The notes under the pieces are model-generated. The model was not told the DNA's origin and did not search any database. It was given only the letters and a program-made list of their open reading frames with translations. From the NCBI GenBank assembly GCA_030611105.1, contig JAUWQL010000020.1:1-37715 (forward strand): 37,715 nucleotides of DNA. Reading direction: 5' to 3'. The position numbers and the translations under genes were made by a program. Positions 1 to 37,715 of this stretch are shown piece after piece (the first letter of the stretch is position 1; each line of letters starts with the position of its first letter). The DNA comes from Bacteroidales bacterium (GTDB lineage: Bacteria; Bacteroidota; Bacteroidia; Bacteroidales; UBA12077).

Positions 1-126
1 TTAGATGAATTCTCGTTTAGAATAAATAGATCTATTTACAAGCAAACAATATTTCACAAAATAATGGAGAGGGTTGTTCAAAGTGAGCATTTGTCTTATA
101 GTACAATAATTGTTGCAAATAAGTAA
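1..126 (+). CDS. IS1595/ISXO2-like transposase, C-terminal fragment cut by window edge
   Basis: Frame 1 is open from the first base to TAA at 124-126 and gives 41 residues. They begin LDEFSFRINRS and continue through KQTIFHKIMERVV. From memory of the family, this matches the C-terminal end of IS1595 (ISXO2-type) DDE transposases, which typically read Y-L-[DN]-E-[FY]-x-[FY]-R-[FIV]-N-R followed by a Phe- and Leu-rich helix. Only the tail is visible, so the element may be complete outside the window or already degraded. The stop codon lies inside what looks like the element's right terminal repeat (121-133). The neighbouring malic enzyme gene is convergent and its end starts 28 bp downstream. 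The family call rests on a short but distinctive motif. Confidence 0.7.
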   Translation, partial: LDEFSFRINRSIYKQTIFHKIMERVVQSEHLSYSTIIVANK

Positions 127-133
127 ACACCCC
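121..133 (-). repeat. Probable right terminal inverted repeat of the IS1595-like element
   Basis: Read on the minus strand, these bases are GGGGTGTTTACTT. IS1595-family terminal repeats usually start with a run of G and are followed by an 8-bp target duplication. The sequence overlaps the transposase stop codon, which is common at the right end of these elements. The left repeat is outside the window, so the boundary is inferred. Confidence 0.4.
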
Positions 134-153
134 TATTAATTTTTACTTGTTAT

Positions 154-1608
154 TTATTTGACGGCATCAACTGCTATTTTTAAAGCATCTTCAAGCATCT
201 TAGTATCCGGTTCAGGAATAAAACCATTTTTCATCATCATATCAATCGTATCTCTGGTTTGTTTAATATCAGCCATGGTACGGTTAAATGCTTCATCCCA
301 TGTCATCTGTACACGGGCAACTCCATTCTTAATAGCCTCCATTGCAACATCGGCAGCTTCGTGGGCAAACATTTCAGTTTCGTCCATTTTAGGCATAATA
401 TAATCTGCATTAATACCATTCTTTTCTGCATAATTAGCCATAGAATATGCAGCAGTAATAGCCATTTCATCAGTTATTTTTCTGGCCTGAACTAACAATG
501 CTCCTTTTAGAATTCCAGGAAACCCTAATGAATTATTAACCTGGTTTGGGAAATCACCACGGCCTGTTGCAACAATGTATGCTCCTGCTTCTTTTGCTGC
601 ATAAGGATAAATTTCAGGTACAGGATTAGCACATGCAAAAACAATTGGTTTTGTACCCATACTTCTTATCCATTCCGGTTTAACAACATCTGGTCCCGGC
701 TTGCTTAATGCTATAAGAACATCAGCACCTTTACAAGCTTCGGCTACATCATTAATTTTATTTGGATTTGTTTTTTGGCAAAGTTCCCACTTGCGATAAA
801 ATCTAGGATCAGCTTTAATATCTTCACGATCTTTATGTAATCCTCCCTTTGAATCAAATAAGGTCATATTTTCCGGATTAGCCCCGGCCTGAAGAATTAA
901 ACGAGCAATAGTCGTATTTGAAGCTCCGGCTCCATACATAACTACTTTAATGTCGCCAATTTCTTTACCAACAATTCGTAATGCATTAATAAGCCCGGCA
1001 AGAGTTACAGAACCTGTTCCCTGAGCATCGTCGTGCCATACCGGAATATCGCATTCTTTTCTTAATGTATCAAGTACCTTATAGCAGTTTGGTTGCGAAA
1101 TATCTTCAAGGTTGATAGCGCCAAAACTAGGCTGCAACATTTTTACAAAATTGATGATTTTATCAGGATCATGTTCCCCTTTTTCGTTGTAGCTATCAAC
1201 GCATAAAGCAACGGCATCAACACCAGCAAGGTATTTCATTAAGTAAGCTTTTCCTTCCATTACTCCTAATCCTCCCGGAGGAGTACAATCTCCATCACCT
1301 AAAACTCGTGTTGAATCTGATACAACAGCAACCATATTACTACGATTTGATAATTCAAAAGAAGTATCGTTATTATCGCGTATAGTTGTAGATATTTTTG
1401 AAACTCCCGGTGTATAATAAACATTAAACCAGTTAAAGCCATAGACGCCAGCCTTGGGAAGGGTTTGCATTTTCCCACCGTAAAACTTGTGACTCGATAA
1501 AGCCAATTCCTTTAAAAAAACTGTTTTCGCTTTTGCAATTTGTTCCTGGGTAAAATTTTCAGGAAATAAAGCATCCAGATTCTTTAAGGAAAGATCAATT
1601 TTTGACAT
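154..1608 (-). CDS. Malic enzyme (oxaloacetate-decarboxylating malate dehydrogenase)
   Basis: This enzyme oxidatively decarboxylates malate to pyruvate and CO2 with NAD(P)H formation, in the cytoplasm. The 484-residue protein has the malic-enzyme N-terminal domain with YTPGV (Tyr65) and the EGK lysine (Lys120), the metal-binding NLEDISQP (Glu168, Asp169) and WHDDAQGTG (Asp193, Asp194). The NAD-binding domain follows, with a Rossmann start VVMYGAGAS near residue 223. Its length suits the short bacterial form without the phosphotransacetylase-like tail of MaeB. Cofactor preference cannot be decided from sequence alone, so no symbol is given. The start is supported by a good ribosome binding site, ACGGAGG, five bases upstream, which is unusual in this phylum. 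A -7 box TATTTTTG lies about 50 bp upstream. The gene is separated from pdxA by a hairpin terminator. Confidence 0.93.
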   Translation of the reverse strand: MSKIDLSLKNLDALFPENFTQEQIAKAKTVFLKELALSSHKFYGGKMQTLPKAGVYGFNWFNVYYTPGVSKISTTIRDNNDTSFELSNRSNMVAVVSDSTRVLGDGDCTPPGGLGVMEGKAYLMKYLAGVDAVALCVDSYNEKGEHDPDKIINFVKMLQPSFGAINLEDISQPNCYKVLDTLRKECDIPVWHDDAQGTGSVTLAGLINALRIVGKEIGDIKVVMYGAGASNTTIARLILQAGANPENMTLFDSKGGLHKDREDIKADPRFYRKWELCQKTNPNKINDVAEACKGADVLIALSKPGPDVVKPEWIRSMGTKPIVFACANPVPEIYPYAAKEAGAYIVATGRGDFPNQVNNSLGFPGILKGALLVQARKITDEMAITAAYSMANYAEKNGINADYIMPKMDETEMFAHEAADVAMEAIKNGVARVQMTWDEAFNRTMADIKQTRDTIDMMMKNGFIPEPDTKMLEDALKIAVDAVK

Positions 1609-1613
1609 AAAAA

Positions 1614-1620
1614 CCTCCGT
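1614..1620 (-). promoter_or_regulatory. Shine-Dalgarno site of the malic enzyme gene
   Basis: The minus strand reads ACGGAGG, then five T before ATG. Many Bacteroidota genes lack a recognisable Shine-Dalgarno sequence, so this strong one both fixes the start and stands out. Confidence 0.6.
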
Positions 1621-1656
1621 ATTTTAATTAGTTTGATTTGTAATCAGGTTATCTAA

Positions 1657-1687
1657 CAAAAATACTAAATTATTTGCCTTAATAACA
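1657..1687 (-). promoter_or_regulatory. Putative Bacteroidota-type promoter of the malic enzyme gene
   Basis: The minus strand has TATTTTTG at 1664-1657, a perfect match to the -7 consensus TAnnTTTG. The -33 box is weak: TGTT stands in place of TTTG at 1687-1684, at 19-bp spacing. It lies about 50 bp upstream of the ATG. Confidence 0.45.
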
Positions 1688-1739
1688 GAGGTTGTATCAT
1701 CATAAATGCCTGATTCTTATGTTATATAACATTAATAGT

Positions 1740-1767
1740 AAAAGGGTGACTTATGAATCACCCTTTT
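1740..1767 (-). terminator. Hairpin terminator downstream of pdxA
   Basis: AAAAGGGTGA and TCACCCTTTT form a perfect 10-bp stem with an 8-base loop (1750-1757). On the minus strand it ends in TTTT and follows the pdxA stop by about 20 bp. It also separates pdxA from the malic enzyme gene, which then needs its own promoter. Confidence 0.75.
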
Positions 1768-1787
1768 ACTTTTGTTTATAATTTATT

Positions 1788-2852
1788 TTACTGCTCAGGT
1801 TCTTTGTCGGATATTTCAAAATGCTGAAGCGGATCTTTACTGATTTTTTTATATTCGGATCTGCTTCTGTAGATATCACAAGCGAGATAAATAGCATTTC
1901 TGAACGATACTTCAGATGCCTTACCTAAACCGACAATTTCATAAGCCGTTCCGTGTCCGGGAGATGTTCTGATAAACTCTAATCCGGCAGTATAATTAAC
2001 CCCTGAATTAAAAGCCAGTGCTTTAAATGGCGTTAAACCCTGATCATGATACATAGCCAGAATAGCATCGAATTTTTTGAAATTATCGCTACCAAAAAAT
2101 CCATCGGCAGGATATGGACCAAGTGCTAATATACCTTCTTCTTTAGCTTTTTTAAGAGAAGGAATAATAATATCAATTTCCTCAGTTCCTAATAAACCAT
2201 TATCTCCTGCATGCGGATTTAGACCCAAAACAGCAATTTTAGGTTTTCTAATACCGAAGTCCTCAATTAGGCTTTTATTCATTATTCTAAGCTTACTTAA
2301 AATGGCTTCTTCTGTAATTGCTTCAGAAACTTTACTTAAAGGCAAGTGTGTTGTAACAACTCCAACTTTAAGGTTTTCACTTACCATTAACATCAAAGAT
2401 TCCTTTGATTCAGATTCCTTTGTAAGATATTCGGTATGTCCGGGGAAATTAAATTTTTCGGATTGAACATTATCTTTATTTATTGGAGCTGTAACTAAAA
2501 CATCAATTTTACCATTTTTTAAATCTTTTACAGCATTTTCTAAAGAAATTAAAGATGATTCACCAGCAATATTTGTTGATTTGCCTAGCTCAACACGAAC
2601 ATTATCATCAAGACAATTAATTATGTTTGCCCTTTTTACATTTGCTTCATCTGCAGATCTGATGTTGTTAAAACTGAAATTTACAATGTTCAATGCTTTA
2701 CGATGATAGGCAGCAACTTTTGCTGATCCGTAAACAACAGGAATGCAAAAGTCAAATATTCTGTTATCCATTAAGGATTTGATAATTACTTCGTAACTTA
2801 TACCATTAATATCTCCATGTGATATTCCAACAACTATTTTATTTTGAATCAT
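1788..2852 (-). CDS. pdxA: 4-hydroxythreonine-4-phosphate dehydrogenase PdxA
   Basis: PdxA oxidises 4-phosphooxy-L-threonine to the amino-ketone that PdxJ condenses with deoxyxylulose phosphate, giving pyridoxine 5'-phosphate (vitamin B6, DXP-dependent route). The 354-residue protein shows the family motifs in order: N-terminal HGDINGISYEVI, TAPINKDNV, FPGHTEYL, GLNPHAGDNGLLG, and MYHDQGLTPFKALAF with RTSPGHGTAYEI. The His residues of the GHTE, NPHAGD and YHDQGL motifs are the metal ligands of the family. The N-terminal HGDINGI, in place of the proteobacterial GDPaGIG, is a usual Bacteroidota variant. The C-terminus ends in a charged tail (DKEPEQ) beyond the core. No pdxJ is present in the window. 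The gene stands alone between a terminator and an AT-rich intergenic gap. Confidence 0.95.
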   Translation of the reverse strand: MIQNKIVVGISHGDINGISYEVIIKSLMDNRIFDFCIPVVYGSAKVAAYHRKALNIVNFSFNNIRSADEANVKRANIINCLDDNVRVELGKSTNIAGESSLISLENAVKDLKNGKIDVLVTAPINKDNVQSEKFNFPGHTEYLTKESESKESLMLMVSENLKVGVVTTHLPLSKVSEAITEEAILSKLRIMNKSLIEDFGIRKPKIAVLGLNPHAGDNGLLGTEEIDIIIPSLKKAKEEGILALGPYPADGFFGSDNFKKFDAILAMYHDQGLTPFKALAFNSGVNYTAGLEFIRTSPGHGTAYEIVGLGKASEVSFRNAIYLACDIYRSRSEYKKISKDPLQHFEISDKEPEQ

Positions 2853-3088
2853 ATATCGTGTTTTATATAGTCAAACAATAAAGGTAATTAAAGAAACAAA
2901 ATTAACTATAATATTTTTAATTGCGTTAGTTCAATATAAGATTTAACTCGATAGCCTGAATAATACTGCTTAATACCATATTTGTTAATTAGGAATTTTG
3001 GAATGATGGAATTTTGGAACTCAGCGAAGAAATTTCACGCAAGTAAAAGTATTTTACTTACTTTCAGATCGAATTTGAGCTAATATTA
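2853..3088. other. Intergenic gap with short repeats, no gene seen
   Basis: No gene was recognised in this AT-rich 236-bp gap. The 10-mer aattttggaa occurs twice within about 25 bp (near 2994-3019), in a low-complexity stretch. An 8-bp AT-rich inverted repeat, AAGTAAAA at 3041-3048 and TTTTACTT at 3052-3059, lies 30 bp past the aminopeptidase stop. It could act as a weak terminator on the minus strand. Confidence 0.35.
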
Positions 3089-4564
3089 TTACAATTTACT
3101 ATTGAAAAAATCGAAAAGTAAGCGAACACCAACAGCTGTTGCTCCAATTCCCCTGTAATTATCTTGTTTAGTTAGAAATGCAGATCCTGCAATATCTAAA
3201 TGTATCCACGGATAATCGGTGAAATGTTCGAGAAATTTGGCAGCTGTTATTGCACCGGCTTCACGTGCGCCCAGATTTTTAATATCGGCAATATCAGATT
3301 TTAACATTTCATCATATTCTTCCCAAAGTGGAAATTCAACAATTCTTTCATAAACATTATTACCTGATACTTTTAGTTGTTTGAACTGCTCGTCTTTAAC
3401 ATTACTCATAGCTACAATTCCCAAATCTCCGATTGCCGCATGAGCAGAACCGGTTAATGTAGCCAGATCAATAACTAATTCAGGCTTATATTTTTTAGCA
3501 AAACTTAAAGCATCAGCAAGTATTAACCGACCTTCTGCATCTGTATTTTTTACTTCAACAGTAGTTCCGTTATGCATTGTGATAATGTCGTCTGAAGCAT
3601 AAGCATTACCATTTGGACGATTATCTGTTGCCGGAATTAAACCAATAACATAAACAGGAATTTTTGCTTTTGTAATTGAGTGAATTGTTCCTGCAACTGT
3701 TGCAGCACCTGCCATGTCGGATTTCATGGTATCCATATAATTGCCGGTTTTAATATTCAGTCCTCCGGTATCGTAAACCACTCCTTTACCAACCAGAACA
3801 AAAGGTTTTTTGTTAACTGCATTTTCAGGTTTCCAGGTTAAAATGGTAAATGTTGGTGGATCGACACTTCCTTTGTTCACCGCCAATAAACCATTCATTT
3901 TTAATGATTCGATTTTCTTTTTATTAAAAACTTCTACTTCAAATCCTGCATTTTTGCCAAGTTTTTCAATTTCAAGTGATAGTTGTTCTGCATTTAAAAA
4001 AGAAACAGGTTCATTTACCAGATCTTTGGTGCTATAAACTGATTCGACCAAAATGTTAAGTTCAGATATTTGTTTATTATCAACCAGAGTGTTGTATATA
4101 AGGATTTCTTCAAGATGATTTTTCTTTTCTTTCGGTTTACTATAATATTTTAGAAATTGATAATGACTTAATGCCAAGCCTTCGGTAAATGCTATTGTAT
4201 ATTCAGCATTATTGCATAAATCAACTACTAAAATTTTACTATGTTTATTTGTCTTTATGTCGCTATAAAGTTTTCCTGCTGCTCTTCGTAATTTTTCTTT
4301 TACAATATGTTTTTCTTTCTTGCCTGTCGCCTGCCTGCCGGCGAGGCAGGGCAGACAGGTTTCTGTATTAACCCACTGTATGTACGACCATTTAGAATAT
4401 GAATTAATTTTGATATTGATTTTTTTATCAGATGCCTGGTTTTTTATATACTCAAATTCGGTTGGAGAAAAGGATAAGTTTTTTAAATTTTCTTCTTTTT
4501 CAGCAAGGTATATTACAGGTAAATCATCCTGAATTTCTTTTATTTTAGTTATTTTAATATTCAT
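3089..4564 (-). CDS. Leucyl aminopeptidase, M17 family, with an in-frame palindromic insertion
   Basis: This is a cytosolic di-metal aminopeptidase that removes N-terminal residues from peptides. The C-terminal catalytic domain has the M17 signature: VGKGVVYDTGG (Lys260, Asp265), MKSDMAGA (Asp283) and NTDAEGRL (Asp342, Glu344, Arg346). All metal ligands and catalytic residues are therefore present, and the 491-residue length suits the family. The N-terminal macro-like domain is more divergent, as usual. The oddity is residues 69-81, TCLPCLAGRQATG, which are encoded by a GC-rich imperfect palindrome (4323-4359) unlike the surrounding AT-rich DNA. It lies in the non-catalytic domain and keeps the frame, so the enzyme is probably still active. 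The gene is divergent from mqnC, with a MITE-like element between them. Confidence 0.92.
   Translation of the reverse strand: MNIKITKIKEIQDDLPVIYLAEKEENLKNLSFSPTEFEYIKNQASDKKINIKINSYSKWSYIQWVNTETCLPCLAGRQATGKKEKHIVKEKLRRAAGKLYSDIKTNKHSKILVVDLCNNAEYTIAFTEGLALSHYQFLKYYSKPKEKKNHLEEILIYNTLVDNKQISELNILVESVYSTKDLVNEPVSFLNAEQLSLEIEKLGKNAGFEVEVFNKKKIESLKMNGLLAVNKGSVDPPTFTILTWKPENAVNKKPFVLVGKGVVYDTGGLNIKTGNYMDTMKSDMAGAATVAGTIHSITKAKIPVYVIGLIPATDNRPNGNAYASDDIITMHNGTTVEVKNTDAEGRLILADALSFAKKYKPELVIDLATLTGSAHAAIGDLGIVAMSNVKDEQFKQLKVSGNNVYERIVEFPLWEEYDEMLKSDIADIKNLGAREAGAITAAKFLEHFTDYPWIHLDIAGSAFLTKQDNYRGIGATAVGVRLLFDFFNSKL
4323..4359. repeat. GC-rich palindromic element inside the M17 aminopeptidase gene
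   Basis: The 37 bases are an imperfect inverted repeat. An outer stem CCTGTC/GACAGG encloses an inner stem CCTGCC/GGCAGG, with the top TGCCGGCGA between them. It is very GC-rich within a strongly AT-rich gene. On the coding strand it is translated in frame as residues 69-81. Peptides of the type CLPCLAGRQ / PACRRGRQ encoded by such palindromes are something I recall from predicted proteins of Bacteroidota and other environmental genomes, which suggests a dispersed repeat. Confidence 0.75.
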
Positions 4565-4615
4565 TGTTAAACATTTTTAGTTACAGATTGTAAAGTTAAT
4601 AAAATTGATCTATGC

Positions 4616-4806
4616 ATTTTAATTGTAAACTTCCTTAAATCCGTAGATGTTTTTTAACCGCAAAGTTCACAATGTCCGCAAAGAATTTAAGGTGAAGTTT
4701 TTCTTTGAGACCTTTGCGATCCCGAAAGTTTTTGGGACTTGGCGTTCATTGCGGTTTCATATTTTTTATATTATTTACTTGCGGATTTAAGAAACTTAAT
4801 TAAAAT
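4616..4806. mobile_element. MITE-like nested inverted-repeat element
   Basis: The ends are inverted repeats. ATTTTAATT (4616-4624) mirrors AATTAAAAT (4798-4806), and CTTAAATCCG-type sequence near 4633-4643 mirrors CGGATTTAAG (4782-4791). Inside these, AACCGCAA (4656-4663) mirrors TTGCGGTT (4749-4756), CGCAAAG (4677-4683) mirrors CTTTGCG (4712-4718), and TCCC...GGGA flank a small loop. No coding frame is seen. The CGCAAAG/CTTTGCG words are typical of repeats scattered between genes in Bacteroidota, as far as I recall. The element lies between the divergent aminopeptidase gene and mqnC. Confidence 0.6.
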
Positions 4807-4822
4807 GCCTGTTTTATTTGAT

Positions 4823-4830
4823 TATTTTTG
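4823..4830 (+). promoter_or_regulatory. Putative -7 box of the mqnC promoter
   Basis: TATTTTTG matches the -7 consensus TAnnTTTG exactly and lies 17 bp from the right end of the MITE-like element. No good TTTG -33 box exists at 19-20 bp, since that position falls in the element. Transcription would start near 4836, after the first possible start codon at 4818. That supports the downstream ATG at 4848. Confidence 0.45.
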
Positions 4831-4847
4831 TGTTCACATTAGAAGTT

Positions 4848-5960
4848 ATGGTTTTTACAGATTTATATAAAAAAGCACTAAATTTTGAGTTCTTAACAAC
4901 AGAGGAAGGCCTTTTGTTGTATGAGCAAGCTCCATTAGAAGAATTGATTTATTTGGGAAATCAATTAAAACAAACTCAGAAGCCGGGTAATGTTGTTACA
5001 TGGCAGATCGACAGGAATATTAATATTACCAATGCCTGTATATCGCAATGTAAATTTTGTAATTTTTACAAAAAGCCTAATGACGAACATGTTTATATAA
5101 CGACTATTGATGAATATAAAACAAAAATTGAAGAACTTTTTAGGCAGGGAGGAGAGCAATTATTACTACAAGGTGGATTGCATCCTAAATTGAAATTGGA
5201 TTTTTACACAAACCTGTTTAAAGAGTTAAAATTATTGTATCCAAACATCAAGTTACATGCTTTAGGACCACCTGAAATTGTTCATATTGCACGACTGGAG
5301 AAAAAATCATATCGTGAAATCCTGGAATCGTTAATAGATGCCGGATTGGATAGTTTGCCGGGTGCAGGTGCTGAAATATTATGCGATCGTGTTCGAAAAA
5401 ATATTTCGCCGGCTAAAGCCAATACTCAACAATGGCTTGATGTTATGCGCGAAGCTCATAAGCTGAATATGTTTACATCAGCAACCATGATGTTTGGGCA
5501 TATTGAGACTAAAAAGGAAAGAATAGAGCATCTGGTTGTTATAAGAGAAGTACAGTCTGAAAAGCCGGAATCATCTCCTGGATTTTTAGCTTTTATTTCA
5601 TGGCCATTTCAGGATGAAAATACTGTCTTACAAAAAGAATTTGGAATAATAAACCAGGTTACATCTGAAGAATATATCAGAACAATTGCAATAAGTCGTA
5701 TTATGTTGCCAAATATTAAGAATATTCAGGCTTCGTGGTTAACAGTTGGTAAAGATATCGCACAAATTTGTTTACATGCCGGAGCAAATGATTTTGGTTC
5801 AATCATGATAGAAGAAAATGTTGTTTCTTCTGCCGGAGCGAGTTATAAATTCGATGCAGAAGGCATACAAAATGCTATTCATGAAGCTGGCTTTACTCCA
5901 CAATTAAGAAATCAGCGGTATGAATTTATTGAATATAAAATCGGGGGTATAAACAATTAA
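4848..5960 (+). CDS. mqnC: Cyclic dehypoxanthinyl futalosine synthase MqnC
   Basis: This radical SAM enzyme of the futalosine pathway cyclises dehypoxanthine futalosine on the way to menaquinone. The 370-residue protein has the radical SAM cluster motif CISQCKFC (Cys64, Cys68, Cys71) after TWQIDRNINITNA, then LLQGGLHP, ALGPPEIVHIA and LDSLPGAGAEIL. A C-terminal half with HAGANDFGS and AGFTPQLRNQRYE completes the family pattern. These features fit MqnC better than the related MqnE, though MqnE remains the nearest alternative. The start is placed at 4848 rather than 4818 because the longer form adds a hydrophobic stretch unlike the family and overlaps the -7 box. The gene converges on sfsA and their ends overlap by 4 bp. 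No other mqn gene is in the window. Confidence 0.92.
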   Translation: MVFTDLYKKALNFEFLTTEEGLLLYEQAPLEELIYLGNQLKQTQKPGNVVTWQIDRNINITNACISQCKFCNFYKKPNDEHVYITTIDEYKTKIEELFRQGGEQLLLQGGLHPKLKLDFYTNLFKELKLLYPNIKLHALGPPEIVHIARLEKKSYREILESLIDAGLDSLPGAGAEILCDRVRKNISPAKANTQQWLDVMREAHKLNMFTSATMMFGHIETKKERIEHLVVIREVQSEKPESSPGFLAFISWPFQDENTVLQKEFGIINQVTSEEYIRTIAISRIMLPNIKNIQASWLTVGKDIAQICLHAGANDFGSIMIEENVVSSAGASYKFDAEGIQNAIHEAGFTPQLRNQRYEFIEYKIGGINN

Positions 5961-6649
5961 ATTTCAAAAGGAAGTTCTTTTACCAGTTCAATTTTTTCAG
6001 GAGTAACTTTAGCTTGCATCGGGATAATCTCGACTCCTTTTTTATAAGCCATTTTAAGTGTTTTTGAATATTCAGGATCAATTTCTTTTGCCGGGGCAAA
6101 AGTATCAACATCCATTCGTTGAATAATATATAGCATTACTGCTCGCATTCCTTGTTCCTTAACTTTTATTAAGGTTTCGAGATGCTTCTTCCCACGGCTT
6201 GTAACTGCATCAGGGAAAAGGGCATAGTTTCCTTCTTTAAACGTAACATTTTTAACTTCGATAAAACAAGTTTCCTTTTCGCTTTTTGCCATTACATCAA
6301 AACGACTGTCATCAAATTTTACTTCTCGTTTTACTTCAGTATAGCCTTTTAATTTTTCGATTTTACCATCTTTAACAGCTTCAAAAGCAAGTTTATTTGG
6401 ATTCCCGGTATTTATTCCAATCCAATCGCCGTTAATTTTGATCATTTCCCAGGTGAATTTTGTTTTACGATTAGGATCATTAACCGGTGATAAATATACT
6501 TCGGCATTATCTTCCAGGCAGCTTTTCATTGAACCTGTGTTGGTACAATGAGCAGTTACTATTTCGCCATTATCTAATTTGACATCTGCTAAAAATCGCT
6601 TATAGCGTTTTATTAATCGACCGTGAATTAAAGGTTCGTTGAAGTTCAT
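5957..6649 (-). CDS. sfsA: SfsA family protein (sugar fermentation stimulation protein homologue)
   Basis: The 230-residue protein carries SfsA family motifs: an N-terminal LIKRYKRFLADV, TAHCTNTGSMKSCLE, and a C-terminal nuclease-like core, RFDVMAK followed by CFIEVKNVTF and FPDAVTSRGKKHLETL. The D...E-x-K pattern resembles the PD-(D/E)XK fold reported for the family, and an N-terminal OB-like part is expected to bind nucleic acid. The biological role is not well settled; the name comes from an E. coli maltose phenotype. The last 4 bp overlap the end of the convergent mqnC. The length is normal. Identity is firm and function is not. Confidence 0.92.
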   Translation of the reverse strand: MNFNEPLIHGRLIKRYKRFLADVKLDNGEIVTAHCTNTGSMKSCLEDNAEVYLSPVNDPNRKTKFTWEMIKINGDWIGINTGNPNKLAFEAVKDGKIEKLKGYTEVKREVKFDDSRFDVMAKSEKETCFIEVKNVTFKEGNYALFPDAVTSRGKKHLETLIKVKEQGMRAVMLYIIQRMDVDTFAPAKEIDPEYSKTLKMAYKKGVEIIPMQAKVTPEKIELVKELPFEI

Positions 6650-6708
6650 AACAATTTTAATTATTTAATAGTAAAGCCAATATCGTATATTACATGCAAA
6701 AAGAGAAC

Positions 6709-6724
6709 ATCCCGACATTGGGAT
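6709..6724 (-). terminator. Weak hairpin downstream of the first histidine kinase gene
   Basis: ATCCC and GGGAT pair over a 6-base loop. On the minus strand the hairpin is followed by a T-rich run (GTTCTCTTTTT). The stem is only 5 bp, so this is tentative. Confidence 0.35.
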
Positions 6725-6747
6725 TATAAAACATTAGATAGATTATT

Positions 6748-8256
6748 TTATTGAGGAGAAAGTTCTGTATTGATAAATAAAATAAATTCCGATCCTTTGT
6801 TAACTTGTGAATTAACAATTATTTTACCCTTATGTCTGTTGATAATTCCATAACTCAATGATAAACCCAGACCGATTCCTTCCCCGACTTCTTTTGTTGA
6901 AAAGAAAGGTAAAAAGATACTGTCCATAATTTTATCCGAGATTCCACTACCTGTATCTTTAATACTAACTTTTATATAATTACCTTCCAGCTCATATTTA
7001 TTTGCTTCGTTTTTATCAATCAATGATGTAGTAATTGTAATTTTTCCTTTGTCCTTAATGGCATAAATCGAGTTTTTTAAAATGTTCATGTAAACCTGAT
7101 TTAGTTCACTATTAAAACAATAAATCGATTTTATATTATTATCATATATTTTTTCAATCTCTATTTTATTTTTTAAGTTACTTTGCAGTAGCATTAATGT
7201 AGCATCTATTCCATCGTGTATATTCGATAAAATACATTTCCCTTTGTTAGTTTGTGTAAAACTTTTTAAGCCGTTAAACATTTCTTCAATTCGTGCTACT
7301 CCTGTTTTAATTACTTCTACTGATTGACTTAAGATTGAAACGGTGTTGTCATATTCGGATTTAACTTTTTTATCATTTATTAAATCGTTTTTGCTTAGAA
7401 GATCATGCAGTACTGCAAAGTTATAATCTATATTTTGAATACCAACTGAAATAAAATTGAGCGGATTGTTTAATTCATGAGTTATTCCTGCCATAAGAAT
7501 ACCTAATGAAGTCATTTGTTCATTCTGAATTAATTGTAATTGAGCTTTTTGTAATTTATCAACAGTTTCGGTCAATTTAATATTATTGTTATACAACGAA
7601 TCTCTAATTTTTTTCAGTTCCCTATTTTGAGATATAAACGTTTGTTCATATTTATAATTTATATTTTTCAAATAAATAATAACCAAATTAACGAACAAAA
7701 ATACCAACACGTGGGCAGCTATGTAATAAACTGTAAATTTTTTAATTAGTGTGAGTATTTTATATTGCTCTTCAGGCAGATTTAATAAAATAATATCATA
7801 GATAGAAATTATTACTATGAAATAAACTACAGAAAACCAAAAGGAGAATTTTTCTTTTTTTGCGGAAAATAATAATTGTGGTATAACCGAAATGGCAATT
7901 GCAACATAGGTCCCGTAAATAAAGTCTTCTTCCTGAACATAACCTAAAATGACAGGTACCAAAATAAACACAAAAGCGGGAACAACAGAAGTTAAAATTT
8001 TTGAAAGTTGTATGAGTTTACGCGAAGCAAGAAAAAGATTAAATAGGCAGAATATTGCAATGACTATTATTTTATAGGTGTTAAAACCAATGGGTTGATT
8101 ATTAATATTGTTTTCTATTGCGCTAATAGTAAACACAACAAGCATAATGAAAAAGATGATTACATTAATTTTATTTGATAAAATTAACCCTTTATCGTTG
8201 TTTTCAACAGATCCGGAGTCCACACCAAGATATGAAATGTATTTCCAATACGACAT
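6748..8256 (-). CDS. Membrane sensor histidine kinase
   Basis: The 502-residue sensor kinase begins with about six hydrophobic segments (residues 30-195: for example NVIIFFIMLVVF, IIVIAIFCLFNLFL, FVFILVPVIL, VVYFIVIISIYDIILL and LVFLFVNLVIIYL). It has no large periplasmic domain, suggesting sensing within or near the membrane. A coiled coil (about 205-245) leads to the phosphoacceptor box GITHELNNPLNF with His260. The HATPase domain has the N box NQVYMNILKNSIYAI, DTGSGIS, FFSTKEVGEGIGLGLSLS and a C-terminal GSEFILFI. There is no receiver domain and no adjacent response regulator, so the partner is elsewhere. The signal is unknown. The second kinase gene lies upstream on the same strand but is separated by a terminator and a gene relic, so they are probably not one operon. 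Confidence 0.93.
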   Translation of the reverse strand: MSYWKYISYLGVDSGSVENNDKGLILSNKINVIIFFIMLVVFTISAIENNINNQPIGFNTYKIIVIAIFCLFNLFLASRKLIQLSKILTSVVPAFVFILVPVILGYVQEEDFIYGTYVAIAISVIPQLLFSAKKEKFSFWFSVVYFIVIISIYDIILLNLPEEQYKILTLIKKFTVYYIAAHVLVFLFVNLVIIYLKNINYKYEQTFISQNRELKKIRDSLYNNNIKLTETVDKLQKAQLQLIQNEQMTSLGILMAGITHELNNPLNFISVGIQNIDYNFAVLHDLLSKNDLINDKKVKSEYDNTVSILSQSVEVIKTGVARIEEMFNGLKSFTQTNKGKCILSNIHDGIDATLMLLQSNLKNKIEIEKIYDNNIKSIYCFNSELNQVYMNILKNSIYAIKDKGKITITTSLIDKNEANKYELEGNYIKVSIKDTGSGISDKIMDSIFLPFFSTKEVGEGIGLGLSLSYGIINRHKGKIIVNSQVNKGSEFILFINTELSPQ

Positions 8257-8356
8257 TGCAGAAATATTAATAGCTTAGTAATTTACAATTTTTTTTTAAT
8301 TATTCTAATAAGTTTATTATTTGCTTTTGTCTGATAAAATCGACAAAATTGAAACG

Positions 8357-8428
8357 ATGACCGAGCTTTCGAGGATAGATCAATACATTAATGAAAAACA
8401 AAAAGAAGAAAAGCTGCATTTAAATTAG
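8357..8428 (+). other. Very short open frame of 23 codons, status doubtful
   Basis: ATG at 8357 opens a frame of 23 codons (MTELSRIDQYINEKQKEE...) ending in TAG inside the loop of the terminator at 8410-8440. The frame extends upstream without a start as far as about 8322 (...SDKIDKIET). It could be the tail of a decayed gene, a leader peptide in front of the hairpin, or chance. I do not recognise it. Confidence 0.2.
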
Positions 8429-8440
8429 TGCAGCTTTTTT
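8410..8440 (+). terminator. Intrinsic terminator in the gap between the two kinases
   Basis: AAAGCTGCA (8410-8418) and TGCAGCTTT (8429-8437) form a 9-bp stem with a 10-base loop, followed by T on the plus strand. No intact plus-strand gene precedes it, so it may be left over from a lost gene. On the minus strand it could also terminate the thioredoxin-family relic. Confidence 0.7.
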
Positions 8441-8444
8441 GGTT

Positions 8445-8639
8445 TTATATAAGGTCACATGTATCTGCAGGCATCCAGTGAGCATTTTTACCTTCCCATT
8501 TTACATTACAACCAATCGGATTTGTAACAGGTATTGAAATTTCTTTTCCTGATAAGTGTTTGTCCAAAATCCTTTCCAAATTGTTTGCTTCCATTTTAGA
8601 CGTATCTTTTGTAATGTAAAAAATAATTATATCTATATT
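8445..8639 (-). pseudogene. Relic of a thioredoxin-family (AhpC/TSA-like) protein, C-terminal part only
   Basis: The minus strand is open for about 60 codons ending at TAA (8445-8447). It reads IIFYITKDTSK, ANNLERILDKHLSGKEIS, then PVTNPIGCNVKWEGK and HWMPADTCDLI. From memory, the LDxxLxGKxV...PIGCNVKW block is the conserved C-terminus of thioredoxin-family peroxiredoxin-like proteins. The domain with the active-site cysteines is missing: going upstream, the frame runs at once into the terminator of the next kinase gene (8640-8671). The only internal ATG (8594) would give 49 residues. I read this as a 5'-deleted gene. A true small protein cannot be excluded. Confidence 0.6.
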
Positions 8640-8671
8640 AAAAAGCCTTCTGATTATTAAGAAGGCTTTTT
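8640..8671 (-). terminator. Strong hairpin terminator of the PAS histidine kinase gene
   Basis: AAAAAGCCTTCT (8640-8651) and AGAAGGCTTTTT (8660-8671) form a 12-bp stem with an 8-base loop. It starts immediately after the kinase stop codon and ends in a T run on the minus strand. Confidence 0.85.
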
Positions 8672-10159
8672 TTAATTACTTAATGGTAGTGTAAAAATAA
8701 ATTTCGAACCAAAGCCAACTTTACTTTCAACCCAAATTTTTCCACCGTGTTTTTCGACAAATTCTTTGCATAAAATAAGCCCCAGGCCTGTTCCCATTTC
8801 ATCTTCTGTACCTTCAGTTGTGAAGCTTTCGTCTAGTTTAAAGAGCTTTTTTATATCTTTCGGATCGATTCCGATTCCCGTATCCCGAATAGAAATTTCT
8901 TTCAATCCTTCTTCATCGTTTTCGGATATTTCTATAGCTCCTCCACGATCAGTAAATTTTAAGGCATTTGAAACCAGATTTCTGAAAATGGTTTTAAGCA
9001 TATTTTGATCTACGAAAGCCTTAGAATTTTCATTAATATTGTTCGTAAGAGTTATTTCTTTTTGTACTGCTTTTGAATTGTATAACGAAAACGTTTCTTC
9101 TGTAATAGCATATAGATTTTGTACTTTGGGATTAAATTGTATATTTCCCATTTGCGACCGCGACCATTCTAAAAGATTAATTAACAGTTCGTATCCATTT
9201 TTGGAAATTTGGTATAGGTTATTGTGAAAATATTTAACTTTTTCAGGACTCATACGGTCAAAACCGCGAACTAAGAGTTGTGATAAACCGATTAATGTAT
9301 TAAATGGATTTTTTAGATCGTGGGCAATAATGGAAAAGAACTTATCTTTTGTAACCAATAGTTTTTGTAATTCATCTTCAACTTCTTTAAGTTTTGTTAC
9401 ATCGGAGTCAATAGCAATTAATCTTATAACTTCATTCTCATTATTTAGAATAGGGGTTAGTGTGGTATGAATTCTATATTTTTTACCATCTTTTGAAACA
9501 GTATCAGCTTCATAAATTTGAGAATTCTTTTCAGTCAGGACTTTATTAAATATTTCTTCAATTCCCGGTTTTGAGCTGGACTCAATATATGTTTTCCCTT
9601 TTTCAATTAAGAGTTCTTCAAAGGTATACCCGTAAAACCTGGTATAACCATCATTAATCCATTCTATTTTTCCACTTGTGTTCGCTATAATAATAGCATT
9701 ATCAGTTTGGCTGGTTGCTATAGATAGTTTTTCAAGCTCCTTATTGATTTTAGTTAAGTTCTCGGTTTTTTGCTTTATCTCCAGGTTTTTATTTCTTATT
9801 TGTTCGTTTTGTTCTTGTAAAATTTTATTGGCTTTTATTTTATTTCTATAGTTTAAAATGTATAGAATTAAGAGGATTAAAATTAATATTGATCCCGCAA
9901 TTAAAATATTTCTAAAAGCTTTTTGTTTTTTACTACTTTTTTTTGTTAAAATGTATGCTTCTCTGGCGTATTCAATTGATTTTTGAGGTGAGATTTGTAT
10001 ATATGATTCTGATAAGTCCATTAAAACATCAATACGCTTAATTCCTGAAGTTTTTGCTAATGCATTTTCTAAGCTGTCGATTTTAGTTTGTGCAAATGAA
10101 TAATAGGAAGTTAGAAACAGCAGAAGAATAATAATATGTTTCAAATTGCTAATTTTCAT
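8672..10159 (-). CDS. PAS-domain sensor histidine kinase with a reduced TPR-like sensor
   Basis: The 495-residue kinase starts at ATG 10159, which opens a clean signal peptide (MKISNLKHIIILLLFLTSYYSFAQ); the ATG 27 bases upstream only adds MLRFLYIYI. The short exported part (residues 25-80) has one TPR-like helix pair around IDVLMDLSESY and SIEYAREAYILTKK. A transmembrane helix (84-103) and a coiled coil (106-146) follow. A PAS domain (about 147-258) has NDGYTRFYGYT and a C-terminal IAIDSDVTKLKEVE. Then come HisKA with IIAHDLKNPF (His280) and HATPase with FRNLVSNALKFT, DTGIGI and GTGLGL. Relatives in this phylum usually carry many TPRs before the membrane helix, so this sensor looks shortened. 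There is no receiver domain and no neighbouring response regulator. Confidence 0.92.
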   Translation of the reverse strand: MKISNLKHIIILLLFLTSYYSFAQTKIDSLENALAKTSGIKRIDVLMDLSESYIQISPQKSIEYAREAYILTKKSSKKQKAFRNILIAGSILILILLILYILNYRNKIKANKILQEQNEQIRNKNLEIKQKTENLTKINKELEKLSIATSQTDNAIIIANTSGKIEWINDGYTRFYGYTFEELLIEKGKTYIESSSKPGIEEIFNKVLTEKNSQIYEADTVSKDGKKYRIHTTLTPILNNENEVIRLIAIDSDVTKLKEVEDELQKLLVTKDKFFSIIAHDLKNPFNTLIGLSQLLVRGFDRMSPEKVKYFHNNLYQISKNGYELLINLLEWSRSQMGNIQFNPKVQNLYAITEETFSLYNSKAVQKEITLTNNINENSKAFVDQNMLKTIFRNLVSNALKFTDRGGAIEISENDEEGLKEISIRDTGIGIDPKDIKKLFKLDESFTTEGTEDEMGTGLGLILCKEFVEKHGGKIWVESKVGFGSKFIFTLPLSN

Positions 10160-10211
10160 TATATAAATATATAAAAATCTGAGCACTCTAATTGTAAGTA
10201 TATACGAAAAG

Positions 10212-10242
10212 AATAGGTCAAAAGTAAATAACCTGACCTATT
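10212..10242 (-). terminator. Hairpin terminator downstream of the M14 peptidase gene
   Basis: AATAGGTCA (10212-10220) and TGACCTATT (10234-10242) form a 9-bp stem. On the minus strand it ends in TTCTTTTC. It lies 22 bp past the M14 peptidase stop. Confidence 0.6.
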
Positions 10243-10263
10243 TTTTACCAAATAATCTGTAAA

Positions 10264-12891
10264 TTATAATAAGATAGAATTAAAAAGCAGTTTATACGTA
10301 GCAGGAGTTGATGCTCTGAATTGAGGATTAAAACTAAATAAAACCACTTGTCCTTTCCCCTTTTTTAACCAGACAATTGATGTCATATTTCCAATTTTTT
10401 CTTCGTTCTCCGCATACCCGCTAATCAATATGTCTCTTTCAGGAAATGTTCCAATAACTCTTCTGTCAACATCAAAATAAGGCTGCCAGGTTCTGAAAAT
10501 AGGACCGCTTCTGTGAAATACTCCAATTTCAGAAGGCATTCCATAAGTTATAGGATGATCTTTTTTAAGATTAATTTTTAATAAAGATCCCGGACATGAA
10601 AATCCATCTTTAACAATCTGAGCTGATATATCCTTTACCGGAAATTCAAATTCGTCAGTATTTTTTTCGTCAATTGTGATTTTTTGTATTCCTGTAAATA
10701 ATTCAGATGCACTTCTCCAGGCAATAGCTATTCCACCCTGATTAATGAATTTTAATATTTTTTCGTGACCTTTTTTCCCCATTCCTTTCATGTATTCCGG
10801 TGGATATTTCATAAAATAATGTTCATTTTGTTGCTGGTATTTACCATCAACTAATACAGATTTTGATTCGTCGGGGATAATCAGAACATCATAGTTTTTA
10901 TTAAAATCAATTTTTTCGACATCTTCAGGATGAATTGTTTTATATGGAATTTGATACGAATCCAGAACATATCTGGTCCATCCTGCATCCATCGGATGAA
11001 AGTAACTTTTAAGTAATAAAACCCTTGGAAGTTTCAGGGTTTTCGAAGCGATATTTAATTCATCTGTTAAAAATTCAGGTTTAAAAGTTAAATCATTCAC
11101 AATTTGGTCAAAGTTTTTACCATTATTTATGATGAAACTCCCTTTAGGATAAGTTTTGTTGTTAATAGTATATTCTTCTGTAATTTGTTTTACCACCAGA
11201 CCGCTTTTTAGAGCGCTAAAAACTGCCTTATAACTATTGTTAGTATTAGCCGAAACCAAAACTGAACTATAATCGGCATTAACAGCTTCAAATAAACTAA
11301 ACGGAATTTCGATCAAAGAATAGGCTCCTTCAAAAGCATTTTTATTTTCATTTATTTCAAAAACGTTTACTCCTTTATGCAGAGGTAACGACCAGGAAGT
11401 TATATCATAAGGTCTTATCATTTTTCCTCCAGGAGTATAGTGCCTTGCCGGGAAAACCTGCGACTCAAGCATTTCTTTAATAAAGGCCCTGAATGGTTGA
11501 GCCAGAGGAACTATGATATCATCGGCATGAAAGTTTGTATTATTAATTTGAATATCCTTATCCAACTTATAAACCGAAACGCCATGATTATTAAGTAAAT
11601 TAACCAGGTTTACAAGTTCGCTTTGATCATGCTGGTTTTTTGGAAAAACATAGTAATAAGGAGGCTTATTAATACCTTTTTCAACCTCTTTTTTACACAT
11701 ATCATTTCTGAATTTTAAAATTTCTTCTTTATATAAAGCTGCTGTTTCCAGGTATGCTTTTGTTGATTCAATTTCGTATTGAATCAAATCGCTCAGTCGC
11801 CACCAGCCACCTTCCCAGGGCTCAGGCATATTTATACTTTTTTTGTATTCGCCCATTCCTTTTCCCCCGGTACTTAATTCATTTGGCTCAATATAAATCG
11901 GAGTTGCGTATTTAACACTAGCACCTTCGGTTAACATTCCAATAGTATTTTTCCAGATACACGTTTCTGTAGCACCTGGCCAATAATTGTCAAATAAATA
12001 ATTTTGTGATATCCCTTTTAAACCAGCTTCTGTCATTTTTGTTATTGTTCTTGAACCAAATATTTTTATCCAGTTCCAAATTCCGGCATCTATATTTTCT
12101 GCAATTGGGTCGTGAGGCGGAGAAATAAAATAACGAGGACCTCTTGATCCCATTTGATGTTTTTCAACCATGATTTGAGGAAACCACTCTTTGCTAAATA
12201 AATCCGAAATAGCTCTGGTATCACTTTGTGTTAATGCCACAAAATCCCGATTATTATCATGTCCAACATATTTGTGGTATAATCCGGGCATTGAAGAACC
12301 CTCATATTTAGTGCCTTTATATTTTTTATAATGTTCAACAACCATGTCCATTCCATCGGGATTGTGATTTGGCACAACCATATAAACAACATCATCTAAC
12401 CATGAAATTATTTTCTCATCTTTTGTGGTTAATAATTCATATGCAATTAATGGTAAAGCTTGCGAAGGTCCAACTTCATTTGAATGCATTGATAAGGTAA
12501 ATAAAAAAAATGCTTTTCCATCTTTTATATAATTGCTTCGCTGCTCGTCTGATAATTGATAATTTAATGTTAGTTCCTTATTTATTTCTTTTAACTTATT
12601 CAGGTTACTTATATTTTCTTCTGATGAAATAAATGCGGCATACATCGGTTTTCCCATTGGAGATACTCCAATTTCTTCCATTTTCATCATAGGAGAAACC
12701 TGGTCAAGTTTTTCTAAATAAGAAATAAGATCTTCGTAATTAAATAACATTCGGTCTGTTCCGGGAATAAAACCAAAATGACTTTCAGGAGTTGGAATTA
12801 TTGTTTGAGAATAAGAGTTAGAAGTAATCAGAAGGTTGAAAATTAAAATAACTGCGATAAAAATCTTGAAATTAAAATTATTATTTTTCAT
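10264..12891 (-). CDS. Secreted M14-family zinc carboxypeptidase
   Basis: The 875-residue exported peptidase has a signal peptide (residues 1-29, ending NSYSQ). The M14 domain (about 45-400) has zinc ligands HSNE (His136, Glu139) and EKHQ (His245), the substrate-binding NNRD (Arg215), NHNPDG, and a probable catalytic glutamate in LTEGAS (Glu322). After about residue 420 comes a long region with VLLLKSYFHPMDAGWTRYVLD, LIIPDESKS and INQGGIAIAWRSASELF. It resembles the class I glutamine-amidotransferase-like domain often fused to these peptidases in Bacteroidota. No T9SS sorting domain is visible, so it is probably periplasmic. It may trim peptides for uptake; the substrate is unknown. The gene is transcribed alone, divergent from the symporter gene. 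Confidence 0.9.
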   Translation of the reverse strand: MKNNNFNFKIFIAVILIFNLLITSNSYSQTIIPTPESHFGFIPGTDRMLFNYEDLISYLEKLDQVSPMMKMEEIGVSPMGKPMYAAFISSEENISNLNKLKEINKELTLNYQLSDEQRSNYIKDGKAFFLFTLSMHSNEVGPSQALPLIAYELLTTKDEKIISWLDDVVYMVVPNHNPDGMDMVVEHYKKYKGTKYEGSSMPGLYHKYVGHDNNRDFVALTQSDTRAISDLFSKEWFPQIMVEKHQMGSRGPRYFISPPHDPIAENIDAGIWNWIKIFGSRTITKMTEAGLKGISQNYLFDNYWPGATETCIWKNTIGMLTEGASVKYATPIYIEPNELSTGGKGMGEYKKSINMPEPWEGGWWRLSDLIQYEIESTKAYLETAALYKEEILKFRNDMCKKEVEKGINKPPYYYVFPKNQHDQSELVNLVNLLNNHGVSVYKLDKDIQINNTNFHADDIIVPLAQPFRAFIKEMLESQVFPARHYTPGGKMIRPYDITSWSLPLHKGVNVFEINENKNAFEGAYSLIEIPFSLFEAVNADYSSVLVSANTNNSYKAVFSALKSGLVVKQITEEYTINNKTYPKGSFIINNGKNFDQIVNDLTFKPEFLTDELNIASKTLKLPRVLLLKSYFHPMDAGWTRYVLDSYQIPYKTIHPEDVEKIDFNKNYDVLIIPDESKSVLVDGKYQQQNEHYFMKYPPEYMKGMGKKGHEKILKFINQGGIAIAWRSASELFTGIQKITIDEKNTDEFEFPVKDISAQIVKDGFSCPGSLLKINLKKDHPITYGMPSEIGVFHRSGPIFRTWQPYFDVDRRVIGTFPERDILISGYAENEEKIGNMTSIVWLKKGKGQVVLFSFNPQFRASTPATYKLLFNSILL

Positions 12892-13093
12892 GATTATAAG
12901 AATTAAGTATAAAATAATATCCGAATTTTTATGTTAGACTAAGTAATTAATTGAAAAGTTTAATTTATGTATAAGCTGGCAATAACAATTTCATTTTAAA
13001 ACTGTTTTAAAATTATAAAAATTAAATTACTTTTTTTTTGAATTTGGGATACAAGAATTTTATAATTCTGTGTTTCTTGTCTAACTTCGCAAA

Positions 13094-13987
13094 ATGCAAT
13101 CTTTTTTTTCAACATACCTTTTACCGTTATCCTTGTCCATTATTATGATGGGAATGGGATTATCTCTCGATAAAAGAGATTTTAGTAATGTAATTCGTTA
13201 CCCAAAACCTGTATTAACAGGTATAATAAGCCAGGTTTTTATATTACCGGTAGTTGCAATTTTACTGTTTGGATTTACTAATTTAAGCCCGGTTATTAAA
13301 GTTGGATTTATATTAATAACTGCTTGTGCTGGTGGTTCAGCAACAAATGTAATTACACTTATGTTAAGGGGGAATTTAGCTCTTTCAATTTCTTTAACAG
13401 CAATTAATAGCTTAATTATTTTGGTAACATTACCACTAATGGTAAAACTAGGGATGATATTGTTTCTTGGAGTTGAAAGAAGTATTCATTTAAACGTATA
13501 CAATACTGTTTTAAATATATTATTAACTATAATTATTCCTATATTAATTGGAATGTCAATTAGGTATTACTTTTTTCAGTTTGCTCTAAAAGCACAGATA
13601 CCGTTAAAGTTTATTCTACCATCAATATTATTTTCAGTTTTTATTATAATGATTTTTTTTAATGATAATGGTTCTCAGAATCAGATTGCAGGTTATTTAT
13701 ACTTAGTTCCATGGGCTCTATTATTGAACTTTATATCAATGCTTGTTGTTTACTTAATCTCAAAATATTTAAGATTAGGAGGGAAAAACAATTTTACAAT
13801 AAGTATTGAAGTTGGATTAAAAAATAGCATAGTAGGAATATATGTTGCAGAAAGCCTGCTTAATAATTATGATATGGCTATGGTATCAGTGGTATATGGT
13901 TCTGTTACTTTCTTTTCGACCTTATTATTTGGGTATTTGGCAAAAAGAATAGAGCTTTGGGGATTTGGATATAGAAAATTATTCTAA
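13094..13987 (+). CDS. Bile acid:sodium symporter (BASS) family transporter
   Basis: The 297-residue integral membrane protein has about nine hydrophobic segments. Family features are the N-terminal MMGMGLSLDKRDF, a first repeat with GIISQVFILPVVAILLFG, and the crossover-like ACAGGSATNVITLMLRGN, which resembles the sodium-site region of BASS proteins. A second such region follows at EVGLKNSIVGIYVAES. Homologues take up bile acids, pyruvate or other organic anions with sodium; the substrate cannot be read here. The charge distribution and length are normal. The start is the only sensible ATG and is followed directly by the first membrane segment. A degenerate -7 box (TAATTCTG, 13063-13070) lies upstream. 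Confidence 0.88.
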   Translation: MQSFFSTYLLPLSLSIIMMGMGLSLDKRDFSNVIRYPKPVLTGIISQVFILPVVAILLFGFTNLSPVIKVGFILITACAGGSATNVITLMLRGNLALSISLTAINSLIILVTLPLMVKLGMILFLGVERSIHLNVYNTVLNILLTIIIPILIGMSIRYYFFQFALKAQIPLKFILPSILFSVFIIMIFFNDNGSQNQIAGYLYLVPWALLLNFISMLVVYLISKYLRLGGKNNFTISIEVGLKNSIVGIYVAESLLNNYDMAMVSVVYGSVTFFSTLLFGYLAKRIELWGFGYRKLF

Positions 13988-14022
13988 TTTTGAAATTGAA
14001 AATATATAAAAAAAACCGTAAA

Positions 14023-14034
14023 TTACAGCTGTAA
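14023..14034. promoter_or_regulatory. 12-bp perfect palindrome upstream of the lipoprotein gene
   Basis: TTACAGCTGTAA is a perfect 12-bp palindrome about 60 bp before the lipoprotein ATG and 36 bp after the transporter stop. It could be a binding site for a dimeric regulator, but a 12-bp palindrome may also occur by chance. Confidence 0.25.
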
Positions 14035-14093
14035 GTTAAAATCACTCTAATTAGATAAGTAATTAAAAATCAAAGAATTAAAAATAATTATCA

Positions 14094-14939
14094 ATGAAAA
14101 CATTAAAATTTTTTATTAGAAAAACAGCAATTGTTTTATTATCAGGTATACTAATTGTTTCACTTGTGAATTGCTCAGGTGGTAAAAAAGGAGAGCCTGC
14201 TGACGAAACAACATCTGAAGCTAAGCTTGATAAGGAAGAAATAGAACAAAAAGTGAGAGAAATTGTTTATCCGCTTCCAACAGCCTTTGAGGTTACCGAA
14301 ATGATTAATAAAATAGAGGCAAGCTATATTGTTGGTTTAGCAAATGAAACAAGTAATGTAGATAAATACTTTACCGATAAAGATCAGGCAATTAACCTTG
14401 GGGTGTATAGTGCAGATTTAAGTTATGCAAGTACATATAATATGAAACAAGATGTAATGAATTATATGGAAGCGTCTGAGAATTTAGTCGTGGAACTTGG
14501 TATTACAGGTGCTTTTTCAGTAAGATTTATTGATGAAGTAGAAGCTAATATTGATAATAAGGATGTGCTGATTGATTTAATTACAGGATCTTTTTATGAT
14601 ACGTACGAATATCTTGTTAAAAATAATAAAGAAGATTTGTCTTTATTAGTATTGGCTGGAACATGGATTGAAGCAATGTATATTTCTTGTAATATTTCTG
14701 AAATAGTATACAACAACCCTGACTTAGTAAAAGTAATATTGCATCAGAAATCTTCGTTAGATAAATTAATTGAATTATTAGTTTCGCACAGCGAGCACGA
14801 AACAATTCAATCTGTTTTAACGGATTTAAAACCAATAAAAGAAATTTATGATAGTGTTGACGAAACGGGTATTACAGAAAGTCAATTAAATAAGATAATT
14901 GAGCAATCATTTAGTTTAAGAAATAAGATTATATTATAG
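14094..14939 (+). CDS. Predicted lipoprotein of unknown function
   Basis: I do not recognise a characterised family. The 281-residue protein starts with a lipoprotein signal: positive MKTLKFFIRKT, a hydrophobic core, and the lipobox LVNC with Cys27. An acidic, flexible linker follows (GKKGEPADETTSEAKLDKEE). The rest is predicted to be almost all helical, with LGVYSADLSYASTYNMKQDVMNYM, a region of helical pairs, and a final helix SLRNKIIL. It lacks aromatic-rich or SusD-like features, so a small helical periplasmic protein anchored to a membrane is the best description. Its own terminator follows at once, so it is not co-transcribed with the downstream ABC transporter. Confidence 0.85.
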   Translation: MKTLKFFIRKTAIVLLSGILIVSLVNCSGGKKGEPADETTSEAKLDKEEIEQKVREIVYPLPTAFEVTEMINKIEASYIVGLANETSNVDKYFTDKDQAINLGVYSADLSYASTYNMKQDVMNYMEASENLVVELGITGAFSVRFIDEVEANIDNKDVLIDLITGSFYDTYEYLVKNNKEDLSLLVLAGTWIEAMYISCNISEIVYNNPDLVKVILHQKSSLDKLIELLVSHSEHETIQSVLTDLKPIKEIYDSVDETGITESQLNKIIEQSFSLRNKIIL

Positions 14940-14962
14940 TTTTATTATAATAAATATTTCAG

Positions 14963-14994
14963 GCTCATGTGTAATTAACACATGAGCTTTTTTT
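14963..14994 (+). terminator. Intrinsic terminator after the lipoprotein gene
   Basis: GCTCATGTGT (14963-14972) and ACACATGAGC (14978-14987) form a perfect 10-bp stem with loop AATTA, followed by seven T. Confidence 0.92.
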
Positions 14995-15037
14995 ATTCTT
15001 CAAATTATTTCTTAAATTTTGTCCAAAATACAAATTA

Positions 15038-18000
15038 ATGAGCGAATCGATACTAAATGCACTTATTCATTTATTTGCGATTGTAGCAAATGTAAATCCC
15101 GGAGGGCTTACTGCTAAGGGGAGGAAGATTGTTGAGATTTATCTTTCGCGATATTTAACAAATGAACTTATACAAGAATACCTTCGATTGTTCGGCAACT
15201 ATTTAGAATTTTATAAACACGAGTTAGATCAAGAGGAAGTTAAAGATTTAAAAGATAGTGCATCCTTAATATCTTTCCAAATTTTGAATGTTTGCCGGCA
15301 AATTAAAAAAGGATTGCTTCGCAATGAAAGAGTAATTGTGTTTTTACAATTGCTGGAATTCGTAAACGAAGATAATCTTGTAACAGAGCAAGAATTTCAA
15401 TTTATAAAAGCGGTAGCAAAATCATTTAGTTTATCCGAAAGCGAATTCAATAATTTTAGGTCGTTCATTTTTGAAGGAGATCCGGAAAAACTCGAAAGCG
15501 ATAAAGTATTAGTAATTGATAACGAGGTAAAGGAGTGGTCAGATAATCTGGCATGGTTGATGAAAAAGAAAAAAACTCAACAAGGGAAACCATACAAACA
15601 TTTATTCAGGGAAAATCTTTATGGTAAAATTGTTGTTTTTTATATCCAGTCAATTCAATCATTCATTTTTAGATATTTTGGAGAGCTTAATCTTTATATA
15701 GAGGGTCAAAAAATAGAATATGGCCGGCCTTATTTTTTTAATAAAGGGGCAATTATTAAAGGCCCCAATATTAAATCAGTTTATTATTACGATATAGCTT
15801 CGAAATTTGTTTTGGCTTCAGAAGAAGATATAATTACATTTTCCGGTAATGATGTAGAATTTTATTTTAAGAATAGTAAAAACGGAATTCAAAAATTTAA
15901 TTTTTCTGAGCAATCAGGTCAGATGATTGCAATAATGGGAGGTAGCGGGGCTGGGAAATCTACTTTGCTAAACTTGCTAAGTGGGAAGCTAAAACCTACA
16001 GGAGGGAAAATTAAAATAAATGATCATACAATTCATTCCCGAAGCAGTTCTTTGAATGGCTTGATAGGTTTTGTACCTCAAGATGATTTATTATTTGAAG
16101 AGCTCACTGTATATCAAAATCTTTATTATAATGCTAAGCTTTGTTTTAGTGAGTTTACGGAACAACAAATAATCGAAAAAGTAAATTCAGTACTCATTGA
16201 TTTGGATTTATACGATGCACATGATCTTCAGGTCGGAAACCCTCTTAATAAATTTATAAGCGGAGGGCAACGTAAGAGATTAAATATTGGTCTGGAATTA
16301 ATGCGCGAACCGATGTTGCTTTTTGTTGATGAGCCAACATCAGGATTATCATCTACAGACTCCGAAAAAGTAATGAACTTACTTAAAGAACAGGTTCATA
16401 AAGGGAAATTGGTAATAGCAAATATTCATCAACCATCATCTGATATCTTTAAGCTTTTTGATAAGCTTTGGATACTTGACAAAGGAGGATATCCTATTTA
16501 TCAGGGAAATCCTGTCGATGCCATTGTTTATTTTAAAACTGTAACTTCGCTTGTAAATGCTGCGGAAAGCGAGTGTGCGGGCTGTGGAACAGTTAATCCT
16601 GATCAGATTTTAAGAATAGTTGAAGAGAAGGAGATTGACGAATATGGTAAGGAAACACATGTTCGAAAGACACCACCGGAAACATGGTATTACCGATATA
16701 TTGAAAATATTGAAAATAAAATAGAACCAAAACATATTGAATACTCCCTCCCGGATTCTGATTTTAAAATTCCTGATTTTATAAGGCAGTTTAAAGTTTT
16801 TAGTATGAGGAACTTGCTTTCCAAGCTAACCAATAAGCAATACTTATTAATTAATCTTCTTGAAGCTCCTTTATTAGCACTCATTTTAGGATTTTTCACA
16901 AAATACATAAGCCCTAATGGATATATATTTGGTGAAAATAAAAATTTGCCTGTATTTCTGTTTATGTCAGTGGTTGTAGCTTTGTTTCTGGGATTAACTG
17001 TAAGCGCCGAGGAAATTATTAAAGACAGGAAAATTCTTGAGAGAGAATTGTTTTTAAAGTTGAGTTGGTTTAGTTATATAAACTCCAAGCTTGTTATATT
17101 ATTTGCTATTTCGGCAGTACAAACTTTTTTATATACGCTTATTGGCAATGCAGTTCTTGAAATACATGGAATGTTAATTCCATTTTGGTTAATATTGTTT
17201 TCTGCTGCTTGCATGGGTAATATTATTGGGCTAAATATTTCTTCAGGACTCGATTCTGTGATTGCAATTTATATTCTTATACCTTTAATACTTGTTCCTC
17301 AACTGCTGCTGGGTGGGGCAATGATCAATTTTGATGATTTGCATAAAGGGCTTACAAACAAAACATATGTTCCATTTGTTGGTAATTTGATGACCACACG
17401 TTGGGCTTATGAAGCATTAACAGTAGAACAGTTCAAAAATAATAAATTCGAAAAAATATTTTTTGAAGATGAAAAAATTATAAGTAATGCTGATTACAAA
17501 ACATCTTTTCTTATTCCCCAGTTACAAAATAAATTAGGACTTTGTATGCGTAGAAAAGATAGCGGAATTGATTCCTTAGCATTAATTAGAGATTTAAGAA
17601 TAATAAGCAATGCCTTGGATATTATCGCAATAAATGAAGATTTACAACCTTTCCAGTATATACATCTGTTAAATAATAATGACTTTAGTGAAAGTGTAAT
17701 GGAACAAACCTATCAGTATTTGGTAAGGCTAGATAACCAACTATCGGAAGAAGAAAAAAAGGCCAATGAGAGAAAAGATACAAAATATCAACAAATGATT
17801 GATGAAATGGGTCAAGACAAGTTTGTAGATTTTAAACAAAAATATTACAATAAAAAACTGGCTGATATTGTATTGAACAGAAATGAAATTAACAAAATCT
17901 ATCAAACGCATAAACGATTAATACAAAAAAAGGATCCAATATTTATGGAACCAACTTCAAGTTTCGGGAGAGCACATTTTTTTGCACCTGTTAAATTTTT

Positions 18001-18163
18001 TAATAAAGTTAAAATTGACACCCTTTTGTACAATATTTTAATGATGTGGTTCCTTTCCGGAATATTGTATTTAATGCTATTATTTGACCTGTTAAGAAAA
18101 GGATTAAAATATCTTCAATCATTAAATGTTAAAGAATGGATTTTTAATATCAAACAGGCATAA
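15038..18163 (+). CDS. TerB-like / ABCG-type ABC transporter fusion
   Basis: This 1041-residue single chain combines an N-terminal helical domain, an ATPase and a permease. Residues 1-150 (NVNPGGLTAKGRKIVEIYLSRYL, LLEFVNEDNLVTEQEFQFIKAVA) look like a TerB/DUF533-type helical domain; this is tentative. Residues about 215-285 are a beta-rich linker. The ATPase (about 285-500) has Walker A GGSGAGKST (301-309), Q loop VPQDD, signature SGGQR (408-412), Walker B LLFVDEP and the switch His464 in ANIHQPSS. The permease (about 580-1020) is of the ABC2/ABCG type, with a large soluble loop (about 790-990) before the last helix. A CAGC pair sits at 513-516 between ATPase and permease. The architecture is that of an ABCG half-transporter; the substrate is unknown. 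Confidence 0.88.
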   Translation: MSESILNALIHLFAIVANVNPGGLTAKGRKIVEIYLSRYLTNELIQEYLRLFGNYLEFYKHELDQEEVKDLKDSASLISFQILNVCRQIKKGLLRNERVIVFLQLLEFVNEDNLVTEQEFQFIKAVAKSFSLSESEFNNFRSFIFEGDPEKLESDKVLVIDNEVKEWSDNLAWLMKKKKTQQGKPYKHLFRENLYGKIVVFYIQSIQSFIFRYFGELNLYIEGQKIEYGRPYFFNKGAIIKGPNIKSVYYYDIASKFVLASEEDIITFSGNDVEFYFKNSKNGIQKFNFSEQSGQMIAIMGGSGAGKSTLLNLLSGKLKPTGGKIKINDHTIHSRSSSLNGLIGFVPQDDLLFEELTVYQNLYYNAKLCFSEFTEQQIIEKVNSVLIDLDLYDAHDLQVGNPLNKFISGGQRKRLNIGLELMREPMLLFVDEPTSGLSSTDSEKVMNLLKEQVHKGKLVIANIHQPSSDIFKLFDKLWILDKGGYPIYQGNPVDAIVYFKTVTSLVNAAESECAGCGTVNPDQILRIVEEKEIDEYGKETHVRKTPPETWYYRYIENIENKIEPKHIEYSLPDSDFKIPDFIRQFKVFSMRNLLSKLTNKQYLLINLLEAPLLALILGFFTKYISPNGYIFGENKNLPVFLFMSVVVALFLGLTVSAEEIIKDRKILERELFLKLSWFSYINSKLVILFAISAVQTFLYTLIGNAVLEIHGMLIPFWLILFSAACMGNIIGLNISSGLDSVIAIYILIPLILVPQLLLGGAMINFDDLHKGLTNKTYVPFVGNLMTTRWAYEALTVEQFKNNKFEKIFFEDEKIISNADYKTSFLIPQLQNKLGLCMRRKDSGIDSLALIRDLRIISNALDIIAINEDLQPFQYIHLLNNNDFSESVMEQTYQYLVRLDNQLSEEEKKANERKDTKYQQMIDEMGQDKFVDFKQKYYNKKLADIVLNRNEINKIYQTHKRLIQKKDPIFMEPTSSFGRAHFFAPVKFFNKVKIDTLLYNILMMWFLSGILYLMLLFDLLRKGLKYLQSLNVKEWIFNIKQA

Positions 18164-18267
18164 GCAATTTATTTACTGTATTATACAGAAACATTACTTT
18201 GAAGTAACTAATTTAAAAACATTACGTATTAAATTAACATATACCATATATAAATCTGAATATTGAA

Positions 18268-18777
18268 ATGAACCTTACATTAGAAAAATCTTCTGACACA
18301 CCGTACATTCATCTTGAAAATGGTTTGATAAAAATGGAAGGGCAACTAATGCCCGAAAATGTTTTAATATTTTTTAAACCTGTGGATAAATGGATTAATA
18401 AATATCTTGAAAAACCTGCTGATTTCACAAAAATAGACTTAAATTTTTCTTATTTAAATAGTTGTTCCACAAAGCAAATATGCGATCTTCTAAAATTATT
18501 TAACCAGAAATACCTCGAAGGATTCGACATGAAAATTTATTGGACATACGAGGAAGGAGATGATACGGTTCAGGAAATAGGAGATGATCTGGAATCTATG
18601 ATAGAAATTCCTTTTGAATACATAGTAAAAGAAACACAAGTTAAAGAACTAACACGCCTTAAAGTTAAAAATAAACTTACAGGTAAAATTGGCGAAATTT
18701 CTCTTAAATATTGGGAAACCATAAAAAGAAACGGCCATGAGCGAGATTTTGAACTTTTAGAAAAGTATAATCTTTAA
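18268..18777 (+). CDS. DUF1987 / SiaC-like regulatory phosphoprotein
   Basis: The N-terminal 125 residues match the DUF1987 (SiaC) family: a short strand-rich start (TPYIHLENGLIKMEGQLMPEN), LDLNF-like KIDLNFSYLNSCSTKQI, and an acidic helix with WTYEEGDDTVQEIGDDL. In Pseudomonas, SiaC is phosphorylated on a threonine by SiaB, dephosphorylated by SiaA, and activates a diguanylate cyclase. The matching loop here is Y-L-N-S-C-S-T-K (residues 62-69), where the usual Thr after Asn appears to be Ser65. An extra C-terminal tail (about 127-169) is not part of the core family. The gene follows the ABC transporter by 104 bp and ends 7 bp from the end of lpxA, which is convergent. No siaA, siaB or cyclase gene is nearby. 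Confidence 0.8.
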   Translation: MNLTLEKSSDTPYIHLENGLIKMEGQLMPENVLIFFKPVDKWINKYLEKPADFTKIDLNFSYLNSCSTKQICDLLKLFNQKYLEGFDMKIYWTYEEGDDTVQEIGDDLESMIEIPFEYIVKETQVKELTRLKVKNKLTGKIGEISLKYWETIKRNGHERDFELLEKYNL

Positions 18778-18784
18778 GATTCCC

Positions 18785-19567
18785 CTAAGCGCCATTGTAT
18801 CCTCTTACTATTCCTCTTTCAGATGTTTTAATAAAATCTAATATGTAATCTCTTTCGGGAGATTGATTAAATTCTGTTTTTATAAATTTTAGTGCCTGAG
18901 TTACATTTTGTTCCTTCACAAAAATTTCCCTGTAAATATCGTGAATTTGCGTAATAGTCTCGTTCGAGAATCCTCTACGACGCATGCCAACTGAATTAAC
19001 ACTAACATAAGATACAGGTTCATGCGCCACAGTTATATATGGTGGAACATCTTTTCGCACAAGAGTACCTCCGGAAATCATAACATGACCACCAATATGA
19101 ACAAACTGATGAATTTGAACATTACCACTAATTATAGCAAAATCATCAATTGTAATTTCTCCGGCAACATTAGTGCTATTAGAAATTATAATATTGTTTC
19201 CAAGTACACAATCGTGGCCTACATGTACATAAGCCATTAAAAGGCAATTGTCACCAACAACCGTTTTCCCTTTTGAAGCAGTACCTCGATTAACGGTTAC
19301 GCATTCGCGTAAAATTGTATTATCACCAATTTCTGCTGTAGTTTTTTCACCCTTAAATTTTAAATCTTGTGGGATAGCTGAAACAATTGCTCCGGGGAAA
19401 ACTTTGCAGTTTGCACCAATTCTTGCACCTTCCATTATTGTTGCATTTGGGCCAATCCACGTACCATCGCCAATTTCCACATTTTTATCGATCCATGCAA
19501 ATGCTTCTATTTTTACATTTTTCCCGATTTTTGCCTCGGAGTGAATATATGCTAAATCGTGATTCAT
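18785..19567 (-). CDS. lpxA: UDP-N-acetylglucosamine acyltransferase LpxA
   Basis: LpxA transfers a 3-hydroxyacyl chain from acyl-ACP to the 3-OH of UDP-GlcNAc, the first step of lipid A synthesis, in the cytoplasm. The 260-residue protein is a hexapeptide-repeat left-handed beta-helix (IGKNVKIEAF, IGDGTWIGPNATI, VVGDNCLLMAYVHVGHDC). The catalytic histidine is in HVGHDC (His118), and the family's GTASKGKT and IHQFVHIGGHVMISGG are present. The C-terminal helical domain (about 190-260) has RRRGFSNETI. It starts 4 bp after the lpxC-fabZ stop and is surely co-transcribed with it. Confidence 0.97.
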   Translation of the reverse strand: MNHDLAYIHSEAKIGKNVKIEAFAWIDKNVEIGDGTWIGPNATIMEGARIGANCKVFPGAIVSAIPQDLKFKGEKTTAEIGDNTILRECVTVNRGTASKGKTVVGDNCLLMAYVHVGHDCVLGNNIIISNSTNVAGEITIDDFAIISGNVQIHQFVHIGGHVMISGGTLVRKDVPPYITVAHEPVSYVSVNSVGMRRRGFSNETITQIHDIYREIFVKEQNVTQALKFIKTEFNQSPERDYILDFIKTSERGIVRGYNGA

Positions 19568-19571
19568 AGTT

Positions 19572-20966
19572 TTATTCTTTAATTTTTGAAACCTGGGCCA
19601 TTAATTCACCTTCCATAGCAAGATCATCACCAACAAATGCTTGTCCAAACATATTTACCAATCCACGTCTTATGGGCGAGATAAGTTCCATTCTGAAAAT
19701 TAATGTATCTCCTGGAATTACCTTTCTTTTAAATTTTACCTTATCAATTTTTAAAAATAAGGTTTGGTAATTTTCGGGATCTTCTACCTTGCTAAGAGCT
19801 AATATACCACCAACTTGTGCCATAGCTTCTATTTGCAATACTCCCGGCATAATAGGTTCGTTCGGGAAATGCCCAAGAAAAAAATTCTCATTCATTGTAA
19901 CATTTTTTATTCCGACAACCGAATTTTCATTCAATTCAATAACTTTATCAATTAAAAGGAAAGGATACCTGTGAGGTAATAATTCCTTAATTTGATTTAT
20001 ATCGTATACAGGCTTTTTAGCCGGATCATATTTTGGAATAGCAATTCTTGATAATTCCTTTTTTATATTCTCCTTAATTATTTTAGCTAGTTGAGTGTTT
20101 GCATAATGCCCGGGACGCGATGCTACAATTTTTCCCTTTATCGGTCGGCCAATTAAAGCTAAATCACCAAGAATATCTAACAATTTATGACGTGCAGGCT
20201 CATTGCTAAATCGTAAATCAACATTATTTAAAATTCCTTCTTTAACTTTAACATGAGGTTTGTTAAATAAATCGGCCATTCTATCAAGTTCCTCTTGCGA
20301 AACTTCATTTTCCATTATAACGATAGCATTTTGTAAATCGCCACCTTTAATTAGGTCGTGTTTTAAAAGATATTCCAGCTCATGGAAGAATACAAAAGTT
20401 CTTGATGGTGCAATCTCTTTTTCGAAATCATGTGTATGGTGGTATGATGCATATTGATGTCCTAAAACTTTTGAATTATAATCAACCATTACATCAATAG
20501 AAAACTGATCATCAGGATATGCAACAAGTTCAATGTTGTTTTCTTCGTCGCGAAAAACAGTACGTTCTTTTATTATATAATAATCCTTTTCTGCTTCTTG
20601 TTCAACAATTCCTGCTTTTTTAAGTGCTTCAACATATTTAATTGAACTGCCATCAAGGATAGGTGCTTCCGGCCCGGCAAATTCAATTAAAATATTATCG
20701 AGTTCTAAACCAACCAACGATGCTAATAAGTGTTCGATAGTGTGAATCTGAACCCCGTTTTCTTCTAATGTAGTGCCTCGTGATGTATCAACAACGTTAT
20801 CAACTATTGGAGTAATAAATGGTTTTCCTTCAAGATCAACACGTTGAAATTTAAACCCGTGATTAATTGGTGCAGGGTGAAATGTTACCTGAACTTCGTA
20901 TCCGGTATGCAATCCTTTTCCTGATAAAGAAACAGATTTTTTTATTGTTTTTTGTTTTTGCGACAT
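19572..20966 (-). CDS. lpxC-fabZ: Bifunctional LpxC-FabZ: UDP-3-O-acyl-GlcNAc deacetylase / 3-hydroxyacyl-ACP dehydratase
   Basis: The 464-residue fusion has an LpxC part (about 1-305) and a FabZ part (about 318-464). LpxC is the zinc deacetylase that commits the cell to lipid A: HTIEHLLASL carries Glu78 and the zinc ligand His79, HKLLDILGDLAL a further His and Asp, and ASRPGH the acid/base His. FabZ dehydrates 3-hydroxyacyl-ACP: LPHRYPFLLIDKV, then GHFPNEPIMPGVLQIEAMAQ with the catalytic His and Glu. The fusion is a hallmark of Bacteroidota. It couples use of the shared 3-hydroxyacyl-ACP pool between lipid A and phospholipids. All catalytic residues I can place are present. Confidence 0.97.
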   Translation of the reverse strand: MSQKQKTIKKSVSLSGKGLHTGYEVQVTFHPAPINHGFKFQRVDLEGKPFITPIVDNVVDTSRGTTLEENGVQIHTIEHLLASLVGLELDNILIEFAGPEAPILDGSSIKYVEALKKAGIVEQEAEKDYYIIKERTVFRDEENNIELVAYPDDQFSIDVMVDYNSKVLGHQYASYHHTHDFEKEIAPSRTFVFFHELEYLLKHDLIKGGDLQNAIVIMENEVSQEELDRMADLFNKPHVKVKEGILNNVDLRFSNEPARHKLLDILGDLALIGRPIKGKIVASRPGHYANTQLAKIIKENIKKELSRIAIPKYDPAKKPVYDINQIKELLPHRYPFLLIDKVIELNENSVVGIKNVTMNENFFLGHFPNEPIMPGVLQIEAMAQVGGILALSKVEDPENYQTLFLKIDKVKFKRKVIPGDTLIFRMELISPIRRGLVNMFGQAFVGDDLAMEGELMAQVSKIKE

Positions 20967-21084
20967 ATCATTAAAAAATTAAATTCGATCTTAATAATAA
21001 AAAAATTCGTCGCAAGTTACAAAAAACTTAATAAATTCTCATATTTGATTTTGAATATAATTACAATTATGTGTGCTAAAAAGC

Positions 21085-22125
21085 TTATTCTGTGCCTTTT
21101 AGCTTGCTTAACTCATTTTCTAATTGTTTAACTCTTTTATATAAGTCGGGAAGTTGTTTATAAACAATAAAAGATCTCTGAAACTCACGAATATTAAATG
21201 CCGGAGATCCCATAACGACACTTCCGGGTTCTTTTATTGTATTGGGGATTCCTGCTTGAGGAACTACTTTTACACCATCGGCAATTTGGATATGAGGGGC
21301 AGCTGCCGATTGACCTCCAAACTGACAATCTTTTCCAATTTTTGCTGATCCTGCAATTCCGACTTGAGCTGCCATAACTGTATTTTCTCCAATCTGAACA
21401 TTATGTGCGATTTGAATTAAATTATCAAGTTTAGCGCCTTTTCTTATGTAAGTTGTTCCCATTGTAGCACGATCAATTGTAGTATTCGATCCAATTTCTA
21501 CATTGTCTTCAATAATTACATTTCCTAATTGTGGTATTTTACGGTAAACATTATTTTCATCCGGAGCGAAACCAAAACCATCGGAACCAATTATAGCACC
21601 TGCATGTATAATACAATTTTCGCCAATTACACATTCGTGATAAACTTTAACACCGGAATTTAGCGTTGAATTCTTTTTAACCGTAACATTATCATCAATA
21701 AAAACATGTGGGTTTAATTTAACATAGTCTTCAATAACAGTATTCTCACCGATATAAACAAAAGGAGCTATATAAACACCGTCACCGATTTTTGCAGATT
21801 CATCAATAAAAGCCAGGGAACTTATGCCTTGCTTTACAGGTTTAGCCTGTTCTGCGAGCTCAAGTAGTTTAGCAAAACTTTCATAAGCATTGTCAACTTT
21901 GATTAATGTAGTGGAAACACTTTTTTCGAGCTCAAAATCTTTATTTATTAATACTATTGATGCATTTGTAGTGTATAAGTATTTGGCGTATTTGGGGTTT
22001 GCTAAAAAAGCAAGTGTGCCGGATTCAGCTTCTTCAATTTTAGCTACATTGTTTACTTTTATTTCAGGATTTCCAACAATTTCTCCTTTTAAAAATTCGG
22101 CGATTGCTTTGGCTGTAAATTCCAT
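21085..22125 (-). CDS. lpxD: UDP-3-O-(3-hydroxyacyl)glucosamine N-acyltransferase LpxD
   Basis: LpxD adds the N-linked 3-hydroxyacyl chain, the third step of lipid A synthesis. The 346-residue protein has the LpxD N-terminal uridine-binding domain (about 1-100: FTAKAIAEFLKGEIVGNPEIKV, GTLAFLANPKYAKYL) and the hexapeptide beta-helix (about 105-310). The latter contains DGFGFAPDENNVYRKIPQLG, IGSNTTIDRATMGTT and LDNLIQIAHNVQIGENT with the catalytic histidine. A C-terminal helix (YKQLPDLYKRVKQLENELSKL) ends the chain. It lies 118 bp upstream of lpxC-fabZ and 62 bp downstream of the HD-domain gene. Confidence 0.97.
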   Translation of the reverse strand: MEFTAKAIAEFLKGEIVGNPEIKVNNVAKIEEAESGTLAFLANPKYAKYLYTTNASIVLINKDFELEKSVSTTLIKVDNAYESFAKLLELAEQAKPVKQGISSLAFIDESAKIGDGVYIAPFVYIGENTVIEDYVKLNPHVFIDDNVTVKKNSTLNSGVKVYHECVIGENCIIHAGAIIGSDGFGFAPDENNVYRKIPQLGNVIIEDNVEIGSNTTIDRATMGTTYIRKGAKLDNLIQIAHNVQIGENTVMAAQVGIAGSAKIGKDCQFGGQSAAAPHIQIADGVKVVPQAGIPNTIKEPGSVVMGSPAFNIREFQRSFIVYKQLPDLYKRVKQLENELSKLKGTE

Positions 22126-22187
22126 GTTTATTGAGTATTAAAAAGTTTAATCGCAAAAATAATATTTATATATTAAATTCATTTAAT

Positions 22188-23414
22188 TTATTTCGGATAA
22201 CACAAAAAATATTTGCGTACAGTTTTTGATAAAACCGATGTGTTTAACATATCTGAAGCCTTTGCTATATCAATAATTATTCCATCTTTATATAAAATCT
22301 GAATTTTATCATCGAAAGCACTGTAAGCATTTTTACTAATATGATCGGTAAAAACAAAAAAATCTGTTTCTTCTTCCGATAAATTTAATTTTTGTGAAGC
22401 TTCCTTTTTAAGGTTTGAAATTTTAGCATTTTCAAATGGAGAATCTTGAATTTCAATTTTTAATAATTTCCTGTTAAGTAATCTTTCTGATAGCATAGAT
22501 AAAACTTTGTCAGTGCTATTAACCCATTTTTTTGCTAAACTAAAAATATCGGTATCGTCAATTGCAGAAAAGTTATTTAATAAGACTGAAAAATCAGATT
22601 TGTCTAATTGTGGATTATTTAAGAAGAATTCGAGTTCTTTTGTTAGATAAATATCTTTTTTATTTAAAGCTAAATATTTTACACGTTTGAAAATTTGTAT
22701 TAATAACTGTTCTGCAGAAACAACTGTTTTATGTAAATAAACCTGCCAATACATTAACCATCGGGCAATAAGAAATTTTTCTATTGAATGAATCCCTTTT
22801 GCTTCAACAACTAACTGATCATTTACAACATTCAGCATTTTAATTATTCTGTCCGATCCAATTACTCCTTCCGAAACCCCGGTGTAAAAGCTGTCTCTTC
22901 GGAGATAATCGAGCCTGTCAACATCTAACTGGCTTGAAATCAGTTGATGTAAAAACTTTTTATGGTACTGATTCTTGAAAATTTTTATTGCCAATGTTAA
23001 CTTTTCATTGTACTCTGTATTCAACGATTCCATAAATAACAAGGAAAGTTCCTCGTGCCCGTATTTTTCAACAATTATATTTTCAAGCGTGTGAGAAAAA
23101 GGACCATGCCCAATATCATGCAGTAATATTGCCAGCGTAACTGCTTCTTCTTCTTCGTTTGTAATTTCAATATTTTTTGATTTGAGAACATTTATTGCCA
23201 GAGTTAATAAATGAACAGCTCCTAATGTGTGTTGGAATCTGGTATGAACAGCTCCGGGATAAACATAATCGGTTAATCCAAGTTGTTTAATTCTTCTTAA
23301 TCTTTGAAAATATTTGTGTTCGATTATATCGTAAACAATTTCAGAAGGAATATTTATCAATCCGTATACAGGGTCGTTTACTATCTTTCGCTTATTTTGC
23401 CAACTTTCTGTCAC
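22188..23414 (-). CDS. HD-domain phosphohydrolase (dGTPase-like)
   Basis: The 408-residue protein has the HD superfamily core: RFQHTLGAVHL (His62), LLHDIGHGPFSHTLE (His99, Asp100) and a later LDVDRLDYLRRDS with the fourth metal-binding Asp. Proteins of this type (SAMHD1/dGTPase-like) hydrolyse dNTPs or related phosphate esters; the substrate here is not known. The start codon is GTG, 24 bp downstream of a -7 box. The gene immediately precedes lpxD, an order I recall from other Bacteroidota, which suggests a conserved link with lipid A synthesis or simple operon hitch-hiking. Confidence 0.88.
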   Translation of the reverse strand: MTESWQNKRKIVNDPVYGLINIPSEIVYDIIEHKYFQRLRRIKQLGLTDYVYPGAVHTRFQHTLGAVHLLTLAINVLKSKNIEITNEEEEAVTLAILLHDIGHGPFSHTLENIIVEKYGHEELSLLFMESLNTEYNEKLTLAIKIFKNQYHKKFLHQLISSQLDVDRLDYLRRDSFYTGVSEGVIGSDRIIKMLNVVNDQLVVEAKGIHSIEKFLIARWLMYWQVYLHKTVVSAEQLLIQIFKRVKYLALNKKDIYLTKELEFFLNNPQLDKSDFSVLLNNFSAIDDTDIFSLAKKWVNSTDKVLSMLSERLLNRKLLKIEIQDSPFENAKISNLKKEASQKLNLSEEETDFFVFTDHISKNAYSAFDDKIQILYKDGIIIDIAKASDMLNTSVLSKTVRKYFLCYPK

Positions 23415-23437
23415 TACATTTTTATTTAGTTATCTGA

Positions 23438-23445
23438 CAAAAATA
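23438..23445 (-). promoter_or_regulatory. Putative -7 box for the HD-lpx operon
   Basis: The minus strand reads TATTTTTG, a perfect TAnnTTTG match, 24 bp from the GTG start of the HD-domain gene. The expected -33 box reads ATGG and is poor. This could drive the HD-lpxD-lpxC/fabZ-lpxA run. Confidence 0.45.
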
Positions 23446-23573
23446 CAAGAAATTGAGAAATTAGCCATACATATTTCAATTGGAAATTTAATCATATACA
23501 ACTTTAAAAGGATTAACATTATTAATCTTTTGGATTAGAATCCGTAAAGTGCCCTAATTTTCCGGTCAATAAT

Positions 23574-23604
23574 TTTGTGTTTTCCAAGTTTATTTATACT
23601 TTTG
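23574..23604 (+). promoter_or_regulatory. Bacteroidota consensus promoter of the rimP-nusA-infB operon
   Basis: TTTG (23574-23577), a 19-bp spacer, then TACTTTTG (23597-23604) match the TTTG-N19-TAnnTTTG consensus at both boxes. Transcription would begin near 23610 and give a leader of about 60 bases before the rimP ATG. This shows that the upstream in-frame ATG at 23577 is not the translation start. Confidence 0.8.
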
Positions 23605-23629
23605 CGGCTGAATTATACTTGATTTGTGT

Positions 23630-23647
23630 AGGGGACCTTAGTCCCCT
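23630..23647 (+). promoter_or_regulatory. GC-rich hairpin in the rimP leader
   Basis: AGGGGAC (23630-23636) and GTCCCCT (23641-23647) form a 7-bp stem with loop CTTA. It is followed by TTATTATTATC and lies 22 bp before the rimP ATG. In a long AT-rich leader this stands out. It could be an attenuator, a protein-binding site, or a brake on ribosome loading. Confidence 0.55.
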
Positions 23648-23669
23648 TTATTATTATCTTATAAAAAAG

Positions 23670-24137
23670 ATGATTACAAAAGAAAATATTAAAGATATAA
23701 TTGTAAAAATTATTAAAGATAAAAACGCTTTTGTTGTAGATATAAAAGTGAGTTCGTCGAATAAAATAAATATTGAAATTGATAGTTTCGATGGATTTAC
23801 AATTGAAGATTGCGTTGAAGTTAGCAGGTTAGTTGAAAGCAGCATAGATAGGGATAAGGAAGATTTTGAACTGGATGTTGCTTCTGCAGGATTATCGGAA
23901 CCTTTTAAAGTTATACAGCAGTATCAAAAAAATCTTGGAAAAGAGATTGAAGTTGTAACCAAGGAAGGAATTAAATTGAAAGGAATTCTTTCAAATGTTT
24001 CAGAAGAAGGATTTGAAATTGAAGAATCAAAAATGGTGAAAGTTGAAGGTAAAAAGAAAAAACAAAATGTAATTGAAAAACATCAGTTTTCTTTTAACCA
24101 GGTTAAATCAACTAAAATTATTATTAAGTTTAAATAA
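23670..24137 (+). CDS. rimP: Ribosome maturation factor RimP
   Basis: RimP helps assemble the 30S subunit. The 155-residue protein has the RimP N-terminal domain (MITKENIKDIIVKIIKDKN, DGFTIEDCVEVSRLVESSID) and the family signature FELDVASAGLSEPFK. A C-terminal Sm-like beta-barrel follows (GKEIEVVTKEGIKLKGIL, SNVSEEGFEIEE). The start at 23670 fits both the family and the mapped promoter. The longer frame from 23577 would add 31 residues encoded by promoter and leader DNA. It is the first gene of rimP-nusA-infB and lies 21 bp before nusA. Confidence 0.93.
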   Translation: MITKENIKDIIVKIIKDKNAFVVDIKVSSSNKINIEIDSFDGFTIEDCVEVSRLVESSIDRDKEDFELDVASAGLSEPFKVIQQYQKNLGKEIEVVTKEGIKLKGILSNVSEEGFEIEESKMVKVEGKKKKQNVIEKHQFSFNQVKSTKIIIKFK

Positions 24138-24158
24138 AAGTTAAACAGATAAAGTAAA

Positions 24159-25397
24159 ATGGAAAATTTGAATTTGATCGACACGTTTTCTGAATTTAAA
24201 GAATTAAAGAATATTGATCGTGCAACGATGATGACAGTTCTTGAAGATGTTTTTCGAAGCTTATTGCTTAAGAAATTCGGAACAGACGAGAATTTTGATA
24301 TCATTATAAATATTGACAAGGGAGACTTCGAAATATGGAGAAACCGCGAAGTTGTTAAAGAAGCCGATTTAGAAGACCCAAATCTTCAAATCACCTTAAA
24401 AGAAGCAAAAAAGATTGATGAAGATTATGAGGTTGGGGAAGAAGTAACCGACGAAGTAAAACTTCTTGATTTTGGAAGAAGATCAATATTAGCTCTTAGA
24501 CAAAACCTTACGAATCGTATTCTTGACCTTGAGAAAAACAATATATATAATAAGTATAAAGATAAGATTGGAGATATTGTAACAGCTGAAGTTTACCAGA
24601 TTTGGAAGAAAGAAATGTTAACCCTGGATGATGAAGGGAATGAACTCATATTACCAAAAACAGAACAAATACCTTCTGATTATTTTAGAAAAGGAGATAC
24701 AATTCGTGCAGTTGTTGTTCGTGTTGAGATGAAAAACAACAATCCATTAATTATTTTATCGCGTACAAGCTCGGTATTCTTGGAAAGATTATTCGAACTT
24801 GAAGTTCCGGAAATCTTTGATGGCTTAATTACTATTAAAAATATTGTAAGGATTCCTGGTGAAAGAGCAAAAGTTGCTGTCGAATCTTACGATGAAAGGA
24901 TTGATCCTGTTGGAGCTTGTGTTGGGATGAAAGGTTCAAGAATCCACGGTATTGTTCGTGAGTTGAGAAATGAAAATATCGATGTAATTAACTTTACAAA
25001 TAATACACAATTATTTATACAGAGATCATTAAGCCCGGCAAAAATTATGTCAATAAAATTGAACGAAGAAGAAAAACGTGCAGATGTTTATCTTCTTCCG
25101 GAAGAAGTTTCATTGGCAATTGGAAAAGGTGGGTTAAACATTAAACTTGCAGGTCAGCTGACCGGATACGAAATTGATGTTTATCGAGAAACAGATGGGG
25201 AAGACGAGGGAGATGTTGGTATTGATGAATTTGCTGATGAGATTGAAGGCTGGATACTTGATGCACTGAAAGCTGTTGGTTGCGATACAGCTAAAAGTGT
25301 TCTTGAATTATCACGTGAGGATTTAATAAAAAGAACTGATTTAGAAGAAGAAACAGTGGATGAGGTTATCCGGATTTTTAAATCAGAATTTGAATAA
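24159..25397 (+). CDS. nusA: Transcription termination/antitermination factor NusA
   Basis: NusA binds RNA polymerase and RNA and modulates pausing and termination. The 412-residue protein has the N-terminal polymerase-binding domain (about 1-130: LIDTFSEFKELKNIDRATMM, DFGRRSILALRQNL), an S1 domain (GDIVTAEVYQIWKKE), KH1 (DPVGACVGMKGSRI) and KH2 (EVSLAIGKGGLNIKLA). A short C-terminal helical segment (KSVLELSREDLIKRTDL) resembles one helix-hairpin-helix. It lacks the long acidic repeats of the E. coli protein, as is normal in this phylum. It sits between rimP and infB. Confidence 0.97.
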   Translation: MENLNLIDTFSEFKELKNIDRATMMTVLEDVFRSLLLKKFGTDENFDIIINIDKGDFEIWRNREVVKEADLEDPNLQITLKEAKKIDEDYEVGEEVTDEVKLLDFGRRSILALRQNLTNRILDLEKNNIYNKYKDKIGDIVTAEVYQIWKKEMLTLDDEGNELILPKTEQIPSDYFRKGDTIRAVVVRVEMKNNNPLIILSRTSSVFLERLFELEVPEIFDGLITIKNIVRIPGERAKVAVESYDERIDPVGACVGMKGSRIHGIVRELRNENIDVINFTNNTQLFIQRSLSPAKIMSIKLNEEEKRADVYLLPEEVSLAIGKGGLNIKLAGQLTGYEIDVYRETDGEDEGDVGIDEFADEIEGWILDALKAVGCDTAKSVLELSREDLIKRTDLEEETVDEVIRIFKSEFE

Positions 25398-25468
25398 TCT
25401 GATACTTTAGTTATAAATTAGCAAATATTTGAGTTTTTGGTTTTTTAAAATTGTTTTAGAAACAAAAT

Positions 25469-28336
25469 ATGGCAACAGGTAAAGCAACAAGACTTAGTAA
25501 AGCGGCAAGAGAATTTAATGTTGGGATATCAACTATAGTTGAATTTCTACATAAAAAGGGGTTTGATATAGATTCTAATCCTAATACAAAAGTATCACCT
25601 GAACAATATGATTTATTAGTTAAAGAATATAGTTCCGATATTGATGTGAAAAAAGAATCTGAAAAGTTAAGTTTGAATCAGTTTCATGCCAAAAACGAAA
25701 CAGTTTCAATCAATGACATACATAGAGAAGAAGAAAAAGAAGAAGATGCGTTTTTAGGTGATGAAGAAATTATAATAAAAGATGTTAGTGGTTCGGCTAA
25801 AATTACAACAAGTAAGCCTGATGTCGAGTTGATTATTGCAGATGAGGATGTTGACTCAGATAAAACTGATGAAAGTGGAGATACACAAGAAAAAATAATT
25901 GCTGCTGAAAAGACAGCTGAAATAAAAGAAACAAAAGATCCTGTTAAAGTTGTTGGTAAAATCGATTTAGATTCTTTAAACCAAAAAACCAGACCTGACA
26001 AGAAGACCAGGAAACAAAGGGATGAAGAGCAAAGATTAGCAAAACAAGAAGCTAAAATTAAACCTGAAGTTGAGGAAGCAACGCAAGAACAAGAGCATGT
26101 CACAGAAGATATAATAAGTGAAGAAAAGATTGCTGAAGAAAAAGAGGAACAAGAACCTGAAGTGTATAAGTCTTCTGTTAAAAAATTATCCGGACCAACA
26201 GTTGTTGGCAAAATAGATTTGCCTAAACCTCCACCTCCAAAAGAAAAGAAAAAAGAACCGGTAGCATCCTCCGATGATCAAAAGAATAAGAAGAAAAAAC
26301 GAAAAAGAATTTATAAAGATAAAGGAAAAGTTGATGTAGCTGGGAAACCTGGAGGCGGTTCGCCACAGGAAAAGAAAGGCGACAGGGATCAATTTAAATC
26401 CAGAAAGAAAAAGAAAAAACAATTACGGCCGGAGGTTAGTGAAGAAGATGTACAGAAACAAATTAAGGATACTTTAGCTCGATTAACTACTAAGGGTAAA
26501 TCAAAAGGAGCAAAGCACAGAAGAGAAAAGCGTGAAGCTGTTAGCCAAAAACAACAGGAGGAACTTGAACAACAAGAAGCTGAAAAGCAAATTATAAAAG
26601 TAACTGAATTTGTTTCAGTAAATGAACTTGCTACAATGATGGAAGTGCCGGCAACTGACGTTATTTCTGTTTGTATGAATCTTGGATTGTTAGTTTCTAT
26701 TAACCAGAGACTCGATGCGGAAACAATGGCTTTAGTTGCTGATGAATTTAATTTTAAGGTTGAATTTATTAGTGTTGAAGTTCAGGAAGCAATTAAAGAA
26801 GAAGAAGATACTGAAGAACAATTATTACCAAGATCGCCTATTGTTACCGTAATGGGACATGTGGATCATAGTAAAACATCATTGCTTGATTATATTCGAA
26901 AAGCGAATGTAATTGCTGGTGAGGCAGGTGGTATTACACAACATGTTGGAGCTTATAATGTTGAAATAGGTGAAGGTAAAACAATTACTTTCCTTGATAC
27001 TCCTGGTCACGAAGCCTTTACTGCAATGCGTGCTCGTGGCGCTCAGGTAACCGATATTGCAATTATTGTTGTTTCGGCCGATGATAACGTGATGCCACAA
27101 ACTGTTGAGGCTATTAATCATGCTAGTGCTGCCGGGGTTCCTATAGTTTTTGCAATTAACAAGATTGATAAAGCTGGAGCGAATCCTGAAAAAATAAAAG
27201 AAGAACTTGCAAATATGAATTACCTTGTTGAAGCATGGGGTGGAAAATATCAATCACAAGATATATCTGCTAAGCAAGGAACAAATATTGACTTATTATT
27301 AGAAAAAGTTTTGCTTGAAGCAGAAATGCTTGATCTTAAAGCGAATCCTAATAAAAAAGCATTAGGAACAGTAATTGAATCGGAACTTGATAAAGGTCGC
27401 GGATATATGTCTACTCTTCTTATTGAGGCAGGAACATTACGAATTGGAGATGTTGTTCTGGCGGGAAGCTATTTTGGTCATGCCAAAGCAATGTATAACG
27501 AAAGAGGAAAACGAATTGAAGAAGTTGGTCCTGCTGCTCCTGTTCAGATACTTGGTTTAAATGGTGCTCCACAAGCAGGAGACAAATTTAATGTACTGGA
27601 AGGAGATAAAGAAGCCAGGGAAATTGCTAACAAGCGAGAACAATTACAACGAGAACAAAGTATGCGTACTCAAAAACATATTACTCTTGATGAGATTGGC
27701 CGTCGTATTGCAATAGGAAACTTCCAGGAGATTAACATTATTGTGAAAGGTGATGTGGATGGTTCAATTGAAGCATTATCCGATTCATTAATAAAACTAA
27801 GTACCGAAGAAATCCAGGTAAATATAATTCATAAAGGTGTTGGTCAGATTTCAGAAACTGATATTATGCTGGCTGTTGCATCCAATGCTATTATAGTTGG
27901 CTTCCAGGTACGACCTTCTATGAATGCACGTAAATTAGCCGAAAAAGAGGAGATAGATATCAGGTTATATTCTATTATTTATGATGCTATTAACGAGATT
28001 AAAGATGCGATGGAAGGAATGTTGTCGCCGGATATTAAAGAGGAAATTGTGGCAACTGTTGAAGTGAGAGAGACTTTCAAAATTAAGAAAGTAGGTACTA
28101 TTGCCGGATGTATGGTTAAAGAAGGGAAAATTAACCGAAATACCAGAGTTCGTGTAATTCGTGATGGAATTGTGATTTATACAGGAGGATTGGGTTCGCT
28201 AAAACGATTTAAAGATGATGTAAAAGAAGTTGCATCAGGTTATGAATGTGGTTTAAATATTGAAAACTTCAATGATATAAAAGTTAGTGATATAGTTGAA
28301 GGTTACGAAGAAGTAGAAGTTAAAAAGAAATTGTAA
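25469..28336 (+). CDS. infB: Translation initiation factor IF2, with an unusual P-loop serine
   Basis: IF2 is the GTPase that places initiator tRNA on the 30S subunit and promotes subunit joining. The 955-residue chain starts with an IF2_N-like helix pair ([20 protein letters not shown]). About 350 residues of Glu/Lys-rich linker follow, with two copies of VVGKIDL (about 161 and 245). A second IF2_N domain (about 377-430), the G domain (about 455-620), and domains II, III and C2 complete it. The G domain has DTPGHE (G3) and NKID (G4). The G1 P-loop reads GHVDHSKT (463-470), with Ser468 where almost all IF2 proteins have Gly; codon AGT at 26870-26872 is one base from GGT. The other motifs look intact, so it is probably functional. 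A strong terminator follows. Confidence 0.97.
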
Positions 28337-28357
28337 CAGTAAATTTTAATATAATTT

Positions 28358-28389
28358 AAGGCCGTCTTAATGTAAAACGGCCTTTTTTT
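28358..28389 (+). terminator. Intrinsic terminator of the rimP-nusA-infB operon
   Basis: AAGGCCGT (28358-28365) and ACGGCCTT (28377-28384) form an 8-bp GC-rich stem with an 11-base loop, followed by a run of seven T. It lies about 20 bp after the infB stop. Confidence 0.92.
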
Positions 28390-28500
28390 ATGCATCAAAA
28401 AAAATAATCATCCGTCCTTCTTCGGGAAGATAATAATAAATCAACTCAATACGCTTTTTCGATAGTTCAATACTTAAATAACATTATTAAATTAATTCCT

Positions 28501-28532
28501 CTTGATGTTGATTTAGTATTAATTTATTTTTG
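28501..28532 (+). promoter_or_regulatory. Putative promoter of the FtsX-like permease gene
   Basis: CTTG (28501-28504), a 20-bp spacer, then TATTTTTG (28525-28532) fit the Bacteroidota consensus with one mismatch in the -33 box. Transcription would start about 20 bp before the ATG. Confidence 0.6.
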
Positions 28533-28561
28533 TTAGATACTTAATTAAATACAGGAAAGTC

Positions 28562-30937
28562 ATGTTTAAAAATTTCTTAATTATTTCACTCCGTTATTTA
28601 TTGAAGAATTTTTTATTTGTAGGAATAAACATACTTGGACTGGCAGTGGCTCTGGCGTTATGTATTACTGCATATCTCAACAACAAATATGATATGGATT
28701 GGGATAAAACTCATGCAAATTATGAAGATATCTATAAAATAAATATTACAAGAGAGATACAGGATCGACATCAGGAATATGGTATTACTCCAACGGCGCT
28801 TGCTCCATTATTAAAACAAGACATGTCGGGTGTTGAGGAAATATGTAGATATATTTCTAATCGCTCACCGGTTAAATATGATGATAAAATATTTAATAAA
28901 CGTGTTGGCTATGCAGATCCTAATTTCTTCGACATATTTACAATTGATTTGGTAAAGGGGAATAAAAATGCATTAAAAGAAAAAGGCAATGTTTTAATTA
29001 GTGAAAATATTGCCGAGGTATATTATGGAAAAGAAGATCCGATTGGGAAAGTAATTTCTGTATTGAACAATAACGGCGAAGAAACAACTTTCATTATTGC
29101 CGGTGTTTATGAGGATTTGCCCCTAAATGGTAGTTTTCGACATGAGTTGATAACACAATTTGAAAATTATACAGATATGTGGGAAGTAGATGAGCAAAAC
29201 TGGGATGATTGGATTGCCGCTACTTTTTTGCTGATTAGAGACCATGATAATATACCGCAAATCAATGAACAATTGGAAAAATATATACCTGTACAGAATG
29301 CTGCTCGCGAAGATTGGATGATAACAAGTTATTTTGTTAAATCCTTAAAAGAAGTTGCTGACGATATGGATGTATGGGCTACCTGGTTATGGACAAGTTT
29401 TCATCCGGCAGCAGTTGCAACACCTCCGATAATGGCAATTTTTATTTTGATAATTGCAGCTTTTAACTTTATGAATTCTTCTATTTCTTTTGCCGGAAAG
29501 CGACTAAAAGAAATAGGCCTTAGAAAAGTATTTGGAGGATTACGTAAGCATATTATTATCCAGTTTTTGAGTGAAAACCTGGTAATAAGCTTTATAGCCA
29601 TTATTTTAGGTATATTCTTTTCCGGATTTCTTGTTCCTGAATATTCAAGCATGTGGGAATATATGGATATAGAATTAAATTTTACAAACGACCCTGCACT
29701 AATCAGTTTTATTTTATTATTATGGATTTTTACAGCGCTTTTGGCAGGTGCATATCCTGCATTTTATATAAGCAAGTTTAATCCTGTTAAAATTTTTAGG
29801 GATAACCTAAAACTTCAAAATAAAAATGTGTTTTCAAGATTTCTTTTAGGATTTCAGTTTTTCACTTCAGTTTTAGCATTGGTTATGGGTGTTATGTTTG
29901 CTCAAAATGCCGTATTCCAGGAAAATATGGATTTGGGATATGACAAGGACAATTTAATAATTCTTGGAATGCATAACAATAATGATTATAAACCTTTTGA
30001 GCAGGTTGTAAAAAGTAATCCTAAAATTGAAATGTATGCCGGAACTAATTATCATATTGGTTATGGAAATTATAACAGATCAATTAAATATCTTGACCAA
30101 CAAATTGAGACAAACATTATGCATATTGGTTATGATTATTTAAAGACAATGATTGTTAATATTACCGATGGCCGAGGATTTGATTTAAAGAATCAAGGAG
30201 GAGATATATCAGAAAACAATGTTGTTGTAAATGAAAAGTTTGTTAAGGACTTTGGTCTTGACGATCCTATTGGGAAAACTATTTATGTTAATGATACCCT
30301 GGCTTTGCATATTATTGGTGTCTCGAATGATGTTTATTTATATGGTTTATGGGCTCCGATTAATCCATTAATATATCGGTTAGCTCCAGAGAAAGATTAT
30401 GGCAGAATTGTAATACGAACATCAAAAGAAAATCTACATGAAGTAAACGAATTTTTACGTGCAGAGTGGGCAGAACTTGTTCCCAACTACCCATACGAAG
30501 GCGAGTTTCAGGAGGAATTATTAGCAGAATCTAAACAAGTAAATAAGAATATTAAGATCATGTTTGTTTTTCTGGCAATTTGTGCATTATTCTTGTCTGC
30601 CATAGGATTATATACTCTTGTGAGTTTGAGTGTTCTTAATAGAACTAAAGAAATGGGAGTTAGAAAAGTGCATGGAGCATCTGTAAAGAAAATTATGATA
30701 ATAATTACCAAACCATTTACTTTTTTAATTATTATTTCGTCGGTATTTGGATGTGCCGGTGGATATTATATGTCGAAAATGTTAATGGATAGTGTTTGGG
30801 CTAAGCATATGGATCCAAACATGATGAGTTTTGCTTTACCTGTTCTGGTTATATTTACTATATCATTAATTACAATAATCTGGAGGGTATATAAAGCGGC
30901 ACTACAAAATCCTGCAAATTCGCTTAGATATGAATAA
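28562..30937 (+). CDS. ABC transporter permease, MacB/FtsX type
   Basis: The 791-residue protein has the duplicated MacB layout. Each half has a transmembrane helix, a large periplasmic domain and three more helices of the FtsX fold. The first half starts with SLRYLLKNFLFVGINILGLAVALAL, has a periplasmic region (about 45-270) and then the FtsX block around FMNSSISFAGKRLKEIGLRKVFGG. The second half repeats this from about residue 420 (FSRFLLGFQFFTSVLALVMG) and ends with a matching block at RTKEMGVRKVHGASVKK. The repeated RLKEIGLRKVFG / RTKEMGVRKVHG motifs are the coupling helices. No ABC ATPase gene is adjacent, so the partner lies elsewhere. The substrate is unknown; relatives export antibiotics, lipoproteins or peptides. 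Confidence 0.92.
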   Translation: MFKNFLIISLRYLLKNFLFVGINILGLAVALALCITAYLNNKYDMDWDKTHANYEDIYKINITREIQDRHQEYGITPTALAPLLKQDMSGVEEICRYISNRSPVKYDDKIFNKRVGYADPNFFDIFTIDLVKGNKNALKEKGNVLISENIAEVYYGKEDPIGKVISVLNNNGEETTFIIAGVYEDLPLNGSFRHELITQFENYTDMWEVDEQNWDDWIAATFLLIRDHDNIPQINEQLEKYIPVQNAAREDWMITSYFVKSLKEVADDMDVWATWLWTSFHPAAVATPPIMAIFILIIAAFNFMNSSISFAGKRLKEIGLRKVFGGLRKHIIIQFLSENLVISFIAIILGIFFSGFLVPEYSSMWEYMDIELNFTNDPALISFILLLWIFTALLAGAYPAFYISKFNPVKIFRDNLKLQNKNVFSRFLLGFQFFTSVLALVMGVMFAQNAVFQENMDLGYDKDNLIILGMHNNNDYKPFEQVVKSNPKIEMYAGTNYHIGYGNYNRSIKYLDQQIETNIMHIGYDYLKTMIVNITDGRGFDLKNQGGDISENNVVVNEKFVKDFGLDDPIGKTIYVNDTLALHIIGVSNDVYLYGLWAPINPLIYRLAPEKDYGRIVIRTSKENLHEVNEFLRAEWAELVPNYPYEGEFQEELLAESKQVNKNIKIMFVFLAICALFLSAIGLYTLVSLSVLNRTKEMGVRKVHGASVKKIMIIITKPFTFLIIISSVFGCAGGYYMSKMLMDSVWAKHMDPNMMSFALPVLVIFTISLITIIWRVYKAALQNPANSLRYE

Positions 30938-30942
30938 AATTA

Positions 30943-30972
30943 AAAGGCTGTCTTCAACTTAAGACAGCCTTT
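30943..30972. terminator. Bidirectional terminator between the permease and the subtilase
   Basis: AAAGGCTGTCTT (30943-30954) and AAGACAGCCTTT (30961-30972) form a perfect 12-bp stem with loop CAACTT between convergent genes. T-rich ends lie on both strands: TTTATATTATA to the right, and TTTTAATTTTA on the minus strand. Confidence 0.85.
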
Positions 30973-30992
30973 ATATTATAATAAACTCTTTA

Positions 30993-33900
30993 TTAATTGA
31001 TTAATAATTTATCAATGTAAATCTTTTTATCAACTTGTACTTTAACAATTTTTAATCCTTTCGGTAAAGATTTTATGTTAATAGGTTCATTGTCATAGAC
31101 GGTTCTTTCTAAAAGAACTTTACCCGACAAATCAAGAATTTCTAATTTATAATCATTACTTGTTTGTCTATCAATTTTAATATTTATAATTCCATTAGAT
31201 GGATTTGGATAAATAGTAAATAGACTATTTTTAATGTACTCAATAGCTGTTTCATTTTTTACATTTGTTGTAAACTCAGTATTCGCATTTAAATAGCCAT
31301 CATTAGCAATTACTGAAATTTCCGTGCTTCCGTAATTAATAGCCGATATAGAAAGTAATGAGTCTTGTACTAAATAAAGTGTTACAATATTCGCAACAGA
31401 ACTATTTACAGAGTAATTTAAATTGTCACCATCCGGATCGGTAAAATATTCATTTAAATTTATGTAATAAGTATTTTCTTTAATGAGATTTTGTGTTGGA
31501 ATGGAATTAGCTAAGTATGGTGCATTATTAACTCTGGTTACTACTAATTTAACAGGTAATACCATTTGATTTTTTTGAGGGTCATTACTGTTTATTAAAA
31601 TGTTTTTATAAAATGTTCCCTCTTGTAAATTGCTTGTGTTAAAATCTAAATGTATAGTTTCATTTTCGTTATAATCTAAATTACCTGATGTTGGATTTAT
31701 ATTTTCTATCTCAAAATTCTGATAAATTAATATAGCCATTTCATTTGTTAAATAATTCTGGTTATAACTAATTGATAATCCATCGGTCCCGTCAGAGTTT
31801 TCAATTCCCGTACTACTATAATACCCATTAACAGAAAGATACTGGAATTTTATAGTATTGTCAGATTTTACAATTATCTGAAAAGTATTACCATTTAAAT
31901 TTTCATACTGAATTATTGCTTCAGATTCATCAGAATAATAATAAACATCATCTCCATCAGGGAATAAATCACACCATTTGGCTGCTATCAGATCATTTGG
32001 GGAGTATGAATCTGGGAAATTTTGATAATAATAAGAAGTTATGTAATTGCTATTAAATGCAATAAACCCGTTTGAACTTATATAGATTGTATTTTTAATA
32101 TCTCCATAAAAAGTGAAATTGAAAGGTAAAGTTTTAGTCTCATAGCTATCGTCAGTTAAATACAATACTTCACCAATTGATTTAATATCTGTCCAGTTAT
32201 AGTCAACATTTTCAGATTCTAAACTTGATTCCCAAAAGTAAGTTGATGAACTGTCAGAATCAACAGAGATATTATATTCAAGGGTTCCTAAACCTTGGTT
32301 CTCAATTGTAAATGACGAGCTACAATCTTCTCCTAAATTTGCTGAAACATAAAGAGTATCAGTACTTATACTGATAACCGGAGGCTCAGTGGCATTTCCT
32401 ATTAACCTTAAATTCAATGATGAATTTATTGTTGCATCAGATTGTATATTTAAAACCTCTTCCAAATTACCTGCTTCTTGTGGAGCAAAATTTATTATTA
32501 TGATTTCCGATTCTCCTGGTAAAATTAATTCAGGGAATGTTGTCCCTACTTCAAAATTATTGCTTGTAAAAGTAATTGGCGAAATACTAACTTGTTTAGT
32601 TCCTGTGTTAGTACAAGTAAAATAATTGGTTTGAGTTTCGCCAACATAAATAGTATTAAACGATAAAGTATCTGTACTTATTTCTAATTCGGGGTAGCCA
32701 ATTACAGTTAATGTAACAGGTACTCTGCTTTGCTCATTTGCCGGATCGTTCGATTCAATATATAAATTTCCGTAATAAGTTCCATCATACATCCCTGATG
32801 CATTTATGTCAACTGTTACATTCGTATTGTTCCCTGATAAAACAGTTCCGGATTCAGGCGAGTAATTAAGCCAATCACCATTTCCTCCAGAACTAATAGA
32901 AGATAAATAAAGTTTATTATCTCCAAATGGAGCTGTGTACAATACATTCGAATAATTTTCAGTATTGTAATATGCAGCACCAGGTAATGCTATGCTATCG
33001 AGTATCTGAACATAGCTATTAGCTATAGTCAACTGCACAGCATAACTATCTAATTCAATATAATAAATTCCCCAGTATTTATTAACTGATCCGGAAATTT
33101 TACTTAGACCAGTGATATGATATTCAAGGTCATTAGTAAATGTATTTACCAGATTACCACTATAATCTATTTCATAAACATTTTTATCAGTATCGAATAA
33201 AGCAGTAACCATAAAATTGATGCCATTAAATTCAATTGAATTATAAGTACTAGTAGGAGCACTGAATGAACCATGTTGTGAACCATAAAAATCATAAGCA
33301 TAAAAATTACCATTGTTATTTCCAATCCAAATATATTGTCCATCATATGTTATACCATATGGTTCGGTATGTAATGGGAAACTGTTCTCAACCTCAAACG
33401 TGTTTAAATCATAAAAAATCAAAGTTTGACTACTATAATTAATGGATATTAGTTGGTTCCCTATAATTTTCAGCCCGGTACAATATTGATTGAACTCTAC
33501 AGTATCAATATTATTTAAGTTAATTAATTCAGAATCTTTATACTTTAAATTTTCTAAATTAAGCTTAATACCACTATTTCTTGTTTCGTCCGCATAAAAT
33601 CCAATTTTTGAGTTTTGTGATTTTGATACAGAATAGTACTCTTTATAAATTGAGTATTCTAATCTATTAGCCCCAACATTTGCTATATTTATAGCTAATG
33701 TTGTAGAATCACCACTGTCTAAAGTAGCATATAAAGAATCCGGATTAACAGATATTTCGGGTGGTATTAATCCAACTCCAAATAAAATGATGCTATCTTC
33801 TGGTGTATCAGGGTCATTAGTAAGCAATGTGATTTTTGCAGGAAAATCATTCTCAGAATCAGGAATAAAAGTTATTGTTAAAGTGTCATTCTTACCTTCT

Positions 33901-36900
33901 GCTATTGAAAAATTATTATCAGATAAAGTGTAAGCTCCTGAGTTTGATGATAAGCTTATATCTAAAGGCAATACTCCATTATTCTGAATTATTACAGATT
34001 TGTTCTGTTCTGTGGTCACGAATGTTGTATCAAATACTATAGTGTCTTCCTCAATTGAAATATCAGACGCGGCTATAACATTAAGTTTTACCGGGATTTT
34101 AACAATTGGGTTTACAGGGTCATTACTATTTACTGTTAAATTAGACGAATATTCTCCTCCATCAAGTCTAGCCGCATTGAAAGTTATCTTTACTTCTGCA
34201 GAATCCCCAGGGATAATATTTCCATCATTTATGGAAGTTGAAAACCATTCATTTTCTTTAATTATTAATTGTACCTGATTAAGTTGTTCGCCGTATCCTG
34301 GATTAACTTCCATACAATTAATTATTGAAACATTTATCTGGTTGTCCGACAACCAATTTTGAATATCTGTTCCCTTAAATGAATAAGTTTTAATAAAATC
34401 AGTACCATCAGGGAATCCGACTTCATTAATTCGCCCCAAGTCAGTACCTTCAATTGATAAAGATGCATATTCCCCAGAAGATGTGTAATCACCATTAAGA
34501 GTAATAATAAGGAATATAGAATCTGAATTTTCACTTACATTATTAAAATTATGATAAGTGGTTTCTCCTGTTGTTGAGTAGTATTGCACACTTGTAGAAT
34601 CATGTGAGCTGTTTTCACTGGAGATACTAAAGGACAAATTGCTTCCTCCTGCAAGGTTACTAATATACAGGTTTTTTGTCAAAGTATCCCCTGTATGCAA
34701 GTTGGCAGCTAATGTGTCAATAGATATTGTAATTATTGGAGGTAATAAAGCTTCTGCGAATACTTCAATATATAAAATACTGTCGGCAAAACTGTTTGAT
34801 ATTATTTCTATTGAATCGGTAAATGAACCTTCGCTGGAAGAAATGAATGTTAATACAAATTGCTCTTTTTCACCAGGAGCAATGATACTGTCGTTTAACG
34901 AACACTCAAATGCTGTTTCGTTCCAGTTTATTGAACTTATTTCAAGAGTATCAGTCCCAATATTTTTAATGTAAATGCTATCAGTTATTTCCTGATTTAT
35001 AAAGACTTTTTCGAATATTACAGTATCTCTTTCAATAGATATTTCCGGGGCTCCGTTAACTTCTAAAGTTACAGGTATTATATAATTGCTTGTATCCGGG
35101 TCATTATTTTCAATGACTAAATTAGCATTATAGGTTCCTGCATTTTTGCCAGATGCATTCAATGTAACAGCAATTTTCTGAGATGAACCTGCGGGGATTG
35201 TTCCAGAGCTTATATCTGTATTTAACCAGGAGGCATCTCCATTAAGTAAAAAGCTTATTTGATTTTCAATTAACTCGATAATATCCAATTTTCCATCGCT
35301 ATCGTCATCATCATTAAAATTTATTGCCTGGAAACCATTAAACATGCTATTATTTGAAGAATTTAATACAATTGCCCCACTATTTGAATATCCGTTAAAA
35401 GCTGCAAGTTGTGTGGCAGCAGGAAGAATATTTACAATTTGCCCATCTATATTAGCCTGGTTGTCTGTCCATTGTAATTGGCTGATTTGATTTGGTTGGT
35501 TAAATATTTGATGAGTAGTTTCAATTGCTCCAAAATTTATTGGCGTAGAAAAACTACTTACAAAAGTAATTTCCATGTTTTGCAACAAAGGATGACTTGT
35601 ATAATTAGACATTCCCCAATCTGCAAAAATTAGCAACCCCCCTGATATCAGGTAATTATTAATCTCGTCAAGTACTGAAGTTGAAGCGTAATTATTATAC
35701 GAGTTAATAATAACAAGATCCCAATCAGTACCGTTAACAAGTTCTGTTTCTAACTCATTCCAGTTAGTTACCAAAGTTCTTGATAAACCGAGGTTATTAA
35801 GGGCGTTGTTGTAATGGTTAGCACCAGATGTTGCTTCCATAACAAGAATGTTATCATCAGATTTACCAATATAAACTTTTTTAGTAAAATCAGGTTTAAA
35901 TACAATATCTTCTAAAGAATTTTCTACTTTATCTTCAGGTATGTTATTTGAGTAGGTTTTAATATTATATTTAAATTCTTTTTTATCTTCTGAAAAGGCC
36001 TGGTAATTTATAGCTATAGTAAAATTTAAATCACTTTCTCCTGTATTTGAAATTTCAAATGTATGTTCGGATGTTTCTCCTGTAAATAAAGTATCAGCTA
36101 ATTCGGTAACAGATACATTTATAACAGGCGGGTTATTTGTTGTAACAGAAGTTACATTTGAAATATCAGCGATATTTCCAAGAATACTAATTGGCTTAAT
36201 TGCAAAATAATATTCAGTTGATGCTTCAAGGTTTTCAATTTCGAATAATTCAACCTCTGCAGAGTCTAAAGGACTATTTGTATATGCAATTCTTATTGCA
36301 GTGTCGAAATTACTATCATTTATCAGACTTGTAGAATATCTAATATCATAACCCGAAACATATTTGCCAGAGTTGAAATTGTTTTTGGCAGTCCACTGAA
36401 TTATTACTTTATCAAATGAGGTATAATTTATACTTAGATCATTAATAGGGTATAAGACCGAATCTACTTCTACTGACAAAGAATTAAAAGCATTAAGTCT
36501 GCCCTGGCCTAATTTGCCAGCATATGAAGTATTTATATCATCAATATAATCGGAGCCAAGTAGCAATGTTTGTTTAATACCATCAGGTGTAAAATTCGTA
36601 TTGTTTGAAACTACTAATGCTGCTACACCAGAAACATGAGGGCAAGCCATTGATGTGCCCTGATAAAAACCATAACTGTTACCAGGTAATGTGCTTAGAA
36701 CACCTTCTGCGGTGTTATAGCTAGTTTCTCCTCCAGGTGCCGAAATATCAACCCAATCGCCAAAGTTAGAGTACCATGATTTTTGGTCGTTATGATTTGT
36801 CGATGCAACGGCAAAAACGGGTTCGTAATATGCAGGATACCACTGGGCGTCCTGATCGTCATTACCGGCGGCAAAAACAACTAAACCTCCTTGCATTCTT

Positions 36901-37715
36901 CCAACAGGATTTCCATCCGCATCGTAACCTGCATTAGCGATAAAATAATCAATGGCATCTAAAACAGATTGCTCATAGTTTCCAGATGATGTATATCCCC
37001 AGCTATTTTGTGCTATTACAGCACCATTGTCAGCAGCATATACAAATGCAACATCAAATCCATCAGCGTTATAGGAACCAAATGTTTGACAACTCATTAG
37101 CCTGGCACCTCCGTTAGTATCAGATCCCCCTGCAATTCCGGAAACACCTGTATTATTATTGTTAATCGCACCAATAGTTCCGGCAACATGGGTTCCATGA
37201 GGGTGTTCAGCAATTGATCCTGTATTATCACCAAAGTTATATCCGTAAATGTCATCTATATATCCATTAGCATCATCATCAACTCCAGTTGTTCCATTTT
37301 TTTCTTGCACATTTATCCACATCGCATTAGTTAAATCCTGATGATTATAGTCAATTCCACCGTCTATAATTGCAACAACAACATCGTCACCGCCCGTTTC
37401 AACTGACCATGCCTCGGTTAGAGAGATATCTGCTCCTGAAGTTCCGCTTGTTTGACCGGTGTTTTCATAATGCCATTGTTCATCAAATCTTGGGTCATTA
37501 AAAACAGTATTAGTATGAACTGAACTTTTAGGCATTACATTTATGCGTTTAGCATAATAGTATTCTGTAAGTTCAAAGAAATTCGTTTTGTCTAGTTCGG
37601 ATTTTAAGTTTTGGGTTACTAATTTTTCTTTCATTTTTAGCTCAACTATATACCATTGATTCAAGCCAAATTCTTCATGTCTTCTATTAAATTTAGAATT
37701 GGTTGGAAACAAAAA
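30993..37715 (-). CDS. Large subtilisin-like (S8) peptidase with a T9SS sorting domain, 5' end outside window
   Basis: The open frame continues to the last base; an apparent TTG start at 37712 is not real, so the signal peptide lies outside the window. Numbering from that codon, the 2239 visible residues hold: the end of a propeptide (1-75); an S8 domain (about 78-412) with AIIDGGID (Asp117), HPHGTHVAG (His172), AAGN (Asn284) and GTSMACPHVSG (Ser354), so the triad is complete; a fibronectin-III-like domain (about 420-525); then 3.5 copies of a two-domain unit (530-2062). An Ig/cadherin-like domain follows (NNAPYLANSIP, 2063-2150), and the chain ends in a T9SS type A sorting domain (about 2160-2239: FTIYPNPSNG, LEILDLSGKVLLE). 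It is therefore a secreted or surface-anchored protease. Its substrate is unknown. Confidence 0.93.
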   Translation of the reverse strand, partial: FLFPTNSKFNRRHEEFGLNQWYIVELKMKEKLVTQNLKSELDKTNFFELTEYYYAKRINVMPKSSVHTNTVFNDPRFDEQWHYENTGQTSGTSGADISLTEAWSVETGGDDVVVAIIDGGIDYNHQDLTNAMWINVQEKNGTTGVDDDANGYIDDIYGYNFGDNTGSIAEHPHGTHVAGTIGAINNNNTGVSGIAGGSDTNGGARLMSCQTFGSYNADGFDVAFVYAADNGAVIAQNSWGYTSSGNYEQSVLDAIDYFIANAGYDADGNPVGRMQGGLVVFAAGNDDQDAQWYPAYYEPVFAVASTNHNDQKSWYSNFGDWVDISAPGGETSYNTAEGVLSTLPGNSYGFYQGTSMACPHVSGVAALVVSNNTNFTPDGIKQTLLLGSDYIDDINTSYAGKLGQGRLNAFNSLSVEVDSVLYPINDLSINYTSFDKVIIQWTAKNNFNSGKYVSGYDIRYSTSLINDSNFDTAIRIAYTNSPLDSAEVELFEIENLEASTEYYFAIKPISILGNIADISNVTSVTTNNPPVINVSVTELADTLFTGETSEHTFEISNTGESDLNFTIAINYQAFSEDKKEFKYNIKTYSNNIPEDKVENSLEDIVFKPDFTKKVYIGKSDDNILVMEATSGANHYNNALNNLGLSRTLVTNWNELETELVNGTDWDLVIINSYNNYASTSVLDEINNYLISGGLLIFADWGMSNYTSHPLLQNMEITFVSSFSTPINFGAIETTHQIFNQPNQISQLQWTDNQANIDGQIVNILPAATQLAAFNGYSNSGAIVLNSSNNSMFNGFQAINFNDDDDSDGKLDIIELIENQISFLLNGDASWLNTDISSGTIPAGSSQKIAVTLNASGKNAGTYNANLVIENNDPDTSNYIIPVTLEVNGAPEISIERDTVIFEKVFINQEITDSIYIKNIGTDTLEISSINWNETAFECSLNDSIIAPGEKEQFVLTFISSSEGSFTDSIEIISNSFADSILYIEVFAEALLPPIITISIDTLAANLHTGDTLTKNLYISNLAGGSNLSFSISSENSSHDSTSVQYYSTTGETTYHNFNNVSENSDSIFLIITLNGDYTSSGEYASLSIEGTDLGRINEVGFPDGTDFIKTYSFKGTDIQNWLSDNQINVSIINCMEVNPGYGEQLNQVQLIIKENEWFSTSINDGNIIPGDSAEVKITFNAARLDGGEYSSNLTVNSNDPVNPIVKIPVKLNVIAASDISIEEDTIVFDTTFVTTEQNKSVIIQNNGVLPLDISLSSNSGAYTLSDNNFSIAEGKNDTLTITFIPDSENDFPAKITLLTNDPDTPEDSIILFGVGLIPPEISVNPDSLYATLDSGDSTTLAINIANVGANRLEYSIYKEYYSVSKSQNSKIGFYADETRNSGIKLNLENLKYKDSELINLNNIDTVEFNQYCTGLKIIGNQLISINYSSQTLIFYDLNTFEVENSFPLHTEPYGITYDGQYIWIGNNNGNFYAYDFYGSQHGSFSAPTSTYNSIEFNGINFMVTALFDTDKNVYEIDYSGNLVNTFTNDLEYHITGLSKISGSVNKYWGIYYIELDSYAVQLTIANSYVQILDSIALPGAAYYNTENYSNVLYTAPFGDNKLYLSSISSGGNGDWLNYSPESGTVLSGNNTNVTVDINASGMYDGTYYGNLYIESNDPANEQSRVPVTLTVIGYPELEISTDTLSFNTIYVGETQTNYFTCTNTGTKQVSISPITFTSNNFEVGTTFPELILPGESEIIIINFAPQEAGNLEEVLNIQSDATINSSLNLRLIGNATEPPVISISTDTLYVSANLGEDCSSSFTIENQGLGTLEYNISVDSDSSSTYFWESSLESENVDYNWTDIKSIGEVLYLTDDSYETKTLPFNFTFYGDIKNTIYISSNGFIAFNSNYITSYYYQNFPDSYSPNDLIAAKWCDLFPDGDDVYYYSDESEAIIQYENLNGNTFQIIVKSDNTIKFQYLSVNGYYSSTGIENSDGTDGLSISYNQNYLTNEMAILIYQNFEIENINPTSGNLDYNENETIHLDFNTSNLQEGTFYKNILINSNDPQKNQMVLPVKLVVTRVNNAPYLANSIPTQNLIKENTYYINLNEYFTDPDGDNLNYSVNSSVANIVTLYLVQDSLLSISAINYGSTEISVIANDGYLNANTEFTTNVKNETAIEYIKNSLFTIYPNPSNGIINIKIDRQTSNDYKLEILDLSGKVLLERTVYDNEPINIKSLPKGLKIVKVQVDKKIYIDKLLIN
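31527..36125 (-). repeat. Repeated two-domain units with different inserts in the subtilase
   Basis: Each unit starts PP-x-I-x-[IV]-x-x-D-[ST]-L, has an N-x-G motif, an insert, then W-[LF]-[NS]...[SD]-G-x-[IV]-x-x-G and a ...SNDP... strand. A choice-of-anchor D (ASH/SPD2-like) domain follows, starting [DP]-x-x-I-x-x-D-T-[ILV]-x-F. The four copies run 36125-34743, 34742-33765, 33764-32385 and 32384-31527; the last lacks the second domain. The inserts differ: an amidotransferase-like fold, a beta-sandwich-like segment, a beta-propeller-like segment and a nidogen-like segment. Confidence 0.75.

What the first reader, a model, noticed from the sequence alone, without database searches (positions are those of the whole stretch)
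31527..36125. Subtilase tail built from one repeated unit that accepts a different domain in each copy
Seen directly: four copies of a half-domain (PPxIxIxxDTL...NxG) are each interrupted and then resumed at the same place (WLN...SGTIPAG / WFSTSINDGNIIPG / WLNYSPESGTVLSG / NINPTSGNLDYNE). Three of them are followed by an ASH/choice-of-anchor D domain. The interruptions are unrelated: about 245 residues resembling a class I amidotransferase-like fold (580-825), about 115 of beta-sandwich type (1040-1155), about 235 with propeller-like YDGQYIWIGNNNGNFYAYD repeats (1370-1605), and about 175 nidogen-like (1825-2000, with TLPFNFTFYGDIKNTIYISS). This looks like a docking site for domain cassettes, perhaps a way to vary binding on a secreted protease.
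Basis: partly seen in the sequence, partly recalled or inferred. Interest (0 to 1): 0.7.

Follow-up and report, generated by a model that had tools for sequence, protein, structure and literature searches.

The report
One host domain, many inserted domains
The tail of this secreted bacterial protease repeats one small immunoglobulin-like domain that is split at the same loop each time to hold a different larger domain, and related bacteria use the same host domain and the same loop in many other proteins.

Summary
The ORF at 30993-37715 (-) is a subtilase with a type IX secretion tail. Four copies of a ~95-residue BACON_2/PapD-like (ASH-superfamily) domain are each split at the same loop by an insert (123-261 residues); copies 1-3 are each followed by an unsplit ASH domain. 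Natural unsplit copies exist; in one related protein a split and an unsplit copy are 56% identical outside the insert. In the AlphaFold model of copy 4 both halves are confident, and Foldseek aligns the model with one HYDIN PapD-like domain (TM 0.73 by target). In the window and fetched relatives I counted 195 split copies in 98 ORFs, in 30 insert clusters. Nine Pfam families were over cut-off in 34 inserts scanned. All 129 split pairs detected by an independent model lie at one stretch of the host. All 195 inserts in the strict set are longer than their host, against the published general trend. Rapid variation of binding is not supported: 29 of 29 scaffold pairs at 60% identity or more share the insert type, and insert borders show no repeats above chance. 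Best reading: a stalk holding binding domains sideways; the function is inferred, not tested.

The parts
36456..37715 (-). Peptidase S8 N-terminal region and catalytic domain (residues 1-420; motifs AIIDGG 115, HGTHVAG 173, GTSMACP 353); 5' end cut by the contig edge
   Evidence: Pfam PF00082 5e-41 and PF16361; motifs; same-genus orthologue has a hydrophobic, signal-peptide-like start
36132..36464 (-). fn3-like domain (residues 418-528)
   Evidence: weak Pfam fn3 E 0.012, under its cut-off
36009..36131 (-). Host domain copy 1, first half
   Evidence: pLDDT 91-96 over model residues 1-40
35235..36008 (-). Insert 1: alpha/beta core, flavodoxin-like (class I amidotransferase-like is possible)
   Evidence: AlphaFold secondary structure, moderate confidence; Foldseek receiver and flavodoxin-like hits E about 0.01
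35052..35234 (-). Host domain copy 1, second half
   Evidence: pLDDT 86-96
34743..35051 (-). ASH/HYDIN-like spacer 1 (unsplit)
   Evidence: PF22544 best stretch 890-978; unsplit unit 890-985
34623..34742 (-). Host domain copy 2, first half
34254..34622 (-). Insert 2: ~123 aa family without a Pfam match
   Evidence: no Pfam match; cluster of 13 copies in 10 ORFs; alignment A4 of 10 of them
34071..34253 (-). Host domain copy 2, second half
33765..34070 (-). ASH/HYDIN-like spacer 2 (unsplit)
   Evidence: unsplit unit 1218-1309
33648..33764 (-). Host domain copy 3, first half
32880..33647 (-). Insert 3: Glu_cyclase_2 match (a beta-propeller family by recall)
   Evidence: PF05096 23.8 bits against cut-off 22.3
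32697..32879 (-). Host domain copy 3, second half
   Evidence: BACON_2 profile positions 41-84, under the cut-off
32385..32696 (-). ASH/HYDIN-like spacer 3 (unsplit)
   Evidence: choice_anch_D best stretch 1665-1762; unsplit unit 1675-1767
32262..32384 (-). Host domain copy 4, first half
   Evidence: pLDDT 76-98 over model residues 1-50
31719..32261 (-). Insert 4: nidogen-like (NIDO)
   Evidence: PF06119 28.6 bits against cut-off 25
31536..31718 (-). Host domain copy 4, second half
   Evidence: pLDDT 84-97 from model residue 231 on
31236..31532 (-). Cadherin/Ig-like linker domain (label recalled; no Pfam match)
   Evidence: no Pfam match
30996..31235 (-). Type IX secretion sorting tail
   Evidence: PF18962 2e-10; TIGR04183 1e-8

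Best explanation
The tail is a chain of small Ig-like domains that alternate in type. A BACON_2/PapD-like host domain accepts, at one fixed loop in its middle (after the fourth strand of the copy-4 model), a whole guest domain larger than itself. The ASH domain that follows it is left whole. Supported by results: the halves belong to one domain, the site is fixed, guests of many families use it, and the unit [host+guest]-[ASH] repeats. Inferred: host and ASH domains stack into a semi-rigid stalk, each guest is tied in at both ends and points sideways, and the guests (lectin-, adhesin-, propeller- and nidogen-like) bind surfaces or substrate. After Sec export and type IX secretion the stalk would hold the N-terminal subtilase, or other heads in other proteins, close to that substrate. 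The socket seems to have been refilled many times in the history of the group, but slowly. I put the architecture at about 0.95 and the stalk-and-binding function at about 0.55.
For: Joined halves of copies 1 and 3 match BACON_2 without a break over profile positions 4-83 and 1-84, above the cut-off. An HMM made only from 69 natural unsplit copies finds 246 full copies and 129 complementary split pairs, all at model positions 36-55 of 100. The gap between halves is bimodal: 165 of 377 pairs at 15 aa or less, 199 above 100 aa, 13 between. One protein holds an unsplit and a split copy that are 56% identical over 87 columns, apart from the insert. Copy-4 model: first half pLDDT 76-98, second half 84-97; it aligns over 287-290 columns (gaps included) with single PapD-like domains, 2e6j (TM by target 0.73) and 6fvi (0.60). 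Neighbouring units: 74 split-unsplit and 73 unsplit-split against 10 split-split and 39 unsplit-unsplit. 37 of 42 ORFs with two or more split copies carry two or more insert types. Guests over Pfam cut-offs: LamG, Cleaved_Adhesin, GEVED, NIDO, P_proprotein, Reelin_subrepeat-B, DUF4394, Glu_cyclase_2, DUF4350.
Against: The sideways geometry and the binding role are inferred; no guest was tested, and most of both inserts has low confidence in the models. In one search the best rows by E-value are long axonemal chains with TM under 0.2, and the rmsd to 2e6j and 6fvi is 10.7 and 11.5 A over the whole alignment, so part of the alignment is poor; that the 0.73 needs both halves is my inference. For copy 1, Foldseek aligned only about 60 columns with PapD-like domains, so closure of that copy was not confirmed. 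Copies 2 and 4 miss the BACON_2 cut-off when joined (21.0 and 17.7 bits against 25). 23 of 34 scanned inserts have no Pfam match over a cut-off, so some of the 30 clusters may be distant relatives. The split-position test needs fragments long enough to detect, so splits near the ends of the host would be missed. Six pairs have gaps of 31-100 aa and lie outside the strict set.
Confidence: 0.75

Rival explanations
1. Ordinary string of sequential domains: the first and second 'halves' are separate short linker motifs that flank each domain.
For: Halves are short, and in the whole protein BACON_2 matches only one second half.
Against: Natural unsplit copies with both halves together, 123 of 377 pairs with a gap of 5 aa or less; the HMM from unsplit copies only; the 56% identical split/unsplit pair in one protein; the copy-4 model aligned with one PapD-like domain.
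Confidence: 0.04
2. An active cassette system: guests are exchanged quickly, by site-specific or homologous recombination, to vary binding within a species.
For: Different guest sets in homologous subtilases; 30 insert clusters at one socket.
Against: 29 of 29 scaffold pairs with 60% identity or more share the insert type; the nearest scaffold shares the insert type in 105 of 195 cases against a shuffled mean of 13. The same-genus orthologue has guests of the same clusters in copies 2-4. The longest repeat shared by the two borders of an insert is 6-8 bases, as in random pairs (mean 7.3, 95% at 10). Two imperfect inverted repeats (71% and 75%) near the borders of inserts 2 and 1 were not pursued.
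Confidence: 0.08
3. Few entries, much copying: guests entered the host domain a few times long ago, and host+guest pairs have since been copied as units by duplication and shuffling. (This shares the architecture of the best explanation, so the odds of the two overlap.)
For: Same-type clustering of scaffolds; the same guest clusters recur in many ORFs; a guest of the NIDO-containing cluster is in 10 of 17 subtilases.
Against: 30 insert clusters and nine Pfam families at one site still need many entries; scaffold copies of one protein that are 55-57% identical carry different guests (two such cases among the top pairs). I made no tree that separates entry into the host from shuffling of units.
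Confidence: 0.35

Closest known systems
BACON_2 (PF19190) and BACON domains of Bacteroidota and crAss-like phages
   Same: Same domain by sequence for copies 1 and 3 when halves are joined; tandem repeats are known in phages (abstract of PMC6949934 in the listing)
   Different: I saw no mention of split copies there: a term search of PMC6949934 found no 'inserted', 'interrupt', 'nested' or 'split', and its three uses of 'insertion' are in a figure legend on profile logos (paper not read through)
ASH / HYDIN / CEP192 PapD-like domains (PF22544, PF15780)
   Same: Joined copies 1-3 match PF22544 over the cut-off; the copy-4 model aligns with HYDIN and CEP192 domains; unsplit ASH units lie between the split copies
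   Different: The spacers in this window are unsplit; HYDIN and CEP192 are eukaryotic
Domain-insertion architectures A1-B-A2 surveyed in PMC13114784
   Same: A host domain interrupted by a guest
   Different: There inserts are smaller than hosts in 77% of events and positions are spread evenly; here 195 of 195 inserts of the strict set are longer than the host and one site is used
Integrin beta subunit, I-like domain inserted in the Ig-like hybrid domain (recalled)
   Same: Ligand-binding domain inserted in an Ig-like domain
   Different: One guest type, one copy; from memory, not tested
Persicobacter psychrovividus WP_338399158.1, 'S8 family serine peptidase' on plasmid pPP4
   Same: Subtilase with one split host copy and a guest of the NIDO-containing cluster
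   Different: One split copy found in the stretch fetched

Membership tests
BACON_2 (PF19190) | profile match over the curated cut-off of 25 bits | tested here: inconclusive
   Joined halves: copies 1 and 3 pass (31.8, 43.4), copies 2 and 4 do not (21.0, 17.7); intact protein 17.2
HYDIN/ASH PapD-like superfamily (PF22544) | profile match over the cut-off of 25.5 bits | tested here: met
   Joined copies 1-3 pass (41.8, 37.1, 27.0); copy 4 is just under (24.6)
HYDIN/ASH PapD-like superfamily (PF22544) | PapD-like fold of the joined halves | tested here: met
   copy-4 model with 2e6j TM 0.73 by target, rmsd 10.7 over the whole alignment; copy 1 not confirmed; copies 2 and 3 not modelled
Peptidase S8 | catalytic domain with Asp, His, Ser motifs | tested here: met
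   PF00082 141 bits; three motifs in order
Type IX secretion cargo | C-terminal sorting domain | tested here: met
   PF18962 and TIGR04183 over cut-off
Type IX secretion cargo | N-terminal signal peptide | tested here: inconclusive
   outside the contig; the orthologue has a hydrophobic start, no signal-peptide program was run
Domain-insertion host (A1-B-A2) | two separated parts form one structural domain around another domain | tested here: met
   sequence evidence; model of copy 4; no solved structure
Class I amidotransferase-like (insert 1) | profile or fold match | tested here: inconclusive
   DUF4159 E 0.019 under cut-off; flavodoxin-like and receiver folds; hhalign probability 3.3. An insert of another protein matches DUF4350 over the cut-off

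The most novel reading that the evidence does not exclude
Bacteroidota use one small Ig-like domain as a dedicated natural socket: a single loop of a ~95-residue host has taken in, many times independently, whole domains larger than the host and of unrelated folds. This gives secreted proteins a stalk with exchangeable side modules and reverses the size rule reported for domain insertions.
Probability: 0.5. Interest if true: 0.75.

Novelty: new variant of a known kind. Interest (0 to 1): 0.6.

Why it matters
Domain insertion is common, but the survey read in part here describes hosts usually larger than their inserts and no preferred site. A small host that takes many larger guests at one loop is a ready natural scaffold for showing binding domains and makes the rules of insertion tolerance testable. 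It also affects annotation: in the whole protein BACON_2 matches only one half of one copy, below its cut-off, so these units are easily missed.

Tried and rejected
The one scan of genome contigs, with the whole protein, gave one relative (L006). Two scans of viral contigs, one peptide pattern each, found no relative. In plasmids 268 records and in phages 30 records matched; of the 15 rows shown for each, nearly all match the subtilase head and what directly follows it, and the Persicobacter plasmids reach the tail. Alignments mixing several copies for structure prediction placed partial rows on the wrong copy and were dropped. Profile comparison of insert 1 with ThuA-like inserts was negative. 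The repeat finder on the gene listed 20 of 35 direct families and 25 of 38 inverted pairs; a direct test of the four pairs of insert borders found nothing above random pairs. A search of PF19190 in six genomes was a small check only.

Papers: nine searches for BACON insertion, nested or discontinuous Ig-like domains, GEVED with choice-of-anchor D, PapD-like/ASH in bacteria, and insertion surveys. Four returned no paper; of the others I saw the listings and the starts of abstracts, and nothing there describes this architecture. The library holds open-access papers only. PMC13114784: abstract, term search, section 2.2 (part 1 of 2) and section 2.3; supplements not seen. PMC6949934: term-search passages only.

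Rows dropped: of 377 pairs, 195 were kept as split (gap 60 or more, second half E 1e-4 or better, first half E 0.05 or better) and 131 as contiguous (gap 15 or less, same limits); 51 fell outside both sets, among them pairs with gaps of 31-100. Regions were fetched because they held host matches or long ORFs, so the ratio of split to unsplit copies is not a genome-wide frequency. 34 inserts were scanned against Pfam (4 of the window, 30 others), out of 195.
Full report
What is there. The frame 30993-37715 (-) encodes 2240 residues and is open at its 5' end because the contig is exactly the window. It has a Peptidase_S8 domain with its three catalytic motifs, four interrupted repeats, three unsplit ASH-type domains and a type IX sorting tail. 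A same-genus orthologue split over two contigs (76% identical over residues 2-722, 68% over 770-2154) adds a start that looks like a signal peptide.

One domain, not two. (1) Joining the halves gives BACON_2 matches without a break in copies 1 and 3, and matches to the HYDIN-like family PF22544 in all four, copy 4 just under its cut-off. (2) Natural unsplit versions exist. A search of 119 genomes of the same order with the joined model found matches in 86; in the capped list most matches are either full-length or begin near position 34-48, with some in between. A model made only from 69 natural unsplit copies finds 246 full copies and 129 complementary split pairs, every one at model positions 36-55 of 100; splits close to the ends of the domain would be missed by this method. 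In one relative (L039) an unsplit copy and a split copy of the same protein are 56% identical over 87 columns and differ by the insert. (3) The AlphaFold model of copy 4, from a thin alignment (8 rows, window and L006 only), gives pLDDT 76-98 for the first half and 84-97 for the second, with most of the insert under 50. Foldseek aligns it over 290 columns, gaps included, with the 112-residue C-terminal PapD-like domain of HYDIN (2e6j, TM by target 0.73, rmsd 10.7) and over 287 columns with a CEP192 PapD-like domain (6fvi, 0.60, rmsd 11.5); the rows above these by E-value are mostly long axonemal chains with TM under 0.2. In the copy-1 model only about 60 columns aligned with 2e6j, with TM 0.45, so I infer that 0.73 needs both halves; the high rmsd says that part of the alignment is poor. 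The copy-1 model has confident halves (91-96 over residues 1-40, and 86-96) but fold search did not confirm that they close. Copies 2 and 3 were not modelled.

How general. In 728 non-redundant ORFs from fetched loci there are 377 first-second half pairs in 132 ORFs, with a bimodal gap: 165 at 15 residues or less, 13 at 16-100, 199 above 100. Reversed and shuffled ORFs give no pair. With strict limits there are 195 split copies in 98 ORFs from 55 genomes or records, the window included, and 131 unsplit copies; the inserts form 30 BLAST clusters, eight of them single. Nine Pfam families are over their cut-offs in the 34 inserts scanned: GEVED, Laminin_G_3, NIDO, Reelin_subrepeat-B, P_proprotein, DUF4394, Glu_cyclase_2, DUF4350 and Cleaved_Adhesin; 23 of the 34 had no match over a cut-off. 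That DUF4394 and Glu_cyclase_2 are propellers is recalled. In a sample of the phylum 72 of 296 genomes have the host domain at E 1e-6 or better; this counts the host, not the split form. A split copy is also in a contig labelled Balneolia (L006) and in Persicobacter psychrovividus (L149).

Rules seen. Neighbouring units within 25 residues: 74 split-unsplit, 73 unsplit-split, 39 unsplit-unsplit, 10 split-split. 37 of 42 ORFs with two or more split copies have two or more insert types. Each of the 195 inserts of the strict set (120-357 residues, median 219) is longer than its host (median 94); six pairs with gaps of 31-100 exist outside that set. A recent survey reports the opposite trend (inserts smaller in 77% of events) and evenly spread positions, and its main text does not use the words immunoglobulin, Ig-like, BACON or PapD.

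Tempo. Of 98 ORFs with split copies, 17 have an S8 head; the other 16 heads are 34-64% identical to the window's, four of them compared over 150 residues or less, and their guest sets differ but overlap: a guest of the NIDO-containing cluster is in 10 of 17. Turnover is slow. Scaffold pairs at 60% identity or more share their insert type in 29 of 29 cases; at 50-60%, 28 agree and 25 differ; the nearest scaffold has the same type in 105 of 195 cases against a shuffled mean of 13. The same-genus orthologue has guests of the same clusters in copies 2-4. The two borders of each window insert share at most 8 bases, as random pairs of places do. Host and guest therefore seem to travel together for long periods and are recombined rarely.

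Mechanism. Supported: a single-site host domain with large guests, alternating with whole ASH domains, on a protein with a type IX secretion tail. Inferred: the Ig-like domains form the backbone, the guests project from the loop after the fourth strand and are tied at both ends, and many guests are binding modules (lectin-like, adhesin-like, nidogen-like, propeller), so the tail would hold the protease near particles or cell surfaces. The host is used with other heads too: 17 of 98 ORFs show an S8 domain and 23 of 98 a tail like this one, though many ORFs are cut by the fetched stretch.

Verdict. 'Docking site for domain cassettes' is fair as an evolutionary description; 'a way to vary binding' is not supported on short time scales. 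I rate it a new variant of a known kind (domain insertion), with the single site and the reversed size relation as the unusual points.

Noticed in passing
L180 (G393:C4), insert cluster 9: Six guests in one protein form one cluster; the one scanned matches DUF4350 over its cut-off, with weak matches to ABC_transp_aux and to the GATase-like domain of MBTPS1, which recalls the subtilase plus alpha/beta insert arrangement of window copy 1.
   Followed up: partly
G091:C8, G091:C88, G107:C115, G108:C16: Very large open frames (5102-7116 aa) with host-domain matches.
   Followed up: partly
L181:8125-8790 (insert cluster 10): A guest matches Cleaved_Adhesin over its cut-off, a family recalled from gingipain-type proteins.
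   Followed up: no
window 34240-34346 and 35969-36031: Two imperfect inverted repeats (71% and 75% complementary) lie near the borders of inserts 2 and 1; likely chance in A+T-rich DNA, not tested one by one.
   Followed up: partly
window 23577-30937: RimP, NusA and IF2 genes in a row, then an FtsX/MacB permease gene that runs tail to tail with the subtilase gene.
   Followed up: no
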